A stretch of 64,000 nucleotides of DNA from contig NZ_JAQSWB010000007.1 in NCBI RefSeq assembly GCF_029266855.1, positions 186,001-250,000 on the forward strand. Direction: 5' to 3'. The notes beneath the pieces were generated by a model that worked only from the letters and a program-made list of their open reading frames with translations, did not search any database and was not told where the DNA came from. The stretch is from Fluviicola sp. Lineage in GTDB: Bacteria > Bacteroidota > Bacteroidia > Flavobacteriales_D > Crocinitomicaceae. Positions 1-64,000 of the stretch are shown piece after piece (positions within the stretch are counted from its first letter, which is position 1; every line of letters starts with the position of its first letter). A program made the position numbers and the translations under genes.

Positions 1-517
1 CGAGAAGGTTCTTGCGACCGAAGATTTTAACCATTACTTTCAATTTCTTTTTCTCTTCATTGATCTCGTCAATTACTCCGGAGAAATTGTTGAATGGTCC
101 GTCGATCACTTTAACTGACTCTCCGATAACGAACGGGATTTTCACTTCCTCTTCTGTTTCGGATAATTCGTCAACTTTACCTAAAATTCTATTTACCTCA
201 GACAAACGCATTGGTTGAGGGTCTCCCCCTTTTTCAGCACCCAGGAATCCGATTACATTTGGAATTCCCTTGATCACGTGAGGAACCTCCCCGATCAATG
301 CTGCTTCAATCAATACATATCCTGGTAAATACGCTTTTTCCTTTGAGATTTTCTTCCCGTTACGGATTTGAAAAACTTTCTCAGTTGGAATCAATACTTG
401 AGACACGTAATCATCGAGCTTTAAACGGGAAATTTCGAGATCCAGGTATTCTTTCACCTTTTTCTCTTTTCCACTTACTGCACGTACTACGTACCAACGT
501 TTTTTAATATCTCCCAT
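1..517 (-). CDS. nusG: Transcription termination/antitermination factor NusG (3' end cut by window)
   Basis: This minus-strand frame opens at ATG 517 and runs off the left edge, so only about 172 N-terminal residues are visible. It begins MGDIKKRWYVVRAVSGKEKK, the start of an NGN domain. Further on, the segment FVIGESVKVIDGPFNNF is a typical NusG KOW region. NusG binds RNA polymerase and links it to Rho or to the ribosome (family knowledge). It lies 8 bp downstream of secE, and tRNA-Trp and tuf precede it, which is the usual bacterial order tuf-secE-nusG leading to rplK. The identification is firm; the C-terminus is outside the window. Confidence 0.95.
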   Translation of the reverse strand, partial: MGDIKKRWYVVRAVSGKEKKVKEYLDLEISRLKLDDYVSQVLIPTEKVFQIRNGKKISKEKAYLPGYVLIEAALIGEVPHVIKGIPNVIGFLGAEKGGDPQPMRLSEVNRILGKVDELSETEEEVKIPFVIGESVKVIDGPFNNFSGVIDEINEEKKKLKVMVKIFGRKNLL

Positions 518-525
518 TTTTCCAA

Positions 526-747
526 TTAAAAGAAAGAATAGATAAATCCAACAACCCCTTTCCAGGAAGAGGTAGGAGTTCCTGTAATTCCAAAGACATT
601 GTCCATCGCGAACACTAACAATGCAAAAATTACAGACGCAACTACCACAATAAGTGCATTGCTCTGCAATTCTTTCCACGTCGGCCACGTAACATTCTGA
701 GTCATCTCAGTAATTGTCTCGCTAAAATAATTTCTAAACTTTGACAT
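526..747 (-). CDS. secE: Preprotein translocase subunit SecE
   Basis: This is a 73-residue single-span SecE, the small essential subunit that clamps SecY in the inner-membrane translocon. It starts MSKFRNYFSETITEM, has the conserved amphipathic segment NVTWPTWKELQ near residues 18-28, and then one hydrophobic helix of about 20 residues (IVVVASVIFALLVFAMDNVF). The frame is open further upstream, but those codons run into tRNA-Trp, so ATG 747 is the sensible start. It sits between tRNA-Trp and nusG and is presumably cotranscribed with both. Short single-span SecE is normal outside the enterobacteria. Confidence 0.93.
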   Translation of the reverse strand: MSKFRNYFSETITEMTQNVTWPTWKELQSNALIVVVASVIFALLVFAMDNVFGITGTPTSSWKGVVGFIYSFF

Positions 748-767
748 GGTCAATTTATTTTGTTTTG

Positions 768-840
768 CACGGGCGGTAGGATTCGAACCCACGACCAATG
801 GTTTTGGAGACCACTACTCTACCAGCTGAGCTACGCCCGT
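768..840 (-). tRNA. tRNA-Trp (anticodon CCA)
   Basis: A 73-nt cloverleaf with acceptor stem ACGGGCG/CGCCCGT, discriminator G, D-arm GCTCAGCTGGTAGAG, anticodon loop CTCCAAA (anticodon CCA) and T-arm GGGTTCGAATCC. The 3' CCA is not encoded. It lies between tuf and secE, the common place for tRNA-Trp in Bacteroidota. Confidence 0.96.
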
Positions 841-842
841 GT

Positions 843-868
843 AAAAAGGGGAGTTTAAGCTCCCCTTT
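843..868 (-). terminator. Hairpin with T-run between tuf and tRNA-Trp
   Basis: On the minus strand AAAGGGGAG and CTCCCCTTT form a 9-bp stem around a 6-nt loop and are followed by T residues, just after the tuf stop codon and 2 nt before tRNA-Trp. It looks like an intrinsic terminator. Because secE and nusG follow, it is more likely a partial attenuator or a processing site than a full stop. No separate promoter for tRNA-Trp was identified. Confidence 0.6.
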
Positions 869-890
869 CATTCAATATATTTATCGCGAA

Positions 891-2078
891 TTAAGCGATG
901 ATTTCAGTAACCTGACCAGCACCTACAGTACGACCACCCTCACGGATAGCGAAACGTAGACCTTTGTCCATTGCTACAGGAACGATTAACTTAACATTGA
1001 TTGTTACGTTATCACCTGGCATAACCATCTCACGTCCGTCTGTCAAGAAAATCTCTCCAGTTACGTCAGTTGTACGGAAGTAGAACTGAGGACGGTATTT
1101 GTTATGGAATGGAGTGTGACGACCACCTTCTTCTTTTTTCAATACGTAGATTTCAGCTTTGAAATCAGCATGTGGTTTAACAGAACCTGGTTTACAGATT
1201 ACCATTCCACGTTTGATTTGAGATTTCTCAATACCACGTAATAAAAGACCTACGTTGTCACCAGCTTCACCGCGATCCAAGATCTTACGGAACATCTCTA
1301 CCCCAGTTACAGTTGAAGTCAATTTCTCTTCACCCATACCTAAGATTTCAACCGGATCTCCAGAGTTAATAACTCCTGTTTCGATACGTCCTGTTGCTAC
1401 TGTACCACGACCTGTAATCGTAAATACGTCTTCAACCGGCATCAAGAAAGGCTTATCAACATCACGAGGAGGCAATTCGATATATGTATCTACTGCATCC
1501 ATCAACTCGTCGATTTTAGCAACCCACTCAGCTTCTCCGTTCAATGCACCAAGTGCAGAACCTTGAATAACCGGTGCATTGTCACCATCATAGTCGTAGA
1601 AAGACAACAATTCACGAACTTCCATTTCAACTAATTCCAACAACTCAGCATCGTCAACCATATCCACTTTATTCATGAATACAACTAAACGAGGAACACC
1701 AACTTGTTTTCCTAATAGGATATGCTCACGAGTTTGCGGCATTGGACCATCAGTCGCAGCAACAACCAAGATAGCACCGTCCATCTGAGCAGCACCTGTA
1801 ACCATGTTCTTTACGTAATCCGCGTGACCTGGACAGTCAACGTGAGCGTAATGACGATTCAAAGTTTCGTACTCGATGTGTGAAGTGTTAATAGTAATAC
1901 CACGCTCTTTTTCTTCAGGAGCGTTGTCAATAGAAGAGAAATCACGAACCGCAGCCAATCCCTTAGAAGCTAACACACTAGAGATTGCAGCTGTTAACGT
2001 AGTCTTACCATGGTCAACGTGCCCGATAGTCCCGATGTTAACGTGCGGTTTGGAACGATTAAAATTTTCCTTAGCCAT
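891..2078 (-). CDS. tuf: Translation elongation factor Tu
   Basis: EF-Tu of 395 residues, full length for the family; it delivers aminoacyl-tRNA to the ribosome as a GTP complex. The G1 loop GHVDHGKT is at residues 19-26, the switch II motif DCPGH is near 81, and the NKVD guanine-specificity motif is near 136. Domains 2 and 3 follow to the C-terminus, which ends [10 protein letters not shown]. It lies inside a tRNA operon, with Thr, Tyr, Gly and Thr tRNAs upstream and tRNA-Trp, secE and nusG downstream. The leader between tRNA-Thr(GGT) and the ATG is about 86 bp. No second copy is present here. Confidence 0.98.
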
Positions 2079-2164
2079 TTGTTTTTATTTGTTACGTAGT
2101 TAATAAACCTTTTTCTTACTAATACAAAATTTCACCCATAAATCGAATGAGTGAATCCCTGCAG

Positions 2165-2236
2165 AGCCAATGACGAGAATTGAACTCGTGACCTCTTCCT
2201 TACCAAGGAAGCGCTCTACCCCTGAGCTACACCGGC
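2165..2236 (-). tRNA. tRNA-Thr (anticodon GGT)
   Basis: A 72-nt cloverleaf with acceptor GCCGGTG/CATTGGC (including two G-U pairs), anticodon stem CTTCC/GGAAG, loop TTGGTAA (anticodon GGT) and T-arm GAGTTCAATTCTC. It is the last tRNA before tuf. CCA is not encoded. Confidence 0.96.
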
Positions 2237-2258
2237 CTATCCTTTTACATCGTAATTG

Positions 2259-2331
2259 AGCGGGAGACGAGATTCGAACTCGCGACCCTCAGCTTGGAAG
2301 GCTGACGCTCTACCAACTGAGCTACTCCCGC
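2259..2331 (-). tRNA. tRNA-Gly (anticodon TCC)
   Basis: A 73-nt cloverleaf with acceptor GCGGGAG/CTCCCGC, anticodon stem TCAGC/GCTGA, loop CTTCCAA (anticodon TCC) and T-arm GAGTTCGAATCTC. It is third in the four-tRNA leader of tuf and has no encoded CCA. Confidence 0.96.
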
Positions 2332-2354
2332 TTATTATATTATTTTCCTTGTCG

Positions 2355-2436
2355 TGGGAGTGGCTGGACTCGAACCAGCGATACCGTGAGGTGACAGATT
2401 TACAGTCTGCTGCAATAGCCACTATGCGACACTCCC
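2355..2436 (-). tRNA. tRNA-Tyr (anticodon GTA)
   Basis: An 82-nt class II tRNA with a long variable arm. The acceptor is GGGAGTG/CACTCCC with discriminator A, the anticodon loop is CTGTAAA (anticodon GTA) and the T-arm is CTGGTTCGAGTCCAG. It is second in the cluster. Confidence 0.96.
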
Positions 2437-2449
2437 ATCCTTTAATGCG

Positions 2450-2523
2450 AGCCGGTGGAGGGACTCGAACCCCCGACCTGCTGATTACAAATCAGCTGCT
2501 CTAGCCAGCTGAGCTACACCGGC
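2450..2523 (-). tRNA. tRNA-Thr (anticodon TGT)
   Basis: A 74-nt cloverleaf with acceptor GCCGGTG/CACCGGC, anticodon stem GCTGA/TCAGC, loop TTTGTAA (anticodon TGT) and T-arm GGGTTCGAGTCCC. It is the promoter-proximal member of the tRNA-tuf operon. Confidence 0.96.
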
Positions 2524-2591
2524 ATTAAAGTTTGGTTATAAATACGATTTAAAAGAACGATTCTTTAAAGTGTTTTTCCCATTTGGGTTTG

Positions 2592-2621
2592 CAAATGTAC
2601 TAAAGAATTAAATACCTGCAA
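2592..2621 (-). promoter_or_regulatory. Bacteroidota-type promoter of the tRNA-tuf-secE-nusG operon
   Basis: On the minus strand TTG (2619-2621), a 19-bp spacer and TACATTTG (2592-2599) match the Bacteroidota pattern TTG-N19-TAnnTTTG. The predicted start would lie about 60 nt before tRNA-Thr(TGT). The match is exact, but activity is inferred. Confidence 0.65.
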
Positions 2622-2642
2622 GCGTTTCAGTGAAAAAAAATC

Positions 2643-2675
2643 AAAAAAAAATGGATGGCACTTTAGGCCATCCAT
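2643..2675 (-). terminator. Intrinsic terminator after hpf
   Basis: On the minus strand ATGGATGGC and GCCATCCAT form a 9-bp stem around 7 nt, followed by a run of eight to nine T. It lies 23 bp downstream of the hpf stop and closes the xerC-hpf unit. Confidence 0.85.
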
Positions 2676-2697
2676 CTAAATTCTTCATTTCCAATTA

Positions 2698-2994
2698 CTA
2701 ATTCGCTAATTTGCCTTTATATTTTTTTACTTGTGTCCGCAAGGCATCGACACACAAATCAGCCGCTTCTTCAAAAGATTTACATTGTTTCTTTGCAAAC
2801 AATTCTTTTCCGGGCATTAATATTTTCACTTCAGCTATCTTATTTTCCTTATCCGAATTCTTATCCAATCTTAAAAAAACTTCCCCAACAATAATGTGAT
2901 CAAAAAAAACCTGAAGCTTTTCTACTTTGTCGTTGATAAAATCAATCAATTTTTGATCAGCTTTAAAATGGATAGAATGCACTTTAACGTCCAT
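2698..2994 (-). CDS. hpf: Ribosome hibernation promoting factor (short form)
   Basis: A 98-residue protein of the short HPF/YfiA (RaiA-like) family, which binds the 30S decoding region and inactivates ribosomes in stationary phase. It starts MDVKVHSIHFKADQKLIDFI and keeps the beta-alpha-beta-beta-beta-alpha pattern, with charged residues through the second helix (FEEAADLCVDALRTQVKKYK). It lacks the C-terminal dimerisation domain of long HPF. It starts 5 bp after the xerC stop, so the two are very likely cotranscribed, and a strong terminator follows. Confidence 0.9.
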   Translation of the reverse strand: MDVKVHSIHFKADQKLIDFINDKVEKLQVFFDHIIVGEVFLRLDKNSDKENKIAEVKILMPGKELFAKKQCKSFEEAADLCVDALRTQVKKYKGKLAN

Positions 2995-2999
2995 GACTT

Positions 3000-3881
3000 T
3001 TACTTTTTGCGCCCACGTGGATGGGCATGTGAATAAATCGAGTTTATTTGAGCAAACGAATTGTGCGTGTAGACTTGAGTTGCAGACAAATTGGCGTGCC
3101 CCAAAAGTTCTTTCAAAGTTTCAAGCCCCGCTCCATTGTTTAACATGTGAGTTGCAAATGTATGACGCAAGATGTGTGGGCTTTTCTTTTGCGCGTTCGT
3201 TACACTTCCAAGGTATGTATTAATTTTTCTATAAACAAACTTTGGAGACATTTTTCTGCCATCTTTTTTTACAAATAACAAAAGTTGGCTATCAGGCCCA
3301 ACTGGCTTGATTTTATCATAGGATTGGATGATCTGGTAAAGGTCATTTCCGATCGGAATGATCCGTTCTTTATTTCTTTTCCCAAGGACCTTTATACTGT
3401 TGCTTGTGACATCTTTATTTTTCAATTCTATCAATTCACTTAAGCGGACCCCGGTTTGATAAAACAACTCAAACATGAGTCTGTCCCGGATCCCTTCGAA
3501 GTCGGAAGAAAACAACTGCTCGATCCGGGCATTGTCTATTTCGGACTGTTTGACAAATTGTGGCAAGCGTTTTTCAACTTTCGGTCCACGGATTCGCAGC
3601 ATAGGATTTTGCTCAACCTTTCCATTTGCCAAAAGCCATTTAAAAAAAGAACGCAGGCAAGAGATTTTCCGGGAAACAGTGCGGTTACTTTGTCCGCTCT
3701 CTATCAACTCAACAATCCAGGCCCGAACCAATTGATGATTGACTTCTTTCCACTCTGCCGATTTAGACAACTCAGCAAACACTATGAATTGATTCAAATC
3801 TTCTTCGTAAGCCAAGAGCGTGTGATTCGAGTAACGCTTCTCAACCTGTAAATAATGTATGAAGGAATCTTTGTAAGACAT
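3000..3881 (-). CDS. xerC: Tyrosine recombinase XerC/XerD family
   Basis: A 293-residue tyrosine recombinase of the usual Xer length, which resolves chromosome dimers at dif. An N-terminal SAM-like core-binding domain covers residues 1-90 and the catalytic domain about 110-293. The catalytic set is visible: R146 in TGVRLSE, K168 or K171, H236 and R239 in HILRHTFATH, H262 in LLGHA, and nucleophile Y271 in VYTH. Its place beside hpf and rpsU in a housekeeping block, with no phage genes, favours the chromosomal Xer enzyme over an integrase. XerC versus XerD cannot be settled from sequence alone. Confidence 0.9.
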   Translation of the reverse strand: MSYKDSFIHYLQVEKRYSNHTLLAYEEDLNQFIVFAELSKSAEWKEVNHQLVRAWIVELIESGQSNRTVSRKISCLRSFFKWLLANGKVEQNPMLRIRGPKVEKRLPQFVKQSEIDNARIEQLFSSDFEGIRDRLMFELFYQTGVRLSELIELKNKDVTSNSIKVLGKRNKERIIPIGNDLYQIIQSYDKIKPVGPDSQLLLFVKKDGRKMSPKFVYRKINTYLGSVTNAQKKSPHILRHTFATHMLNNGAGLETLKELLGHANLSATQVYTHNSFAQINSIYSHAHPRGRKK

Positions 3882-3899
3882 AAGCGAAATACAAGGTAC

Positions 3900-3934
3900 A
3901 AAAAAAAGGCCTCAACATGTATAGTTGAGGCCTT
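3900..3934 (-). terminator. Intrinsic terminator after rpsU
   Basis: On the minus strand GGCCTCAAC and GTTGAGGCC form a 9-bp stem with a 7-nt loop followed by eight T. It begins about 30 bp after the rpsU stop. Confidence 0.9.
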
Positions 3935-3964
3935 AAATATCATTTAATGCGAATAATCTCCGTA

Positions 3965-4156
3965 TTAAATCTCTTGAGATTTCATTTTTTGAGCATAAGC
4001 TGCACGAATGTTTGACTGACGATCAATAACAGATGGTTTCACGAATTCTTTACGACGACGTAATTCTTTCATGACATTTGTTTTGTCATATTTTTTCTTG
4101 TACTTCTTAAGCGCTCTCTCGATGTTCTCGCCTTCTTTAACTGGAATGATTAACAT
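3965..4156 (-). CDS. rpsU: 30S ribosomal protein S21
   Basis: A 63-residue basic protein starting MLIIPVKEGENIERALKKYK, the S21 signature, followed by the Arg/Lys-rich RRRKEFVKPS segment. S21 sits on the 30S platform near the anti-Shine-Dalgarno sequence. It appears to be a single-gene unit: about 110 bp of non-coding DNA lie upstream and a strong terminator lies downstream. Length and sequence are typical for Bacteroidota. Confidence 0.95.
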   Translation of the reverse strand: MLIIPVKEGENIERALKKYKKKYDKTNVMKELRRRKEFVKPSVIDRQSNIRAAYAQKMKSQEI

Positions 4157-4265
4157 ATCTATTTAAATTCTTATTGTTAGCTTTTTATAACCTATACGCT
4201 TATAGGGAGCGCAAAGATAATTATTTTTTCTTTTCAACAAAGAGTATCTCAAAAATAATTCCGAA

Positions 4266-5405
4266 TTATTTTAAGATTTCTCTGGAGATCACTAATTTTT
4301 GAATCTCAGAGGTTCCTTCACCAATGGTCATCAATTTCGCATCTCTTAGGAATTTCTCTGCCGGATACTCTTTTGTGTATCCGTAACCACCCATGATCTG
4401 AACTGCTTCATTCCCGCATTTCACAGAAACTTCCGAAGCAAAATATTTTGCAAAGGCTCCCTGAGCAGTCATTTTTTGACCTCTGTTTTTGTAATCTGCC
4501 GCTTGGAAAGTCAACAATTCTGCCGCCTCAACCTGAGTAGCCATGTCAGCTAATTTAAATCCAATTGCCTGGAATTTACCGATCGGCTGGCCGAATTGTT
4601 CGCGTTCTTTCGCATACTTCACAGATGCTTCATAAGCTCCGCGGGCTATTCCACATGAAAGTGCAGCAATTGAGATACGTCCTCCATCCAAAATATGCAT
4701 TGCCTGTTTGAATCCCTGTCCAACTTCCCCGATCACCTGAGATTCGTGTAAACGAACATTATCAAAAATCAATTCCGCAGTTTCCGAGGCGCGAACCCCC
4801 AACTTATCTTTGATTTTCACAGCTGAGAATCCGGGAGTACCTTTCTCAACGATAAAGGCTGTAATTCCATTTGAATCCAACAATTCCCCAGTGCGAACAA
4901 GAACAACTGCAACGTCTCCGGATAAACCATGTGTAATCCAGTTCTTAGCTCCGTTAATTACCCAATGATCCCCATCCTTTACTGCAGTACATTTCATACG
5001 CATTGCATCTGAACCGGTATTTGGTTCAGTTAAGCCCCATGCTCCGATAAATTCCCCTGAAGTTAATTTCGGAAGGTATTTCTTCTTTTGTTCCTCGTTT
5101 CCATGGTAGTAAATATGCCCGGTACAAAGTGAATTATGAGCAGCAACACTCAAACCAATTCCACCACATACTTTTCCCAATTCCATTAATGCTGTTGCGT
5201 ATTCCAGGTATGAAAAGCCGCTTCCGCCGTATTCTTCCGGGATGTAAATTCCCAGCAGACCAAGCCCTCCCATTTTTTTCATGACATCCACAGGAAAATA
5301 CTCTTCAGCATCCCATTTATTCATATTCGGACGGATTTCTCTCTCCGCGAAATCACGCACCATTTGCGTGATCATTTGTTGGTTTTCGTTTAGTTCAAAA
5401 TTCAT
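4266..5405 (-). CDS. Acyl-CoA dehydrogenase (short/medium-chain type)
   Basis: A 379-residue FAD-dependent acyl-CoA dehydrogenase, which forms trans-2-enoyl-CoA in beta-oxidation or branched-chain acid breakdown. The helical N-domain covers residues 1-110, the beta-domain has AWGLTEPNTGSD (FAD/substrate region) and the C-terminal four-helix bundle has REQFGQPIGKFQ. The catalytic Glu is in IGEGTSEIQ near the C-terminus, as in butyryl-CoA dehydrogenase. It starts 54 bp after apt, and no other beta-oxidation gene is adjacent, so chain length and pathway are open. Confidence 0.9.
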   Translation of the reverse strand: MNFELNENQQMITQMVRDFAEREIRPNMNKWDAEEYFPVDVMKKMGGLGLLGIYIPEEYGGSGFSYLEYATALMELGKVCGGIGLSVAAHNSLCTGHIYYHGNEEQKKKYLPKLTSGEFIGAWGLTEPNTGSDAMRMKCTAVKDGDHWVINGAKNWITHGLSGDVAVVLVRTGELLDSNGITAFIVEKGTPGFSAVKIKDKLGVRASETAELIFDNVRLHESQVIGEVGQGFKQAMHILDGGRISIAALSCGIARGAYEASVKYAKEREQFGQPIGKFQAIGFKLADMATQVEAAELLTFQAADYKNRGQKMTAQGAFAKYFASEVSVKCGNEAVQIMGGYGYTKEYPAEKFLRDAKLMTIGEGTSEIQKLVISREILK

Positions 5406-5459
5406 GATTAACAGTGTTTTGGGGTGTCCGTTAATTTATTTTTTTTCGATTATTATTTT

Positions 5460-5987
5460 TTAATAGGCCACTAAATTAGTAATATTATTAGAGTAGTTTT
5501 TCAATTTTTCATTACCATTTAAAAAATTCAATCCTACGAGGAAGTTAAATCCGGCTACTTCGCCTCCACATTTTTGAATAAGCTCTGCAGCAGCCGAAGC
5601 TGATCCACCCGTTGCCAATAAATCATCATGAATCAAAACCCGCTCTCCTTTTTGAACCGCATCAATGTGCATTTCAATTTCAGCCGAACCATATTCCAGG
5701 TCATAAGAATGATTGATTTTGTGATAAGGCAATTTTCCGGCTTTGCGAATCAACACAAAAGGAATGCCTAATTCCATTGCCAAAGGATATCCAAACAAAA
5801 AGCCCCTACTCTCGATCCCCGCAATTTTATCCAGTTTCTGATCTTTGTACATGGATGCAAGATGCTGTACTATTTCTTTGGACAAAACAGGATCCAACAT
5901 GATCGGAGTAATATCTTTGAAAACAATTCCCGGCTTTGGAAAATCTACTACATCTCTTATTACACCTTTAATTTTTTCTTCTATCAT
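5460..5987 (-). CDS. apt: Adenine phosphoribosyltransferase
   Basis: A 175-residue purine-salvage enzyme forming AMP from adenine and PRPP. Visible family motifs are FPKPGIVFKDITP near residues 17-29, GIESRGFLFG near 57-66, and the PRPP loop VLIHDDLLATGGS at 117-129. The ATG overlaps the stop codon of the upstream helix-hairpin-helix gene by one base, indicating translational coupling. Adenine released by methionine salvage would be one substrate, and mtn genes lie a few kb away; that link is inference. Confidence 0.95.
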   Translation of the reverse strand: MIEEKIKGVIRDVVDFPKPGIVFKDITPIMLDPVLSKEIVQHLASMYKDQKLDKIAGIESRGFLFGYPLAMELGIPFVLIRKAGKLPYHKINHSYDLEYGSAEIEMHIDAVQKGERVLIHDDLLATGGSASAAAELIQKCGGEVAGFNFLVGLNFLNGNEKLKNYSNNITNLVAY

Positions 5988-6847
5988 TATTCTATTGTAA
6001 GGTAATGCTTCAGCTTCTCATACAGTTCATCTGTCATCAAAACTGATTTTTTAATCTCGCGGAGTTCCTTGTAGAATCCGTTTTGAGAGCGCAATTTTAC
6101 GAGAGAATTTGCCAAATTCCAAGAAATATATGGATGATATGATAATTCCTTCACACTTGCGGTGTTGATATTGATTGTCCGGATGTTCTCGGGATCGATC
6201 TGAATGTATTTTTCCCACACCGCTATTTTCTCAGGAGTTGCCTGCCAAACTTCACTCAATTGGCTCAACGAATAAAACCCTCCGAAATTGTCTCTTGTCC
6301 GAATAATTTGTTTGGCATCAAAGATCGTAATGTCCTGAGCTTGTAATAAATCATCCAGACTTGCCCTGTTTATTGCAACAACAATCAGCTTTTGTTCCAA
6401 CTTGTATTCCGTGTATTTATCCAGGTTTTTAGTTCTTTCAGGATAAAAAGTGGAATCTTTGATCAGATTAAATAATTCATCCGGGATAACAAAGATCCGC
6501 TTTAATTCTTCATTCGAATAGATCTTCCGGGAAGTGAATTTCAGTACAATTGCACTTTGCTTTTCAGAGAGCCCCAAAGCCATCCAATCTTCCAGTCCAT
6601 AATCATTCGGGTTAAACCTGGACAAAGGTCTGGAATAGTGTTTTTTCTTCCGATCCTTGCGGTAATCGAAATAAGATTCGCGGTTTAGTTTCTCCGTAAC
6701 CTGTCTTTCAACGTTCGACCATTGTTCTATCCTGATCTCAGGTTTCGGTCTGAAATACTGGATCAAATCAGGCGCGACAAAAATCGCGAGCAGCAGAAGG
6801 GCAAATATGAAAATGCCTCGTTTAGTAGATTTTGAATAGTGGTTCAT
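5987..6847 (-). CDS. Membrane-anchored helix-hairpin-helix (ComEA-like) protein
   Basis: A 286-residue protein with one N-terminal membrane segment (GIFIFALLLLAIFVAPDLI, residues 11-29) and several helix-hairpin-helix units, for example VAINRASLDDLLQ and ININTASVKELSYHPYIS. The last two look like the DNA-binding HhH of ComEA/OB-like proteins involved in DNA uptake. In Bacteroidota such proteins are common and mostly uncharacterised. It overlaps apt by one base and follows the SDR gene by 8 bp, so it is in an operon with unrelated metabolism. A periplasmic DNA-binding role is plausible but unproven. Confidence 0.75.
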   Translation of the reverse strand: MNHYSKSTKRGIFIFALLLLAIFVAPDLIQYFRPKPEIRIEQWSNVERQVTEKLNRESYFDYRKDRKKKHYSRPLSRFNPNDYGLEDWMALGLSEKQSAIVLKFTSRKIYSNEELKRIFVIPDELFNLIKDSTFYPERTKNLDKYTEYKLEQKLIVVAINRASLDDLLQAQDITIFDAKQIIRTRDNFGGFYSLSQLSEVWQATPEKIAVWEKYIQIDPENIRTININTASVKELSYHPYISWNLANSLVKLRSQNGFYKELREIKKSVLMTDELYEKLKHYLTIE

Positions 6848-6855
6848 GCTTTTTC

Positions 6856-7767
6856 TTAGTGGTAGTGAATCAAATCTTTTTGGAGGAGCGGGATGGTTTC
6901 CTGAATATCCATCGGATGATAATCCAGTAATTTTTCGGCTTTGGAAAGATCGAATCCGGTTCTCGGTGGTCTTTTTGCAGCCTGGTTCAATGTTTTCGAG
7001 GAAATAGTTTCAATCCGCAGGTTTGACAACTTAAGTGCTTTCCCTACTTCTTCAACAATTTGGTTGATCGGTCTTGATACCGGACCGCAGAGATGGAAAA
7101 TACCGGTTTGATTTCTTTTCACGATCTCCACACATCCATAGGCCAAATCATCTGCCCAGGTCGGTGCGCGAAACTGATCATCCACCAACTTCATTAACTC
7201 ACCTTTTGGAAGTGCTTCCAAAGCCCAAAGCATCATATTTGACCGGGACAATCCGAAACCGGTTCCATAAACAATGATCGTTCTGGCAATCGACCAGTTT
7301 TGATAATTATCCGGATCTTCCAACAGCAAGTTTTCCGCATCAACTTTTGACCGTGCATAAACACTCAATGGATTTACCTGGTCTTCCTCTTTATATGGTC
7401 CGTTTTCTCCATCGAATACAAAATCAGTAGAGAGTAATTCAAAATGAGCATTAACTCCTTTTGCAGCATCATAAAGCACCTTAGAGGACACTACATTTAC
7501 CTGATGACATTCTTCCGGATGCTCTTCACAATAATCGACATTGGTTAAGGCAGCAGTATGAATGATTGCAGTTGGCATTTGATCAACCACCAGTTGTTCA
7601 ACCTCATCAGTTTGAAGTAAATCCAACCTGAAATAGTTGCTTTCGGGACATTCCGGATTCCTGTTCGGTCCTTTTGAAGTTGCTATAAACGGTATGTTAT
7701 GCTTTATGCAGCGCTTGACAATTTTTTGTCCCAACAAACCATTCGAGCCGGTGATCAGTATTTTCAT
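6856..7767 (-). CDS. RmlD-like NAD(P)-dependent sugar-nucleotide reductase (extended SDR)
   Basis: A 303-residue extended short-chain dehydrogenase. The Rossmann motif GSNGLLG is at residues 7-13, HTAALTNVDYCE near 70-81 is the RmlD-type substrate segment, STDFVFDG follows, and the catalytic YxxxK is YARSK near 137. These features match the dTDP-4-dehydrorhamnose reductase (RmlD_sub_bind) family. No rmlA or rmlC is nearby; rfbB lies 52 kb away, so a true rhamnose role is not shown. It starts 12 bp after the PspC-like gene and ends 8 bp before the HhH gene. Confidence 0.82.
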   Translation of the reverse strand: MKILITGSNGLLGQKIVKRCIKHNIPFIATSKGPNRNPECPESNYFRLDLLQTDEVEQLVVDQMPTAIIHTAALTNVDYCEEHPEECHQVNVVSSKVLYDAAKGVNAHFELLSTDFVFDGENGPYKEEDQVNPLSVYARSKVDAENLLLEDPDNYQNWSIARTIIVYGTGFGLSRSNMMLWALEALPKGELMKLVDDQFRAPTWADDLAYGCVEIVKRNQTGIFHLCGPVSRPINQIVEEVGKALKLSNLRIETISSKTLNQAAKRPPRTGFDLSKAEKLLDYHPMDIQETIPLLQKDLIHYH

Positions 7768-7779
7768 GAAGGTAAATTG

Positions 7780-8019
7780 TTATAATTCCCAGATAGATGC
7801 GCGTTTTGGTCGTTTAAACCCAAAATAGTGTTTGTGCTCTAAAATCCAGGCCATGATTAGATATGGAATTAAAGGTGAACCCAACCCGATGCAGGTTGCA
7901 TAGATAAAACCCAAACGCACTTTATTCGTTTGAATTCCCAGTTTGGCAGCCCACCATGAACACACCCCGAACGAGCGCATCTCAAAGAAAAAAGCTATTT
8001 TTTGTAAGGTTCGTTTCAT
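7780..8019 (-). CDS. Small PspC-domain-like membrane protein
   Basis: A 79-residue protein with the PspC-like pattern FGVCSWWAAKLGIQ followed by a hydrophobic helix that includes PLIPYLIMAWILEH. PspC domains act in envelope-stress sensing in proteobacteria, while the Bacteroidota members are mostly unstudied. The protein is basic at both ends and would sit in the inner membrane. It is first in a tight run with the SDR, HhH, apt and acyl-CoA dehydrogenase genes. A 20-bp perfect palindrome lies about 107 bp upstream. Confidence 0.65.
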   Translation of the reverse strand: MKRTLQKIAFFFEMRSFGVCSWWAAKLGIQTNKVRLGFIYATCIGLGSPLIPYLIMAWILEHKHYFGFKRPKRASIWEL

Positions 8020-8125
8020 TTTCTTAATTCCTCTTTCAAAATTACGGATTTTTCCGAATATTAAATATGATTCTAAGAGAGTTCCTGCAGCGAAGATTTG
8101 ACACTAATTGTCGGACAAAATAATG

Positions 8126-8145
8126 TCTAGGGTTATAACCCTAGA
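8126..8145. promoter_or_regulatory. 20-bp perfect palindrome
   Basis: The sequence TCTAGGGTTA is followed directly by its reverse complement TAACCCTAGA. It lies in the 192-bp gap between the DUF2851 stop and the PspC-like start. It could be an operator for the PspC-like operon or a hairpin ending the DUF2851 transcript, but there is no T-run next to it. Confidence 0.5.
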
Positions 8146-8211
8146 AGGGTAGTCTCAAAAAAAACAGCTATTTTATTGTATGCGCGCACGAACCAAAAGT
8201 TCAATTCTCAT

Positions 8212-9480
8212 TTACCTTCTTTTAAGAACCGTATTCCCTATCACACATTCCAGGCAGGCTTTTTTTGAACAAAATTCATTGGTAAGTTCAACCAAACCCT
8301 GAGATTCTAATGCATTTATTGGCTTAACACCTATATTTTTCCAGGTAGAAATCTTTTCATTCTTTTCCGGCGGAAGCATTTCCAATAGTTCGAAGGCTTT
8401 ATTTCGATAAGCATCATCGCTTAAACGATAAGACAGCCACCATAAAAAGGGAACAACACTGTTAATGATAATCGTATTGGCTGTTGCGATACTTAATGTG
8501 GAAGCTGCTTTTTTCTCCTTCCCGAAGTCAAAATGTTCCAGCCAATATTCATCTGCCGGTTTCATCAATTTACTTTGCAGCATTACAAGCAATTCTTTTG
8601 CCGGCAGATACCAGCTATCCGAATCCCAATTCATTTCGTGAACAAAGGTGGCAAATTGTGCCAAACGCTGGGTCGGAAAACCTCCGGGCCTGCAACCTTT
8701 GAATTTCCAGCTGTACACATTCCTGGCTTCCAGCTTAAGCCTGTAACGCTGAAAATCCCATTCTTTTTTTAACTCCTCATGGTAAGGAATAGCCTTTGTT
8801 TCTTCCAAAAAACCACCAACTCCGAAAGTAATAGCCATTTTTTGTTTTTGGCTGGCTTTAATAAATTTATCAAAGGGAATCCCTATTGCCAATTCCTGAA
8901 AAGGCAGTTGATTGGTTTTCATTCCAAACGCTTTCGAAATGGTATGAAACAACACTTCTTTAAAAGACATACGGTGGCTTTGATACAGATTTTCAAGTTC
9001 CATCGTTTTCCGCTCCAGTCGCTGAAAAAGTGCCCGTTCAACCTGGTTTAAAACAATTACTTCGGGAATTTCATTCAAAAAAGATGCACACAAAACAGTG
9101 CTGGATCCTTTATAATAGGTATTGAACCAATCGAAATGATTCCAATCTATGAGTTGTTTAAGTTCAACGGTTGGAAGGGGAATCCCTTCTACAAAAATCA
9201 GATCATCGTGCTCATAAACCACATGAAGAATCACATTGGAATATGCTTTATCGAATTGGTGGCCATGCAGGTTCCAATCGGAGGATTTGACATGCATTTC
9301 GATGTTTCCCGAATGGGTGATTTGATCAATTGCAATTTTCCCATTGAAAAAATCGGGACCCGAATCCAAATTGTGAATTCCAACATGAAGAATTTCAACC
9401 TTTTTACCGTCAACGGTGTGTAGATTGGTTAATGGAAGCCGTTTATTCTTCCATAGAAAATGCAGGTAATTTTCGTTCAT
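8212..9480 (-). CDS. DUF2851 family protein
   Basis: A 422-residue protein recognised as DUF2851, a Bacteroidota family of unknown function, from its start MNENYLHFLWKNKRLP and the segment GIHNLDSGPDFFNGKIAI with H and D residues (SGNIEMHVKSSDW, ILHVVYEHD). The N-terminal 130 residues look beta-rich, possibly a metal-binding or nuclease-like fold; the C-terminal half is helical and ends with a Cys cluster (CSKKACLECVIGN) that could bind metal. No signal peptide is seen, so it is probably cytoplasmic. It appears monocistronic. No function is assigned. Confidence 0.8.
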   Translation of the reverse strand: MNENYLHFLWKNKRLPLTNLHTVDGKKVEILHVGIHNLDSGPDFFNGKIAIDQITHSGNIEMHVKSSDWNLHGHQFDKAYSNVILHVVYEHDDLIFVEGIPLPTVELKQLIDWNHFDWFNTYYKGSSTVLCASFLNEIPEVIVLNQVERALFQRLERKTMELENLYQSHRMSFKEVLFHTISKAFGMKTNQLPFQELAIGIPFDKFIKASQKQKMAITFGVGGFLEETKAIPYHEELKKEWDFQRYRLKLEARNVYSWKFKGCRPGGFPTQRLAQFATFVHEMNWDSDSWYLPAKELLVMLQSKLMKPADEYWLEHFDFGKEKKAASTLSIATANTIIINSVVPFLWWLSYRLSDDAYRNKAFELLEMLPPEKNEKISTWKNIGVKPINALESQGLVELTNEFCSKKACLECVIGNTVLKRR

Positions 9481-9548
9481 ATTTCATCATTTTCCTATTT
9501 AATTTAAGAAAAAAGATGATTTGAAACAAGAGCAAAATCAAGAAATAC

Positions 9549-9570
9549 TATCCCGATAATTATCAGGATA
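9549..9570. terminator. Near-perfect palindrome 3' of mtnA
   Basis: TATCCCGATAATTATCAGGATA is palindromic except for one mismatched pair and lies 14 bp beyond the mtnA stop codon. The T-run is weak, so it may be a weak terminator or an mRNA 3'-end stabiliser. Confidence 0.35.
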
Positions 9571-9584
9571 ATATTGAAATAAAG

Positions 9585-10649
9585 TTATTTGTATTCTGCA
9601 AACAAACCTACCAATCCGGCTTCACTTGCTTCGCAAACTCCGCGCTCTGTGATCAAGGCTGTAACCAAACGGGCCGGAGTCACATCAAACCCGTAATTGC
9701 TGGCTTGGGTCGTTTCCGGACAGATCAGCACTTCGTCGAGCTTACCTGAAATTTTACTCTTCCCAACGATGTAACGCACTTCATTTTGGTCCCGCTGTTC
9801 GATCGGAATTTCTTTCAGTCCATCGCGAATAGTCATATCCAATGTAGTTGAGGGAAGTGCCACATAAAACGGAATCTGGTTATCATAAGCAGCCAATGCT
9901 TTCAGGTAGGTCCCGATCTTATTGGCAACATCTCCTTGTCTTGTAGTGCGGTCTGTTCCAACGATACACATATCCACCATTCCGTGCTGCATTAAATGCC
10001 CGCCCTGGTTATCTACGATCAGTGTGTGCGGAACGTTATGTCTCGTCAATTCATAACAAGTCAAATTTGCACCTTGCAAACGCGGACGGGTTTCATCTAC
10101 CCACACATGCACTTTAATTCCTTTTTGGATGGCCTGATAAATGGGTGAAGTAATTGTTCCCCACTCGATACAGCCTAACATTCCGGCATTGCAATGAGTG
10201 AGAATATGAACCGTTTCGCCGTGTTTTCTCTTCGATATTTCTTCTATCAATGGTAAACCATGTACACCGATCATCCGGCAGGTTTCCACGTCATCTTCTA
10301 CAATTTTAGCAGCTTCTTCCCAGGCGGTCTGAACCAAATCGGAAGCATTGGCCAGCTTTTCTTTCATGCGATCCAAAGCCCAAAACAAATTCACTGCCGT
10401 TGGGCGCGAAAGACGTAAATCAGCAAACGCTTCGTTTAAGTCTGCACCTTCCCTTGCCGCTAAATAAATTCCATAAGCAGCAGTTGCACCGATTAAAGGA
10501 GCGCCACGAACCACCATATCTTTGATTGCACGTTCTGCATCTTTGTAAGAGATCAGTTTTTCAACTACCCATTCGTGTGGTAATTTGCGTTGGTCAATTA
10601 CTTCTACATACTTGTCTTCGGTTGTCCAAATGGTTCTGAATGCGCTCAT
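9585..10649 (-). CDS. mtnA: S-methyl-5-thioribose-1-phosphate isomerase
   Basis: A 354-residue aldose-ketose isomerase of the methionine salvage pathway, turning methylthioribose-1-phosphate into methylthioribulose-1-phosphate. The catalytic Cys160 is in CNAGMLGC and Asp240 in TTRQGDVANKIGT, the same positions as in characterised MtnA enzymes; RGAPLIGATAAYG near 48-60 is the phosphate-binding segment. On the minus strand TAATTTTG (10669-10676) is a candidate -7 element 19 bp ahead of the ATG. It is near mtnC and mtnD but separated from them by a 430-bp repeat-rich gap. Confidence 0.96.
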   Translation of the reverse strand: MSAFRTIWTTEDKYVEVIDQRKLPHEWVVEKLISYKDAERAIKDMVVRGAPLIGATAAYGIYLAAREGADLNEAFADLRLSRPTAVNLFWALDRMKEKLANASDLVQTAWEEAAKIVEDDVETCRMIGVHGLPLIEEISKRKHGETVHILTHCNAGMLGCIEWGTITSPIYQAIQKGIKVHVWVDETRPRLQGANLTCYELTRHNVPHTLIVDNQGGHLMQHGMVDMCIVGTDRTTRQGDVANKIGTYLKALAAYDNQIPFYVALPSTTLDMTIRDGLKEIPIEQRDQNEVRYIVGKSKISGKLDEVLICPETTQASNYGFDVTPARLVTALITERGVCEASEAGLVGLFAEYK

Positions 10650-10668
10650 GAGATTCTTTTTCTGCCTG

Positions 10669-10676
10669 CAAAATTA
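10669..10676 (-). promoter_or_regulatory. Candidate -7 promoter element of mtnA
   Basis: On the minus strand TAATTTTG fits TAnnTTTG and lies 19 nt upstream of the mtnA ATG. No well-spaced TTG/TTTG was found, so support is partial. Confidence 0.4.
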
Positions 10677-10824
10677 ATCTATTTAAGACAAATTAAAGGA
10701 TTGCGAGTTCATTTTTTAGTTTTAAGCTTCTTCCGAAATCGGACGTTTTTCTCTTCGTAGATTGGTTCATTTTGAGGGAAGGTATGAAGCTTAGATCAGG
10801 CTTTGCAAGGTTCTTCGAGTTTCG

Positions 10825-11006
10825 AATGCGAAACCTACTTCGTCGTCGACTTCGTAGTTTGAATGTAAAACACTGCTTCCATTGACGCTACGGTCAATGT
10901 TTTCAACACTGACGCTTTGGTCAGGGCTTTCAGCACTGAAGTTTCGCAGTGTGAAGGAGACAGTAGCAGACTTTACAGTCGCTACGTCTCAAGGTGGGGT
11001 ATCTAT
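10825..11006. repeat. Intergenic palindromic repeat cluster between mtnA and mtnC
   Basis: This 430-bp gap (10650-11081) holds no gene. It carries a unit at 10824-10859 containing CCTACTTCGTCGTCGACTTCG, three tandem small hairpins (10880-10899, 10909-10924, 10934-10951), and a 53-bp element at 10954-11006 that recurs with one change at 33321-33373. The 53-bp element folds into a long stem: GAGAC, GTAGC and GACT pair with AGTC, GCTAC and GTCTC around TTAC, with two bulged A. Its function is unknown. It is REP-like in form, and no transposase is present. Confidence 0.75.
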
Positions 11007-11081
11007 GCTTAATAGTGGGAGTATCTATACTATACTCATGCTTTATTTATGCTTCATCTTCGAGAATTGGTCTTTCCAAGC

Positions 11082-11777
11082 TCATTCGAAAGTGATCTCA
11101 TCAAAAGTTGTGGCAAATTGTTTCCAGGAAGGTTTCATTCCTTCTCTTGCCAGTTGAATTGTTTGAAATCCGTTTGAATCGGCAGCTTCCAGTTCTTCAA
11201 CAATGTCACTAAGAAATAGTATTTCCGTTGCTTCCAAACTAAGTGCTTTGGCAATTTTAGCATAAGTTTCCCCATCCCTTTTTCCACCCGTATTCGTATC
11301 GAAATAAGCGGAAAATAACGGGGTTAAATCTCCTGAAATGCTATACCCAAAGATCAGTTTTTGTGCTGAAACAGAACCTGAAGAGAATACACCCAGCTCA
11401 ATACCCTGTTCTTTCCACTTCTTTAAATTTGCTGCAACTTCCGGATAAACATGTCCTTTTAGTACACCGTCGCGATACCCTTTCTCCCAAAGAACTCCCT
11501 GCAGGGTTTTAAGCGGAGTAATTTTACGGTCTTCCACACTCCATTCGTACAATTTATCGATAATCTCCTGTTCGGTGGAAATCAGTTCTCCGTCTTCAGA
11601 TTGCGCCAATTGGATCGTCTGTTCGAAAGCGTCCTTTACAATCGCATTATCGGTCATTTCAGTTAAATCCAGGATATTATTCCGGAAATAGGGAAACAAT
11701 TTTTCAGCAACAAATGAAATAGAGGAAGTGGTTCCTTCAATATCAGTGAGAATGAATTTGGGTTTTTTGACTGTCAT
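11082..11777 (-). CDS. mtnC: Acireductone synthase (enolase-phosphatase E1)
   Basis: A 231-residue HAD-superfamily enzyme that enolises and dephosphorylates diketomethylthiopentyl-1-phosphate to acireductone. The HAD motif I is in FILTDIEGTTSS (D12 and E14, the DxE form typical of MtnC), motif II is in GVFSSGSVSAQ, and LFLSDIVEELEAA gives the C-terminal acidic motif. The frame is open 30 codons further up and would overlap mtnD, but MTVKKPKFIL at 11777 matches the family start, leaving a 64-bp gap to mtnD. It shares direction with mtnD, so the two probably form one operon. Confidence 0.94.
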   Translation of the reverse strand: MTVKKPKFILTDIEGTTSSISFVAEKLFPYFRNNILDLTEMTDNAIVKDAFEQTIQLAQSEDGELISTEQEIIDKLYEWSVEDRKITPLKTLQGVLWEKGYRDGVLKGHVYPEVAANLKKWKEQGIELGVFSSGSVSAQKLIFGYSISGDLTPLFSAYFDTNTGGKRDGETYAKIAKALSLEATEILFLSDIVEELEAADSNGFQTIQLAREGMKPSWKQFATTFDEITFE

Positions 11778-11841
11778 TTTATACAATATTTGATTCCGGA
11801 TGTAATATTGTGAAATTACACCCGTACCTGAAATCCGTTTT

Positions 11842-12381
11842 TTATTTAGAAAGCCGGAAATCAGCAAAACGCTCCTCGACTTTCGAATGAGTGTATTCAG
11901 GAACCCAGCCGCTCATATCGATGAAAATGCGGATTGCCTTCACAAACGGATTGGTTTCACCGGCATCAAACCAGTGTTTTGTTCCAGCAGGAACCGAAAT
12001 CAAATCTCCCTGTTCACACAGTAAATTGAAAACAGGTTCTTTTTCCAGGTTAAACCAAAACAATCCTTTTCCATCCACAAAAAAGCGGATTTCATCTTCG
12101 GAATGCGTATGTTCCGCCAAAAATTTGGCACGAATAGCTTCGTAATTTTCTGTCAATTTATTGATCGTGATCACGTCGGCTGTTTGGTAACCGCCTGCTT
12201 CCATGAATGGAGTCAAACTTGATTCGTAAGCTTTGAGAATCTCTTCCTGACCGGCACTGTCTTCGAATACAACATCTGCCTGCCATTGATCAAAAAAGAT
12301 CCCACGAGCATTCATAAACTCACGGATCTTTTGCGGGTTACGCTCCGTGATATTCAAATCCGGAATAGATAATACTGCCAT
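11842..12381 (-). CDS. mtnD: Acireductone dioxygenase
   Basis: A 179-residue cupin enzyme converting acireductone and O2 to the keto acid precursor of methionine (Fe form) or to CO and other products (Ni form). All four metal ligands are visible: H91 and H93 in HTHSEDE, E97, and H136 in GTKHWFD. It is the first gene of the mtnD-mtnC pair. On the minus strand TAATTTTG at 12386-12393 ends only 4 nt before the ATG, so the transcript may be leaderless. Which metal is bound cannot be read from sequence. Confidence 0.95.
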   Translation of the reverse strand: MAVLSIPDLNITERNPQKIREFMNARGIFFDQWQADVVFEDSAGQEEILKAYESSLTPFMEAGGYQTADVITINKLTENYEAIRAKFLAEHTHSEDEIRFFVDGKGLFWFNLEKEPVFNLLCEQGDLISVPAGTKHWFDAGETNPFVKAIRIFIDMSGWVPEYTHSKVEERFADFRLSK

Positions 12382-12385
12382 TTCA

Positions 12386-12393
12386 CAAAATTA
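12386..12393 (-). promoter_or_regulatory. -7 promoter element of mtnD, 4 nt before the ATG
   Basis: TAATTTTG on the minus strand matches TAnnTTTG exactly. The 4-nt gap to the start codon would place the transcription start at or next to the A of ATG. Confidence 0.45.
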
Positions 12394-12643
12394 ACGATTT
12401 ACAAATTGCGGATTGCGAATTCAAGCCTAAAAATGAAGGGAACTCTCCTATAAAGCAACGAATCCTTAACCTGAGAGTTTAGTGAACCCGGATATACCAG
12501 CATAAAAATAGAATTGCTTTTTTTGTGAAAATCCGGAACAGATATGTATTAACTTCGCAGGAGTAAAACAGGAATTGCATTCAGAACGACAATTACGATG
12601 CTTTTCACGCGATCCGATAACTAATTTTTTTCAAAAATAAAAG

Positions 12644-13789
12644 GTGTTCATTCATTTCAGACTTTCTTTCCTTTTAATATTACTTGCAATTACCTGCAGC
12701 TTTCAAAGCTATTCACAAAAAAAGCAATCCTTTCCGGTTCGTTATTTCAAGCGTATCTTTTTCGATACAATGCCCAAAGAAAGAGCTCAGTTTCTGGCAT
12801 ATCCAACTATCGCATATTCCCCTGAGACAAGTTTGGAACTGGGCTTAAGTGCGTTATATGTCCGTTATGCAAAGGGAGATACGAACAACCGCTTGAGTGA
12901 AATAAACGGATTTGCTTTTTATACGTTTCAAAATCAATTCGGAGGAATTATTGAACATGCACTTTATACGGATAAAAACACCTGGTTCTTTTTGGGCAAA
13001 TTAAAATTCCAAAGCTTTCCTCTAACCTTTTACGGAATAGGTGCTTCCGCTCCGAATATCAAACTTTCCAAAGTAGAGGCGTTTCAATTTCAACTGAAGG
13101 AACGAGCCCTGCATAAGCTACACGGTAATTTCTACGCAGGACTCGAATTTGACCTGCAGCATTTGGGAAGGGTTCAGTTCAATGATTATGATACTTCAAA
13201 TTATTATGAAAAACCACTCGGACACGAAGGCTCCACCAATCTGGGAATCGGCATGGGACTCCTATACGACAACCGACACAATGTATTGAACGTCCGGCAC
13301 GGATTTTTCTCAGAACTTGCTTTTTTATACTATGGCCCTCAATTTGGAGGAAAGTATGAATTTTCATCCATTTTCACAGATATTCGCTGGTTTCATCCCA
13401 TCCGCAAACGAAATGTATTGGCTTTACATGCCGTAGGACAATTCAGTTTTGGAAATCCTCCTTTCAATCAGTTAGCTTTGTTGGGCGGCGAAAGCATTAT
13501 GCGGGGTTACTATTTGGGGCGTTTTCGCGATCGAAATTTAATAGCTGCACAGGCAGAATACCGCATGCTTCCATTCAGTTTTGCCAAACGTTGGGGAGCT
13601 TCTGTTTTCGCCGGAACAGGTTTTGTATACAATACTTTTTCTTCTGTTGAATCCAATCACCTGCTCGTGGCCGCAGGAGCCGGATTGCGCTTTTTATTAT
13701 TCCGCAAAAAGGATGTGTGGGTGCGGCTTGACGTTGCTTTTACCAAAGAAGGACAAGGAGTATACATCTTCATTGGAGAGGCGTTTTAG
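12644..13789 (+). CDS. Outer-membrane beta-barrel protein (BamA/surface-antigen D15-like)
   Basis: A 381-residue protein with a signal peptide (LSFLLILLAITCSFQSYSQ) and a long run of amphipathic beta-strands. It resembles the C-terminal barrel of Omp85/TamA proteins: RNVLALHAVGQFSFGNPPF, LLGGESIMRGY and GRFRDRNLIAAQAEYR match the conserved GG..RGY and (V/I)RGF-like strand region. There are no POTRA domains, so this is a barrel-only member. It starts at GTG 12644; no better ATG lies nearby. It faces a 262-bp gap from mtnD that contains no gene. Substrate and role are unknown. Confidence 0.75.
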   Translation: MFIHFRLSFLLILLAITCSFQSYSQKKQSFPVRYFKRIFFDTMPKERAQFLAYPTIAYSPETSLELGLSALYVRYAKGDTNNRLSEINGFAFYTFQNQFGGIIEHALYTDKNTWFFLGKLKFQSFPLTFYGIGASAPNIKLSKVEAFQFQLKERALHKLHGNFYAGLEFDLQHLGRVQFNDYDTSNYYEKPLGHEGSTNLGIGMGLLYDNRHNVLNVRHGFFSELAFLYYGPQFGGKYEFSSIFTDIRWFHPIRKRNVLALHAVGQFSFGNPPFNQLALLGGESIMRGYYLGRFRDRNLIAAQAEYRMLPFSFAKRWGASVFAGTGFVYNTFSSVESNHLLVAAGAGLRFLLFRKKDVWVRLDVAFTKEGQGVYIFIGEAF

Positions 13790-13925
13790 GCTACTGATCA
13801 AGCGCGAATGCATTTACTCACAATTTATTCTAAACTATCCTAAAAAAATCTAATAATTTCTTAACTCTTTTCAGAATTTCATTACTTTGATTTTATACAA
13901 AAAGTTAAATTTAATACAAAGAGTT

Positions 13926-14765
13926 ATGAAAGTATTCAACAAATCGATTCTGATGGGCATTTTCGCCGTTGGAATGCTGGCAGTGTCCTCTTGTAAACCA
14001 ATTTACACATGTGGTGACCCTATTCCTGAGAAAAAGAAAGGCGGAAAACGACTTCAGTTAGTTGTGGCGGAACGCGATTCCTTATGTACTACTCTTGCCG
14101 ATCAACAAGCGGTGAATGAGCGACTAACAGCTGACAACAAAAATCTTCAGAGAAAGCTTTCCGGACAGGAAAACATCAATGAAAACCAGTCAGCACAATT
14201 AAGTCAGAAAGACAAAGATCTTCAGAATAAAGAGCGAATGCTTCGCGAAATGCAGGCCATTATTGCACGCCAGAATGAAATGACAAATAAGTTGAATCAA
14301 ACTTTACGTGATGCACTGGTAGGGTTTAACTCGGATGAACTTACCCTGGAAATTCGCGATGGCAAAGTGTATGTTTCCATGTCTGATAAACTGCTGTTTA
14401 AATCAGGGTCAACTGCAGTGGAGCCAAAAGGAGTTGAAGCATTGAAAGTACTTGCCGACGTATTGAACAAAAACCCGGATATCCAGATTCTTGTGGAGGG
14501 TCACACGGACAACGTGCCGATCAAAACTGCAGTCTTCAAAGACAATTGGGATTTGAGTGTTGGTCGGGCGACTGTTATCACACGGATGCTGAATGAGAAA
14601 TATGGTGTTGCAGCAACACGTATGACAGCTTCAGGTCGTGGTGAATACTACCCAAAAGCAACCAATGAAACACCAGAAGGGAAAGCAAAAAACCGTAGAA
14701 CGGAGATCATTCTTTCACCGAAACTGGATGAGATTATGAATTTGTTGAATAATTCGGGACAATAA
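13926..14765 (+). CDS. OmpA-family peptidoglycan-binding lipoprotein
   Basis: A 279-residue lipoprotein. The signal peptide ends in a lipobox-like AVSSC (Cys about 22), a coiled-coil rich in Q, N, K and E spans about 40-130, and an OmpA-like domain covers 140-265. The peptidoglycan-binding motif is in LVEGHTDNVP with the matching Arg in NRRTEI. Such proteins tether the outer membrane to the wall. An ATG 13 codons upstream is in frame, but MKVFNKSILMG gives the proper signal sequence. A hairpin terminator follows at 14782. Confidence 0.88.
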   Translation: MKVFNKSILMGIFAVGMLAVSSCKPIYTCGDPIPEKKKGGKRLQLVVAERDSLCTTLADQQAVNERLTADNKNLQRKLSGQENINENQSAQLSQKDKDLQNKERMLREMQAIIARQNEMTNKLNQTLRDALVGFNSDELTLEIRDGKVYVSMSDKLLFKSGSTAVEPKGVEALKVLADVLNKNPDIQILVEGHTDNVPIKTAVFKDNWDLSVGRATVITRMLNEKYGVAATRMTASGRGEYYPKATNETPEGKAKNRRTEIILSPKLDEIMNLLNNSGQ

Positions 14766-14781
14766 AATCCCGCAATATTAT

Positions 14782-14814
14782 AAAAGCGTATCTGCCAGTT
14801 GCAGATGCGCTTTT
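14782..14814 (+). terminator. Intrinsic terminator after the OmpA lipoprotein gene
   Basis: AAAAGCGTATCTGC pairs with GCAGATGCGCTTTT (13 of 14 pairs) around a 5-nt loop, followed by TTTT. It starts 16 bp after the stop codon. Confidence 0.8.
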
Positions 14815-14843
14815 ACCATTTAACTTTCACAACCGCCGAAAAT

Positions 14844-15386
14844 ATGAAGACAATAACTTTATCTATTTGTTTTATTTGGTCATTAACCGGGTTTACACAG
14901 ACCAACACTTTATCAAAAGCCCCATTCACCGATTCGACATTTGCAATTCTTGAGATCGATACAACAAACAATTGTTCTGCCAAGCTAAATGGCTATTTAC
15001 AAGGTGAGTTCGACAAGGATGATCTTTCGCTTATTGACAGTTTGTTGAGACCTTTTATTGCTGAACGAACCAATGGTGGGTACCCTTTCCGCTGTGGCCG
15101 GGAAATCCATGATTACCTTTACTATTATCAATTTATTGCGATTAAAAATAACAAGGGGGAAAAGATAATCTGGGTAAATGCTTTTTGTCCTTCCTTTTTA
15201 AAAACCACAACTACACTGAGCAAACATGAAAAAAGACAGTTGAAAAAGGAACAAAAACAAGTATCTCAGGAACCTGACTGGCATAAACAGATCATTTGCG
15301 CGTACGATGGCTGTGGATGTTTTTGGGAATTAAAAATAAATCTAGCCAACAAGTCTATTTTTGACATCCAGGTAAGCGGACTATAA
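14844..15386 (+). CDS. Secreted protein of unknown function
   Basis: A 180-residue protein not assigned to a family. It has a signal peptide (MKTITLSICFIWSLTGFTQT) and then a charged mature region with five or six Cys (NNCSAK, FRCGRE, AFCPSF, IICAYDGCGCFWEL), which could form disulphides in the periplasm. The C-terminus resembles small Bacteroidota periplasmic proteins that pack as beta-sheets. ATG 14844 is chosen over the upstream in-frame ATG because it gives a clean signal peptide. It is separated from the OmpA gene by a terminator. Confidence 0.6.
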   Translation: MKTITLSICFIWSLTGFTQTNTLSKAPFTDSTFAILEIDTTNNCSAKLNGYLQGEFDKDDLSLIDSLLRPFIAERTNGGYPFRCGREIHDYLYYYQFIAIKNNKGEKIIWVNAFCPSFLKTTTTLSKHEKRQLKKEQKQVSQEPDWHKQIICAYDGCGCFWELKINLANKSIFDIQVSGL

Positions 15387-15519
15387 TTTTCCTGTATTTC
15401 TGACTCCTTTACGATAGCTGTTGTTACCATGAAAAGGAATATCTTTGATACTATCAAATGATACTATCGTCTTGAAATAATTCGACTGATACATGCACAT
15501 TATCCGACGAAACAGATTT

Positions 15520-15813
15520 CTACTCCTTCTTCTTGCGCCAGAAAAAATTCACCAGTAAAGAGATTGCGCTTATAAACAATAAGCCGGCAGAAAGTTGAAA
15601 ACCTCTTTCATAATCGGGGATTTTACTCACGTGAAGAGTTCCTTCATCGAGGGGAAAACCATAGAAAAAATAAAAGATGCCGCCCCAGAAAATACTGCAA
15701 ATGGAAATCAAATAGAAAAATCCTTTTCCGGATCTTAATTTTACAACAAGCGTGATCAATTGAAGCAGGATCAGCAAACAACTAAAAATGAGAATGAAGT
15801 TGTTCCAATTCAT
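15520..15813 (-). CDS. Small membrane protein of unknown function
   Basis: A 97-residue protein with three predicted membrane helices: FILIFSCLLILLQLITLVV (residues 6-24), FFYLISICSIFWGGIFYFFY (32-51) and LLFISAISLLVNFFW (78-92), with a basic C-terminus (RKKKE). No family is recognised. It lies 20 bp downstream of the Ycf48-like T9SS gene on the same strand, so cotranscription is likely. Confidence 0.6.
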   Translation of the reverse strand: MNWNNFILIFSCLLILLQLITLVVKLRSGKGFFYLISICSIFWGGIFYFFYGFPLDEGTLHVSKIPDYERGFQLSAGLLFISAISLLVNFFWRKKKE

Positions 15814-15833
15814 GGTTTCACCGGTTAAAATTC

Positions 15834-17024
15834 TTACTCTTTTACCAATTTACGCATAAAAGTCGATACTTCAGACCGGAAGAGAACATAATAAATTCCG
15901 GATGGAGAATGAGTCAAATCGATCGTTCCTGAATGATAACTACCTGCAATTGGTGTGCCTTGGGCAGAAAATACTTCAACCGAAAATTCGTCATCCAATG
16001 CAGAAGAAACTTTAAAAACCCCATTACCCGGATTTGGACTGATCTGAATATTCGAATTAGTTGCAACTTCTTCTAATCCTGCGGTATTAGTTGCCAAACG
16101 CAAAATGGTTCCGTCCAGTCCACAGGTATACCCGATCCCGTTACCCGGAAAACTGGCACCCAGCTGACGCGAAGAAGTAGAAACAATAGGCACCCATGAA
16201 GATCCCTGGTTGGTTGTTTTCAAAATAGCACTTGTATTTCCACTTACGCTTCCACCAATAGCATATCCAACAGAATGATCCGGAAAGAAACCCAATGCAT
16301 TTAAAAAAGGACCGGAAAAATTATCGGAAGTCCACATAGACCCAGCATTTGTTGTCCGCAATATGATCGATTCACTGGAAGCGCTGAGACCACCTGTAAT
16401 TATACCGGTATTCCCATTCATGAAATAAATATCTGTCAACGAATGTGTATTGGTGCCGCTGGCCTGAAAATTCCAGGCCTGTCCTCCATTCACAGTTTTC
16501 AGGATCGTTCCTCCGTCACCTACCGCATAACCAATGTATTCTGAAACAAAACAGATTTTATTCAGTTTGAATGAAATTCCCGTATTTGTCAGCGTCCATG
16601 CATTTCCTGAATTGGTAGAGATCAGAATTGTACCATTCGCGCCGCTTATATAAATATTCAAACCATTGACAAAAATTCCTGTCAAATCGTTACTTGTACC
16701 GGAATTAACCAATGACCAGCTCGTTCCCGAATTCGTTGTCTTAATGATCGTGCCTGATTTTCCAACTGCGATATAAGTTGACCCGCTCACAAATGCGATT
16801 CCCAACAAATCAACCTGTGTGCCCGAATTAGAGGTTGTCCAGTTTAGACCCGAATCAACTGTTTTACGGATTACACCCAGGTTTCCCACAACAATTCCAG
16901 TGGATGAACTTGAAAAACAAATGGCATTCAATTGAGTCGAAACGCCACTGTTCTGAGGTAAAAAGGATTGTCCTATTGATGATAATCCGGTAAGAAATAC
17001 AGCTAGTGTCAAAAATAATTTCAT
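15834..17024 (-). CDS. Ycf48-like beta-propeller protein with T9SS sorting domain
   Basis: A 396-residue secreted protein. After a signal peptide (LFLTLAVFLTGLSSIGQ) come about seven repeats of roughly 40-45 residues with the pattern AVGxxGTIIKTTNSGTSW, typical of Ycf48/BNR-like propellers. The last 75 residues (from SNIQISPNPGNGVFKV to FMRKLVKE) are a type A T9SS C-terminal domain with the PNP and SGIYYV motifs. It would be exported through the outer membrane and fixed to the cell surface or released. The ligand is unknown. It heads a two-gene unit with the small membrane protein. Confidence 0.85.
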   Translation of the reverse strand: MKLFLTLAVFLTGLSSIGQSFLPQNSGVSTQLNAICFSSSSTGIVVGNLGVIRKTVDSGLNWTTSNSGTQVDLLGIAFVSGSTYIAVGKSGTIIKTTNSGTSWSLVNSGTSNDLTGIFVNGLNIYISGANGTILISTNSGNAWTLTNTGISFKLNKICFVSEYIGYAVGDGGTILKTVNGGQAWNFQASGTNTHSLTDIYFMNGNTGIITGGLSASSESIILRTTNAGSMWTSDNFSGPFLNALGFFPDHSVGYAIGGSVSGNTSAILKTTNQGSSWVPIVSTSSRQLGASFPGNGIGYTCGLDGTILRLATNTAGLEEVATNSNIQISPNPGNGVFKVSSALDDEFSVEVFSAQGTPIAGSYHSGTIDLTHSPSGIYYVLFRSEVSTFMRKLVKE

Positions 17025-17086
17025 AAATTCTAATTTATTTGGTTCTGGTACGGAAGCGGTACCCCATTGATTGGGGATAGAAAAAA

Positions 17087-17689
17087 TTAATGCGAAAACT
17101 TCCAGTCAACTTCAAACAGGTATTCTGCAGTTTCCAGGTGACGTTTTGCTTCGAACAGGTTTCTCCCCCAGGCATAGGTTCCATGCTGACGCATAATGAA
17201 GGCCGGAACCGTCAGACGATTTTTGTCTCGGGTTAAAACTTCTGCAAAAGCGGGCATATCCTGGGTATTATCGAAAACAGGAACCTGAACCGTCGTATCA
17301 TGTGTACAAATCCCTTCAAATCCTTTCAGTACTTCATAACCACTCAGCTCTACCGAAGTTTGATTTTTCATGGATTGTAAAACCGAATACACGGAGTGAC
17401 TATGCACAATACACATCATTTCCGGAAATAATTCGTACAATTTACAATGGATCAGCGTTTCCGCAGAAGAACGGATTCCCGCATAGGCCGGAAGTGCCAA
17501 GCCCTTGAGATCGACTTCCATAAAGTCATCTGATGAGAAAAGCGACTTATCAATTCCGGATTTGGAAATAACAATCACATTTGGATTTGATGCCAGTCTG
17601 AAAGAATAGTTTGTGGAAGTGGCCGGCGACCACCCTTTTTGGTGATACGCACGAATAATATCCGCCAATTCTCTTTTCATTTCTTCCAT
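17087..17689 (-). CDS. mtnB: Methylthioribulose-1-phosphate dehydratase
   Basis: A 200-residue class II aldolase-fold enzyme that dehydrates methylthioribulose-1-phosphate in methionine salvage. Zinc ligands H96 and H98 are in CIVHSHSVYS, with H169 in MRQHGTYAWG; E77 in SSAETLIH may be the catalytic acid. The start MEEMKRELAD at 17689 is preferred because it follows the hydroxylase stop by one base, whereas an in-frame ATG further up overlaps it. It is the third gene of a pyrF-hydroxylase-mtnB run, away from mtnA, mtnC and mtnD. Confidence 0.9.
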   Translation of the reverse strand: MEEMKRELADIIRAYHQKGWSPATSTNYSFRLASNPNVIVISKSGIDKSLFSSDDFMEVDLKGLALPAYAGIRSSAETLIHCKLYELFPEMMCIVHSHSVYSVLQSMKNQTSVELSGYEVLKGFEGICTHDTTVQVPVFDNTQDMPAFAEVLTRDKNRLTVPAFIMRQHGTYAWGRNLFEAKRHLETAEYLFEVDWKFSH

Positions 17690-17690
17690 A

Positions 17691-18584
17691 CTATTTATTT
17701 TGTGCCTGTTTGATGTGATCACGCAGTTCTTTCGAAGTCATCGTACTTCCATCCGGACTCCATCCGGGCGGTTTTGCAATGTATAACCATTTATTTTTAA
17801 ACCCTTTTGCTTTTCGAACATCTTTGTAAATTTCCATCCATTCGTGAAAAATTACATTCACCGGATTTTGACTGATCTGCTTTTCATACAAGCCATATTG
17901 AATGGGAAGTCCATCGATCTCAGCCTGAAAAGTGCCAAATAATTTGTCCCAGATAATGAGGATCATTCCCATATTTTTATCCAGGTATTCTACATTAGAT
18001 GCATGGTGAACCCGGTGATGCGACGGAGTAACCAAAACATACTCCAAAACACCCAATCTTCTTACAGCTTTGGTATGAACCAGGATTCCGTAAGTTTGGG
18101 TGACTGAGTACATAATGAAAATATCAAATGGCTCGAAACCCAAAAACACCAGGGGAATGAACCAGATAAAACGGTAAACCGGCTGGAACACCGATGAACG
18201 GAAACCCGTTGTGAAATTGAATCGCTCGGAAGAATGGTGAGTTACGTGGATCGCCCAAAAGAATCGTACCATATGATCGATCCGGTGAATCCAGTAGAAG
18301 ATAAAATCCTCGGCAAAAAACAGCAACAACCAATAATACCAGGAATTCGGTTCCCAGCTTATAAGTCTGTAATGAAAGAAAGAAAGGAGAACAAACAGGG
18401 TAATTCCACGCATTAGCACATCAATTCCCATATTTGCAATCATCAAATACAGATTTTGAATCGTATCACCAACCGTGTACAATTTTCTATTATGCCAATT
18501 ACTCAGAATAATTTCACCCAGGATTAACAGCACATAGATAGGAGTGCTGATAAAAATGATGAGTTTTTCTACGTAATCAACCAT
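17691..18584 (-). CDS. Fatty acid hydroxylase / sterol desaturase family membrane protein
   Basis: A 297-residue integral membrane di-iron enzyme. The His clusters are visible: H100/H104 in HRIDH, H113/H116/H117 in HVTHH, and H189/H190/H193/H194 in HHRVHH. Membrane helices lie near residues 10-28, 55-75, 82-100 and 140-160. The family hydroxylates or desaturates lipid chains, and alkylglycerol monooxygenase-like proteins also belong here; the lipid substrate is not predictable. It lies 13 bp after pyrF and 1 bp before mtnB. The link to those genes is probably positional. Confidence 0.85.
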   Translation of the reverse strand: MVDYVEKLIIFISTPIYVLLILGEIILSNWHNRKLYTVGDTIQNLYLMIANMGIDVLMRGITLFVLLSFFHYRLISWEPNSWYYWLLLFFAEDFIFYWIHRIDHMVRFFWAIHVTHHSSERFNFTTGFRSSVFQPVYRFIWFIPLVFLGFEPFDIFIMYSVTQTYGILVHTKAVRRLGVLEYVLVTPSHHRVHHASNVEYLDKNMGMILIIWDKLFGTFQAEIDGLPIQYGLYEKQISQNPVNVIFHEWMEIYKDVRKAKGFKNKWLYIAKPPGWSPDGSTMTSKELRDHIKQAQNK

Positions 18585-18597
18585 ATCAATTCCGTTT

Positions 18598-19419
18598 TTA
18601 GAAATTCTTCGCAGTCAAAATTTGGGCCATTTCCTGTTGCAGCTTTTGGGCTTCTTTCCTGGCTTCGCTTGCAAAATCAAGTGTACTTGCAGCATAAATA
18701 ATCGATCTGGAAGCATTTACCAACAAACCGCAGTCCTTGTTCCAGCCATATTTGGCAACGTCTTCCAGACTTCCACCCTGAGCACCAACGCCAGGAACCA
18801 GGAAAAAATGGTTGGGAACAATTTTCCGAACTTCAGCAATACCTTCAGCCCTTGTTGCTCCCACAACATACATCAGGTTATTTTCAGACCCCCATTTGGA
18901 ACTCTTTTTCAATACTTTCTTATAAAGCTCTTCGCCGGAGGAGTCTGTTGTGAATTGAAAATCCAAAGCTCCCTTATTCGAGGTAAGGGCCAGCAGGATT
19001 ACCCACTTATTTTCAAATTCCTGGAAAGGCGTTACAGAATCCTCACCCATATACGGAGCAACCGTCACGGCATCGCAGTTCAGATACTCGAAGAATGTTT
19101 TGGCGTAATAAGTAGATGTATTTCCGATATCTCCGCGTTTTGCATCAGCGATAGTCATGCAGTGAGAAGGAATATAATCAATTGTTTTCTTTAAGGATTC
19201 CCATCCTTTCGGTCCCAGTGCTTCGTAAAATGCCACATTCGGTTTATACGCAACACACAAATCCTTCGTAGCATCAATAATTGCTTTATTGAACTCAAAA
19301 ACAGGATCTTCTGTCTGCAGCAAATGAGCAGGAATCTTATCCAGATCGGTGTCTAAACCAACGCATAAAAACGATTTCTTTTCGCGAATTTGCCGAATCA
19401 ATTCCTCTCTTGTCATCAA
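18598..19419 (-). CDS. pyrF: Orotidine 5'-phosphate decarboxylase
   Basis: A 273-residue enzyme making UMP from OMP, the last step of de novo pyrimidine synthesis. The catalytic DxKxxD set is D92, K94 and D97 in [23 protein letters not shown] near 59-69 is the substrate loop of the long (type 2) class, and VPGVGAQGG is the phosphate-binding loop. Two adjacent Met codons open the frame. A promoter with TTTG-N18-TATCTTTG lies upstream at 19435-19464. It leads the pyrF-hydroxylase-mtnB unit. Confidence 0.95.
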
Positions 19420-19434
19420 TCTGTTTTAAGCGCG

Positions 19435-19464
19435 CAAAGATAAGTAAATAGAACGAAAAACAAA
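19435..19464 (-). promoter_or_regulatory. Promoter of pyrF
   Basis: On the minus strand TTTG (19461-19464), an 18-bp spacer and TATCTTTG (19435-19442) match the Bacteroidota consensus. The start codon is 15 nt downstream. Confidence 0.6.
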
Positions 19465-19471
19465 TTAAGAA

Positions 19472-20251
19472 CTACTGTCCAACGATAATTGTTCTCGAAT
19501 GAACTGTTCTTGCGGAGAAATACCCCAAACAACCCCCGTTCAGATTTGAAATTGGATTGGCAGGAGTAGCACTGCTGGAGGAATTGACCCCTAACTGGTT
19601 GAAATAAGTATAAATCGGTTTATCAATGCAAAACAAGTCTACACGAACGGTATCTCCCAGCAACAAATCGGAAATAAATAAGGGTTCAACCGTAAGATTT
19701 CCATCCGTAAACTGATCGTTTTGAAGATAAACACTCTTATCGCGGGTGCCATTTATATAAACGTGAAACTGGTAATAGTTTGACACTCCCTGCTGGTCAA
19801 AATGAGCCGGAACCACTGAAATCAACGTATCCGCACCAAAAGGATAAAATTCAGCATACAAAGTATCCAGCTGCTGATAGGCAGGCATTGCGCTGCTTCC
19901 GGAATAGGTCGTTCCTTCCACAACCGCAGTCAGCGTATAGTTTCTTCCTTCAATACCCGGATAGCCTGTCAATTCATACCACCCATTCCCTACAGAAGTG
20001 AAGGTAGCAGTATTTCCAAGGTTATCAACTACCGTTACAACAGCATTGTCAACAGCCGGAGGAGCCGTACTTTCATCAAAGTTTTGGGTTTTCGTAATAC
20101 GAACACGCTGAAGTGTATCGCCTCTGAGGATCGTTCCTTCAATGACCACTTTTTGTTCCGTATCGTTCAAATCAATATCAATCACTTTCTCACAACTTGA
20201 GAAACCAAGAAGGAAAACAAAAGAAACCAGGACTATAATTATTAATTTCAT
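19472..20251 (-). CDS. DUF4249 lipoprotein
   Basis: A 259-residue lipoprotein. The signal peptide ends LLGFSSC with Cys near residue 20, followed by EKVIDIDLN, which is the DUF4249 opening. The rest is beta-rich, with an Ig-like segment (VTVVDNLGNTATF to LTAVVEGTTYSG). DUF4249 lipoproteins are encoded next to TonB receptors with a carboxypeptidase-like N-terminal domain and are presumed outer-membrane partners in uptake. That is the arrangement here, with the receptor upstream. The ligand is unknown. A tandem repeat fills the 150-bp gap between the two genes. Confidence 0.82.
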   Translation of the reverse strand: MKLIIIVLVSFVFLLGFSSCEKVIDIDLNDTEQKVVIEGTILRGDTLQRVRITKTQNFDESTAPPAVDNAVVTVVDNLGNTATFTSVGNGWYELTGYPGIEGRNYTLTAVVEGTTYSGSSAMPAYQQLDTLYAEFYPFGADTLISVVPAHFDQQGVSNYYQFHVYINGTRDKSVYLQNDQFTDGNLTVEPLFISDLLLGDTVRVDLFCIDKPIYTYFNQLGVNSSSSATPANPISNLNGGCLGYFSARTVHSRTIIVGQ

Positions 20252-20295
20252 CTTTATTACATTTTAATTTGTTCAATCCACTTCCGTGGATTCAT

Positions 20296-20398
20296 ATCGA
20301 AATCAGTGCTTTTATGACCGCGCTAACACTTGTCTTTATCGAAAGCAGTGCTTTTTACGACCGCGCTAACACTTGTCTTTATCGAAAGCAGTGCTTTC
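20296..20398. repeat. Tandem 42-43-bp repeat between TonB receptor and DUF4249 genes
   Basis: Unit 1 is 20296-20337, unit 2 is 20338-20380, and a third is cut at 20381-20398. The first two units share the block ACCGCGCTAACACTTGTCTTT, and units 2 and 3 share ATCGAAAGCAGTGCTTT. The 15-bp GAAAGCA-G-TGCTTTC is a palindrome. A diverged copy lies at 25391-25441. Confidence 0.8.
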
Positions 20399-20400
20399 TC

Positions 20401-22722
20401 TTATTTGAATTTAAAATTGTAAGTAATTGCCGGAACTATCTTGAATAAAGTTGTTTGGACTGCTTCGGTTTTGGACGGATCATCTTTATTTTCCCTGAAC
20501 GTAATGGAATAAGCATTCTCCCGCGCATATGCATTGTAGATAGAGAAATTCCAGCTGCTTTCAAATTTCTTTGTGTTTTTGCGAAGCCAGGTTACACCGA
20601 TATCCAGACGATGATAGTTCGGCATTCGATAGCCATTTCGCTGGGTATAGATAAAATATGTCTGACCATCAATCTGGTATTTACCGGAAGGGAAAGTCAC
20701 CGCATTTCCAGTGTAAAAAACAAACAATGCCGAAACAGACCATTTCGGTGTAATATCATAAATTCCGACTACGGACAGATCGTGTGTTCTATCCTGTTTC
20801 GCACGGTACCAGTTTCCGTCATTGATTCCATCGATCCTGCGTTCTGTGCGGGAAAGCGTATAACCGACCCAGCCTGTAAACTTCCCGGTTTTTTTCTTCA
20901 GCATGATCTCCAAGCCATAAGCACGACCTATTCCTGAAAGTAATTCCCCTTCCAGACGTTCGTTTGCCTGCTCATTTGCACCATTCTTATAATCCAACTG
21001 GTTTTGCATCCACTTATAGTAAATTTCCGTGCTCAACTCCAATTTATTGTCCAGGAAATTCTTAAACCAGCCCAAAGCCACCTGGTCTGAAATTTCAGGT
21101 TTGATATTCAAACTGGAAGAAAGCCACACATCTGTCGGTGAACCGGAAGTTGAATTCGATACCTGATGGATGTTTTGTGTATTCCGGGCATAGGCAGCTT
21201 TGATCGATTGCCCTTTTAAATATTGCCAGCTGAAGGAAAGTCTAGGCTCGACGAAGAAATAAGATTTCAGTAATTTATTCTTTGCATAGGTCTCTGTTGT
21301 GGCAACTGTCCCATCCGGATTATAGGTATACATTTCATCACCGCTTGCAAGCGCCATTAAATTGGACCCGCGCAAACCGTAGCTCATCGTAAAGTTTTCG
21401 GTAATTGTATAGTCGTTGCTGATGTAAACCGCATTCTCAAACGAGTTGGTTGGTTTCAATCTTTTTGCATTGATCCCCGAAGCTTCATTTGCATCAATTT
21501 GTCCGGGGGTAATTCCGTGGTTAATCACATTCAACCCGATCTTAACTTTGTTCCTGTTATTCGGGAACCACTGAAACTCTTGTTTCAAATTGAAGTCCTG
21601 GATTTGTGAGGTGATATCAAACTTCACGTCGCCGCCCGAAATTGAAATTTTATAATCGTATTTACTGTAAATAAAGGAGGTGTTGGAAAACCATTTCTCG
21701 TCGATAATGTGATTCCATCGAAGGGTTCCTGTTGTATTTCCCCAATTGATTCCGAAAACATCACCCAAACCTAATTTGTCCCTTCCAAAGTACCCGGACA
21801 GGAACAAACGGTCTTTTTTACCAATGCGGTAATTGACCTTTGCATTCAAATCATAGAAGAACAATTTATTGTCTTTAAACCGGTCGGATAATTTCAGGAA
21901 AAGATCTGCATAGGTTCTTCTTCCTGAAACCAGGAATGAAGCTTTATCTTTTGCAATAGGACCTTCGATAATTAATTTGGAAGATATCAACCCGATTCCT
22001 CCTCCAACATTATAGCGCTTCTGATTTCCATCGTTCATTTTGATGTCCAGAACCGAAGCAAGCCTGCCTCCGTAATTTGAAGGCTGATTACCCTTATAAA
22101 GCATGGCATCTTTAATCGCATCCGAATTAAAGGTAGAGAAAAACCCAAGCAGGTGACTCGCATTGTAGACAGGAGCTTCGTCCAATAAGATCAAATTTTG
22201 ATCTGCACCACCACCCCGCACATAAAATCCGGAACTTCCTTCACCGGCATTTTTCACACCCGGAAGCAATTGCATTGTTTTGATCAAATCCTTCTCACCA
22301 AAAATCACCGGGATCTTTGAAATTTCTTTCGGGTCGATCTTCTCAACTCCCATTAAAGGATCCCTTACATTTCCATCTGGTCTGTCTGTGGAAATAACAA
22401 CTTCTTCCAATTCTTTTTCGTCCTGTTGCGTTTTCAACTGAAAATCCAGAGATTGCGAAACGGACAGATCCAATTCTTTCTCCATCGGGGGATATCCGGT
22501 TGCAGAAATCTGGATCGTATATTTTCCGGCCGGAAGGGTTAAAGAGTAGAAACCGTATTCATTGGTAACAGCACCTAATTTTTGGTCTTTTACGCGAACA
22601 ACGGCACCAATGATCTCTTCTCCTTTCGATTCATCTTTAACAGTTCCGCTAAGGGTTGCATTCCCCTGGCCGAAAGAGATTGCAGTGATTAGAACAAATA
22701 AAATGGGTAATCCTAATTTCAT
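20401..22722 (-). CDS. TonB-dependent outer-membrane receptor with carboxypeptidase-like N-terminal domain
   Basis: A 773-residue receptor for energised uptake across the outer membrane. The signal peptide is MKLGLPILFVLITAISFGQ, the carboxypeptidase regulatory-like domain covers about 22-105 (ATLSGTVKDESKGEEIIGA), and the plug about 125-245 contains LLPGVKNAGEGSSGFYVRGG and YGGRLASVLD. A 22-strand barrel fills the rest and ends with a membrane-insertion strand FKIVPAITYNFKFK. ATG 22722 is chosen because the longer frame adds 24 non-signal residues. It is paired with a DUF4249 lipoprotein just downstream; the substrate is not predictable. Confidence 0.92.
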   Translation of the reverse strand: MKLGLPILFVLITAISFGQGNATLSGTVKDESKGEEIIGAVVRVKDQKLGAVTNEYGFYSLTLPAGKYTIQISATGYPPMEKELDLSVSQSLDFQLKTQQDEKELEEVVISTDRPDGNVRDPLMGVEKIDPKEISKIPVIFGEKDLIKTMQLLPGVKNAGEGSSGFYVRGGGADQNLILLDEAPVYNASHLLGFFSTFNSDAIKDAMLYKGNQPSNYGGRLASVLDIKMNDGNQKRYNVGGGIGLISSKLIIEGPIAKDKASFLVSGRRTYADLFLKLSDRFKDNKLFFYDLNAKVNYRIGKKDRLFLSGYFGRDKLGLGDVFGINWGNTTGTLRWNHIIDEKWFSNTSFIYSKYDYKISISGGDVKFDITSQIQDFNLKQEFQWFPNNRNKVKIGLNVINHGITPGQIDANEASGINAKRLKPTNSFENAVYISNDYTITENFTMSYGLRGSNLMALASGDEMYTYNPDGTVATTETYAKNKLLKSYFFVEPRLSFSWQYLKGQSIKAAYARNTQNIHQVSNSTSGSPTDVWLSSSLNIKPEISDQVALGWFKNFLDNKLELSTEIYYKWMQNQLDYKNGANEQANERLEGELLSGIGRAYGLEIMLKKKTGKFTGWVGYTLSRTERRIDGINDGNWYRAKQDRTHDLSVVGIYDITPKWSVSALFVFYTGNAVTFPSGKYQIDGQTYFIYTQRNGYRMPNYHRLDIGVTWLRKNTKKFESSWNFSIYNAYARENAYSITFRENKDDPSKTEAVQTTLFKIVPAITYNFKFK

Positions 22723-22869
22723 ATTGCTGAGTTGTGGTGTAAAATTCGCATTTATCTGCTCAATCAGAGAGAAAAAATGGCGAATGGTTGTCATTTTTCG
22801 GTTAATGGTATATTATCAAAACAAAAAAGTGATTTTCGCTTTCGCTCAATCACCTTTAATTATCGTTTA

Positions 22870-23949
22870 TTAATTCAGTTCGCCTTTCATTTTTTCAGCA
22901 TTTTCTGCCATCTTCAGTGCATCAATCATTTCCTGGATATCTCCGTTCATAAATGCACTTAAATTATAGATCGTTTTGTTAATTCGGTGGTCGGTAATTC
23001 GGCCCTGGGGATAATTATAGGTCCGGATCTTCGCTGACCGGTCGCCGGTAGAAACCAGGGTTTTGCGATGTGCAGCACGTTCCTGGTGAACGCGATCCAA
23101 CTCCGCCTGGTACAAGCGGGAACGCAATACGGAAATAGCCTGTGCCAAATTTTTATGTTGGGAGCGGCCATCCTGGCATTCTACTACAACTCCCGTCGGA
23201 ATATGCGTCAGGCGAATAGCAGATTCTGTTTTATTAATATGCTGCCCACCTGCTCCGGAAGCTCTAAAAGTATCCTTACGCACGTCATTCATGTCCAGCT
23301 CGAAATCTACCTCTTCCGCTTCCGGAAGGACAGCTACGGTGATCGCAGAGGTATGTACGCGTCCCTGGGATTCTGTTTCGGGAACCCGCTGCACACGATG
23401 CACTCCGGATTCGAATTTCAGCATTCCATAAATTCCGGCTCCGGTGATACTCATGGAGATCTCTTTATACCCTTTTGCAGAACCTTCCGAAGAGTTCACA
23501 ATCTCATAAGACCAGCCAGCTTCCTTGAAGTACATCGTATACATCCGGAAAATATCTTCCACGAAAATACACGCTTCATCTCCACCGGTTCCTGCTCGCA
23601 ACTCGATAATCGCATTTTTATCATCTTCGGGGTCCTTCGGAATCAGCAATACTTTGATTTCTTCTTCTATCTCAGGTCGTTTTTGTTCCAGCTCATTGAT
23701 CTCCATTTTTGCCATTTCGCGCATTTCGGGATCCGTTTCAACGTCAAGCATTTCTTTGGAGCTTTTCAAATTGTCCAGAATATTCTTATACGTTTTATAA
23801 GCGGTGTCTACTTCTTCCAAATCTCTATATTCCTTATTCAATTTCACATACCGATCCATATCAGAAATGATATCCGGGTCGGTAATCATTTTACCAACCT
23901 CTATAAATCGAAAATGAATTGCTTCCAGTTTGCTCAGTAAATCTTGCAT
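22870..23949 (-). CDS. prfA: Peptide chain release factor 1
   Basis: A 359-residue class I release factor for UAG and UAA codons. The GGQ hydrolysis motif is at residues 234-236 in SGAGGQHINK. The codon-recognition tripeptide is PET at 190-192 (PxT form as in RF1, not the SPF of RF2), followed by ESQGRVHTSA. The N-terminal domain is helical (residues 1-105). It lies 3' of purM on the same strand, about 180 bp apart, with a small repeat in the gap. Identification is firm. Confidence 0.96.
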   Translation of the reverse strand: MQDLLSKLEAIHFRFIEVGKMITDPDIISDMDRYVKLNKEYRDLEEVDTAYKTYKNILDNLKSSKEMLDVETDPEMREMAKMEINELEQKRPEIEEEIKVLLIPKDPEDDKNAIIELRAGTGGDEACIFVEDIFRMYTMYFKEAGWSYEIVNSSEGSAKGYKEISMSITGAGIYGMLKFESGVHRVQRVPETESQGRVHTSAITVAVLPEAEEVDFELDMNDVRKDTFRASGAGGQHINKTESAIRLTHIPTGVVVECQDGRSQHKNLAQAISVLRSRLYQAELDRVHQERAAHRKTLVSTGDRSAKIRTYNYPQGRITDHRINKTIYNLSAFMNGDIQEMIDALKMAENAEKMKGELN

Positions 23950-24050
23950 CTGTTTTTCTAATCTTTAATTCTTATTCTCATTCAAAAAAGAGAAATCCTG
24001 AGCTTTACGCTCTCCGCTTCTTAGCGGCAAGAATAAAACCATTTGTTTTA

Positions 24051-24108
24051 AACCGCAAAGAATCAACGCTTACGCACAGCTACAGCGAAGGCGCAAAGGA
24101 CGCGAAGT
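24051..24108. repeat. Dispersed intergenic repeat between prfA and purM
   Basis: The sequence holds AACGCTTACGC and GGCGCAAAGGACGCGAAG. Related sequences lie at 32957-32991 (ACCGCAAAGA plus AAGGACGCAAAGACGC) and at 46851-46910 (AACGCTTACGCC). A short hairpin CCGCT/AGCGG is at 24014-24027. Confidence 0.5.
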
Positions 24109-24131
24109 CTAGTTCTCTCTGCCATTTATAG

Positions 24132-25304
24132 CTAACCGTTGTAAACAAATTCTCCTACTTCAGAGCGAACAGTTACCTGTTTTCCTGACATTGTTTCTAC
24201 CCGGCCTATAATTTGCGCATCAATTCCAAACGACTGACTGATATCAATTATCTGTTGTGCCTCACTTTCAGGCAGGTAAATTTCCATACGGTGTCCCATA
24301 TTAAAGACCTTGTACATTTCTTTCCAGTCTGTTCCGGATTCCTCCTGTATCATCCTGAACAATGGCGGAATCGGGAATAAATTATCCTTAATAACATGAA
24401 CGTCATCTACAAAATGAAGGACTTTTGTTTGCGCTCCGCCGGAACAGTGAACCATTCCGTGAATTGACGAACGACATGTATCCAAAATTGCCTTTATAAC
24501 CGGAGCATATGTTCTTGTAGGAGAAAGCACCAATTTACCTGCATCAAGGGAAACTCCTTCCACCTGGTCGGTCAGATTCTTAGAACCCGAATAAACCAAT
24601 TCACCTGGAACAGCAGCATCAAAACTTTCAGGATATTTTTCAGCCAATGTTTTATTGAAAACATCGTGTCTTGCAGAAGTCAGTCCGTTAGAACCCATTC
24701 CTCCGTTGTATGCGTTCTCGTAGTTAGCCTGTCCGTACGACGCAAGTCCAACGACCACATCTCCACCCTGAATGGTGTGATTCGAAATAACTTCCGAACG
24801 TTTCATCCGGCATACAACTGTAGAATCAACGATAATCGTTCGAACCAAATCACCTACATCAGCAGTTTCACCGCCGGTCGAATAAATTCCGATTCCCTGT
24901 CCCCGAAGTGTTTCAAGTAATTCCTCGGTTCCGTTAATAATCGCGGCAATGACTTCTCCGGTAATCAGGTTCTTATTCCTTCCGATTGTGGAAGAAAGCA
25001 GGATGTTTTCCGTAGCACCAACACATAACAAGTCATCTATATTCATGATCAGTGCATCCTGTGCAATTCCCTTCCAGACAGACACATCTCCAGTTTCCTT
25101 CCAGTACATGTATGCCAGCGAAGATTTTGTTCCGGCACCATCGGCGTGCATTACGATACAATAGTCATCGTCACCGGTCAAATAATCGGGAACAATTTTG
25201 CAGAATGCTTTTGGGAACAAACCTTTATCGACTTTCTTGATCGCATTGTGAACTTCTTCCTTTCCTGCGGAAACACCTCGTAAGTTGTATCGGATATCTG
25301 ACAT
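24132..25304 (-). CDS. purM: Phosphoribosylformylglycinamidine cyclo-ligase (AIR synthetase)
   Basis: A 390-residue PurM, which makes aminoimidazole ribonucleotide from FGAM and ATP in purine synthesis. It is in the longer Bacteroidota form, with a conserved start MSDIRYNLRGVSAGKEEVHN. The ATP-binding segments are DDYCIVMHADGAGTKS near 45-60 and MNIDDLLCVGA near 86-96; the loop GGETADVGDLV near 144-154 is also characteristic. A candidate -7 element TAACTTTG is at 25322-25329 on the minus strand. It is preceded by a bidirectional terminator and a copy of the 20.3-kb repeat. Confidence 0.95.
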   Translation of the reverse strand: MSDIRYNLRGVSAGKEEVHNAIKKVDKGLFPKAFCKIVPDYLTGDDDYCIVMHADGAGTKSSLAYMYWKETGDVSVWKGIAQDALIMNIDDLLCVGATENILLSSTIGRNKNLITGEVIAAIINGTEELLETLRGQGIGIYSTGGETADVGDLVRTIIVDSTVVCRMKRSEVISNHTIQGGDVVVGLASYGQANYENAYNGGMGSNGLTSARHDVFNKTLAEKYPESFDAAVPGELVYSGSKNLTDQVEGVSLDAGKLVLSPTRTYAPVIKAILDTCRSSIHGMVHCSGGAQTKVLHFVDDVHVIKDNLFPIPPLFRMIQEESGTDWKEMYKVFNMGHRMEIYLPESEAQQIIDISQSFGIDAQIIGRVETMSGKQVTVRSEVGEFVYNG

Positions 25305-25321
25305 ACTAAAAATTGAAAGCG

Positions 25322-25329
25322 CAAAGTTA
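25322..25329 (-). promoter_or_regulatory. Candidate -7 element of purM
   Basis: TAACTTTG on the minus strand fits TAnnTTTG and lies 17 nt before the ATG. No clear -33 element was found. Confidence 0.4.
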
Positions 25330-25356
25330 CAAAATTCAATTGAGAGGAAAGCCCAT

Positions 25357-25390
25357 AAAAAAAGGCCTTTGAAACAAAGACCTTTTTTTT
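25357..25390. terminator. Bidirectional terminator between the PorE-like gene and purM
   Basis: A-run, AGG, CTTTG, AAA loop, CAAAG, CCT and T-run form a stem with T-runs on either strand. It lies downstream of the PorE-like gene, whose stop is at 25447. Confidence 0.7.
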
Positions 25391-25441
25391 GACTGCGCTG
25401 ACGCTTATCTTTTTATCGAAAGCAGTGCTTTCTCTTATTTT
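25391..25441. repeat. Diverged copy of the 20.3-kb repeat
   Basis: The block GACTGCGCTGACGCTTATC, then ATCGAAAGCAGTGCTTTCTC and TTATTT, parallels 20359-20405. Both copies end a few bases from the stop codon of a minus-strand gene. Confidence 0.65.
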
Positions 25442-25446
25442 GAAAC

Positions 25447-27621
25447 TTACTTCGCTTTCGGAAGCGGTTTAAATATCAGGTAATCCGGATTTGAAGGTGG
25501 GTAAGTATTCGGATCGAACTCCAAAGTAACTACTTTACCTTCAGTACGTCTGTTGTACTGCTGCAATACTTCAAACAACTTCTTGTTTGTTTTCTTGAAT
25601 TGGTTCATATAAGCTTCTTTCAGTACAATCACCTGTACACCCGGAAGTGGATTTCCATCTGCATCCCTAGGCTCAGATTCCATATACTTACCTGCAGCTA
25701 AGTAAACAGTTCTTGGCTCACGCTCTCCTTTTCCAACAGGAATAATTCTTCGCGGGTCAATTCCCTTTTCCTCAACAAGGTACTTGTAACAAGCTTTTGC
25801 ACGGTTTTCAGAAAGAACCTGGTTGTATACGTCATTACCACGTGGATCCGTATGCGAGCTCAGCTCAAGAACCAATCCAGGGAATTCAGTTAATAAATTG
25901 TATACATAGATCAGGGAATCTTTCGAATTGATTGTAGAATCAACTAACAAATCCCATTTTGCCAAAGGATAACGTACTTCCGGAAGGCGAATTGGTTTTT
26001 TGATCGGGAACAATCCCATATCCAATACGAAATCCTGGTTGTATTTCAATCCTTTAGTAGAGATCGTTGCTCCATTCTTATCTTCGTAATATCCTTCTTT
26101 CGAAATAGCGATCTTGTACTCAGAATCTTCTGCAATATAACGGTCACCGTTCGGTTTTTTATCCCAGTAAACAGATCCGTCTTTCGCTGTTAAACCTTCC
26201 CATTTCTCATTTGCATTGGATCCGGTAACAACTACTTTTACACCTTCGATTTTAGTCTGGCGTGTTTTATCTAACAAGTCAAATACATTTACTTTCAAAC
26301 TGAAGATGTTCGGCGGCAATTCATACATCCATAAATCCGGGATATTTTGCTCACCAACATTTCCTTTGCGCTCCGATGTGAAATAACCCTTACGGTCATC
26401 AACTTCAACCATCGCATAGTCGTTAAACTCTGAATTGATAGGAGAACCAAGATTTGTTGGTTTTTCCCATTGGTTTTTATCACCGATTTTTTCAGCACGA
26501 AACATATCCATTCCTCCCATTCCCGGAAGACCGGTGGAAGCATAAATCAAGTCACCGTTTTTAGCAAAGCTCGGGAACAATTCATTTCCGGCCGTGTTGA
26601 TTTCCGGTCCCATATTTACCGGTGCCGTCCAGGAATCTCCTTTTTTCTCATAAGTGGTGTACCACAAATCGTGTCCACCTTGTCCGCCCGGCATATCCGA
26701 AGCAAAGATCAGGAATTTCGCATCATCAGTAACACATGGGTGACCTACCGACAGGGTATCATTTGGTTTTAAAGAAAGTTTTTTCGGACGTTCCCATCCT
26801 TTACCTCCCAACTCAGACATGTAGATATCACAACCAAGATTTCTCTTTTTCAAACTCGGACAACGTGTAAAGAACATGGTTTTACCACGTGCATCGATAC
26901 ATAAGGTACCCTCGCTGTCTTCCGTATTAATACTGTCACCAACGATCGGTTTAGGCTCCAGCCAGTTTCCTTTTTTATCCAATTCGGAAACGAAGATGTC
27001 CATATATTTTTGACAAGTCAACGGATCTTTCGCTTTCCCTTCGATTCCTTCACGCTCACTGGATGTTCCGAAAGCAATTTTAGTGTCTTTCTTATCCACA
27101 AACATTGGAGCCATTTCAAAACCTTCTTTATTTAAAGCTTTTACATTGGATACCGTATGACGGGTTCTGTTTTCCTTGAATTCCTCATACATTTTGCATG
27201 AAGCAATACCAACGTCAGCTCTGGGATCATCAGGAACCAAAGCTTTATAAGCCGTGTAGTTTTCCTGTGCTTTTTTAAGATCACCCATTTGGCGAAGCAT
27301 ATCAGCATTATATAATAAAACAAGAGGTTCTTTTTTCTGGAACTTTAATAGAATAGCTTTTTCATACCACTCATTAGCTCTCTTGAAATTATCTGTCATT
27401 CTGTAGCATTCAGCTGTTTTAAAAGCCATATCACCCTTCATCGCAAGGCCTGATTTAGACTTACGTTTGATTTTTGAATAGGCTAGCTCACATTTTGCTG
27501 CTGCTTCGCAATAATTCCCACTTCTAAACTGAGTATTCGCATCTTTAATTTGTTTCACTTGTCCAAAAGACAGATTGGAAACAATTAAGAGTCCAGATAA
27601 AATAAGCGTTTTAACATTCAT
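25447..27621 (-). CDS. PorE-like OmpA-family protein with TPR, PD40 propeller and CRD domains
   Basis: A 724-residue protein with signal peptide (VKTLILSGLLIVSNLSFGQ), TPR-like helices over about 25-145 (KTAECYRMTDNFKRANEWYEKA), a PD40/WD40-like propeller over about 165-445 (repeats such as FLIFASDMPGGQGGHDLWYT), a carboxypeptidase-like domain near 460-545, and an OmpA domain near 560-640 with the peptidoglycan motif in SSHTDPRGNDVY. This order matches PorE of the type IX secretion system, an outer-membrane/wall anchor. The residues after the OmpA core (a further 85) are unusual. ATG 27621 gives the signal peptide. Confidence 0.8.
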   Translation of the reverse strand: MNVKTLILSGLLIVSNLSFGQVKQIKDANTQFRSGNYCEAAAKCELAYSKIKRKSKSGLAMKGDMAFKTAECYRMTDNFKRANEWYEKAILLKFQKKEPLVLLYNADMLRQMGDLKKAQENYTAYKALVPDDPRADVGIASCKMYEEFKENRTRHTVSNVKALNKEGFEMAPMFVDKKDTKIAFGTSSEREGIEGKAKDPLTCQKYMDIFVSELDKKGNWLEPKPIVGDSINTEDSEGTLCIDARGKTMFFTRCPSLKKRNLGCDIYMSELGGKGWERPKKLSLKPNDTLSVGHPCVTDDAKFLIFASDMPGGQGGHDLWYTTYEKKGDSWTAPVNMGPEINTAGNELFPSFAKNGDLIYASTGLPGMGGMDMFRAEKIGDKNQWEKPTNLGSPINSEFNDYAMVEVDDRKGYFTSERKGNVGEQNIPDLWMYELPPNIFSLKVNVFDLLDKTRQTKIEGVKVVVTGSNANEKWEGLTAKDGSVYWDKKPNGDRYIAEDSEYKIAISKEGYYEDKNGATISTKGLKYNQDFVLDMGLFPIKKPIRLPEVRYPLAKWDLLVDSTINSKDSLIYVYNLLTEFPGLVLELSSHTDPRGNDVYNQVLSENRAKACYKYLVEEKGIDPRRIIPVGKGEREPRTVYLAAGKYMESEPRDADGNPLPGVQVIVLKEAYMNQFKKTNKKLFEVLQQYNRRTEGKVVTLEFDPNTYPPSNPDYLIFKPLPKAK

Positions 27622-27783
27622 AGCAAGGTGCAATCTTTTTTATATAAACACAGTGATAATCGACAAACTACAGGATTAAAGGTATAGTTCACAGTTATCG
27701 TGATTGCCGAAATTAAATTAAAATTTTGAATACACACTATTTATAACGGAAAAAAAAACGTCAAAGGTGGTTTTTGTGATAAT

Positions 27784-28812
27784 TTATTCAGCAACGTACC
27801 TGTCCCATTTTTGTAGCAAATCCTGAAATCCCTGCGGTAAATCAGACTCGAAATGCATCCATTCTTTAGTCTTCGGATGTTGGAATCCTAAAGATTTTGC
27901 ATGCAATGCCTGACCGGGAATCAAATCGAAACAATTGGCTATGAATTGCCTGTATTTATCGTGTGTGGTGCCACGCACTATGCGATCCCCGCCATATTCC
28001 AGGTCATGAAACAAGGGGTATCCTTTCCATTTCAAGTGTGTTCGTATCTGATGCGTTCTCCCCGTCTCCAGTTTACATTCGATCAAAGTAACCAAACCAT
28101 AACGCTTCAGGACCTTGACATGCGTTACAGCGTGCTTTCCGTAATCTCCATCCGGGAAAACCGTCATCACTTTCCTGTTTTGCAGGGAACGCCCAAGATT
28201 CCCTTCTATCCGCATATCTTCTTCTACATCACCCCAAACCAGTGCCTGATACCTTCTTTCGGTTATCCTGTCATAGAATTGTTTTGCCAGGTTTGTAAGA
28301 GCATCTTCCGTTTTCGCAACGACCATAATCCCGGTCGTATGCTTGTCGAGACGATGAACTAACCCTGGCCTTCCAAAATAATCGGATTTCCGTTCGGGTA
28401 AATTGTCGAAGTGGTAAACCAAAGCATTAACCAAAGTTCCCTTATAATTCCCATATCCCGGATGAACAACCATATTTGGCGGTTTGTTCACGACAATCAC
28501 TTCATTGTCTTCATAAACAATGTCCAAAGGGATATCCTGTGGAATCAGTTCTATTTCGCGCACAGGGTAAGGCAAGACAATTGCTACATCATCCTGTGGT
28601 TTGATTTTATAGTTTGATTTGACGGGTTTACCGTTAACTACTACGCTTCCGTTTTTGGCAGCTGACTGTATCTTGTTACGGGAAGTATTCGGAAGGCGAT
28701 CCAACAAATACTTATCTATCCGAACGGACTCTTGTCCCGGATCTGCTTTAAATCTGTAATGTTCAAAAAGGTCTTCTTCTTCCTGCTCAACATCCTGAAC
28801 ATCTTCATTCAT
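27784..28812 (-). CDS. RluD-type RNA pseudouridine synthase
   Basis: A 342-residue RluA/RluD-family pseudouridine synthase, modifying 23S rRNA or tRNA uridines. An S4 RNA-binding domain covers about 28-90 (RIDKYLLDRL, VVVNGKPVK), and the catalytic Asp156 is in HRLDKHTTG. The distal RGRTHQIR motif reads TGRTHQIRTHL. It starts with an acidic tail of 25 residues (QDVEQEEEDLFEH). It lies 1 bp after a T9SS cargo gene and follows a PASTA gene, so it is last in a three-gene unit. RluD is the most likely subfamily. Confidence 0.85.
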   Translation of the reverse strand: MNEDVQDVEQEEEDLFEHYRFKADPGQESVRIDKYLLDRLPNTSRNKIQSAAKNGSVVVNGKPVKSNYKIKPQDDVAIVLPYPVREIELIPQDIPLDIVYEDNEVIVVNKPPNMVVHPGYGNYKGTLVNALVYHFDNLPERKSDYFGRPGLVHRLDKHTTGIMVVAKTEDALTNLAKQFYDRITERRYQALVWGDVEEDMRIEGNLGRSLQNRKVMTVFPDGDYGKHAVTHVKVLKRYGLVTLIECKLETGRTHQIRTHLKWKGYPLFHDLEYGGDRIVRGTTHDKYRQFIANCFDLIPGQALHAKSLGFQHPKTKEWMHFESDLPQGFQDLLQKWDRYVAE

Positions 28813-28813
28813 C

Positions 28814-31015
28814 TTATCTAATAATTTTTTTAACTATTTGCGAGTTATTTAATCTCAGAAAGTAAAGTCCGCTTGGAGAATCACTCAGATCAAAACGAAG
28901 ATCTTCAGCCTGAACATCTAAAATAACCCGTCCTTGTGAATCAACCAAAACTGCTCCCGGAAACATTCCTTCCGATTTCCATTCGATGTTAACGATTCCT
29001 GTAGTTGGATTCGGATAAACATTCCAATCAATTTCTTCTATTGTTAACTCGCCGACAGCCAGGTTATAATTGTCTAAGGTTTTAATAATCGGTCTGATCA
29101 TCGGAACACCCTGTTGTGAAGAACTCGACCAATTAATTCCACCGTTTATGGAATAGAATAATTTACCTGGTCGAATGGTGTTTTTATCAAATCCAACATT
29201 CAGCGGATCCACATCAATTTGCCGCATTCCGACATAAAACGCGCCTGTTCCCAGGGGAAGTCTTGTATTATTTAATAAGTAATCGGTGTAAATCCCCCGG
29301 TCATCTTCGTAAATCGGTGTTCTTGGGTAGAAAAACTGGTCTTCATAAAGAACCGCCCCGGGAACTCCGTTATTATCTCCCCAAACCGTTAAGAGAAATA
29401 GTTTATTTGACAAATCCTTCACGGTTGGGACAAAACAGATTCTTACTCCAAGCAGGGTATCTGCCTGGTAAGGTTCAAATTTCAGAGCCACTCTTCCCTG
29501 TACCTGGGAAATTCCATAGGCAGCCTCAGCAGATCCGTCATCGTAAGCGTAAACATTTTCAAATACTTGTTTTGTATACGAGGAATCATTCATCGATAAA
29601 TTCGGGAATGGTGCTCCTACACTTCCGATGACATCAAAGGTTTTAGTGTTCACAGGCGGTGCAGTTGAAAAGGTATATCCTCCTGTAAAATCATGGATGC
29701 TTGAATAAGTTGTTCGCGGGGCATAATTAATGTTTCCGCCGGATAATGTCTGAGCTACGAGGTTAAAAGTTCCTTCAGTGATCCCCCCAAAATCCACTTT
29801 CACACTTCCGTTCATGTTGTTTTCGGTAATATTGGATCCGTTTCTAACAACTACTTTCACTTCCGGATTCATATGTGTCGGATCATTCACCCAATGTTCC
29901 CAAGGAACTTCCGTATAGGTATCGATCAATGAGCCGATAGGATAAACAAATGCGAAATCTTTGAATAAGGTATCCTGGTATCCGCTTCCGTTTCTCAAAT
30001 GCACATAATCCAAGTGAAATTCATCCAGCATACCTGAAAGTGCTCCGTAGTTCTTGAATCTGAAACGGAAACCATTCGTCAGATAAGCTGCGTTCGTAAT
30101 TTTCAGGTGAGCGATTTGGAAGTCATTCAGCGGGCCTCCATTTGTAGCCCAAATACGATCCCATTCATCCGAAGCCTGGTCGAAAAACTCCAGAACCAAG
30201 GAATCCTGCTGTTCGGGTGCATCACCAAATCCCTGGCGCTGAACCAAAAAACTAAGATAAATGGAATCACTCGGAACATAAGAGGACAAATCGATCGTCT
30301 TGGAAGTCAGGAAATCAGCATAATCGGTTTGAGTGGTACCGATAGCATAGGGATAACCGGTTTCATCCAATCCGTCAAATGTTACAACCCCCAGTGTCCA
30401 GGGATTAACCGCATGAGTATAATTATGGTATGTCGACAAATCAGTCCAGTATTTGTCCGGACTCACTTCATGTGCAAAGAAAATGATAATAGAATCTTGT
30501 TTTACATCGGGGTTTATCAATGCGATGGTATCCACGTCATTTGCAAAATCCAGAGTATCAAAAATATCATATGGCGGATAGAACTGTTCCTGGGAATACA
30601 CCACCGGGTAATGCTGAAAATCCGCCCTTTTGATCGTGATCAAAGGCAAATCCGCCTGAGTGGTTATCCCTGCTGAAGTGGTATAGCGCCTGGTTGGTGT
30701 TGTCGAAAATACTTTGTCATTCGTCAAAGGAATATCCGATAAATCCGTCAAATAGAAAAACTCCTGCTCTGTTACATTCGCATCACCTGGCTGTGCATCC
30801 AGTACCGGGAATTTGGAATGAGAAAACTCATCCAGGATCGGCAATGACAAGGTATCGAATGAGTACACAAAAGTACTGTCAATATTGTCTATACTCTTCA
30901 ATTTCAAAGATTTGGAACCTTCTCTTTTCATGGCACCGATCGGACTCAGAACTTCCTGTCCGAAGGAAACCAAACCAAATACGAATACAAAAACGGGTAC
31001 TAAACTAAATTTCAT
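28814..31015 (-). CDS. T9SS type A sorting-domain protein of unknown function
   Basis: A 733-residue secreted protein. The signal peptide is FSLVPVFVFVFGLVSFGQ. No catalytic domain is recognised; the middle is beta-rich with aromatic repeats and could be a choice-of-anchor or lectin-like surface protein. The C-terminal 80 residues are a type A T9SS domain (NVYPNPTTGIVNIEW to SGLYFLRL, QIVKKIIR). It lies 15 bp after the PASTA gene and 1 bp before the pseudouridine synthase, so all three are likely cotranscribed. Confidence 0.8.
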   Translation of the reverse strand: MKFSLVPVFVFVFGLVSFGQEVLSPIGAMKREGSKSLKLKSIDNIDSTFVYSFDTLSLPILDEFSHSKFPVLDAQPGDANVTEQEFFYLTDLSDIPLTNDKVFSTTPTRRYTTSAGITTQADLPLITIKRADFQHYPVVYSQEQFYPPYDIFDTLDFANDVDTIALINPDVKQDSIIIFFAHEVSPDKYWTDLSTYHNYTHAVNPWTLGVVTFDGLDETGYPYAIGTTQTDYADFLTSKTIDLSSYVPSDSIYLSFLVQRQGFGDAPEQQDSLVLEFFDQASDEWDRIWATNGGPLNDFQIAHLKITNAAYLTNGFRFRFKNYGALSGMLDEFHLDYVHLRNGSGYQDTLFKDFAFVYPIGSLIDTYTEVPWEHWVNDPTHMNPEVKVVVRNGSNITENNMNGSVKVDFGGITEGTFNLVAQTLSGGNINYAPRTTYSSIHDFTGGYTFSTAPPVNTKTFDVIGSVGAPFPNLSMNDSSYTKQVFENVYAYDDGSAEAAYGISQVQGRVALKFEPYQADTLLGVRICFVPTVKDLSNKLFLLTVWGDNNGVPGAVLYEDQFFYPRTPIYEDDRGIYTDYLLNNTRLPLGTGAFYVGMRQIDVDPLNVGFDKNTIRPGKLFYSINGGINWSSSSQQGVPMIRPIIKTLDNYNLAVGELTIEEIDWNVYPNPTTGIVNIEWKSEGMFPGAVLVDSQGRVILDVQAEDLRFDLSDSPSGLYFLRLNNSQIVKKIIR

Positions 31016-31030
31016 CCAATTAAAAATTAC

Positions 31031-31819
31031 CTACCTTTTTTCAGCTGAAACCATAATTGTTGTACCGGACGGAACAGTAACTCCTTCGATAAACTCTGGG
31101 CTTTGAGAGTAAATAACAGCGTTGGTTGAATCCGCAGCATCGGTACATCCATCACATACACCAACTGAAATCTGTAGCGATATTCCACTTAAACGCGCTT
31201 TAGCATCAGATATTGTTAAACCTGTCAAATCAATTATAGTAACCGGTTGTGCTGTATTATTCTGACCGACAACCAAAGTAATGACACTTCCAACCGGAAT
31301 TCTCGTTCCTTCTTTAATTTCTCTTCCGTTATAAAGCTGTCTTAGAACTGCTCCATTTGACTCACTGGTCGGAACATAATTTTTACGGTATTTCAAGCCC
31401 CTGTTTTTAAGGACACTTTCCGCCATACGTTCTGACTTATCGATCAAGCTTGGCATTTCTACCAAACGCGTTTTCTTGGAAACCTGCACACGGATAATTC
31501 TACCCGGTTTAACACAGACAAGTGATTTTGAAGTTGGAAGCGGGTCCTGTGAAATAATGGTTCCGGCTGCCAGTTCAGGTCTGTAAACGGAATCCAGCAC
31601 TTCTATCTTCAATTCCAAAGCTTCTAACTTAGACTGGGCACTACTCGTCTTCAAACCAACTACATTCGGAACATCAATTTTCACACCATGGTTAGTATAT
31701 GAATCCAAATAGAACACAATTATGCCGATCACTAAAAAATAGGTAAGCAAAATGAAGAGAGAATGCTTCAAAAAATGCTTACTCCAAACAAATGCCTTAA
31801 GCTTCTGAAAAAACTTCAT
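31031..31819 (-). CDS. Single-span PASTA-domain protein
   Basis: A 262-residue protein with one membrane helix (HSLFILLTYFLVIGIIVFYL, about 20-39) and three PASTA repeats of about 65-70 residues (DVPNVVGLKTSSAQSKLEAL, VEMPSLIDKSERMAESVLKN, VTIIDLTGLTISDAKARLSG). PASTA domains bind peptidoglycan and usually sit on Ser/Thr kinases or penicillin-binding proteins; here there is no kinase, so this is a stand-alone form. On the minus strand TATATTTG at 31840-31847 is a candidate -7 element 20 nt before the ATG. ddl is divergently encoded next to it, a possible wall-synthesis link. Confidence 0.85.
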   Translation of the reverse strand: MKFFQKLKAFVWSKHFLKHSLFILLTYFLVIGIIVFYLDSYTNHGVKIDVPNVVGLKTSSAQSKLEALELKIEVLDSVYRPELAAGTIISQDPLPTSKSLVCVKPGRIIRVQVSKKTRLVEMPSLIDKSERMAESVLKNRGLKYRKNYVPTSESNGAVLRQLYNGREIKEGTRIPVGSVITLVVGQNNTAQPVTIIDLTGLTISDAKARLSGISLQISVGVCDGCTDAADSTNAVIYSQSPEFIEGVTVPSGTTIMVSAEKR

Positions 31820-31839
31820 AAATCAATTATAAGTTGCAA

Positions 31840-31847
31840 CAAATATA
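31840..31847 (-). promoter_or_regulatory. Candidate -7 element of the PASTA operon
   Basis: TATATTTG on the minus strand fits TAnnTTTG. TTG candidates occur at spacings of 15 and 23 bp, so the -33 assignment is uncertain. Confidence 0.4.
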
Positions 31848-31947
31848 GAAAGAATGTTTCTGCAAGGATGCAATGCGCAGGCGAAGCTTTTAACAATCGA
31901 TTCTGAAAACTTTTCCTCATCGATAAAATCGCGGTTCAAATATCACT

Positions 31948-31955
31948 TAATTTTG
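31948..31955 (+). promoter_or_regulatory. Candidate -7 element of ddl
   Basis: TAATTTTG fits TAnnTTTG and lies 14 nt before the ddl ATG. No clear -33 element was found. Confidence 0.4.
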
Positions 31956-31969
31956 TAAAAAATAAAGGT

Positions 31970-32944
31970 ATGAAGCTGGTTGGTTTGTTTTGTGGCGGAT
32001 ATTCTTCGGAATTTGAGATCTCTTTGAAAAGTGCTCAAACTATTATGGAAAATTTCCCGAAGGGATATGAAGTAGTTCCGATTCAGGTGCTTGAAAGCGG
32101 TTGGTTTGTGCCGGAAAATTCAGAAAAACTTCCGTTTTCGATTGAGAATATGAGTTACTCAACCAAGGGTAAAGAGCGCAAAATTGATATCGGCCTGGTA
32201 TATATTCATGGAAATCCGGGTGAAAATGGAAAAATCCAGGCATTGCTTGATATGAAAGGAATTCCTTATGTAAATTCCAATGCATTGGCTTCCGAATTGA
32301 GTTTCGACAAATGGTATTGCAATCAGTTCTTATCCCGTTTCGGGATTCCGGTTGCAAAATCTCTTTTCCTGAAATCGCGAAATGAATTTACAGCACAGGA
32401 AATCCTGGGCGAACTCGGCCTGCCTTGTTTTGTAAAGCCTTCCGATTCCGGATCCAGTTTCGGGATCAGCAAAGTTTCAAAGGCGGAAGATTTGGAAACT
32501 GCTTTGGACAAGGCATTTGACGAGGGAGACACAGTGGTTATCGAATCCTTTTTAAAAGGAACGGAAGTTACCTGTGGGATCTATCGCTCTCCTTCCGGTT
32601 TGGTTACACTGCCTTTGACGGAGATTGTAACTGAAAATGATTTCTTTGATTACGAAGCAAAATATTTGGGGCAATCACAGGAAATCACACCGGCACGGAT
32701 TCCGGATACGATCAGGAACGGCGTTTGGGAAGTTTCCAAAGAAGTTTATTCCTTATTACAACTCAAATCTATTGCCCGGATTGATTTTATGATCGTTAAC
32801 GATGTCCCGCATGTAATTGAGGTTAATACTACTCCGGGATTCTCTGCGGCAAGCCTTGTTCCCCAGATGCTGGCAGAAGCAGGAATTTCAATCACAGATT
32901 TCTGGACACAGATCTTTGAGATGGAGTTAGCTAAAACAAAATGA
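31970..32944 (+). CDS. ddl: D-alanine--D-alanine ligase
   Basis: A 324-residue ATP-grasp enzyme making D-Ala-D-Ala for peptidoglycan. The N-terminal start is MKLVGLFCGGYSSEFEISL (a Ddl GGxSxE-like opening), the ATP-grasp loop is in FVKPSDSGSSFGISKV near 154-169, KGTEVTCGIYR near 196-206 follows, and the metal and substrate region is HVIEVNTTPGFSAASLVPQ near 283-301. A hairpin terminator follows at 33075. It is transcribed away from the PASTA gene, and both concern the cell wall. Confidence 0.94.
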   Translation: MKLVGLFCGGYSSEFEISLKSAQTIMENFPKGYEVVPIQVLESGWFVPENSEKLPFSIENMSYSTKGKERKIDIGLVYIHGNPGENGKIQALLDMKGIPYVNSNALASELSFDKWYCNQFLSRFGIPVAKSLFLKSRNEFTAQEILGELGLPCFVKPSDSGSSFGISKVSKAEDLETALDKAFDEGDTVVIESFLKGTEVTCGIYRSPSGLVTLPLTEIVTENDFFDYEAKYLGQSQEITPARIPDTIRNGVWEVSKEVYSLLQLKSIARIDFMIVNDVPHVIEVNTTPGFSAASLVPQMLAEAGISITDFWTQIFEMELAKTK

Positions 32945-32956
32945 ACTCTTTTTGCT

Positions 32957-32991
32957 TTACCGCAAAGAGAAGAAGGACGCAAAGACGCACA
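32957..32991. repeat. Dispersed intergenic repeat downstream of ddl
   Basis: ACCGCAAAGA and AAGGACGCAAAGACGC are shared in part with 24051-24108. The 635-bp gap (32945-33579) holds no gene; it contains this copy, the ddl terminator, and a large repeat block. Confidence 0.45.
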
Positions 32992-33074
32992 GAATTTCTT
33001 TGCACTCTTTAATTTTTAGAGGTAAAAAAAGGAAAAGGTTTTGTGAGACATGAAGTTGAAGTTTTAAAAACTGA

Positions 33075-33105
33075 AAAAGGGTACAATCCAAAATAGTACC
33101 CTTTT
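33075..33105 (+). terminator. Intrinsic terminator after ddl
   Basis: AAAAGGGTAC pairs with GTACCCTTTT around an 11-nt loop. It lies 130 bp past the ddl stop codon; no other gene intervenes. Confidence 0.75.
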
Positions 33106-33251
33106 CCAAACCTAAAACCCAATTTACCAAACCAATCAGAGAGATTTCTGATATATACTTGACATCTCTATGATGCAGGCGATTTGGAAAGGTTGGAAAA
33201 AAAATATTTTTTTTTCGGAGTGGTTCAATTAAAGATGATACTCAGTTTAAA

Positions 33252-33577
33252 TGTGACAGTATCAGACTTTACAGTCGCTACGAATGCAAAACCTACTTCG
33301 TCATCGACTTCGCAGGTTAAAAGGAGACAGTAGCAGACTTTACAGTCGCTACGTCTCAAGGTGGGGCATCTATACTGTATAGTCGCTTTACCTATGCTCT
33401 AACTACGGAATATAGTAGCTATATCCCTCGGCTTTTCCGTCTTGACCAAAGCAGATCAAACAAATGATCGCTTCGGATCGAGTGAGACGGAGCCTCGGTC
33501 TTCGTCCACTATCGCGCTATCCCTCGGCTTTTCCGTCTTGTGAGACGGAGCCTCGGTCTTCGTCCGCCGCGGCGGAC
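33252..33577. repeat. Palindromic repeat block between ddl and the LRR gene
   Basis: The block holds a partial copy of the long-stem element at 33252-33281, a CCTACTTCGTCATCGACTTCG unit at 33290-33310, the full 53-bp element at 33321-33373 (52 of 53 identical to 10954-11006), a second pair of direct repeats (TATCCCTCGGCTTTTCCGTC at 33422-33441 and 33518-33537; GTGAGACGGAGCCTCGGTCT at 33482-33501 and 33540-33559), and a 16-bp perfect palindrome GTCCGCCGCGGCGGAC at 33562-33577. The last ends 3 bp before the LRR stop. No function is assigned. Confidence 0.8.
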
Positions 33578-33579
33578 TC

Positions 33580-34152
33580 TTACTCCACACAATGGCACGG
33601 TGGGTCAAAATACCACTTTACATGTGGCATGGACTCTTGCCATTTTTGCTGGAATTGAGGGCCTAACATAATTGCTCTCATGTCCACAGCCTCCAGTTTT
33701 TTCAATTTGTAAATCTCCTCTGGCAATACGTTAATCGGATTATCCCAAATGTCTAAAACTTTCAATTCACTTAAATATCCGATGCAGGCAGGCAGGGAAC
33801 TTATTTTGTTTCGTGCCAGATGCAGCTTTTGGAGTTTCGGAAGCTGACAAATAACGATCGGAGCATTTTCCAGGTTATTCTTCGTTACATCCAATGTTTT
33901 GAGCGATTTTAAAGTCCCCAGTTCCAATGGAAGATCTTTCAACTTGTTCTTGGAAAGATTGAGGTATTTCAGATTCTTAAAGGAGTATAATTTTTCAGGG
34001 ATTTGCTCCCATTTTAATTTAGACGCATCAATTCCCAGAATAGTATCGGGGTTTGCCCTTTGAATTGCTTCCCATTTGTAAATTTTCAGGGTATCCTGAG
34101 CGACCAAGGCATTACTTGCGTAAAGAAAAATAATTGCGAGCAGTAATTTCAT
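33580..34152 (-). CDS. Secreted leucine-rich-repeat protein
   Basis: A 190-residue protein with a signal peptide (LLLAIIFLYASNALVAQ) and about five LRR units of 23 residues (LKYLNLSKNKLKDLPLELG, LKTLDVTKNNLENAP, LQKLHLARNKISSLP, LKVLDIWDNPINVLP). The C-terminus has a CHC motif (PPCHCVE). It would act in the periplasm or outside the cell as a binding protein. Its first 41 bases overlap the 3' end of ribF in another frame, so the signal peptide is encoded within the ribF coding region. The target is unknown. Confidence 0.8.
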   Translation of the reverse strand: MKLLLAIIFLYASNALVAQDTLKIYKWEAIQRANPDTILGIDASKLKWEQIPEKLYSFKNLKYLNLSKNKLKDLPLELGTLKSLKTLDVTKNNLENAPIVICQLPKLQKLHLARNKISSLPACIGYLSELKVLDIWDNPINVLPEEIYKLKKLEAVDMRAIMLGPQFQQKWQESMPHVKWYFDPPCHCVE

Positions 34153-35050
34153 CTAATTGAATTTGATTTTTTAAATCGGCTATATTTTCAAAACGCTTTT
34201 CATCACGAATATGTTGCATTACTTCGACTTTAATCTGTTGATCGTATATTTCTTTATTAAAATCAAACAGGTAAATCTCTATTGTAATCTGACCGTTATT
34301 GGCAACGGTTGGTCTAGTCCCGATATTCATTACACCGTAAATCAATTGCTCTCCAAGATAAGCTCTGGCAGCGTAAACTCCATTTTTCGGGAAAATTTTC
34401 TCTGTATTCTCCAGATCAATATTTGCTGTCGGGAAACCGATTGTGCGGCCAATTTGCTGTCCTTTCACAACCTTTCCCTGCAAGACGAAAGGGCTACCCA
34501 TTAATTCAGCAGCATATGACACCTTTCCTTCTAAGATCGCATTTCGAATCTTGGTTGAACTAATGGTGATCTCACCTGCAGAAATTGCCGGCAGCTGGAA
34601 GACTTTAAAATCATACAATTCACCCAATTCCTGTAATTCCTGGAAGGAGCCTTCCCTGTTCTTGCCAAAATGATGATCGTGACCGATGTGCATTTCACTT
34701 ACCCCGATTTGGTTCACAAGTACGTCACGCACAAATTCCATTGCAGACAAGCGTGAAAACTCCTTGGTAAAAGGGAAAAGAATAACCGTGTCTAAACCTA
34801 GTTTTTCCAGTTTTTCCAGTTTTTCATCAACTGTATCAATCAATTTAACTGAATAACTATCCGGATAAAGAACTTTTCTCGGGTGTGGTTCAAACGTAAA
34901 TAAAACAGATTCTTTGTTCTCCCGCCTGGCTTTCTGAACCAGTGAACGGATAATTTCCTGATGGCCTAAATGTACTCCATCATATGTTCCCAAAGTAAGT
35001 ATTGGACTATTAAACTTAGTATCTGAATTCAATTGCCGAACTACACGCAT
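34112..35050 (-). CDS. ribF: Bifunctional riboflavin kinase / FAD synthetase
   Basis: A 312-residue RibF, which phosphorylates riboflavin to FMN and adenylates it to FAD. The N-terminal nucleotidyltransferase domain has GTYDGVHLGHQEII near residues 21-34 and HIGHDHHFG near 124-132; the C-terminal riboflavin kinase domain has GRTIGFPTANID near 201-212 and GVMNIGTRPTV near 237-247. The frame opens 7 codons earlier, but MRVVRQLNSD is the better family start. It is followed by, and overlaps, the LRR gene. No FMN riboswitch was seen ahead of it. Confidence 0.94.
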   Translation of the reverse strand: MRVVRQLNSDTKFNSPILTLGTYDGVHLGHQEIIRSLVQKARRENKESVLFTFEPHPRKVLYPDSYSVKLIDTVDEKLEKLEKLGLDTVILFPFTKEFSRLSAMEFVRDVLVNQIGVSEMHIGHDHHFGKNREGSFQELQELGELYDFKVFQLPAISAGEITISSTKIRNAILEGKVSYAAELMGSPFVLQGKVVKGQQIGRTIGFPTANIDLENTEKIFPKNGVYAARAYLGEQLIYGVMNIGTRPTVANNGQITIEIYLFDFNKEIYDQQIKVEVMQHIRDEKRFENIADLKNQIQLDEITARNYFSLRK

Positions 35051-35086
35051 GGTACAAATGTAGTTAAACAAAAAAAGTGGTGATGT

Positions 35087-35122
35087 AAAAGTAGCGGTGA
35101 AAAATTTTTCACCGCTACTTTT
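35087..35122 (-). terminator. Perfect 36-bp palindrome terminator of the first CHU_C adhesin gene
   Basis: AAAAGTAGCGGTGAAAAA is followed directly by its reverse complement, giving an 18-bp stem with U-rich ends. It overlaps the last base of the stop codon. Confidence 0.85.
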
Positions 35123-38100
35123 TATCTTATTAATTGAATGTTTCCATGACCGGTCAGTATTTTTCCATTTATTCCTTCGATTTCATAAGTAAAGAAATAA
35201 ACACCTTCAGAAGCAATATCTCCGTTAACGGTTCCATCCCAGTAGGCTTGAACACCATCGTAATTACACATTTTGTCTCCCCAACGGTTTACGATGGTAA
35301 CCTTAACAGACTTCACATAACTAACCGTAATAAAAAACGTGTCATTATTATTATCCCCGTTTGGAGTAAAGATATTTGGAATCACTACGATTGGATCCGG
35401 AAGCGGATTTACACTAATCAACAAGCTATCCGTATCAACACAAGAACCATTCGCAGCAGTCAAAACCACCAGATATTCTCCCGGACCCGTATACACGTAT
35501 TGCTGCCCGGAAGTGTTATTGGAATTAGCCTGTGCCCCATTCCCAAAACTCCAATTATAGCTGGTAGCATTCAATGAATTGTTATCAAAATTCACCGTCA
35601 GATCCGGAAAACCTTCTGTTACATCAGCAGAAACAACTGCCGTAGGTATCAGAACAATAGTCACTGTAACCTGATCCGTATTTACACACCCATTCATGTC
35701 AGTTCCGGTAACCGTATAGGTTTGAGTAGATCCAGGAATAAATGATATTCCGTTTGTAACGCCATTATTCCAAACGTATGTCTGAGCTCCAGAGCCAGAA
35801 AGGGTCGCAGCACTTCCAATACAAATGGATTGATCTGCACCCGCATTCACACTTGGAAGCGGATTTACCGTTACAATTAGCTGGTCCGTACTCTGACAGC
35901 CGGAGGCATCAGTACCTGTTACAGTATAGGTTTGTGTAGAACCAGGTGTAAATGAAACACCATTTGTAACTCCATTGTTCCAGCTATATGTTTGAGTTCC
36001 TGTTGCAGTTAGTGTCACCGAGCCTCCCTGACAAACGGATTGATCAATTCCTGCATTAACAGGAGCAGGCAGATTTACCGTTACCGTTACCTGATCCGTA
36101 TTTACACATCCATTCGCATTGGTCCCAGTTACTGTATAAGTTTGTGTGGAACCTGGAATAAACGAAACGCCATTTGTCACTCCATTGTTCCAGGTATAAG
36201 AAACCGCCCCGGAACCATTCAATGTCACAGAAGTTCCCTGGCAAACAGTTTGCACCGCCCCGGCATCAACCGCAGGAAGTGGATTTACAGTAACAACTAC
36301 TTGATCTGATCCCTGACAACCGTTAGCATCTACCCCTGTAACAGTATACGTTTGTGTGGAGGCGGGTGTAAATGAAACACCGTTTGAAACACCATTGTTC
36401 CAGTTATAAGATTGTACACCCGAACCACTTAACACCACCGGATTTCCTATGCAAACTGCTTGATCGCTTCCGGCATTAATAGGTGGATTCGGATTTACTG
36501 TTACCTGAATGGTTGAATTTGCAGCACATCCATTCGCATCTGTTGCAGTAACGGTGTAATTTGTTGTCGCTGCCGGACCAACTGTGTTGCTTGATCCGTT
36601 TGGCAACGAATTACTCCAGCTGAAAACGTAAGACCCATTCCCTCCGGTTGCTTGAGCATTCATGGTTACACTGCCACCGACACACATCGATAAGGGTGTA
36701 TTTGTGGTCACGTTCACAGGAGTGGGTTGGGCAATTGTAACTGAAATTGTATCGTGACAATTATTCCCGTCTGTTACAACATAATTATATGTTCCTACTG
36801 CTAAACTTGTAAATGTATTTGATACCTGAGAAGAACCCCCAACAGGAGAATAGGTATATGGTAACGGAGTTCCTGCTCCTCCAAGCTGGACACTTCCATC
36901 ACTTAATCCATTACAAGATACATCTTGATTATCTATTAAAAGTGCGGTTAAGTTGTTTACAATGCCCACCGTAACCGGCACGGATGCAGAACAACCATTA
37001 TCATCAACAACCTGAATCGTATAAGTTCCACCTGCAACATTGTTAAATGTCGGACTTGTTTGAGATGTCCCTCCATTCGAAGAATAATGTAATGTTCCGG
37101 TTCCTCCTGCTCCTGATACAGTTAAACTTCCGTCGCTACCGGAGCAACTTGCATCTGTTTCCGATACAAAAGAAATGGTTACAACAGTCGGTTGTGTTAT
37201 GGTTACAGGCTGAGTATCGGCACATCCATTCGCATCTGTCACTTCAATAGTATAGGTTCCTGCCGCTAAGTTGGAATAAGTACCACCGGATTGGATCGAC
37301 CCGCCGTTTAATGTGTAAGTGTAAGGAATTTGCCCACCTGAAACAGCAGTTACAGCCGAACCATTTGAACCGCCATTACAAGAAACATTGGTGCTGCTTG
37401 CAAGTGTTAAATCAATCGTACTTGGTGGATCAACAGTTGCAGCAATACTTCCTTGACAACCATTCATATCCTGAACCAGAACAGTATAGCTGCCTGCTGC
37501 TAAATTTATAAACACTCCGCTTGTTTGCCAGGTTACACCGTTATCAATCGAATATTGATAACCACCAGCACCACCTGTTCCCTGTACTTCAAAACTACCG
37601 GTCGGTCCGGCACAAGTAGGAGGTGTTGAAGCAATTTCATTTCCGGAAGGAGTTGAAGGGTCAGGAGAAACAATCATATTATCAGTCTTGACAATGACCG
37701 TTCCGTCACAGGCAGTATAAGTTACTTGAGCAGTATATGTCGTAGTTACTACAGGACAAACGTTTACGGTGTTTCCGGCACCTATACTCGTTCCACCCTG
37801 AAACCATTCCGTAGAATAAATCGGTGCTCCATTTGGAGTAAAACGCCAACCTTCAGGTGTTGAAACCGTCCAATCCGGTGAAGTATTTCTGTTAGGAGCT
37901 GCAATTCCAGCCGTACCGGCCGGATTTTGAATACCAATAATTGCTGCACCGCCATTCCAGCTTGAACACAGGCCTTTATTGTTAACATATACGTCAATCA
38001 CATTCGTAGTTTCATACAAAACCATCATAAAGGTGGAGAAAACACTACCATTGCAAGAGGACGAATAGTGAGGCAAACCGTTGTAAGACACAACAAATAT

Positions 38101-38607
38101 TCTACATGGCGCCGATCCAACAACATACCATTTTACGGTTCCACCGTAAGACGGATCAATGTCATGATAAATCCCAAAAATATCACCTGCCGATGTCAGA
38201 CTGGCTGAAGGGCATGAAGCCGTAAAAGACCAAGGCTGGCCGGTTGGAGCATATGTTCCGAATTTAATTGATCCGTTTGACCCGATCTTACATGATGTAT
38301 ATGATTGCCCATAATAACAAAAGGTAAATGGCAAAGTGATCTGCGGACTCCAAACATCATCAGTACCAACAGAAACTCCCGTTCCACCAGCCTGATTATA
38401 AGCAATCGGTGGTGTATGAGGAATCGATGCTACCGTATAAGTAGTTGTGGCACCTGCATGAAACGGTGTTGCATTTAATGTTGCGCATGGCTGATTACAC
38501 GTAAGTGTCTGATCTGCCCCCGCGTCAACACTTGGACAGCCAGGAAATTGAGCTAACGCCGTGGAAAATACTGACAGGATTCCCATCAGAGTAGTAGTAA
38601 GTTTCAT
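35122..38607 (-). CDS. Giant modular surface adhesin with SprB-like repeats and CHU_C C-terminus
   Basis: A 1161-residue secreted protein starting MKLTTTLMGILSVFSTALAQ (ATG 38607; the frame extends 19 codons upstream without a signal). The N-terminal part resembles the beta-sandwich domain of Bacteroidota adhesins (residues 20-250). It is followed by four SprB-like repeats near 320-650 (GGYQYSIDNG, GTYTIEVTDANGC), about five Ig-like modules of about 70 residues (VNAGADQSICIGSAATLSGS, TYTVTGTDMNGC), a PKD-like domain (YNWSFGNGAQA) and a CHU_C/type B T9SS tail with PNIFTPNGDNNNDTF and VKVTIVNRWGDKM. It would be exported by T9SS and displayed for gliding or adhesion. The modules match those of the neighbouring adhesin. 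Confidence 0.88.
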   Translation of the reverse strand: MKLTTTLMGILSVFSTALAQFPGCPSVDAGADQTLTCNQPCATLNATPFHAGATTTYTVASIPHTPPIAYNQAGGTGVSVGTDDVWSPQITLPFTFCYYGQSYTSCKIGSNGSIKFGTYAPTGQPWSFTASCPSASLTSAGDIFGIYHDIDPSYGGTVKWYVVGSAPCRIFVVSYNGLPHYSSSCNGSVFSTFMMVLYETTNVIDVYVNNKGLCSSWNGGAAIIGIQNPAGTAGIAAPNRNTSPDWTVSTPEGWRFTPNGAPIYSTEWFQGGTSIGAGNTVNVCPVVTTTYTAQVTYTACDGTVIVKTDNMIVSPDPSTPSGNEIASTPPTCAGPTGSFEVQGTGGAGGYQYSIDNGVTWQTSGVFINLAAGSYTVLVQDMNGCQGSIAATVDPPSTIDLTLASSTNVSCNGGSNGSAVTAVSGGQIPYTYTLNGGSIQSGGTYSNLAAGTYTIEVTDANGCADTQPVTITQPTVVTISFVSETDASCSGSDGSLTVSGAGGTGTLHYSSNGGTSQTSPTFNNVAGGTYTIQVVDDNGCSASVPVTVGIVNNLTALLIDNQDVSCNGLSDGSVQLGGAGTPLPYTYSPVGGSSQVSNTFTSLAVGTYNYVVTDGNNCHDTISVTIAQPTPVNVTTNTPLSMCVGGSVTMNAQATGGNGSYVFSWSNSLPNGSSNTVGPAATTNYTVTATDANGCAANSTIQVTVNPNPPINAGSDQAVCIGNPVVLSGSGVQSYNWNNGVSNGVSFTPASTQTYTVTGVDANGCQGSDQVVVTVNPLPAVDAGAVQTVCQGTSVTLNGSGAVSYTWNNGVTNGVSFIPGSTQTYTVTGTNANGCVNTDQVTVTVNLPAPVNAGIDQSVCQGGSVTLTATGTQTYSWNNGVTNGVSFTPGSTQTYTVTGTDASGCQSTDQLIVTVNPLPSVNAGADQSICIGSAATLSGSGAQTYVWNNGVTNGISFIPGSTQTYTVTGTDMNGCVNTDQVTVTIVLIPTAVVSADVTEGFPDLTVNFDNNSLNATSYNWSFGNGAQANSNNTSGQQYVYTGPGEYLVVLTAANGSCVDTDSLLISVNPLPDPIVVIPNIFTPNGDNNNDTFFITVSYVKSVKVTIVNRWGDKMCNYDGVQAYWDGTVNGDIASEGVYFFTYEIEGINGKILTGHGNIQLIR

Positions 38608-38671
38608 ATTTAGTAGCAATAAGTAACGAGTAGTGTAAACGAAGATATATAAAAAAGGTTGCAAATCAAAA

Positions 38672-38715
38672 AAAAGGTGTGCAAATCATTGAATATCAAT
38701 ATCTGCACACCTTTT
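38672..38715 (-). terminator. Intrinsic terminator of the second CHU_C adhesin gene
   Basis: AAAAGGTGTGCA pairs with TGCACACCTTTT (12 bp) across a 20-nt loop, followed on the minus strand by further T residues. It is about 23 bp after the stop codon. Confidence 0.8.
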
Positions 38716-38737
38716 AAGCTTCTATTTACTTATCCGT

Positions 38738-41539
38738 CTAATCCCTTATCAACTGCACATTCCCTTGTCCTGTTTGAGTTGTTCCATCCAAACCTGTTGC
38801 GGTAAATTTATAGAAGTAGACACCGTCCTCTGCATAATTTCCATTTACACGGCCATCCCATGATCCGTTTACACCTGAAATCCGTGCCATTGTATTTCCC
38901 CATCTGTTAACAATCGTCAGGTCTAAAGAAACTGCGTTCTCTAAACGAATAAAGAAAATATCGTTGTTCCCGTCACCGTTTGGAGTGAAGATATTCGGCA
39001 TGACAATGGTCATCGGAGGAAAAGGAATCACGATAACTTCCAATTGTGCAGTATCCTGGCAAATACCATTACTTGCTGTCAGAACGACCGTGTATGTGCC
39101 TGGTGTCTGATAAATGGAAGATGGCGTTGCCAAAACATCTGTAGTATGGAATACCAGTCCGTTTCCAAAGGTAAAGTCATAGGAATTTGCATTCACACTG
39201 GAATTATTGAATTCAACTTCCAATCCCGGAGTTCCGGAAAGTGGAGACTCATTCCCCAAAACAGCAAGCGGAACAGGGACAACCGTTACTACAATTGTAT
39301 CACTATCCTGGCATCCTGCAGTACTTGTCCCGGTCACCACATAGGTATTAACCCCAAGTGGTGGTGTGAAACCGGTGTTATTCGGCAGTGCATTTGACCA
39401 ACTATAAACAGATGCACCTGTGGCATTTAATGAAATCTGGGTTCCCGCACAAATAGTCTGGTTTGCTCCGGCGTTAACCGAAGGAATAGGATTTACCGTA
39501 ACTGTCACCTGGTCTGTATCCTCACAGCCGTTCGGGGCCGTTCCGGTAACAGTATAAGTTGTTGTTGATCCGGGAGTAAATGACACTCCGTTTACCACCC
39601 CATTGTTCCATGAATAAGTTTGAGCTCCGGTAGCTGTTAATACAACTGATCCTCCAGCACAGATTGCTTGATCGTTCCCGGCATTCACGGTGGGTGATGC
39701 ATTAATAGTAACTGTGACCTGGTCGGTGTCTGTACATCCATTGGCGTCAGTTCCTGTAACCGTGTAAGTTTGAGTTGAAACTGCAATGAACGGAACCCCA
39801 TTTGTAATGCCACTGTTCCAGGTGTAATTTTGCGCTCCGGAACCACTCAGTGTTACAGACTCTCCCTGACATACGGCCTGTGACGCTCCAGCATCAACAA
39901 CAGGAAGCGGATTTACCGTAACTGTAACCTGATCTGTTCCTTCACAACCAAATGCATCTGTTCCCGTTACGGAATATGTTTGGGTTGAAGCCGGGTTGAA
40001 AGCCACTGCGTTTGTAACTCCATTATTCCAAACATAGGTTTGTGCTCCTGAGCCGGAAAGAATGACCGGATCACCGAAACAAATTGTTTGATCTTGTCCG
40101 GCACTTACAGGTATCGTTGTATTTACAGTCACAAGAACATCATCCGTATCCTGACAGCCATTTGCAGCAGTTCCGGTAACAGTATATGTTGCTGTTGCAC
40201 CGGGAGTGAACGAAACTCCATTTGTTACTCCGTTATCCCACGTATAAGTCTGAGCTCCTGAACCGGAAAGCGTTACCGGCTGGCCTGAACAAACAGTTTG
40301 ATCCGGTCCTGCATCAACTATTGGATAAATGACATTCACACTTGTGGAAACAGGTAATGATTGACAAGTTGTACTCTCATAAGATGTTGTAGCTACCATG
40401 GTGAAAGTTGAAACTCCTGCAGGCAAGCCGCCCGCTGATGTATTGGCAGAAGTAGGATTTGAAACTCCCGGCCCGGTCCATAATAAAGTAGTATTAGCTG
40501 TTATGGTAATGGGAGTTGTCAATAGTGGTGATACCGGAACCTGGAAAATAGAAGCTGAAGCTGCTGTACAGGAGTTATCATTAATTATTGAGCTAATTGC
40601 ACCTGACGCATATGAGATGGATGTCGGTGAACCACAAACTGATGTGAGGTTCGAAAAAGTGATATTTGCATTGGTTAAAGCACCTACATCTGCGCCGATA
40701 CAGTCGTAAATCTGCACAGCCCAGCCACCCGCAGCGGCGTTACAGCCAATCAGACTTGACCAGTTTATCGGGGTATTTGCAGGACCATAAGTACTATAAG
40801 TTCCTCCCAATGAAGCCGGCGCGGGGCTGCAAACATTTAAATTGCCGCTTGGAGCCGTTGTAAAACAGAGATTATTCACACCATCGGCGCTGTTACAGGT
40901 CGAGCCCTGTCCTATCGCCCCCGGGTTTGGAAGCAACAAGATCGTAGGAGAACCGCAAGCTGGCGGACCAACCAAATAAAAGGCCAAATCCGAAACAAAT
41001 GTGTGGTTTGCGGAAAAACAAACCTGGATCTCGGTATTTACATTGATCAGAGATTGTGGCGGGGGCGGATTATAATAAGAAAATGATCCGGTCGTGTTTA
41101 CAGTTGACGATAAAGAGGCGTTATTACAATTAGATAAGGTACTCGACGCAGTAACCTCGGTGTTCAGGTTCCATACCCAGGCTACCAAACAGTCGGTCAC
41201 AGTGTTTGAAGCATCGCGTATTTCAACACGGTAACCATCACTTGCAAGATTTGATATTGTAGAAGTTGGGCCAACCTGAACTGAAAGCGGTTGCCACGAA
41301 AAATTTGTTTGATCGTGATAATACCAATTGAAAGTAAATGGTCCCACGCCACTTGTCGGGGTAGCGGTTAAACTCCCCTGTTGCGCTCCAAGCGTGGTTC
41401 CGCACCAGATATAAATCGGATCATTGGGGGCACCGTTTGTATATGAAGTCAATGAGGCGCCCGAGTTTCCGTTTGGAACCAATTGTGCATGACCGGTCAT
41501 TGAACTTGCGAATGCAAGAAAAACAAGTAACTTTTTCAT
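38738..41539 (-). CDS. Giant modular surface adhesin with P-domain-like region and CHU_C C-terminus
   Basis: A 933-residue secreted protein starting MKKLLVFLAFASSMTGHAQ. A region near 140-300 (HTFVSDLAFYLVGPPACG, WAVQIYDCIGADVG) resembles the proprotein-convertase P domain. Five Ig-like modules of about 70 residues follow near 405-750 (VDAGASQAVCQGESVTLSGS), then a PKD-like segment and a CHU_C/type B T9SS tail (MPNIFTPNGDGNNDIFF, LDLTIVNRWGN). It is a likely T9SS surface adhesin. It starts 2 bp after a small secreted-protein gene. Its module sequence closely parallels the next adhesin, pointing to duplication and exchange. Confidence 0.87.
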   Translation of the reverse strand: MKKLLVFLAFASSMTGHAQLVPNGNSGASLTSYTNGAPNDPIYIWCGTTLGAQQGSLTATPTSGVGPFTFNWYYHDQTNFSWQPLSVQVGPTSTISNLASDGYRVEIRDASNTVTDCLVAWVWNLNTEVTASSTLSNCNNASLSSTVNTTGSFSYYNPPPPQSLINVNTEIQVCFSANHTFVSDLAFYLVGPPACGSPTILLLPNPGAIGQGSTCNSADGVNNLCFTTAPSGNLNVCSPAPASLGGTYSTYGPANTPINWSSLIGCNAAAGGWAVQIYDCIGADVGALTNANITFSNLTSVCGSPTSISYASGAISSIINDNSCTAASASIFQVPVSPLLTTPITITANTTLLWTGPGVSNPTSANTSAGGLPAGVSTFTMVATTSYESTTCQSLPVSTSVNVIYPIVDAGPDQTVCSGQPVTLSGSGAQTYTWDNGVTNGVSFTPGATATYTVTGTAANGCQDTDDVLVTVNTTIPVSAGQDQTICFGDPVILSGSGAQTYVWNNGVTNAVAFNPASTQTYSVTGTDAFGCEGTDQVTVTVNPLPVVDAGASQAVCQGESVTLSGSGAQNYTWNSGITNGVPFIAVSTQTYTVTGTDANGCTDTDQVTVTINASPTVNAGNDQAICAGGSVVLTATGAQTYSWNNGVVNGVSFTPGSTTTYTVTGTAPNGCEDTDQVTVTVNPIPSVNAGANQTICAGTQISLNATGASVYSWSNALPNNTGFTPPLGVNTYVVTGTSTAGCQDSDTIVVTVVPVPLAVLGNESPLSGTPGLEVEFNNSSVNANSYDFTFGNGLVFHTTDVLATPSSIYQTPGTYTVVLTASNGICQDTAQLEVIVIPFPPMTIVMPNIFTPNGDGNNDIFFIRLENAVSLDLTIVNRWGNTMARISGVNGSWDGRVNGNYAEDGVYFYKFTATGLDGTTQTGQGNVQLIRD

Positions 41540-41541
41540 AA

Positions 41542-41850
41542 CTACCTGGATGATTTAAGTTCGTTAATTCGCTTGGTGATCTTGTTTTTCTCACTGAGAT
41601 AATACTCCCGGTCGGATTCCGACGCCTCGTTCAGCTTGATCGATACCTGGGACAATGCCTCAATACATTCCGGAAGATTCCAGTCTTCAAGTGTTCGGAT
41701 ATGAATCTGTTCGATCTTTTCCGGAGTACTTTCAACACCCTTGGCCTGGTGAACAATTACCCCATTCGGTAATTGAGTGGTATTTGATTGTGAATGGCCC
41801 AATGTATGTGATGCACAAACATAGAGACCCAAAAGAATTTCTTTTCTCAT
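41542..41850 (-). CDS. Small secreted protein upstream of a CHU_C adhesin
   Basis: A 102-residue protein not assigned to a family. A possible signal peptide (ILLGLYVCASHTLGHSQ) is followed by a short mature part with a predicted coiled-coil near 65-100 (IEALSQVSIKLNEASESDRE, KNKITKRINELKSS). It lies 2 bp upstream of the second CHU_C adhesin gene and is surely cotranscribed. It could be a periplasmic or surface companion of the adhesin, but that is only inference from position. Confidence 0.6.
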   Translation of the reverse strand: MRKEILLGLYVCASHTLGHSQSNTTQLPNGVIVHQAKGVESTPEKIEQIHIRTLEDWNLPECIEALSQVSIKLNEASESDREYYLSEKNKITKRINELKSSR

Positions 41851-42015
41851 TTCAGTAGTAGAATAACAAATTTGGTGTTTCAGTAATGTTTTAAGATAAA
41901 CGCCGGGTATTTCAGAAAAGTTGCACTCTACTCAACGATTTTTTTCGTTGATCTATCAACTTTTGATCTTTTTAAATTAAAATAACAAGCCGAACTCAAT
42001 TATCTTCCTTTTTTA

Positions 42016-42046
42016 TTGCACCAATACCATAAATGTGGTATTTTTG
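42016..42046 (+). promoter_or_regulatory. Promoter of the sufABCD operon
   Basis: TTG (42016-42018), a 20-bp spacer and TATTTTTG (42039-42046) match the Bacteroidota consensus. The predicted start gives a leader of about 50 nt. Confidence 0.6.
42023..42042 (+). promoter_or_regulatory. Inverted repeat overlapping the suf promoter (candidate operator)
   Basis: AATACCA (42023-42029), 6 nt, and TGGTATT (42036-42042) form a perfect 7-6-7 inverted repeat that overlaps the -7 element by 4 bp. A bound regulator would block transcription. An Fe-S sensing Rrf2-type or similar repressor is one candidate; none is encoded in the window. Confidence 0.5.
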
Positions 42047-42103
42047 TCAACGAAATACAGCTTTATTTAAAATTAATCTAAATAAAGAAAGAATACACTT
42101 GTC

Positions 42104-42427
42104 ATGATTACAGTAACAGAACAAGCCAAAAAACAAGCGATTCGCTTGATGGAAGACGAAGGCAAAGCAGGCTATTTCATTCGGGTTGGGGTTGATGGAG
42201 GAGGCTGCTCCGGATTAATGTACCAACTTACATTTGACAATCAAGAAAACGCAGATGATAAGGTTTTTGAAGACAACGGTGTTAAAGTCGTTGTGGACAA
42301 AAAGAGCTTTTTATACCTCATTGGAACCACCCTGGATTTTTCGGGGGGGTTAAATGGAAAAGGCTTTGTGTTTTCAAATCCGAATGCAGGAAGAACTTGC
42401 GGTTGCGGGGAATCTTTCTCATTATAA
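42104..42427 (+). CDS. sufA: A-type iron-sulfur assembly protein (HesB/IscA/SufA family)
   Basis: A 107-residue A-type carrier that takes part in Fe-S delivery. The three conserved Cys are seen in GGGCSGLM (near 37) and CGCGESF (near 101-103). It starts MITVTEQAKKQAIRLMED, normal for the family. As first gene of a sufA-B-C-D run with close spacing (18 bp to sufB) it is a housekeeping Suf component. A candidate promoter and operator lie about 50-90 bp upstream. Confidence 0.92.
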   Translation: MITVTEQAKKQAIRLMEDEGKAGYFIRVGVDGGGCSGLMYQLTFDNQENADDKVFEDNGVKVVVDKKSFLYLIGTTLDFSGGLNGKGFVFSNPNAGRTCGCGESFSL

Positions 42428-42445
42428 TAATAGTACAAAGTTTAG

Positions 42446-43891
42446 ATGGGTTATACTGAAAATGATTTAGCGAAGGATTTAGAAAATTCGGAATACAAAT
42501 TCGGCTTTACAACCGATATCGAATCGGATAGAGCTCCGCTTGGATTGAATGAAGATATTATTCGGTTTATTTCTGCAAAGAAAGAAGAACCTGAATGGTT
42601 GCTGGATTACAGGTTGAAATGCTTTAAGATCTGGTCAGAAATGACCGAACCTTCCTGGGCACACATCACGTATCCGAAACCGGACTTTCAGGGGATTTCA
42701 TATTATGCAGCTCCAAAACAAACCAAAAAATACGAAAGCTGGGATGATGTGGATCCTGAGATGAAAGCCACGATGGCAAAACTGGGAATTTCCATGGAGG
42801 AACAACAACGCTTAACAGGTGTGGCAGTTGATTTCGTAATGGATTCGGTTTCAGTTGCTACGAGCTTTAAAGCTAAGCTGCAAGAATTGGGAATCATTTT
42901 TTGCTCCTTCTCAGATGCAGTTCAAGAACATCCTGAATTGGTAAAACAATACATGGGCTCTGTGGTTCCTGCAACTGATAATTTCTATGCTGCTTTAAAT
43001 TCAGCTGTTTTTACGGACGGTTCGTTTTGTTATATTCCAAAAGGAGTCAGATGTCCGATGGAATTATCAACTTACTTCCGAATCAACGAAGCAAATACAG
43101 GTCAGTTTGAACGTACCTTAGTCATTGCAGATGAAGGTTCATATGTTTCTTACCTGGAAGGATGTACTGCTCCTCAACGGGATGAAAACCAATTACATGC
43201 GGCAGTTGTGGAATTGATTGCATTGAAAGACGCTGAAATCAAATACTCAACGGTTCAAAATTGGTATCCCGGAGATAAAAACGGACAAGGAGGTATCTTC
43301 AACTTCGTTACGAAACGTGGAATTTGTGAAACCAATGCTAAAATCTCCTGGACACAGGTTGAAACAGGCTCTGCAGTTACCTGGAAATATCCCTCTTGTA
43401 TCTTAAAAGGAGATAATTCGGTTGGAGAGTTCTATTCTGTTGCTGTTACCAATAATTTCCAGCAGGCAGATACCGGAACGAAAATGATTCACTTGGGTAA
43501 AAACACCAAAAGCACGATCATTTCTAAAGGAATTTCAGCAGGGAAATCTCACAATTCTTACCGCGGATTGGTTCAGATTCATAAAAATGCACACAATGCC
43601 CGCAATTTCTCTCAGTGTGATTCTCTATTGATGACTGATGAATGCGGGGCACATACCTTTCCGTATATTGAATGTAAAAATCCAAGTGCTAAAATTGAGC
43701 ACGAGGCAACTACTTCGAAAATCGGGGAAGATCAGATATTTTACTGTTTGCAGCGTGGTATCTCGGAAGAAAAAGCCATCAGCCTGATTGTAAACGGGTA
43801 TTGCAAAGAAGTCTTGAACCAGCTTCCTATGGAATTCGCGGTTGAAGCACAAAAATTATTGACGATCAGTTTAGAAGGATCGGTAGGATAA
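42446..43891 (+). CDS. sufB: Fe-S cluster assembly scaffold SufB
   Basis: A 481-residue SufB, which with SufC and SufD forms the scaffold on which Fe-S clusters are built. It has the conserved [14 protein letters not shown]-like N-part (near 153-167), the internal motif [13 protein letters not shown] (near 202), and the C-terminal [20 protein letters not shown] segment near 429-448. It is full length. The hairpin-forming region 43895-43957 separates it from sufC. Start MGYTENDL is the only reasonable one. Confidence 0.95.
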
Positions 43892-43894
43892 AAG

Positions 43895-43957
43895 AATTAG
43901 CAATGGATTAATTATCAAGGTGAAAACCTGTTCTTGATAATTCGCCAATTCATAATT
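43895..43957 (+). other. Intercistronic hairpin between sufB and sufC
   Basis: Arms 43895-43919 and 43933-43957 are imperfectly complementary over 25 nt, with a perfect inner 10 bp (AATTATCAAG and CTTGATAATT) and a 13-nt loop. No T-run follows, so it could stabilise or process mRNA rather than terminate. Confidence 0.55.
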
Positions 43958-43967
43958 AAAGAATAGG

Positions 43968-44720
43968 ATGTTAAAGATCACAAATTTACACGCGTCGATT
44001 GACGGAAAAGAAATACTTAAAGGACTTAACTTAGAAGTAAAAGCCGGAGAAGTACACGCTATTATGGGACCAAACGGTGCTGGAAAAAGTACTTTGGCAA
44101 GTGTTTTGGCAGGTCGCGAAGAATACGAAATCACAGAAGGATCAGTAAATTTTGACGGGGCTGACTTGCTTGAAATGGCAACGGAAGACCGTGCCAGAGA
44201 AGGTTTATTCCTGGCGTTTCAATATCCTGTTGAAATTCCCGGGGTTTCTAACATCAATTTCCTGCGTACTGCTTTGAATGAAATTCGCGAATACAGAGGA
44301 GAATCTTCTATTTCAGCAAAAGATTTCATGGCATTGGTAAAAGAGAAATCTGCAATTGTGGAGTTGGATGCAAAATTGGCTTCCCGTTCAGTAAACGAAG
44401 GATTTTCAGGAGGTGAGAAAAAACGCAACGAGATCTTCCAAATGGCAATGCTGGATCCGAAACTATCTATATTGGACGAAACGGATTCCGGACTGGATAT
44501 TGACGCACTTCGCATTGTTGCAAGCGGTGTAAACAAATTAAAATCTGATCAGAATGCAACGATCGTGATTACACATTACCAGCGTTTATTAGATTATATC
44601 GTTCCTGATTTTGTTCATGTACTTTACGATGGTAAAATTGTAAAATCAGGTCCGAAAGAACTGGCACTTGAATTGGAAGAAAAAGGTTACGATTGGATCA
44701 AAGCAGAATTTGCTAATTAA
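43968..44720 (+). CDS. sufC: Fe-S assembly ATPase SufC
   Basis: A 250-residue ABC ATPase of the SufBCD complex. Walker A is GPNGAGKST at 34-42, the ABC signature is FSGGEKKRNE near 145-154, and Walker B is LSILDETDSGLD near 165-176; the D-loop-like SGLDIDAL is family typical. It is soluble and non-transport. It lies 76 bp after sufB, separated by a hairpin, and 8 bp before sufD. Confidence 0.96.
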   Translation: MLKITNLHASIDGKEILKGLNLEVKAGEVHAIMGPNGAGKSTLASVLAGREEYEITEGSVNFDGADLLEMATEDRAREGLFLAFQYPVEIPGVSNINFLRTALNEIREYRGESSISAKDFMALVKEKSAIVELDAKLASRSVNEGFSGGEKKRNEIFQMAMLDPKLSILDETDSGLDIDALRIVASGVNKLKSDQNATIVITHYQRLLDYIVPDFVHVLYDGKIVKSGPKELALELEEKGYDWIKAEFAN

Positions 44721-44728
44721 TATAAATC

Positions 44729-46003
44729 ATGCAGATGCAAACCATTGAAAAAGAATCGGCAGCAAGTGTGAATTGGCAATTAAACGGCTCTTTTCTGTTA
44801 CATCCCGAATTGCGAAAAAAAGCACTTGATGTATTAGATAACACTGCTTTCCCTACGACTAAAACAGAAGCATGGAAATATACACGTGTTGCTAAAATCA
44901 AGAACAGTCATTTATCTGTCCAGGAAAATCCGGTTTCTCTAATCGGGAATTACGGTTTGTCCGCGGATCATATTCAGTATGTTTTTATAAACGGACATTT
45001 TTCAGAGGAGCTTTCTTCCAAATCATATCCGGAAGGCATGAAAATTCTTCCGCTCTCTAAAATGGATGAAGCTGAAGTTCGTGTTCTGGGTGGAAATGTA
45101 TTATTGGATGGAGAAGTTTTTTCTGCAATCAATACGGCTTATGCAACGGATGGATTATATGTTCATGTTTCTGCCAAAATGCAGATCGAACCGGTAATTG
45201 AAATCATTCAAATTAATACCGAAAAGAATATCCTGACGAATTTACGTCACGTATTGGTTTCTGAAGCATTCTCGGAAGTTAAATTCATTCAGCGATCTCT
45301 TTCTGTTGATGGTTCGGATAATTTCACGAATGTAATTTCAGAAATTCATGTCGGAAAGAATTCAAAAGTGACGATTGACAAACTGCAGGAAGAACACGAA
45401 TCCTGTTTTCAGATTTCAACTGAATTGGTTAATCAGCACCAGGATTCCAATTTCACGATCAATACTGTTACTCTAAACGGTTTATTGGTTCGCAATAATT
45501 TAACGATTGAGGTCGATGGCCAAAATTGTGAATCAAATTTGAATGGCGCCTATATTCTGAATGGAAATCAACACGTTGATAATCATACGGTAGTAGATCA
45601 TAAAGTAGCAAACTGCGAATCCAACGAATTATATAAGGGTGTAATCGACGGAAAAGCAACTGCCGTATTCAACGGAAAGGTTTACGTTCGTAAGGACGCT
45701 CAAAAAATCAATGCCTTCCAATCCAACGCAAATGTATTGCTGAGCGATGACGCAACGGTTAACAGCAAACCTGAATTGGAAATCTATGCAGATGACGTAA
45801 AGTGTTCGCACGGATCAACCACCGGTCAGTTAGACGAGGAAGCCGTTTTTTATCTGCGTGCAAGAGGTTTGAGTGAGGCGAGTGCAAGACAATTAATGGT
45901 AGGTGCTTTCATCGAAGATGTTATCCAAAAAATAGAAAACGAAGTATTTACCGACCGTATTCATACTGTACTGAAAGAACGTTTCAATTGGGTTATTGAA
46001 TAA
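44729..46003 (+). CDS. sufD: Fe-S cluster assembly protein SufD
   Basis: A 424-residue SufD-type protein, less conserved than SufB. The family motifs are visible as KTEAWKYTRVAKI near 46-58, GSTTGQLDEEAVFYLRARGL near 363-382 (the conserved HGxTxGxxDEEALFYL region) and ARQLMVGAFIEDVI. It forms the SufBC2D complex. A strong hairpin terminator follows at 46025, ending this transcription unit ahead of tlyA. sufS and sufE are not next but 6 kb away. Confidence 0.93.
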   Translation: MQMQTIEKESAASVNWQLNGSFLLHPELRKKALDVLDNTAFPTTKTEAWKYTRVAKIKNSHLSVQENPVSLIGNYGLSADHIQYVFINGHFSEELSSKSYPEGMKILPLSKMDEAEVRVLGGNVLLDGEVFSAINTAYATDGLYVHVSAKMQIEPVIEIIQINTEKNILTNLRHVLVSEAFSEVKFIQRSLSVDGSDNFTNVISEIHVGKNSKVTIDKLQEEHESCFQISTELVNQHQDSNFTINTVTLNGLLVRNNLTIEVDGQNCESNLNGAYILNGNQHVDNHTVVDHKVANCESNELYKGVIDGKATAVFNGKVYVRKDAQKINAFQSNANVLLSDDATVNSKPELEIYADDVKCSHGSTTGQLDEEAVFYLRARGLSEASARQLMVGAFIEDVIQKIENEVFTDRIHTVLKERFNWVIE

Positions 46004-46024
46004 TCCAATCCGAATATTTTGAAG

Positions 46025-46052
46025 ATCCAGTGGCAAAAACTACTGGATTTTT
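46025..46052 (+). terminator. Intrinsic terminator after sufD
   Basis: ATCCAGT pairs with ACTGGAT over a 10-nt loop, followed by TTTTTC. It ends the sufABCD transcript. Confidence 0.75.
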
Positions 46053-46101
46053 CATTTTACATTCACCCCACTGTGAGGAACACAATTCGCAATTAATAAA
46101 T

Positions 46102-46109
46102 TACTTTTG
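46102..46109 (+). promoter_or_regulatory. -7 promoter element of tlyA, 4 nt before the ATG
   Basis: TACTTTTG fits TAnnTTTG. It ends 4 nt before the tlyA ATG and would give a leaderless transcript. Confidence 0.45.
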
Positions 46110-46113
46110 CATT

Positions 46114-46845
46114 ATGGAAGAACGTTTGGATAAAATATTGGTCGACCGGGGCTTGGTAACCTCCAGAACACGTGGTGAAGAGCTGATAAAAAACGGGGAC
46201 GTCCTTGTAAACGGTATTTCAATAGAAAAACCCGGGAAGAAAATTTCGGTGGATTCCAAGATCTTACTCTTAAATGAAGAATTAACCTGGGTTTCAAGAG
46301 GCGCACTAAAGCTGCTCAAGGCTATCGAACATTTTCGAATCCCGGTTGCGGATCTCACGTTCATTGACCTGGGCGCTTCAACGGGTGGTTTCACCGAGGT
46401 TTTGTTGAGTAAGGGTGCACAACACGTTTTTTGTGTAGATGTTGGCCACGGGCAATTGCACGAACGAATCCGGTCAAATCCTGCCATAACAAATATTGAA
46501 AAAACGCATATCCGCGAATTAACTAATGCACATATTCCCGAAACGGTAGACGGGATCGTGATCGATGTTTCATTTATTTCCCTGGAAAAAGTACTTCCCT
46601 TCACCGGAAATTTTGTAAAACAGGGTGGAGTTTTGGTTGCTTTGATCAAACCGCAATTCGAATTGGAAAAACGCTTCCTTAACAAACACGGTGTCGTTAA
46701 AAGTGCTGCTGTTTACCCAGAGATCTTAAAACGAATCGAAAAATCGGTGCATGATTCACATTTTGAAGTACAGGGCATCATAGATTCCCCGATCATCGGC
46801 GGAGACGGAAATAAGGAGTTTTTGTTGTTCGCAACGAAGAAGTAA
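46114..46845 (+). CDS. tlyA: TlyA-family rRNA (cytidine-2'-O)-methyltransferase
   Basis: A 243-residue protein with an N-terminal S4 RNA-binding domain (RLDKILVDRGLVTSRTRGEELIKNG; residues 3-27) and a C-terminal Rossmann methyltransferase with the SAM motif FIDLGASTGGFTEVL near 81-95, followed by DVSFISLEKVLP and ALIKPQFE. TlyA proteins methylate 16S/23S rRNA at cytidine and in some species are called haemolysins. Start MEERLDKIL is chosen over a frame extending 28 codons upstream, which has no conserved content and crosses the promoter. Confidence 0.9.
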   Translation: MEERLDKILVDRGLVTSRTRGEELIKNGDVLVNGISIEKPGKKISVDSKILLLNEELTWVSRGALKLLKAIEHFRIPVADLTFIDLGASTGGFTEVLLSKGAQHVFCVDVGHGQLHERIRSNPAITNIEKTHIRELTNAHIPETVDGIVIDVSFISLEKVLPFTGNFVKQGGVLVALIKPQFELEKRFLNKHGVVKSAAVYPEILKRIEKSVHDSHFEVQGIIDSPIIGGDGNKEFLLFATKK

Positions 46846-46850
46846 TAACC

Positions 46851-46910
46851 ATTTCCCGCAGAACGCTTACGCCTTAGCTTCAGCGTTGGCGCATTGCGCG
46901 GATTACGCAA
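46851..46910. repeat. Dispersed intergenic repeat after tlyA
   Basis: AACGCTTACGCCTTAGCTTC and AGCGTTGGCGCATTGCGCGG resemble the element at 24051-24108 in order and partly in sequence. Confidence 0.45.
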
Positions 46911-46925
46911 ATTTTAATGGAATAA

Positions 46926-46956
46926 AAAAGTCCATTCGAGAAGCGAACAGACTTTT
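46926..46956 (-). terminator. Intrinsic terminator of the subtilase gene
   Basis: AAAAGTC pairs with GACTTTT and an inner TTCG with CGAA. It lies about 30 bp past the stop codon on the minus strand. Confidence 0.65.
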
Positions 46957-46987
46957 AATAAAAATTACTCCAGAAAGAAAGCAGGTG

Positions 46988-48988
46988 TTATCTCACCAAT
47001 TTTGAATTAGCACTCAAAGTACCTTTTTCATATAAATTGAGAATATACATTCCATTGCTATAATTCTCAAGTGAGATTAGTGTAGTTGTCGAATCTAAAG
47101 TTCCGGTTTCCCAAACCAATTCTCCCAAGGTATTGTATAATTTCAAATTTTGATTCCCTGTAAGTTTATCCATCTTCAATTCATATAAATGTTCACCTAC
47201 TCTGGACAAGATTAATTGATCCAAGTCAACTTCCGGTAAACCTACCACTTCATTTAAAGAATTTATGCAGCTAACTCTTCCGTAGAACATGTAAGGGTCA
47301 TATCCAGGCGTGCTTGGGAAAAAATTATAATCATATACTCCCGTTGGAGAGGGCAATGCGTGAACCTTTTCAGCTCCATCACGAAGTACCTGAGTGACTT
47401 GTGCACTTGTTAAATTCGGATTTTTCTCCAAAATCAGTGCGGCAATTGATGCAACTATTGGACTAGATACTGAAGTTCCTGTTTTAATAACATAATCACC
47501 TGAATTATCACCATTATTTCCTTGAAGATCGATAGTTTGAATTAATGTGCCTGGCGCAACAACATCATAACCATATGAAGGATCACCACCAATAGAACAA
47601 TATTCAAAGGTTCCAGACCAATCGTTAACCAAATAAGTGGCTACCATTAAATCGTCTGGGTTAGTCATCCCAACTCCAATAACACCTAATTGATTTGCTG
47701 GGAAATTACTAACATAACTATTGGTATTGTCTGGGTCATTTCCAGTTGTGGCAACCATTATGATGCCTAAAAATCCGCCATTACCATCCGGTCTCCCAAC
47801 CAAACGTGCATTGTTCAATTCATTCACAATGTTTGAACTATACTCAATTACAAAGCTCATATTAATAATGTCAACCTCATCCTCAATTGCCTTTTGCAAA
47901 GCAATTACTATTTGAGCAGATGAGATTTCAGTCCCAACAAGATATGGATGAATCTCTGCGTCAAATGCCACTCCAACCGCTATTTTTTCTCCCGTATCAT
48001 GATTATTAGGAGTTGCTCCAATAACACCAGCGACTGACATCCCATGCCCATCGTAATCGGAATACGTATTGGTAGTAAAATAAGTTCCGTTATTCATAAT
48101 ACAATCATAACCTGGTGCAAGCGTGCTTAGATCCGGATGGTCATATTCAAATCCTCCCACATCAATAATTCCAATTTTAATCCCTTCACCCGTAAATCCT
48201 TCTTGCCAACATTCACAAATATCTGCATCTGCATCTGCCGTTCCATTCATTCCATTCCATATTAACCCACCACTATTGTCAATATGCCAGGTTCCATGGG
48301 TCGAATTGGGATTTAGTGATGTTTCAACAACCAATTCACAGTCCATCGGCTCACCACCAATAATGTTGGGTTGAGCAATCTTTACGTATGCCTGTTCATA
48401 CATATAAAGCATGTTAGCCAAAAGCATACTATTCATAATTGTATCCGGTTTCCCGACCATTTTAAAAATATAGGTCCAGCTTACATCATCATTTAAATTT
48501 GGAGATGGTCTATGGACCAATTCCAAACTATATTCACTCATCAAACTATCTATAACTAAAGAATCGATCAAAGGATTATGAAAGGTTACCAATATCTGGT
48601 CATCCGTCCGGTAGTAAAGCTGTTGCACATTCGGATCATAGGGATATTGTGTTAAAACGGGGGCGAAAATGCTTAGCTGTCCCGAATTAATAATCGAGTC
48701 TTTGATAGCTAACAGATCCTGAAGTGTTGCATTGCTATTGAACAAAATCTCATTAAAATTCACGAGATCATCAAAATCAAAATTTAGTTCTTCAATTACA
48801 ACTGTGTCTAAGTATCCCGTATAAGCACTATCATTCTGACATCTGAACAATAGTACATCCGGCTGAAGATACCACCAACTCTTGGTTCCATCTTCATTGT
48901 AATAAAAAACGCTGTCTATATTTTGAGAGAATCCAAAATTGGAATTACCAAAAAGAAAAAGCAGGCTGATAAGAATAGTTATTTTCAT
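46988..48988 (-). CDS. Subtilisin-like (S8) serine peptidase with T9SS sorting domain
   Basis: A 666-residue secreted protease. Signal peptide (ILISLLFLFGNSNFGFSQ), a pro-region to about 260, and the S8 catalytic domain at about 265-590 with Asp276 in IGIIDVGGF, His315 in GHGMSVAG and Ser506 in GTSVSSP. A type A T9SS domain closes it (residues 600-666; GNQNLKLYNTLGELVW, NGMYILNLYEKG, SKLVR). The DVGG form of the Asp motif is less common than DTGI/DSGI. A promoter TTTG-N19-TATATTCG is at 49017-49047. It lies inside the split suf locus without shared function. Confidence 0.88.
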   Translation of the reverse strand: MKITILISLLFLFGNSNFGFSQNIDSVFYYNEDGTKSWWYLQPDVLLFRCQNDSAYTGYLDTVVIEELNFDFDDLVNFNEILFNSNATLQDLLAIKDSIINSGQLSIFAPVLTQYPYDPNVQQLYYRTDDQILVTFHNPLIDSLVIDSLMSEYSLELVHRPSPNLNDDVSWTYIFKMVGKPDTIMNSMLLANMLYMYEQAYVKIAQPNIIGGEPMDCELVVETSLNPNSTHGTWHIDNSGGLIWNGMNGTADADADICECWQEGFTGEGIKIGIIDVGGFEYDHPDLSTLAPGYDCIMNNGTYFTTNTYSDYDGHGMSVAGVIGATPNNHDTGEKIAVGVAFDAEIHPYLVGTEISSAQIVIALQKAIEDEVDIINMSFVIEYSSNIVNELNNARLVGRPDGNGGFLGIIMVATTGNDPDNTNSYVSNFPANQLGVIGVGMTNPDDLMVATYLVNDWSGTFEYCSIGGDPSYGYDVVAPGTLIQTIDLQGNNGDNSGDYVIKTGTSVSSPIVASIAALILEKNPNLTSAQVTQVLRDGAEKVHALPSPTGVYDYNFFPSTPGYDPYMFYGRVSCINSLNEVVGLPEVDLDQLILSRVGEHLYELKMDKLTGNQNLKLYNTLGELVWETGTLDSTTTLISLENYSNGMYILNLYEKGTLSANSKLVR

Positions 48989-49016
48989 GTGATTCGTAAA
49001 TAGTGTTTATTGATTA

Positions 49017-49047
49017 CGAATATAGTAACAAATGTGTGAAATACAAA
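49017..49047 (-). promoter_or_regulatory. Promoter of the S8 peptidase gene
   Basis: On the minus strand TTTG (49044-49047), 19 bp and TATATTCG (49017-49024) match the consensus with one change at the -7 element. Confidence 0.5.
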
Positions 49048-49057
49048 TTTTACAAAA

Positions 49058-49090
49058 ATAAAAAAGAGGACCTAAATCCTCTTCTTTTTC
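49058..49090 (-). terminator. Intrinsic terminator downstream of the sigma-factor operon
   Basis: AAGAGGA pairs with TCCTCTT around a 7-nt loop with A/T runs on both sides. It ends the minus-strand operon whose last stop codon is at 49227. Confidence 0.75.
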
Positions 49091-49213
49091 AAGCCAGTTC
49101 TACCTTGCCTCGACTATTTCGTTATCGCTTGAGTTGTAGTAATTTTTCAAACTCCTTTGGAGAAGTTGACAACGAAATAAATATCTTTCTACCTCCTAGA
49201 TGACTTACTTATT

Positions 49214-49230
49214 AAAAGGTTGGAAATTAA
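49214..49230. repeat. 17-bp direct repeat, left copy
   Basis: AAAAGGTTGGAAATTAA is identical to 51814-51830. It includes the stop codon of the anti-sigma-like gene. The two copies bracket the three-gene sigma operon. Confidence 0.5.
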
Positions 49231-50603
49231 AATGAATATTTTATTTGGAGCTTCACTCCCTGGATATCATCAAACACCGCATTCTCACTTTTTAGCCTGG
49301 AAACAAACTGATACTGAATACCCAAGCCTAGTGCTGTTCTATTCTTAAACGGCGTAAAATGGTAATCTATTCCCGCTGTTGCTCCCAGCTGAAGTTTATT
49401 TGAATTGTATACATTTGTAATGGCTGTTCTGCTTTCTTCGTAACCATTCAGTAAACGATTCAATGCAACTCCTCCGTAAACGGTCAGCCCGCCTTTAAAG
49501 GTATAACCCACAGAAGAACTCAGGTGGATCGTATTCAATTTTTGGTTTGAACTGGTGTAACGGCCATTGACATAACTTCCGTTCGACTGTGCATACTGAC
49601 TAAATCCAAGATCCTGTGTAAATCTCACTTTTCCTAAGTAAGCATGATACTGGAAATCTCCGGCAATTCCCATGGAAGGGATTGAACTTGAGAAGGCGCT
49701 TCGGTTCTTCTCGTTGATAAAGGCAAACTGTCCGCCCACCAATACACTGAATTTCGGTCTGAATACCGGCTTATAAGGTAAGAATGTAAAGTCTCCGATC
49801 ACACCCGGAACAAAAGGAATCTCTTTCCGTGCAAGCACATCCAAATCGGCTTCATCCGTATCAACAGGAATCAGTGTCTGCTCATTAGAGGTATTTACAA
49901 GCTCCTTGTTCTGAACCAAATTCGGGTTGACATTCAACTCACTGCTATGCAGACCAATTTCATTGTTCTTAACAACTGCAAAATCTTCCGGTTCCTTGTT
50001 TGTAACAAGCAATTCCTTCTGAACGTTTTGCTGAATTTGCACTTTATTCAATCCCGGATTTTCAGAAACCATCATTATTTCCTCGTCAGCAGAAGCGTTG
50101 TTTCCAGCTGGATTCGAGGATGCAATAACTTGATCTTTATTTTCCCCGGAAACAGTTCCGTTTTCAGCAGTGTTGAAAGCAAAAGAAGTTCTCTGCTCCT
50201 TATTCGAAACCATGTAATGATCCGTATAGAATGCGAGGAATACAAAAATTACCGAAGCCGCTGCCATTTTCATCCACGGAATCCGTGTAGATACCGGGTA
50301 ACTTAATGTGCTGTTCAATCGGTTCCAGACACGCTCCCTGGAAAGCTGTTCTTCGAGTTTCGACCAGCCATCACCGGAATTATTCGGCGACCAGTTTTCA
50401 TAAGATTCCACTAAGCCTTTGTCTGCGGAACTTCCGCTTGCCTCCAGGCTTTCATCCAAACGGTCCCAAACAGCGGAAACAGCCAGATCGGCCTCCAAAT
50501 TTTCCCAGACATCAGAAGACGGTATACCCGCATCCCAATTTTCAAAGGATTTTTGAAGAGACTGAAACTCCCGGTTTGAATTATTTAGATTTTCCAAAGA
50601 CAT
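49227..50603 (-). CDS. Anti-sigma-like single-span protein with C-terminal beta-barrel-like domain
   Basis: A 458-residue protein with no signal peptide. Residues 20-53 and 68-100 are a repeated motif (FENWDAGIPSSDVWENL then VWDRLDESL; YENWSPNNSGDGWSKLEEQ then VWNRLNSTL), predicted cytoplasmic and helical. One membrane helix lies near 112-127 (KMAAASVIFVFLAFYT). A long linker follows to about 280, rich in Asn, Glu and Val, and a C-terminal domain of antiparallel beta-strands (GYTFKGGLTVYGGVALNRLL, ALGLGIQYQFVSRL, VKLQIKYSF) resembles outer-membrane barrels. It starts 2 bp after the ECF sigma gene, which suggests that it is the sigma regulator. The function is inferred. Confidence 0.65.
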   Translation of the reverse strand: MSLENLNNSNREFQSLQKSFENWDAGIPSSDVWENLEADLAVSAVWDRLDESLEASGSSADKGLVESYENWSPNNSGDGWSKLEEQLSRERVWNRLNSTLSYPVSTRIPWMKMAAASVIFVFLAFYTDHYMVSNKEQRTSFAFNTAENGTVSGENKDQVIASSNPAGNNASADEEIMMVSENPGLNKVQIQQNVQKELLVTNKEPEDFAVVKNNEIGLHSSELNVNPNLVQNKELVNTSNEQTLIPVDTDEADLDVLARKEIPFVPGVIGDFTFLPYKPVFRPKFSVLVGGQFAFINEKNRSAFSSSIPSMGIAGDFQYHAYLGKVRFTQDLGFSQYAQSNGSYVNGRYTSSNQKLNTIHLSSSVGYTFKGGLTVYGGVALNRLLNGYEESRTAITNVYNSNKLQLGATAGIDYHFTPFKNRTALGLGIQYQFVSRLKSENAVFDDIQGVKLQIKYSF

Positions 50604-50605
50604 CT

Positions 50606-51124
50606 TTAAGAAACCAATTTTTGTTTTAGTACGGAACGCGCATAATTTAATTGAGACTTGGAAGTCCCTATCGAGATTTCCAGTTCCTCAGCAATTTCAG
50701 AATGCGACCATCCTTCCAATGCGTATAATTTCAATACCAAACCTGCTTTGGTCGGCAATAAATTAATTTCTTCGAGCACTTTCGCAAAAGGAATTCCTGT
50801 TTCCAGTTCGCTTTCCTCCTGATCCACGAAAGGAATATCTCCCAATTGGGTGAAATTCTTTCTTTTTCGCAGTGTCTGAAGACAGCAATTCACAGTTACT
50901 CTTCTCATCCAGCCCTCAAAGGAGCCAGTAAAGGTATAAGAGCCAATATTTTTGTAAATATGCATGTACGCATCGTGCAGCATGTCTTCCGCGTCCTGTG
51001 TATCGGAGCCGTATAACTTGCAGACTTTGAACAAATCCTTGGAGAAAAGACGATACAAACGTTCCTGTGCAGATCGTTCCCAATTTGCACAGCCTTCAAT
51101 GATATCTTTATACTCCGCAGACAT
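50606..51124 (-). CDS. ECF-type RNA polymerase sigma factor
   Basis: A 172-residue sigma-70 ECF factor. Region 2 spans about 20-90 (RLYRLFSKDLFKVCKLYGSD, DAEDMLHDAYMHIYKNIGSY) and region 4 about 110-165 (LLPTKAGLVLKLYALEG, SHSEIAEELEISIGTSKSQL). Its start overlaps the stop of the lipoprotein gene by one base and it ends 2 bp before the anti-sigma-like gene. It would direct RNA polymerase to envelope-stress or signal-responsive promoters; targets are not known. Confidence 0.9.
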   Translation of the reverse strand: MSAEYKDIIEGCANWERSAQERLYRLFSKDLFKVCKLYGSDTQDAEDMLHDAYMHIYKNIGSYTFTGSFEGWMRRVTVNCCLQTLRKRKNFTQLGDIPFVDQEESELETGIPFAKVLEEINLLPTKAGLVLKLYALEGWSHSEIAEELEISIGTSKSQLNYARSVLKQKLVS

Positions 51125-51777
51125 TATTCAACTTTTAACACCAATGCATTTGGAATTTGTTCGGTGATTTTGTTAAACATCTGAACGTTATAATCCTTAC
51201 TAATTACCACCGTTGGGGTACCATTCTGGTTCGGCTTTGCCGGATCATTTGACAAACTACTTGGAATAGTTGAAAATAGTTTATTTATGTCAAATCCAAT
51301 GTAAACCTGGTAATTTTTCTTCTTTTGAAGGAAGAATGGATTCAGTATTTTGAAATTCAAATCATCCAAATCCGTCCATTCAATTACCATAGGAAAAGTT
51401 TCACTTCCTTTTATATAAATTCCTTCTAAACGAATTGATGGGTTATTCGATTTATCTATAATCGTTTTCAATGAAAATTCGGTGTAGTCTCCCATCGGAA
51501 CATCCAGGGAAATTGCCAGGTTATCCTGGGTTGAAAATTGGACCTTCTGAACAGGTAAACTTTTGGTGATCTCTACTGCAGAACCTTTCTCCCGTATCCC
51601 TGAAACAGTGAACTCCTTGGAGTAAAAGAACCCTTTGTTTATGACATAATTCCCCTGACCATTGCAAACAGAGTGAAACCTCCAGTTCAGGTTCAGGTAA
51701 GCAGGCTGTTTGAGGTTGTATTTTTCACAACCTGTGCCAACGGCCACCAATATCAGTAATAGGTATAAGACCCTCAT
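51124..51777 (-). CDS. Lipoprotein of unknown function at head of the sigma operon
   Basis: A 217-residue lipoprotein. The signal peptide VLYLLLILVAVGTGC ends in a lipobox at Cys17, followed by EKYNLKQPAYLNLNWRFHSV. The mature part is beta-rich with no clear family assignment; a loose similarity to DUF4382-type lipoproteins is possible. It is the first gene of the operon that includes an ECF sigma and an anti-sigma-like protein, and it is translationally coupled to the sigma gene. A sensory role is possible but inferred from position. Confidence 0.7.
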   Translation of the reverse strand: MRVLYLLLILVAVGTGCEKYNLKQPAYLNLNWRFHSVCNGQGNYVINKGFFYSKEFTVSGIREKGSAVEITKSLPVQKVQFSTQDNLAISLDVPMGDYTEFSLKTIIDKSNNPSIRLEGIYIKGSETFPMVIEWTDLDDLNFKILNPFFLQKKKNYQVYIGFDINKLFSTIPSSLSNDPAKPNQNGTPTVVISKDYNVQMFNKITEQIPNALVLKVE

Positions 51778-51813
51778 TTGTAATCAATTTAAAGCTAAGA
51801 TACAGCTAAAATA

Positions 51814-51830
51814 AAAAGGTTGGAAATTAA
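51814..51830. repeat. 17-bp direct repeat, right copy
   Basis: AAAAGGTTGGAAATTAA lies 37 bp upstream of the lipoprotein start and about 46 bp before sufS. It matches 49214-49230 exactly. Confidence 0.5.
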
Positions 51831-51863
51831 TCTTATTTAGAACCTGTACAAATAGCATTTAAC

Positions 51864-51871
51864 TATCTTTG
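51864..51871 (+). promoter_or_regulatory. -7 promoter element of sufS, 4 nt before the ATG
   Basis: TATCTTTG matches TAnnTTTG exactly. It ends 4 nt before the sufS ATG; a leaderless transcript is predicted. Confidence 0.45.
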
Positions 51872-51875
51872 TATT

Positions 51876-53111
51876 ATGGAAAATGCATCAACAAGAAAAT
51901 TCAATGTGCGTGAGATCCGCCAGGACTTCCCTGCCCTTCGTCAACAAGTATATGGAAAGAATCTCATTTACTTTGACAACGGAGCAACATCTCAGAAACC
52001 GCAAATGGTATTGGATGCAATTAACCAGTATTACAGCATGGACAATGCGAACATTCACCGTGGTGTCCATCATTTAAGCCAGAAAGCTACTTCCGAATAC
52101 GAAGATGCCCGCGAAACGGTTCGCCGTTTTATCAATGCTGAAAAAAAGGAGGAAATTATTTTCACCAAGGGAACAACAGACGGAATTAACCTGGTTGCGA
52201 GTTCTTTCGGGGAATTATTGAGTGCCGGGGATGAAATCATCATTTCGGCAATGGAACATCACTCGAACATTGTTCCCTGGCAAATGCTTGCTGAACGTAA
52301 AAAACTGATTTTAAAAGTAATTCCGATCAATAAACGCGGTGAGTTACTTTTGGAAGAATATCATAAGCTCCTTTCACCGAAAACAAAACTGGTTGCCGTA
52401 ACACATATTTCAAATAGTTTGGGAACGGTGAACCCGGTGGAACAAATCATTGAAGCGGCTCATGCTGTCGGGGCAAAAGTACTGATCGATGGAGCTCAGA
52501 GCGTTCAGCATACCAAAGTCGATATGCTGGCTATGAACTGCGACTTCTTTGTCTTTTCGGGACATAAGGTTTTCGGACCGACGGGGATCGGGGTGCTTTA
52601 CGGGAAAGAAGCGATCTTAGAGGAAATGCCGCCTTACCAGGGTGGTGGTGACATGATCGCGAAAGTAACTTTCGAACGGACAACTTATAATGAATTGCCT
52701 TTCAAATTCGAAGCCGGAACACCGCACATTGCCGGAGGTATCTGTTTAGGTACTGCTTTAAATTATCTGAACCAGTTCGATCCGAAAGAATTAGAGGAAT
52801 ACGAACGCGACTTAACGGAATATGCCCAGGAAATGCTGGAAACTTTCGAGAATATTACTTTGATCGGGACTGCAAAGAACAAAACTTCCGTGGTTTCTTT
52901 CGGTGTTCAGGGAATTCATCCTTTTGACATCGGAACGCTATTGGATAAACAGGGAATTGCTGTGAGAACCGGGCATCATTGTACGCAGCCTTTAATGGAT
53001 TTTTACCAGGTACCCGGAACGATCAGGGCTTCTTTTGCATTTTACAATACACGTGAAGAAATAGACCAATTTATAGCGGCAGTCGAGAAAAGTATTTCGA
53101 TGCTGGGTTAG
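51876..53111 (+). CDS. sufS: Cysteine desulfurase SufS
   Basis: A 411-residue PLP enzyme that takes sulfur from cysteine and hands it to SufE. The PLP Lys231 is in FSGHKVFGPTG, the active-site Cys369 is in RTGHHCTQPL, and the PLP-binding His is in MEHHSNIVPW near 126. Length and motifs are typical of group II SufS. It lies 13 bp ahead of sufE and is the first gene of the second half of the suf locus. Confidence 0.95.
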   Translation: MENASTRKFNVREIRQDFPALRQQVYGKNLIYFDNGATSQKPQMVLDAINQYYSMDNANIHRGVHHLSQKATSEYEDARETVRRFINAEKKEEIIFTKGTTDGINLVASSFGELLSAGDEIIISAMEHHSNIVPWQMLAERKKLILKVIPINKRGELLLEEYHKLLSPKTKLVAVTHISNSLGTVNPVEQIIEAAHAVGAKVLIDGAQSVQHTKVDMLAMNCDFFVFSGHKVFGPTGIGVLYGKEAILEEMPPYQGGGDMIAKVTFERTTYNELPFKFEAGTPHIAGGICLGTALNYLNQFDPKELEEYERDLTEYAQEMLETFENITLIGTAKNKTSVVSFGVQGIHPFDIGTLLDKQGIAVRTGHHCTQPLMDFYQVPGTIRASFAFYNTREEIDQFIAAVEKSISMLG

Positions 53112-53124
53112 GAGAGAATAGATC

Positions 53125-53544
53125 ATGACAATCGAAGAAAAACAACAGGAAATTATTGACGACTTTGCCATCTACGATGACTGGATGGAGAAGTACGAAT
53201 ACATCATTGAACTTGGAAAAGATTTGCCATTGATCGATCCGGACAAAAAAACGGAAGACCGACTGATTGAAGGTTGTCAGAGCCGTGTTTGGTTGGATGC
53301 AACGATCGATCAGGACAACAGAATAAGATTGACAGCTGATTCCGACGCGATCATTACAAAAGGAATTATTGGTTTGCTGATTCGTGTTTACGATAACGAA
53401 AAACCGGAAGATATTGTAAGAAGCGATCTGTATTTCATTTCGGAAATCGGACTGCAGGAACATCTTTCACCAACCCGGGCGAATGGCTTGTTGAGCATGG
53501 TTAAAAAAATCAAATTACTGGCATTGTCCGCATTAGCAAAATAA
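53125..53544 (+). CDS. sufE: Sulfur acceptor protein SufE
   Basis: A 139-residue SufE that receives the persulfide sulfur from SufS. The acceptor Cys51 is in LIEGCQSRVWL, the defining motif of the family. It is a soluble partner of the SufBCD scaffold. It follows sufS by 13 bp and precedes a DUF59 gene by 3 bp. Confidence 0.95.
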   Translation: MTIEEKQQEIIDDFAIYDDWMEKYEYIIELGKDLPLIDPDKKTEDRLIEGCQSRVWLDATIDQDNRIRLTADSDAIITKGIIGLLIRVYDNEKPEDIVRSDLYFISEIGLQEHLSPTRANGLLSMVKKIKLLALSALAK

Positions 53545-53547
53545 AAA

Positions 53548-53853
53548 ATGGAACATTTAGAAGATAAAATAGTTGACATATTAAAAACCATATTCGACCC
53601 GGAAATTCCTGTTGATATTTACGAATTGGGCTTGATCTATGAGGTTCGGATTTCGAAAGAAGGTGTTGTTGAAATCGATATGACCCTGACTTCTCCGAAC
53701 TGCCCGGTTGCGGAATCTTTACCGAAAGATGTGAAGGAAAAGGTAGAAAGTGTTGAAGGAGTGACAGAAGCTCATGTCAATATTGTATTCGATCCGCCTT
53801 GGGACAAAGATATGATGAGCGAAGAAGCTAAATTGGAACTCGGATTCTTATAA
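53548..53853 (+). CDS. DUF59/MIP18-family Fe-S assembly factor (SufT-like)
   Basis: A 101-residue MIP18 (DUF59) domain protein with the conserved segment TIFDPEIPVDIYELGLIYEV near 15-34 and the TSPNCPVAESLP loop near 50-60 with its single Cys. Proteins of this type aid Fe-S maturation in many bacteria (SufT, and eukaryotic MMS19/CIA homologues). Its place 3 bp after sufE supports that role. A gap of 180 bp without a gene follows before fabF. Confidence 0.88.
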   Translation: MEHLEDKIVDILKTIFDPEIPVDIYELGLIYEVRISKEGVVEIDMTLTSPNCPVAESLPKDVKEKVESVEGVTEAHVNIVFDPPWDKDMMSEEAKLELGFL

Positions 53854-53865
53854 GAATTGAAAATG

Positions 53866-53990
53866 GGACTTCGACTACGTTCAGCCTTCTTTTCAATTTA
53901 AGATTTTCTGAACGAAAAGTGATCGAATCAGCCGCAATAGAAACCCATTGAACTTTTCAACAAAAGGTGACTGAGCGGAGTAGAAATAAC
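53866..53990. repeat. Imperfect inverted repeat between the SufT-like gene and fabF
   Basis: ACTTCGACTACGTTCAGCC near the left and GTGACTGAGCGGAGTAGAAA near the right are roughly inverted copies, with a related AGTGATCGAATCAGCCGC between them. The interval 53854-54031 has no gene. Confidence 0.4.
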
Positions 53991-54031
53991 CTTTTTAGAA
54001 TAAATTTATACTATTAATCGAAACATTTGTT

Positions 54032-55273
54032 ATGACAAGAAGAGTTGTGATTACCGGTTTGGGAGCCCTTACACCAATCGGGAATAACGTTCCTGATTTT
54101 TGGAACAACATAAAAGCAGGTAAAAGCGGTGCAGCACCGATTACTAAATTCGACACCTCAAAATTCAAGACAACTTTCGCTTGCGAAGTGAAAGGATATA
54201 ATCCCTCAGAACATTTTGATGTAAAAGAAATCAGGAAATACGATCCTTTTTCTCAATATGCACTTGTAGCCGTTCGGGAAGCTGTTGCGGATGCAGGAAT
54301 AAATTTCGAGGAACTGAACAGGGACCGTATCGGGGTTATTTGGGGTTCCGGAAATGGTGGGATTCAAACTTTCCAGGACCAGATGAAAGAATATTCAGCC
54401 GGAGACGGAACTCCGCGTTTTACTCCTTACTTTATCCCGAGAATCCTGGTTGATATTGCTTCAGGGATCATCTCAATGGAATACGGTCTTCGCGGAATCA
54501 ATTATTGTGCGGTTTCGGCCTGTGCAACTTCCAATACGGCAATGATCGATGCTTTTAACTATATCAAATGGGGAAAGGCTAACATGATCATCAGCGGAGG
54601 TTCTGAAGCAGCAATTACCGAATCAGCAATGGGCGGATTCTCTTCTGCGCAGGCTTTATCCAAACGCAATGACTCTCCTGAAACGGCATCCCGCCCGTTC
54701 GATATTACCCGCGACGGTTTCGTTATGGGTGAAGGCGCTGCAGCATTGATTTTAGAGGAATACGAACACGCTATTGCCCGTGGAGCGAAAATCTACGCAG
54801 AGGTTGTCGGTGGCGGAATGGCTGCGGATGCTTATCATTTAACAGGAACTCATCCGGAAGGTGACGGTGCTGTACTTGGAATGGAAGAAGCGCTTCGCGA
54901 TGCGGAGATCACTCCGGATCAGATTGATTATATCAACATGCATGCAACTTCTACTTCCCAGGGAGACAACAGTGAATTAATCGCTTTGAGACGGGTATTC
55001 GGAGAAAGACAATCGTTGAGTGTTTCCGGAACGAAATCCATGACAGGTCACTTATTGGGGGCTGCAGGAGCTGTTGAGGCAATTGCATGTATCCTGGCAA
55101 TCCGGGATTCCGTTGTCCCTCCTACCATCAATACCACAGAGATCGAACCTGATTTCAAAGATCTGTTTGATTTTCCATTGCAAAAAGGGAAACCACAGGA
55201 AATCAAATATGCTATGAGCAACACTTTTGGGTTCGGCGGGCACATTGCCACGGTGATCTTTAAGAAAATATAA
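54032..55273 (+). CDS. fabF: Beta-ketoacyl-ACP synthase II
   Basis: A 413-residue condensing enzyme extending acyl chains in fatty-acid synthesis. The active Cys164 is in VSACATSNTA, and the two His lie in INMHATSTSQGDNSE and TGHLLGAAG. It starts MTRRVVITGLGALTPIG, a FabF opening. A perfect 34-bp palindrome terminator follows. It is next to, but probably separately transcribed from, the suf genes. Confidence 0.95.
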   Translation: MTRRVVITGLGALTPIGNNVPDFWNNIKAGKSGAAPITKFDTSKFKTTFACEVKGYNPSEHFDVKEIRKYDPFSQYALVAVREAVADAGINFEELNRDRIGVIWGSGNGGIQTFQDQMKEYSAGDGTPRFTPYFIPRILVDIASGIISMEYGLRGINYCAVSACATSNTAMIDAFNYIKWGKANMIISGGSEAAITESAMGGFSSAQALSKRNDSPETASRPFDITRDGFVMGEGAAALILEEYEHAIARGAKIYAEVVGGGMAADAYHLTGTHPEGDGAVLGMEEALRDAEITPDQIDYINMHATSTSQGDNSELIALRRVFGERQSLSVSGTKSMTGHLLGAAGAVEAIACILAIRDSVVPPTINTTEIEPDFKDLFDFPLQKGKPQEIKYAMSNTFGFGGHIATVIFKKI

Positions 55274-55274
55274 G

Positions 55275-55308
55275 ACAGTAAGGGCGGAAAATTTTCCGCC
55301 CTTACTGT
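55275..55308. terminator. Perfect 34-bp palindrome terminator between fabF and the hydrolase
   Basis: ACAGTAAGGGCGGAAAA is followed directly by its reverse complement, giving a 17-bp stem. It lies 1 bp after the fabF stop and also touches the stop of the opposing hydrolase gene, so it serves both directions. Confidence 0.85.
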
Positions 55309-56144
55309 TAACCCACAGTTTTCATCCAATCCACCACCTGTTCACAGAAGAACCGCAGTTCTTCCGAATCTCGTTTCATGGGGTGTGCGGTATTCAATGT
55401 ATGTCCCGTATTTGGAATCGGCAGAAATGCATTTAACGGATTATTTTTATAAACCCAGGAGAAAATGGTTCTGCCATGCTCAAAAGGCACTGCTTCGTCA
55501 TCCACCGCATGAGCCACAAAACAGGGAATTGAAAGCTTTTCCATTACTCTTTCCATATTGCAGGTCGTATCACTTGCCAATGTTTCGGCTAAGAATTCCG
55601 GACCTTGGGGCAGATCTTGCTTCGTACGCATATTCGGTCTGAAATAAACTCCCTTTGCTTTCCATTCTTCCATGATTTCCGGAGTTCTTACATCCAGTGT
55701 TCGGAGTGAATTCAATAAAATAATTCCTGAGAGTTCTATCCCGGCTTTTCTAATAGATTGAGAAGCAAACACCGCCGAAAAACCACCCATGCTATGACCG
55801 AAAAGAAACAACTTCTCCGGTTTATGAAATAACGAATTGCTCGTTATTTCTTTAGCCATGAAAGTCAGGTCTTCTGCTTCCAGTCTCCGGCAATTGGTTT
55901 TGTATTTGTCCAGGTCATTGAAATAATCACCGTCATCTGAAATACCGCAGTGGGAATAATTAAAGGCAACAGAAGAAATTCCGTTCTCGGCAAAATAATG
56001 CTGAATAGTAGGAAACATACCGAAATGGTAGAAACCATTGTGACCGCAAGCCATTAATACAATCGGGGAATCGGTCCCGCAGGAGACGGATTTTCCTCTT
56101 AATATCCCGTTCGGACTCTCGATCTGAAAAAGGTCAGTTTCCAT
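55308..56144 (-). CDS. Alpha/beta hydrolase (serine hydrolase, S33-like)
   Basis: A 278-residue alpha/beta hydrolase. The nucleophile elbow GHSMGG has the serine in LFLFGHSMGGFSAVF near 118-123; the acid is likely in AHAVDDEAVPFEHG and the histidine in IPNTGHTLN. No signal peptide, so it is cytoplasmic; a lid-like insertion lies around residues 150-200. Substrate is not predictable (esterase, lysophospholipase or peptidase activity are possible). A bidirectional terminator separates it from fabF. Confidence 0.85.
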   Translation of the reverse strand: METDLFQIESPNGILRGKSVSCGTDSPIVLMACGHNGFYHFGMFPTIQHYFAENGISSVAFNYSHCGISDDGDYFNDLDKYKTNCRRLEAEDLTFMAKEITSNSLFHKPEKLFLFGHSMGGFSAVFASQSIRKAGIELSGIILLNSLRTLDVRTPEIMEEWKAKGVYFRPNMRTKQDLPQGPEFLAETLASDTTCNMERVMEKLSIPCFVAHAVDDEAVPFEHGRTIFSWVYKNNPLNAFLPIPNTGHTLNTAHPMKRDSEELRFFCEQVVDWMKTVG

Positions 56145-56173
56145 GTTTCATTATTTGGTAAGCAGTAATTTAC

Positions 56174-57064
56174 CTAAAACATTCCGAAATAACAGACTCC
56201 GTTTCTCCAAAACACAGCCGGCAAAGGTATTTTAACAGCATTTAAGGGCTTCAGCAACTTCTTTAACCAGGGTTTTCTAATGGGAAGCTGCGACCAGTCC
56301 AAATCCAATGAAAGGGCGTACTCCTGTTTGGCAAAGTAGCTTTTCCCGGTATTCGGATCCTGGTAGGTATTGGATTCTCCGTTTAGTTTTGCATCGATGC
56401 TGTAACCAAACCCGATCTGGATCCATTTGGGAAATTTCGATTCTTTGAAAAAAGTTCCGGGGGCTACACATAGCCAGTAACTTTGGGCGTTGTAATCTTT
56501 CAATAATCTTTCAGGAAAATTGGAACCTAAGGTGTTTGGCCGGATTTGAGCATAGGGTGATGGTTTGTACCCGAACTTCAGTTGAAAGCGCTGCTCATCC
56601 CACCCCAGTTGCTGGCCGATAAACAAACCCACTCCGGCAGTATTTGCCGTCAGATCTGCCCAGGAAAAACCCCATTCGGCACTGAAACCATCCAGGACTT
56701 CCACCGAAAGCTGATAGGTCCAGGCAATTCCGCCGGAAAGGAAAATTGCTTTTCGTTTAGGCATTCTTGCCCAGCGCCAGGCAGCGTAATTCACCGTTGA
56801 CAATTTATAAGCTGTATAGGAATGTCCCAGTTTATCCATGTAAAGCCATTCATTCGAATCATCGAACGAATGGAATGTTGATTTCGGATATTCCTGGTAC
56901 CAAACTGCGGAAAGTAAAACTATGCTTCCACCTCCTAATGCAAGATTAGTTCCACCTACCAGGTAGGATCGCTTGTTCCAGGTGGTATCTGTTAATTGGG
57001 CAGAAACACCGAAGGCAACAAAAAAAAGACAGTAAAGGAGCACTTTCACGCGGGAAAAATACAA
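56174..57064 (-). CDS. DUF2279 family secreted/envelope protein
   Basis: A 296-residue protein with a signal peptide (VLLYCLFFVAFGVSAQ) and the conserved DUF2279 segments DKLGHSYTAYKLS near 90-102 and VEVLDGFSAEWGFSWAD near 137-152. The family is common in Bacteroidota and its function is unknown. The C-terminal part has a beta-rich region (QIGFGYSIDAKLNG, ALSLDLDWSQLPI). A role in the periplasm or outer membrane is likely. It lies 30 bp upstream of the hydrolase and 42 bp downstream of the YceI-fusion gene. Confidence 0.78.
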   Translation of the reverse strand: MYFSRVKVLLYCLFFVAFGVSAQLTDTTWNKRSYLVGGTNLALGGGSIVLLSAVWYQEYPKSTFHSFDDSNEWLYMDKLGHSYTAYKLSTVNYAAWRWARMPKRKAIFLSGGIAWTYQLSVEVLDGFSAEWGFSWADLTANTAGVGLFIGQQLGWDEQRFQLKFGYKPSPYAQIRPNTLGSNFPERLLKDYNAQSYWLCVAPGTFFKESKFPKWIQIGFGYSIDAKLNGESNTYQDPNTGKSYFAKQEYALSLDLDWSQLPIRKPWLKKLLKPLNAVKIPLPAVFWRNGVCYFGMF

Positions 57065-57105
57065 CTTTCTGTCTTTACAATTCCGGGAAGGGATATAAAA
57101 AACAC

Positions 57106-58644
57106 TTATCGGGACACCGCAACTTCAAATGTTATATCCACCAAATCGCCTATTTTCGAATCGGATGTCATGCCGTGTTTTGTTCTATCCACGACAGATT
57201 TACCTACAAAGACCAGGACTTCGTTTCCGTCTTTATTCACCTTTGAAACAAAGCGCAGATTCAGGATTACTTCAGCCTTCTCTCCCGCGAATTCCAGGTC
57301 GCCGCTTATTTTATAATCTTCACCCGTTTTTTGAATTTCCCTGGAACGGTAAGTTATTTCGGGATATTTCTCACATTTTATAAATTCATCACTCAAAACA
57401 GATTCATCCCGGATATCATTGAAGGTTGTCAAACTGTTACTTTTCATTTTCACATCCAGGCTTTTCAAAACTCCCACCTTATCCAACTGAAGATCAACAC
57501 TGAAATCCTTGATTGCTCCTGCAGTTCGGCTGGCGGGCGGACCTACTTCGAATTCCAATTTTGAGTTTGCAGCGATACTTTTCCAGGCTCCGGCATCACC
57601 CGCAGAAAGTGCAATTGCCGGTATATCCATCACATCTTTTCTCGCAGTGGATTGATTGTTCGAATTATCCAAAAGTGTTTCCACTTTCAATTTCTCGCGC
57701 TGGAATATAGAATCCACCGGATTTGTAAACCCGATCAGAATTAGTGGAAGCAGCATCCCATGAAAAGGTTTTTCAGTACCCGGCTCCTGTTCGATAAGAG
57801 CTAGTGCCAGTGAAGTCCCGATAATTGATCCCAGCATTGTAGGCATACCCCCGAAATTCTCATTGATAAATCCGAAACTTACCAGTATTCCGATAACCAG
57901 CAGGGGAATAAATAAGCTTATGAAAATCCGTGCCTTCTCTCTTTTAATGGATTTACACGCCCACAAAGAACCTAATCCGGCCAGAATTCCCATCCATAAA
58001 TTCCCTTTCAGGAGTGAATCTGAAATCCCATCCAATGAATTGAGGGAAAAGAAGACCCAGACTACTGCGAAAAGTAAAATCCCCAGTTGTAAACCGGTAT
58101 TTGAGCGCAGCCCCATATTAGCTGCAAAATATCCGGTAGCAAGCAAGATTACTCCAAAGGTTGATACAAAAAATGAAGCCGCGAAGACAAAGATTCCCAA
58201 AAAGATAAGAGAAACTGCGGTGTTAAATTCAGATCCGTCAGCACCAAACCAACGCACGGCAAACCAGTCCTTTATTTTGGCAAAAAGAGGAATCAGTGAA
58301 CCGACAATCGCAAAGGAAGCTACTTCCATCGTCCAATCAACATCAAAACCCTGGAAGTTTGCCTTTGCTCCGATTGGAATTACGGCCAGGAAACCGACAA
58401 AGTAAGGTGCCACCTTTCGAACCTTTTCGGAAAGCAGGGAAATCAGGTATCCCAAAGCAATGATTCCAATCAAAGTAAAACAGATCATTTCCAGTGAAGA
58501 ATCTGGTTCAAATCCACTGGTCAAAGTAACAATTAAACAGATGATTGCGATGCTCAGCGAAGTTTTAAAGAGAAATGCCGAACGCACTAAAAAGGCGGTT
58601 ATAATTGCAATAATTCCTACGCCCATTCCCAGATAATTTTCCAT
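57106..58644 (-). CDS. Polytopic membrane protein fused to a YceI-like domain
   Basis: A 512-residue protein. Residues 1 to about 330 hold about ten membrane helices (GVGIIAIITAFLVRSAFLF, LIGIIALGYLISLL, LIFLGIFVFAASFFVSTFG), and the C-terminal 160-170 residues form a YceI-like lipid-binding barrel (ANSKLEFEVGPPA, GAIKDFSVDLQLDKVGVLKS, SGDLEFAGEKAEVILNLRFV). YceI domains bind polyisoprenoid lipids, usually as secreted proteins. Here the domain is tied to a membrane part, so it probably faces the periplasm. ATG 58644 is chosen over one 8 codons upstream. The function is unknown. Confidence 0.75.
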   Translation of the reverse strand: MENYLGMGVGIIAIITAFLVRSAFLFKTSLSIAIICLIVTLTSGFEPDSSLEMICFTLIGIIALGYLISLLSEKVRKVAPYFVGFLAVIPIGAKANFQGFDVDWTMEVASFAIVGSLIPLFAKIKDWFAVRWFGADGSEFNTAVSLIFLGIFVFAASFFVSTFGVILLATGYFAANMGLRSNTGLQLGILLFAVVWVFFSLNSLDGISDSLLKGNLWMGILAGLGSLWACKSIKREKARIFISLFIPLLVIGILVSFGFINENFGGMPTMLGSIIGTSLALALIEQEPGTEKPFHGMLLPLILIGFTNPVDSIFQREKLKVETLLDNSNNQSTARKDVMDIPAIALSAGDAGAWKSIAANSKLEFEVGPPASRTAGAIKDFSVDLQLDKVGVLKSLDVKMKSNSLTTFNDIRDESVLSDEFIKCEKYPEITYRSREIQKTGEDYKISGDLEFAGEKAEVILNLRFVSKVNKDGNEVLVFVGKSVVDRTKHGMTSDSKIGDLVDITFEVAVSR

Positions 58645-58801
58645 AATAGCATTTTTACAAGGATACAAATAACCTATTTACCGTGGTATGTATTTCTTTT
58701 GAAATTATTCCGATCCTTATCTGTATAAAGGGAAAATTTAAATTAAAAAAACGAGCTTTCCAAAGAAAGATAGAATCCGCTAAGATTTGAGGGCTCTCCT
58801 T

Positions 58802-59545
58802 TTAGATATATGTGGGGTTTTTGACCTTTAGTTCCATTAATTGATGGAAGACCGCTTCCTTCAAAGAACTTTCCAATAGTTCAAGATGTTGGATCCGGTG
58901 GCAATCACTTCCCAAAATATCAATCAAACCGGCTTTTAAAAGCCTGAGTGCTTGATTTTTCACATCCGGACCATAATGTCCGGTAAAGGAATTCAGATTC
59001 ACCTGGATATAGCAACCACGTTCCCGAAGCGATCTGGCAACTTCGACGGATGAATGAAAATAGACGTACCGCTCAAAATGAGCCAGAACAGGTTGGTAAC
59101 CAGCAGATTTCAATTGAAAAACGACCTCTTCCACCTGAAGAGGTTGATTTCTGAAGGAAAATTCAAACAGGATGTGGTTCCCCTGAAATGGTAACAGGTC
59201 CTTATTCCGGATACGTTCAAACAAGGTCTCATCGAAGTAATATTCTGCGGAAGCTTCCAGGATTAAGTTTAGCCCCAAATCCGCACTTACCTTTTTTACT
59301 TCTTCCAGTTTACTCAGAATGATTTCGGAAGTGTTATTGTAAACTCCCGACATAATATGTGGGGTCATGATCAGTTTTTGGTAGCCCAATGCTTCAAACT
59401 TTCGGAGCATCCCGATCGTATGATCCATCGTTGGGGCACCATCGTCTATTCCCGGCAGTAAATGACTGTGTATATCAACTAAAAGTTTTCCTCCCAGATC
59501 AGCCGCCTCTTTTTTTTGTCGGTTAAACGCACCAAAAATCCCCAT
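58802..59545 (-). CDS. CpsB/CapC/YwqE-type PHP protein-tyrosine phosphatase
   Basis: A 247-residue PHP-family phosphatase. The metal-binding HxH is in DIHSHLLPGIDDG near 25-37, TPHIM near 60, and GSDCHR near 216. Enzymes of this type remove phosphate from bacterial tyrosine kinases that control capsule or exopolysaccharide export. It lies 3 bp downstream of rfbB, fitting a surface-polysaccharide role. No kinase gene is in the window. Confidence 0.88.
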   Translation of the reverse strand: MGIFGAFNRQKKEAADLGGKLLVDIHSHLLPGIDDGAPTMDHTIGMLRKFEALGYQKLIMTPHIMSGVYNNTSEIILSKLEEVKKVSADLGLNLILEASAEYYFDETLFERIRNKDLLPFQGNHILFEFSFRNQPLQVEEVVFQLKSAGYQPVLAHFERYVYFHSSVEVARSLRERGCYIQVNLNSFTGHYGPDVKNQALRLLKAGLIDILGSDCHRIQHLELLESSLKEAVFHQLMELKVKNPTYI

Positions 59546-59548
59546 GTT

Positions 59549-60607
59549 TTAACGCTGATTATACATGTTTTTATAGTAATCCTGGTAAGTCCCGGAAGTT
59601 ACTTCCTTTACCCAATCCTGGTTGTTTAAATACCATTTAACTGTATTTCGAAGACCTTCCTCAAACGTTATACTTGGCTTCCAGCCTAATTCATCAAACA
59701 ATTTTGTTGCATCTATTGCATAACGAAGGTCATGTCCGGCACGATCTTTCACGTAACTGATTAATTCGGCGCTTTCTCCTTCCTTACGACTCAATTCCCG
59801 GTCCATAATCCGGCATAGTTCGTGGATCAGGTCAATATTCCTCCATTCGTTCCAGCCACCGATATTGTAGTTACAACCGATCGTACCTTGGTGAAAAATA
59901 AGGTCTATCGCACGTGCATGATCCTCAACCCACAGCCAATCTCTCACATTGATCCCTTCACCATAAACAGGAAGTGGCTTTTTATTCAATATGTTATTGA
60001 TCATTAAAGGAATCAGTTTTTCAGGATGATGATGACTTCCGTAATTGTTGGAACAATTTGATCGTTTTACCGGGAATCCGTAAGTATGATAATAAGCCGA
60101 AACAAAATGATCGGAAGCTGCTTTTGAAGCGGAATAAGGACTTCTTGGATCGTAAGGTGTCGTTTCGGTGAAAAATCCTTCTGCACCAAGCGATCCGAAA
60201 ACCTCATCTGTGGAAACATGGTAAAAAATATGTCCTTCCAACGTTTTCCAATATGCTCTTGCCTGGTTCATCAGGTTAACTGTTCCGACAACATTGGTGT
60301 GCACAAATTCCATTGGTCCTTCAATCGAACGGTCAACATGAGATTCTGCAGCCAAATGAATAACATCTGTGATCTGATATTGTTCAAATGCTTCTTTCAC
60401 ATCTTGTTCTGAAGTAATGTCTCCCTTAAAAAAAGTGTGATTCTTCTTGTCCATAATATCTTTCAAATTGGACAAATTACCCGCATACGTAAGCGAGTCA
60501 AAAGTTACGATTTGATACGAAGGGTATTTATTTACCAGGAGGCGAACCAAATGTGATCCGATGAATCCCGCACCACCCGTTACCAGTACATTTTTCTGTG
60601 TTGTCAT
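59549..60607 (-). CDS. rfbB: dTDP-glucose 4,6-dehydratase
   Basis: A 352-residue extended SDR forming dTDP-4-keto-6-deoxyglucose. The Rossmann motif GGAGFIGSH is near 12-20, the active segment STDEVFGS near 130-137, and YxxxK in YSASKAA near 160; the substrate-binding NNYGSHHHPEKL is typical. It starts MTTQKNVLVTGG; an ATG 7 codons upstream is in frame but less likely. It is coupled to the CpsB-type phosphatase downstream. The other rml genes are not here, apart from a distant RmlD-like SDR. Confidence 0.93.
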   Translation of the reverse strand: MTTQKNVLVTGGAGFIGSHLVRLLVNKYPSYQIVTFDSLTYAGNLSNLKDIMDKKNHTFFKGDITSEQDVKEAFEQYQITDVIHLAAESHVDRSIEGPMEFVHTNVVGTVNLMNQARAYWKTLEGHIFYHVSTDEVFGSLGAEGFFTETTPYDPRSPYSASKAASDHFVSAYYHTYGFPVKRSNCSNNYGSHHHPEKLIPLMINNILNKKPLPVYGEGINVRDWLWVEDHARAIDLIFHQGTIGCNYNIGGWNEWRNIDLIHELCRIMDRELSRKEGESAELISYVKDRAGHDLRYAIDATKLFDELGWKPSITFEEGLRNTVKWYLNNQDWVKEVTSGTYQDYYKNMYNQR

Positions 60608-60924
60608 ACAAGAAGTAAAAATAACCAATTATCGCCTTCCGGGAAAATTTTCCGGACTTATGTAAGAGAAACTTACTTTGACGAAGGGAAGGCCGCTGGA
60701 CTTTACTTACCTCCTATTCCATATTCAATGCATATCTATGGCATGGATAATAGATATAGTCTACCGTGGCGGATATAAATTTAACAATGAGGATGTGCAT
60801 TTAACCAGGTCAATTCCGGATCAAAAAAAGGGTGGAAACTTTCATTTCCACCCTCTTTAAAACTGAGATTATACCTAAAAAAATTACCAACTAATCAAAT
60901 TGATAATTGCGTTTAACTCGTTTG
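60608..60924. other. 317-bp non-coding gap
   Basis: No coding gene is seen. The left half holds the rfbB promoter region, and the right half holds the terminator of the adhesin gene at 60827-60858. A short plus-strand frame (60678-60860) exists but looks accidental. Confidence 0.6.
60827..60858 (-). terminator. Intrinsic terminator of the lectin-like adhesin gene
   Basis: AAAGGGTGGAAA pairs with TTTCCACCCTCTTT across a 6-nt loop; the minus strand then has a T-run. It lies about 67 bp past the stop codon. Confidence 0.8.
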
Positions 60925-63900
60925 TTATTCTACTACTAATTTGATAATGCTCGTGTTTTCTTCACTTTGAAGGTGTAAGAAATAAACTCCCGGTGTCCAG
61001 TCGTTAACAGATATTTCTGTTTTCGCTGTAAAACTGTCGATCGTTTTCACTAAAGATCCTGTCGTATTAAACACGGAACCTGTTACTTGTGCCGAAGACG
61101 GCAATTCAACGATTACACGCTCACTAGCAGGATTCGGATATACATTCAATCCTTCGATGCTGTTTGTTGCAACATCAGCAGTGCTTGTTACCACAACTAC
61201 TGCAATAACCGTTTCAGTACCACACTCATTTGTTAAAGTAACGGATACTTGTTTCGGACCAGCTGTTGTATAAGTATGTGAAACTGTTCCCGGTGCATTT
61301 GCAATTGTTGTTCCGTCTCCGAAATCCCATGAATACTGGTTTGCATTTTGCGGATTCAGGATTGTAAATGTATAAGTCGGCATATTGTTCTGAACATAGA
61401 TCGTTGAAGCTGTTGGTGCTCCCATTACATCTACGTTGATAGAACCTACTCCTACACACCCGTTAGCTGCCGTAACATTTACCACGTACGGACCAGCCTG
61501 TGTTACCACTCTCGTTTGTGTTGTGATCTGTGAATTACTCCAAACATAAGATGCTCCTGCATTACCTGCATCCAGGGTCAATGATTCACCCTCACAGATT
61601 GTTGTATCGTTACCCAACAAAACCAATGGATTTGTATTCACGATCTCAACTGTTTCGATTTTCTTAGCACAAGCTACAGATCCGTTGCTGCTAACCCAAA
61701 CATCGTAAGTTCCGGGCTGTACGTCTGTAAATGTATTTGATGATCCCCAGGTTGACGGAGTTGTATTTTCAGCTACCAATGCATATTGTACGGTTGGAGC
61801 TGTAATTAGTACATCCTTGATTGCATGTCTCATTGCGTCACCTCCTGTAGCAGCGCCGAATACGTGTTTCCATCCTGTGGTATTCGCATTCAAATAAGCT
61901 GCCGGCATTTGGATATTTTCAAACACTGTCGTCCCGTCAACAGTTAAACTTGCTTTTCCAAGCGTGCTGATTGTAAGTACCACAGGAACATCTTGCTTCA
62001 ATTTCCACAAAGCGATATTTCCTACGTGAATTAATGTTCCGGTACCTGCAGGTGACAATGTACCTGTAACGTTGTAACCTAAATAGATTCCTGCGATGTT
62101 CGGGCTGTTGTCATTCGCATCAAAAGAAAGTCTGAGTTTAGAACCGGAACCGTTTTGATTTCCTGCCACTGCTACATCATTTCCAAAAGAATAAGAAAGA
62201 CCATCAGCACCACCTGTACCAAAATTATTGATTGGCTGATCAGCTGTCATCTTGAATGAAACGGTCATTGAGTTGTTTAATCCGGTATGGAAAGCCGGGT
62301 CATTAATTGTAAGCGATCCGTTGATCCCCGTTTGTGATGGAGTTAATACCGCTCTACCACCAGTCATTACAGCACTTCCGCCTAAAGTAGTCATACTTGT
62401 AAGATCCGTTGAGGCTCCAAAAGGATTTGTAAATAAAGTTTCAACAGTTGGTTGCCCGAAAACAGAACTCAAAGTAACAGTACCTCCCAAGTTGATACAA
62501 TCGTAATCAATCACTGCAACATCTGCACCGAATCCTACTACAACTGAAGTTAAGATAGAATCAACCGCATCAGTACAAGTATTGGATCTGAAATCAGTAT
62601 ATACTTTGTAAACACTGTCAGCTGCCGGAGTGAAATTGTATGTATTGGAAGAGCTCCAGTCTTGTAAAATAGCACCATTCGCACCGATAAACTTATATTC
62701 GTAAGCTCCGCCACCGTTAATAGCAGCAGGTGCCGCAGTTGAAGTAAGTGTTACCAGTGTTCCAGGAGTACAAAGAGTTGCTGGAGTGTAAACTGCAGAT
62801 TTTTGAATTTTAGTAAGAGGTGTAACCATTACAGTAACAGTATCTTTACATCCTGCCAAATCTGTACCAATCAAAGTATAGGTTGTTGGATTTGAGGGAC
62901 TTGCCGAAACAGTATCGTTGTTTGTAACGTTCAATCCAGTTGCAGGCGTCCAGGCATATGTGTTGGCACCGCTCGCAATAACTTGCACGGGGCTTCCTGC
63001 ACAATATGCAACAGCAGTTTGGTTGGTAGAAAGCGTTGGAGCTACATTGTAAGTAACTGTCGTCTCTTCAGAAATATCAGTCAAGCCTGAGTTATCACAC
63101 GTCACTTGTGCACGCACATTCATTGTCGCAGTTGGAATAGTTGAATAAACAGAAGTATCTGAATTCGCATATGGAACCCATCCTGAACCATCATGGTATT
63201 CCCACTCGTAACTGTAACCGCTCAAAAACGGCAATCCGCTTAGGGAAAGGTTTACTGGAGTTCCCGTGTTTGAACAAACAGATGCAAGAGATGTTATAGC
63301 AGTTGCATGAGCCGGTGTTCCTGTACACGGACCTGATGGCGCATGTACGAACTGAGCTTGGGGAACATAAGAGAATCGCGCATTATTTGTTCCTGCCGGA
63401 GCAGCGGGGTCAACGTCCGTACCGTCACGGCTGATGTACAAAGATCTATTTGCTCCGGTATCATACCGGCGCCAAGTCAAATTAACAAATCCGGGAGCAT
63501 TCTCATCCACAGCTACTACTACATTACTTACACCATCCCAAAGAAATGGAGTACTAAGTGTGATTTCTACCCAGGAATTCGCAGCCGGTGTAGGCAACGT
63601 TCCTGAAAAAACTTGTGTTAAACTTCCCACAGGAATCCAGGCACTGTTACTTGCAAAAGAAGCAGTTGCAGTATTCCCCATATAAACATTCCAATTGTTT
63701 GAAGATCCAAGAGATCCTGTTACATTGAAAAAGCGAACTTTTGTAATATAATTTGGCTGTCCAGCTACTGCAACATTGAAGTCAGTTGCCAGGTAAATTT
63801 GTTGTGAATACGAATAATCGTAATTACCATGTATTGGGACATTCGTCGATGTACTCGTTCCTGTAGCAAGACTCGTTGTTACAGTCTGCGCAAAAGAAAG

Positions 63901-63987
63901 CAAAGAACCCATCGACATCAATAATCCCATTGCGAGATTTTTTGAGATCTTTCGATTCCTGATTTTTAAAGTTGTAAGTTTCTTCAT
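60925..63987 (-). CDS. Large secreted T9SS adhesin with lectin-like and PKD domains
   Basis: A 1020-residue secreted protein with signal peptide (MGLLMSMGSLLSFAQ). The N-terminal 220 residues have a beta-sandwich like region (NNWNVYMGNTATASFASNSA). Two or three Ig-like segments follow near 230-480. A concanavalin-type lectin-like domain lies near 510-720 (GSLTINDPAFHTGLNNSM, GGADGLSYSFG). A PKD-like domain is near 870-940 (QYSWDFGDGTTI), and a type A T9SS tail closes it (NVYPNPASERVIVEL, GVYFLHLQSEEN). It is likely a surface adhesin. It is complete, starting 13 bp from the window edge, but an earlier start beyond the edge cannot be excluded. Confidence 0.85.
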   Translation of the reverse strand: MKKLTTLKIRNRKISKNLAMGLLMSMGSLLSFAQTVTTSLATGTSTSTNVPIHGNYDYSYSQQIYLATDFNVAVAGQPNYITKVRFFNVTGSLGSSNNWNVYMGNTATASFASNSAWIPVGSLTQVFSGTLPTPAANSWVEITLSTPFLWDGVSNVVVAVDENAPGFVNLTWRRYDTGANRSLYISRDGTDVDPAAPAGTNNARFSYVPQAQFVHAPSGPCTGTPAHATAITSLASVCSNTGTPVNLSLSGLPFLSGYSYEWEYHDGSGWVPYANSDTSVYSTIPTATMNVRAQVTCDNSGLTDISEETTVTYNVAPTLSTNQTAVAYCAGSPVQVIASGANTYAWTPATGLNVTNNDTVSASPSNPTTYTLIGTDLAGCKDTVTVMVTPLTKIQKSAVYTPATLCTPGTLVTLTSTAAPAAINGGGAYEYKFIGANGAILQDWSSSNTYNFTPAADSVYKVYTDFRSNTCTDAVDSILTSVVVGFGADVAVIDYDCINLGGTVTLSSVFGQPTVETLFTNPFGASTDLTSMTTLGGSAVMTGGRAVLTPSQTGINGSLTINDPAFHTGLNNSMTVSFKMTADQPINNFGTGGADGLSYSFGNDVAVAGNQNGSGSKLRLSFDANDNSPNIAGIYLGYNVTGTLSPAGTGTLIHVGNIALWKLKQDVPVVLTISTLGKASLTVDGTTVFENIQMPAAYLNANTTGWKHVFGAATGGDAMRHAIKDVLITAPTVQYALVAENTTPSTWGSSNTFTDVQPGTYDVWVSSNGSVACAKKIETVEIVNTNPLVLLGNDTTICEGESLTLDAGNAGASYVWSNSQITTQTRVVTQAGPYVVNVTAANGCVGVGSINVDVMGAPTASTIYVQNNMPTYTFTILNPQNANQYSWDFGDGTTIANAPGTVSHTYTTAGPKQVSVTLTNECGTETVIAVVVVTSTADVATNSIEGLNVYPNPASERVIVELPSSAQVTGSVFNTTGSLVKTIDSFTAKTEISVNDWTPGVYFLHLQSEENTSIIKLVVE

Positions 63988-64000
63988 AAGATTATGATAA

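Follow-up and report, generated by a model that had tools for sequence, protein, structure and literature searches.

Several outer-membrane systems combine a TonB-dependent receptor with a surface lipoprotein that works as a lid. In SusC-SusD and RagA-RagB the receptor is joined by such a partner, RagB being described in an abstract as a 4-TPR lid. BtuB-BtuG, the vitamin B12 system, places a lipoprotein lid on a normal-sized TonB receptor, where the BtuB loops EL2 and EL11 grip the BtuG linker, which may serve as a hinge (accessible text of PMC10404256). In XusA-XusB, which handles xenosiderophores, the receptor carries a carboxypeptidase-like N-terminal domain and the surface lipoprotein lid XusB is a DUF4374 propeller (accessible text of PMC13142918). 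Closest to the locus studied here is BT2172/BT2173 of Bacteroides thetaiotaomicron, from which DUF4249 proteins were put forward as partners of TonB-dependent transporters. The operon of the two genes is conserved, the subfamily almost always adjoins DUF4249 across dozens of genera, and disruption of BT2172 or BT2173 has similar consequences; the accessible text of PMC11003636 names no substrate for them. Since this pairing has been published, the DUF4249/TonB receptor pair is a kind of system already in print, and no ligand of such a pair was found in the literature searched, preprints excluded. BamG/BamH, two BAM subunits of F. johnsoniae, were also considered and set aside: judged by locus tags alone, Fjoh_1412 and Fjoh_0823 lie far apart and hence are not a neighbour pair (accessible text of PMC12611786).

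The window, a stretch of 64,000 nucleotides from contig 7 of a Fluviicola sp. genome (4.3 Mb, 14 contigs), carries a pair of the same two families as BT2172/BT2173, a likeness drawn by family rather than by direct sequence comparison. Both genes lie on the minus strand in the order receptor, 149-nt gap, lipoprotein, with the following features:

20401-22722, minus strand: TonB-dependent receptor, 773 aa from the ATG at 22722-22720, with signal peptide, carboxypeptidase-regulatory-like domain, plug and barrel
19472-20251, minus strand: DUF4249 lipoprotein, 259 aa, with lipobox Cys20 and two predicted beta-sandwich domains
20168-20194, minus strand: putative docking strap adjoining the lipid anchor, lipoprotein codons 20-28 (CEKVIDIDL)
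20437-20526, minus strand: putative strap dock, receptor residues 757-786 (797-aa numbering), the final, presumed extracellular hairpin ahead of the C-terminal strand
20629-20655, minus strand: possible second contact patch, receptor residues 714-722 (797-aa numbering) in the preceding loop, presumed extracellular
20295-20397, no strand: 43-bp unit in 2.4 tandem copies, from a tandem repeat finder

Open reading frames and Pfam matches bore out the initial annotation, which had placed a TonB receptor and a DUF4249 lipoprotein at 19472-22722. The ATG listed is the best start of the receptor and opens a signal-peptide-like sequence; an upstream ATG at 22794 gives the 797-aa frame in which all receptor residues of the coupling results are numbered. 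The 43-bp repeat lies within the gap that separates the two genes, and a 25-base piece of it occurs at this site only in its own genome (allowing up to 3 mismatches). Gaps of 123 and 148 nt were found in two close relatives. In one collection, the receptor's closest named relative comes from the Flavobacteriales MAG UBA5869 (94% identity), and contig 1 of the same genome holds a second, diverged receptor/DUF4249 pair.

The lipoprotein belongs to DUF4249, with 70.2 bits to PF14054 for a cut-off of 28.5. The receptor matched CarbopepD_reg_2 (74.4 bits) and Plug (35.4 bits), and although it did not reach the barrel profile PF00593, the Plug match together with a barrel-type model of a 95%-identical relative places it among TonB-dependent receptors. 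In a fold comparison, this joint model (described below) aligned to classical TonB receptors including PqqU, FecA and BtuB, with target-normalised TM of 0.56-0.76 among the 50 matches listed. Searched by sequence against solved structures, the receptor had a single relative, 9gbc, covering roughly its first 230 residues, and the lipoprotein had no convincing match (best E 0.023). Modelled alone as the mature protein from an 82-row alignment, the lipoprotein reached a mean pLDDT of 94.5 and is predicted to be nearly all beta, with one helix and strands readable as two sandwich domains. Its Foldseek matches among solved structures were mainly cytokine-receptor-like Ig/FN3 tandems at TM 0.20-0.31 (50 matches listed), scores so low that we claim no structural homologue. 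These matches, and the grouping of the strands into two sandwich-sized sets, set the predicted fold apart from the seven-bladed propeller of BtuG and from the propeller of XusB. The lipobox cysteine was aligned in 218 of 218 DUF4249 proteins, while 96 of the 218 carry at most one acidic residue at positions +2 to +6, so that a clear acidic surface-export signal is not apparent.

The pair is widespread and tightly linked. Among the 295 genomes of the class that were sampled, 268 have the receptor at E 1e-150 or better; DUF4249 was found in 56 of 59 genomes, own genome included. Among 80 named loci, the receptor directly precedes DUF4249 in 76; two of the others end within about 30 nt of the receptor end (L096, L112), one ends inside the receptor (L135), and in L134 no DUF4249 was found in the space after the receptor. 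A DUF4249 match lies at most 700 nt downstream in 94 of 105 receptor rows of relatives, taken by hand among the matches listed, with many rows of partial receptor coverage left out. Six of the 11 rows without a close match do have a more diverged DUF4249 by our own profile or Pfam (L050, L168, L171, L172, L174, L175), and in L055 the receptor frame is broken with DUF4249 further on. No DUF4249 was found in the remaining four. Two of them, L176 and L177, are more distant receptors; L169 (2967-7358) and L170 (2088-6471), two genomes of one family, have in its place a gene that by eye resembles an ABC exporter. The intergenic gap has a median of 3 nt over 136 pairs, some fetched twice, and falls between -4 and +10 nt in 84 of them; translation of the two genes is thus probably coupled. 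Gaps above 100 nt occur in 10 of the 136, the window's pair being counted twice. A presence this close to universal points to a small nutrient in general demand as ligand, rather than to a special glycan.

Upstream of the pair in the window lie a gene for a release factor and a purM-like gene; downstream are pyrF, a member of the fatty-acid hydroxylase family and a gene for an mtnB-like aldolase. No degradative enzyme or sensor was found among these neighbour genes, and the earlier remark that none is nearby therefore stands for the window copy; it does not hold for the family, since sensors flank a minority of homologous copies. A histidine kinase (PF06580)/LytTR (PF04397) module immediately adjoins the pair, either upstream or downstream, in 6 of the 76 cases of the named set (L066, L072, L076, L102, L121, L142) and in 4 of the 78 cases of the class set (L223, L224, L235 and L237, the last two in one genome). 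Together these are 10 of 154 pairs, where about 0.7 would be expected, and 4 against 0.36 in the class set alone, the expectation being drawn from 720 LytTR matches in 99 genomes (about 343 Mb) under the assumptions of 1.1 kb per gene and independence, with kinase and LytTR profiles built from the named set. Pfam confirmed both proteins for L066 and L142 and the kinase alone for L072. Among 58 further pairs with short flanks, 8 also have a kinase match in those flanks (L051 repeats L076, with the same receptor end), and the module recurs in L168 and in L171, the latter being the place of L053. Finally, the receptor of L086 carries an STN domain and has FecR and ECF sigma genes upstream.

Such flanking regulators, with their excess over expectation and the STN/FecR/sigma arrangement of L086, would suit a pair that is mainly a surface sensor, in which ligand binding by the lid is read by the linked regulator and transport is secondary. 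We consider this unlikely, as 144 of the 154 pairs and the window pair have no such module directly alongside, the three kinases scanned in Pfam show no domain besides His_kinase, and a neighbouring sensor regulating an uptake gene is ordinary.

Substrate clues were sought by clustering 1148 neighbours of the 154 pairs. A polysaccharide deacetylase-like cluster (named by eye) lies directly beside 6 pairs, an esterase-like cluster directly upstream of 5 (PF00756 checked in L211 only), a FecR-like one directly beside 4 (Pfam checked in L086 only) and a fatty-acid-hydroxylase-like one directly beside 3. Some of these clusters look like shared synteny and none fixes the ligand. The PF00756 esterase gene of L211 (3400-4221), directly upstream of the receptor, may hint at an ester-bearing ligand or reflect synteny. 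A fatty-acid-hydroxylase-like gene directly follows DUF4249 in two Pedobacter loci (L079, 9074-9964; L086, 9136-10026) and lies two genes away in the window (17691-18584).

The initial annotation had named a predicted complex as a check on the pair, and a lack of predicted receptor-lipoprotein contact as the result that would speak against it. That outcome did not occur. We folded L034, whose receptor is 95% identical to the window's, so that the model is of this relative rather than of the window's own pair; its two in-frame genes were joined into a single chain of 1063 residues by reading the stops between them as glycine. The alignment of 80 rows comprised L034, 37 further in-frame pairs and 42 receptor rows, lipoprotein-only rows being excluded as nearly all of them misaligned onto the receptor. 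The model of this cognate pair, the only pairing folded, reached a mean pLDDT of 84.0 and a pTM of 0.81 over the 1063 residues, with low confidence for the 69 joining residues, signal peptide included. By our own estimate, an unplaced lipoprotein would hold pTM to about 0.75 even with a perfect receptor, and the value obtained thus supports a predicted contact. Also, the joint model predicts a strand at CEKVI that is missing when the lipoprotein is modelled alone, where the first ten residues average a pLDDT of 63. The fold was judged by pTM, pLDDT and predicted strands, from which neither the place of the lipoprotein nor its side of the barrel is readable.

Couplings between the two proteins likewise favour contact. 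They were computed from 218 pairs (225 before removal of exact duplicates), with an effective number of 175. In a six-class mean-field analysis, the highest inter-protein values were Q780-K22 (18.9) and E777-V23 (16.7), followed by F392-F181 (15.4), E759-K22 (14.5) and D365-A66 (13.6), the best values of six full shuffles being 10.6-13.4. A 20-letter analysis of five receptor blocks against the lipoprotein ranked V779-V23 (13.0), Q780-K22 (12.9), E777-V23 (12.1), Y722-I26 (10.7) and E759-K22 (9.4) as strongest; these five exceeded all of 11 within-clade shuffles, whose best values were 5.8-8.1. F392-F181 and D365-A66, high in the first analysis, were absent from the top of the second, and the second lipoprotein domain showed no coupling to the receptor well above shuffles.

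All five strongest couplings of the 20-letter analysis are carried by K22, V23 and I26, just past the lipidated cysteine, and their receptor partners fall in the last two presumed extracellular loops. Receptor couplings 757-786, 759-785 and 767-777 define the last hairpin. Q780-K22 and V779-V23, with T781-E21 (5.5), are compatible with one antiparallel register; T781-E21 and 767-23 (6.2) both match it and sit inside the shuffle range. In the preceding loop, I715-T55 (8.0) and F714-F58 (7.6) were borderline only, the best shuffle reaching 8.1. Charges swap at positions 759/22, with E-K in 93 pairs against K-E in 15, K-D in 12 and R-D in 6, and like charges occur too (K-K 13, R-K 5). Shuffling within 30 clusters retained 3.1-5.4 at 780/22, and part of that signal hence lies between clades. 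Within the limits of sequence covariation, these couplings support receptor-lipoprotein contact near the anchor strap. Both termini of TonB-receptor-type barrels are periplasmic; the tip of the last hairpin is therefore taken as extracellular and the lipoprotein placed at the surface.

Partner preference was then scored at five site pairs, with the genome in question left out, in 13 genomes holding two or three pairs each, a hand-made list that is not exhaustive. Of 17 comparisons within a genome, 13 gave the true partners a higher score than the swapped ones, 4 were ties and none went the other way. The sites were chosen on the same full data and orthologues of one second pair were included several times, so this pairing preference supports the contact without proving it. 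The three lines of fold, couplings and partner preference are not fully independent, as the first two share alignments. At the pairing residues, the window pair reads EREVQ/EKV and the contig 1 paralogue ADSKQ/TKE; a swap test is thus at hand within one genome.

We conclude that the window pair is very probably a lidded TonB-dependent uptake system. Directly observed are the conserved, close gene unit, the lipobox cysteine, the plug with a barrel-type model and the covariation between the two proteins. The lipoprotein would reach the cell surface and be lipid-anchored beside the barrel. Residues past its lipidated cysteine would add as a beta strand to the last extracellular hairpin of the receptor, with a second contact at the loop preceding that hairpin. 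The strap may then act as a hinge, in a manner comparable to the BtuG linker past the lipid anchor held by EL2/EL11 (accessible text of PMC10404256). A small ligand would be caught as the two domains of the body shut the mouth of the barrel, and would then pass into the barrel for TonB-driven import; strap charges may help to hold paralogous lids to their own receptors. Contrary points are the existence of receptors without DUF4249 (L134, L169, L170, L176, L177) and the missing clear acidic surface-export signal, which other known lids carry. The whole combination, in which a near-core system of the class takes up a common small nutrient, strand addition at the last extracellular hairpin provides the hinge, a charge pairing code works against swaps of paralogous lids and several lineages have kinase/LytTR wiring, is a tentative proposal, doubtful as a package.

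That the strongest couplings are confined to the anchor strap and the receptor's last two loops is also compatible with a structural clamp; DUF4249 would then serve the assembly or stability of the receptor barrel instead of handling substrate as a lid. The two well-predicted body domains exceed what a clamp needs, and we hold this role to be distinctly unlikely; the similar effects of BT2172 and BT2173 disruption fit a lid and a clamp alike and do not discriminate (accessible text of PMC11003636). That the pair is SusC/SusD proper, its SusD having diverged, is most improbable: SusC-like N-terminal domains and 60.9 bits to the SusC/RagA model TIGR04056 speak for it, but the match covers residues 47-228 only and lies far under the cut-off of 368 bits, the receptor has about 770 aa, and the nearly all-beta lipoprotein matches DUF4249 only in Pfam and nothing in NCBIfam, whereas SusD-type lids are helical. 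The SusC/SusD-like arrangement with DUF4249 in place of SusD, as proposed at the outset, is hence favoured as a way of working and not as family membership.

New here are the probable docking strap, the residues involved in pairing and the association with kinase/LytTR modules, none of which was found in the literature searched (preprints and many journals lay outside it). They concern a TonB receptor of about nine in ten sampled genomes of the class that is still without a ligand in the literature found; with docking predicted at the level of single residues, the idea of a lid can be put to the test, and the sensors beside the pair in relatives open a way towards the ligand.

Two DUF4249 or copy-like genes occur in tandem after one receptor in G023 (contig 42, 219212-220732), G021 (contig 308, 30670-32223), L076 (8331-9965) and L171 (2434-4027). 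In G023 and G021, stop-free stretches of about 550 aa may hold both DUF4249 copies.
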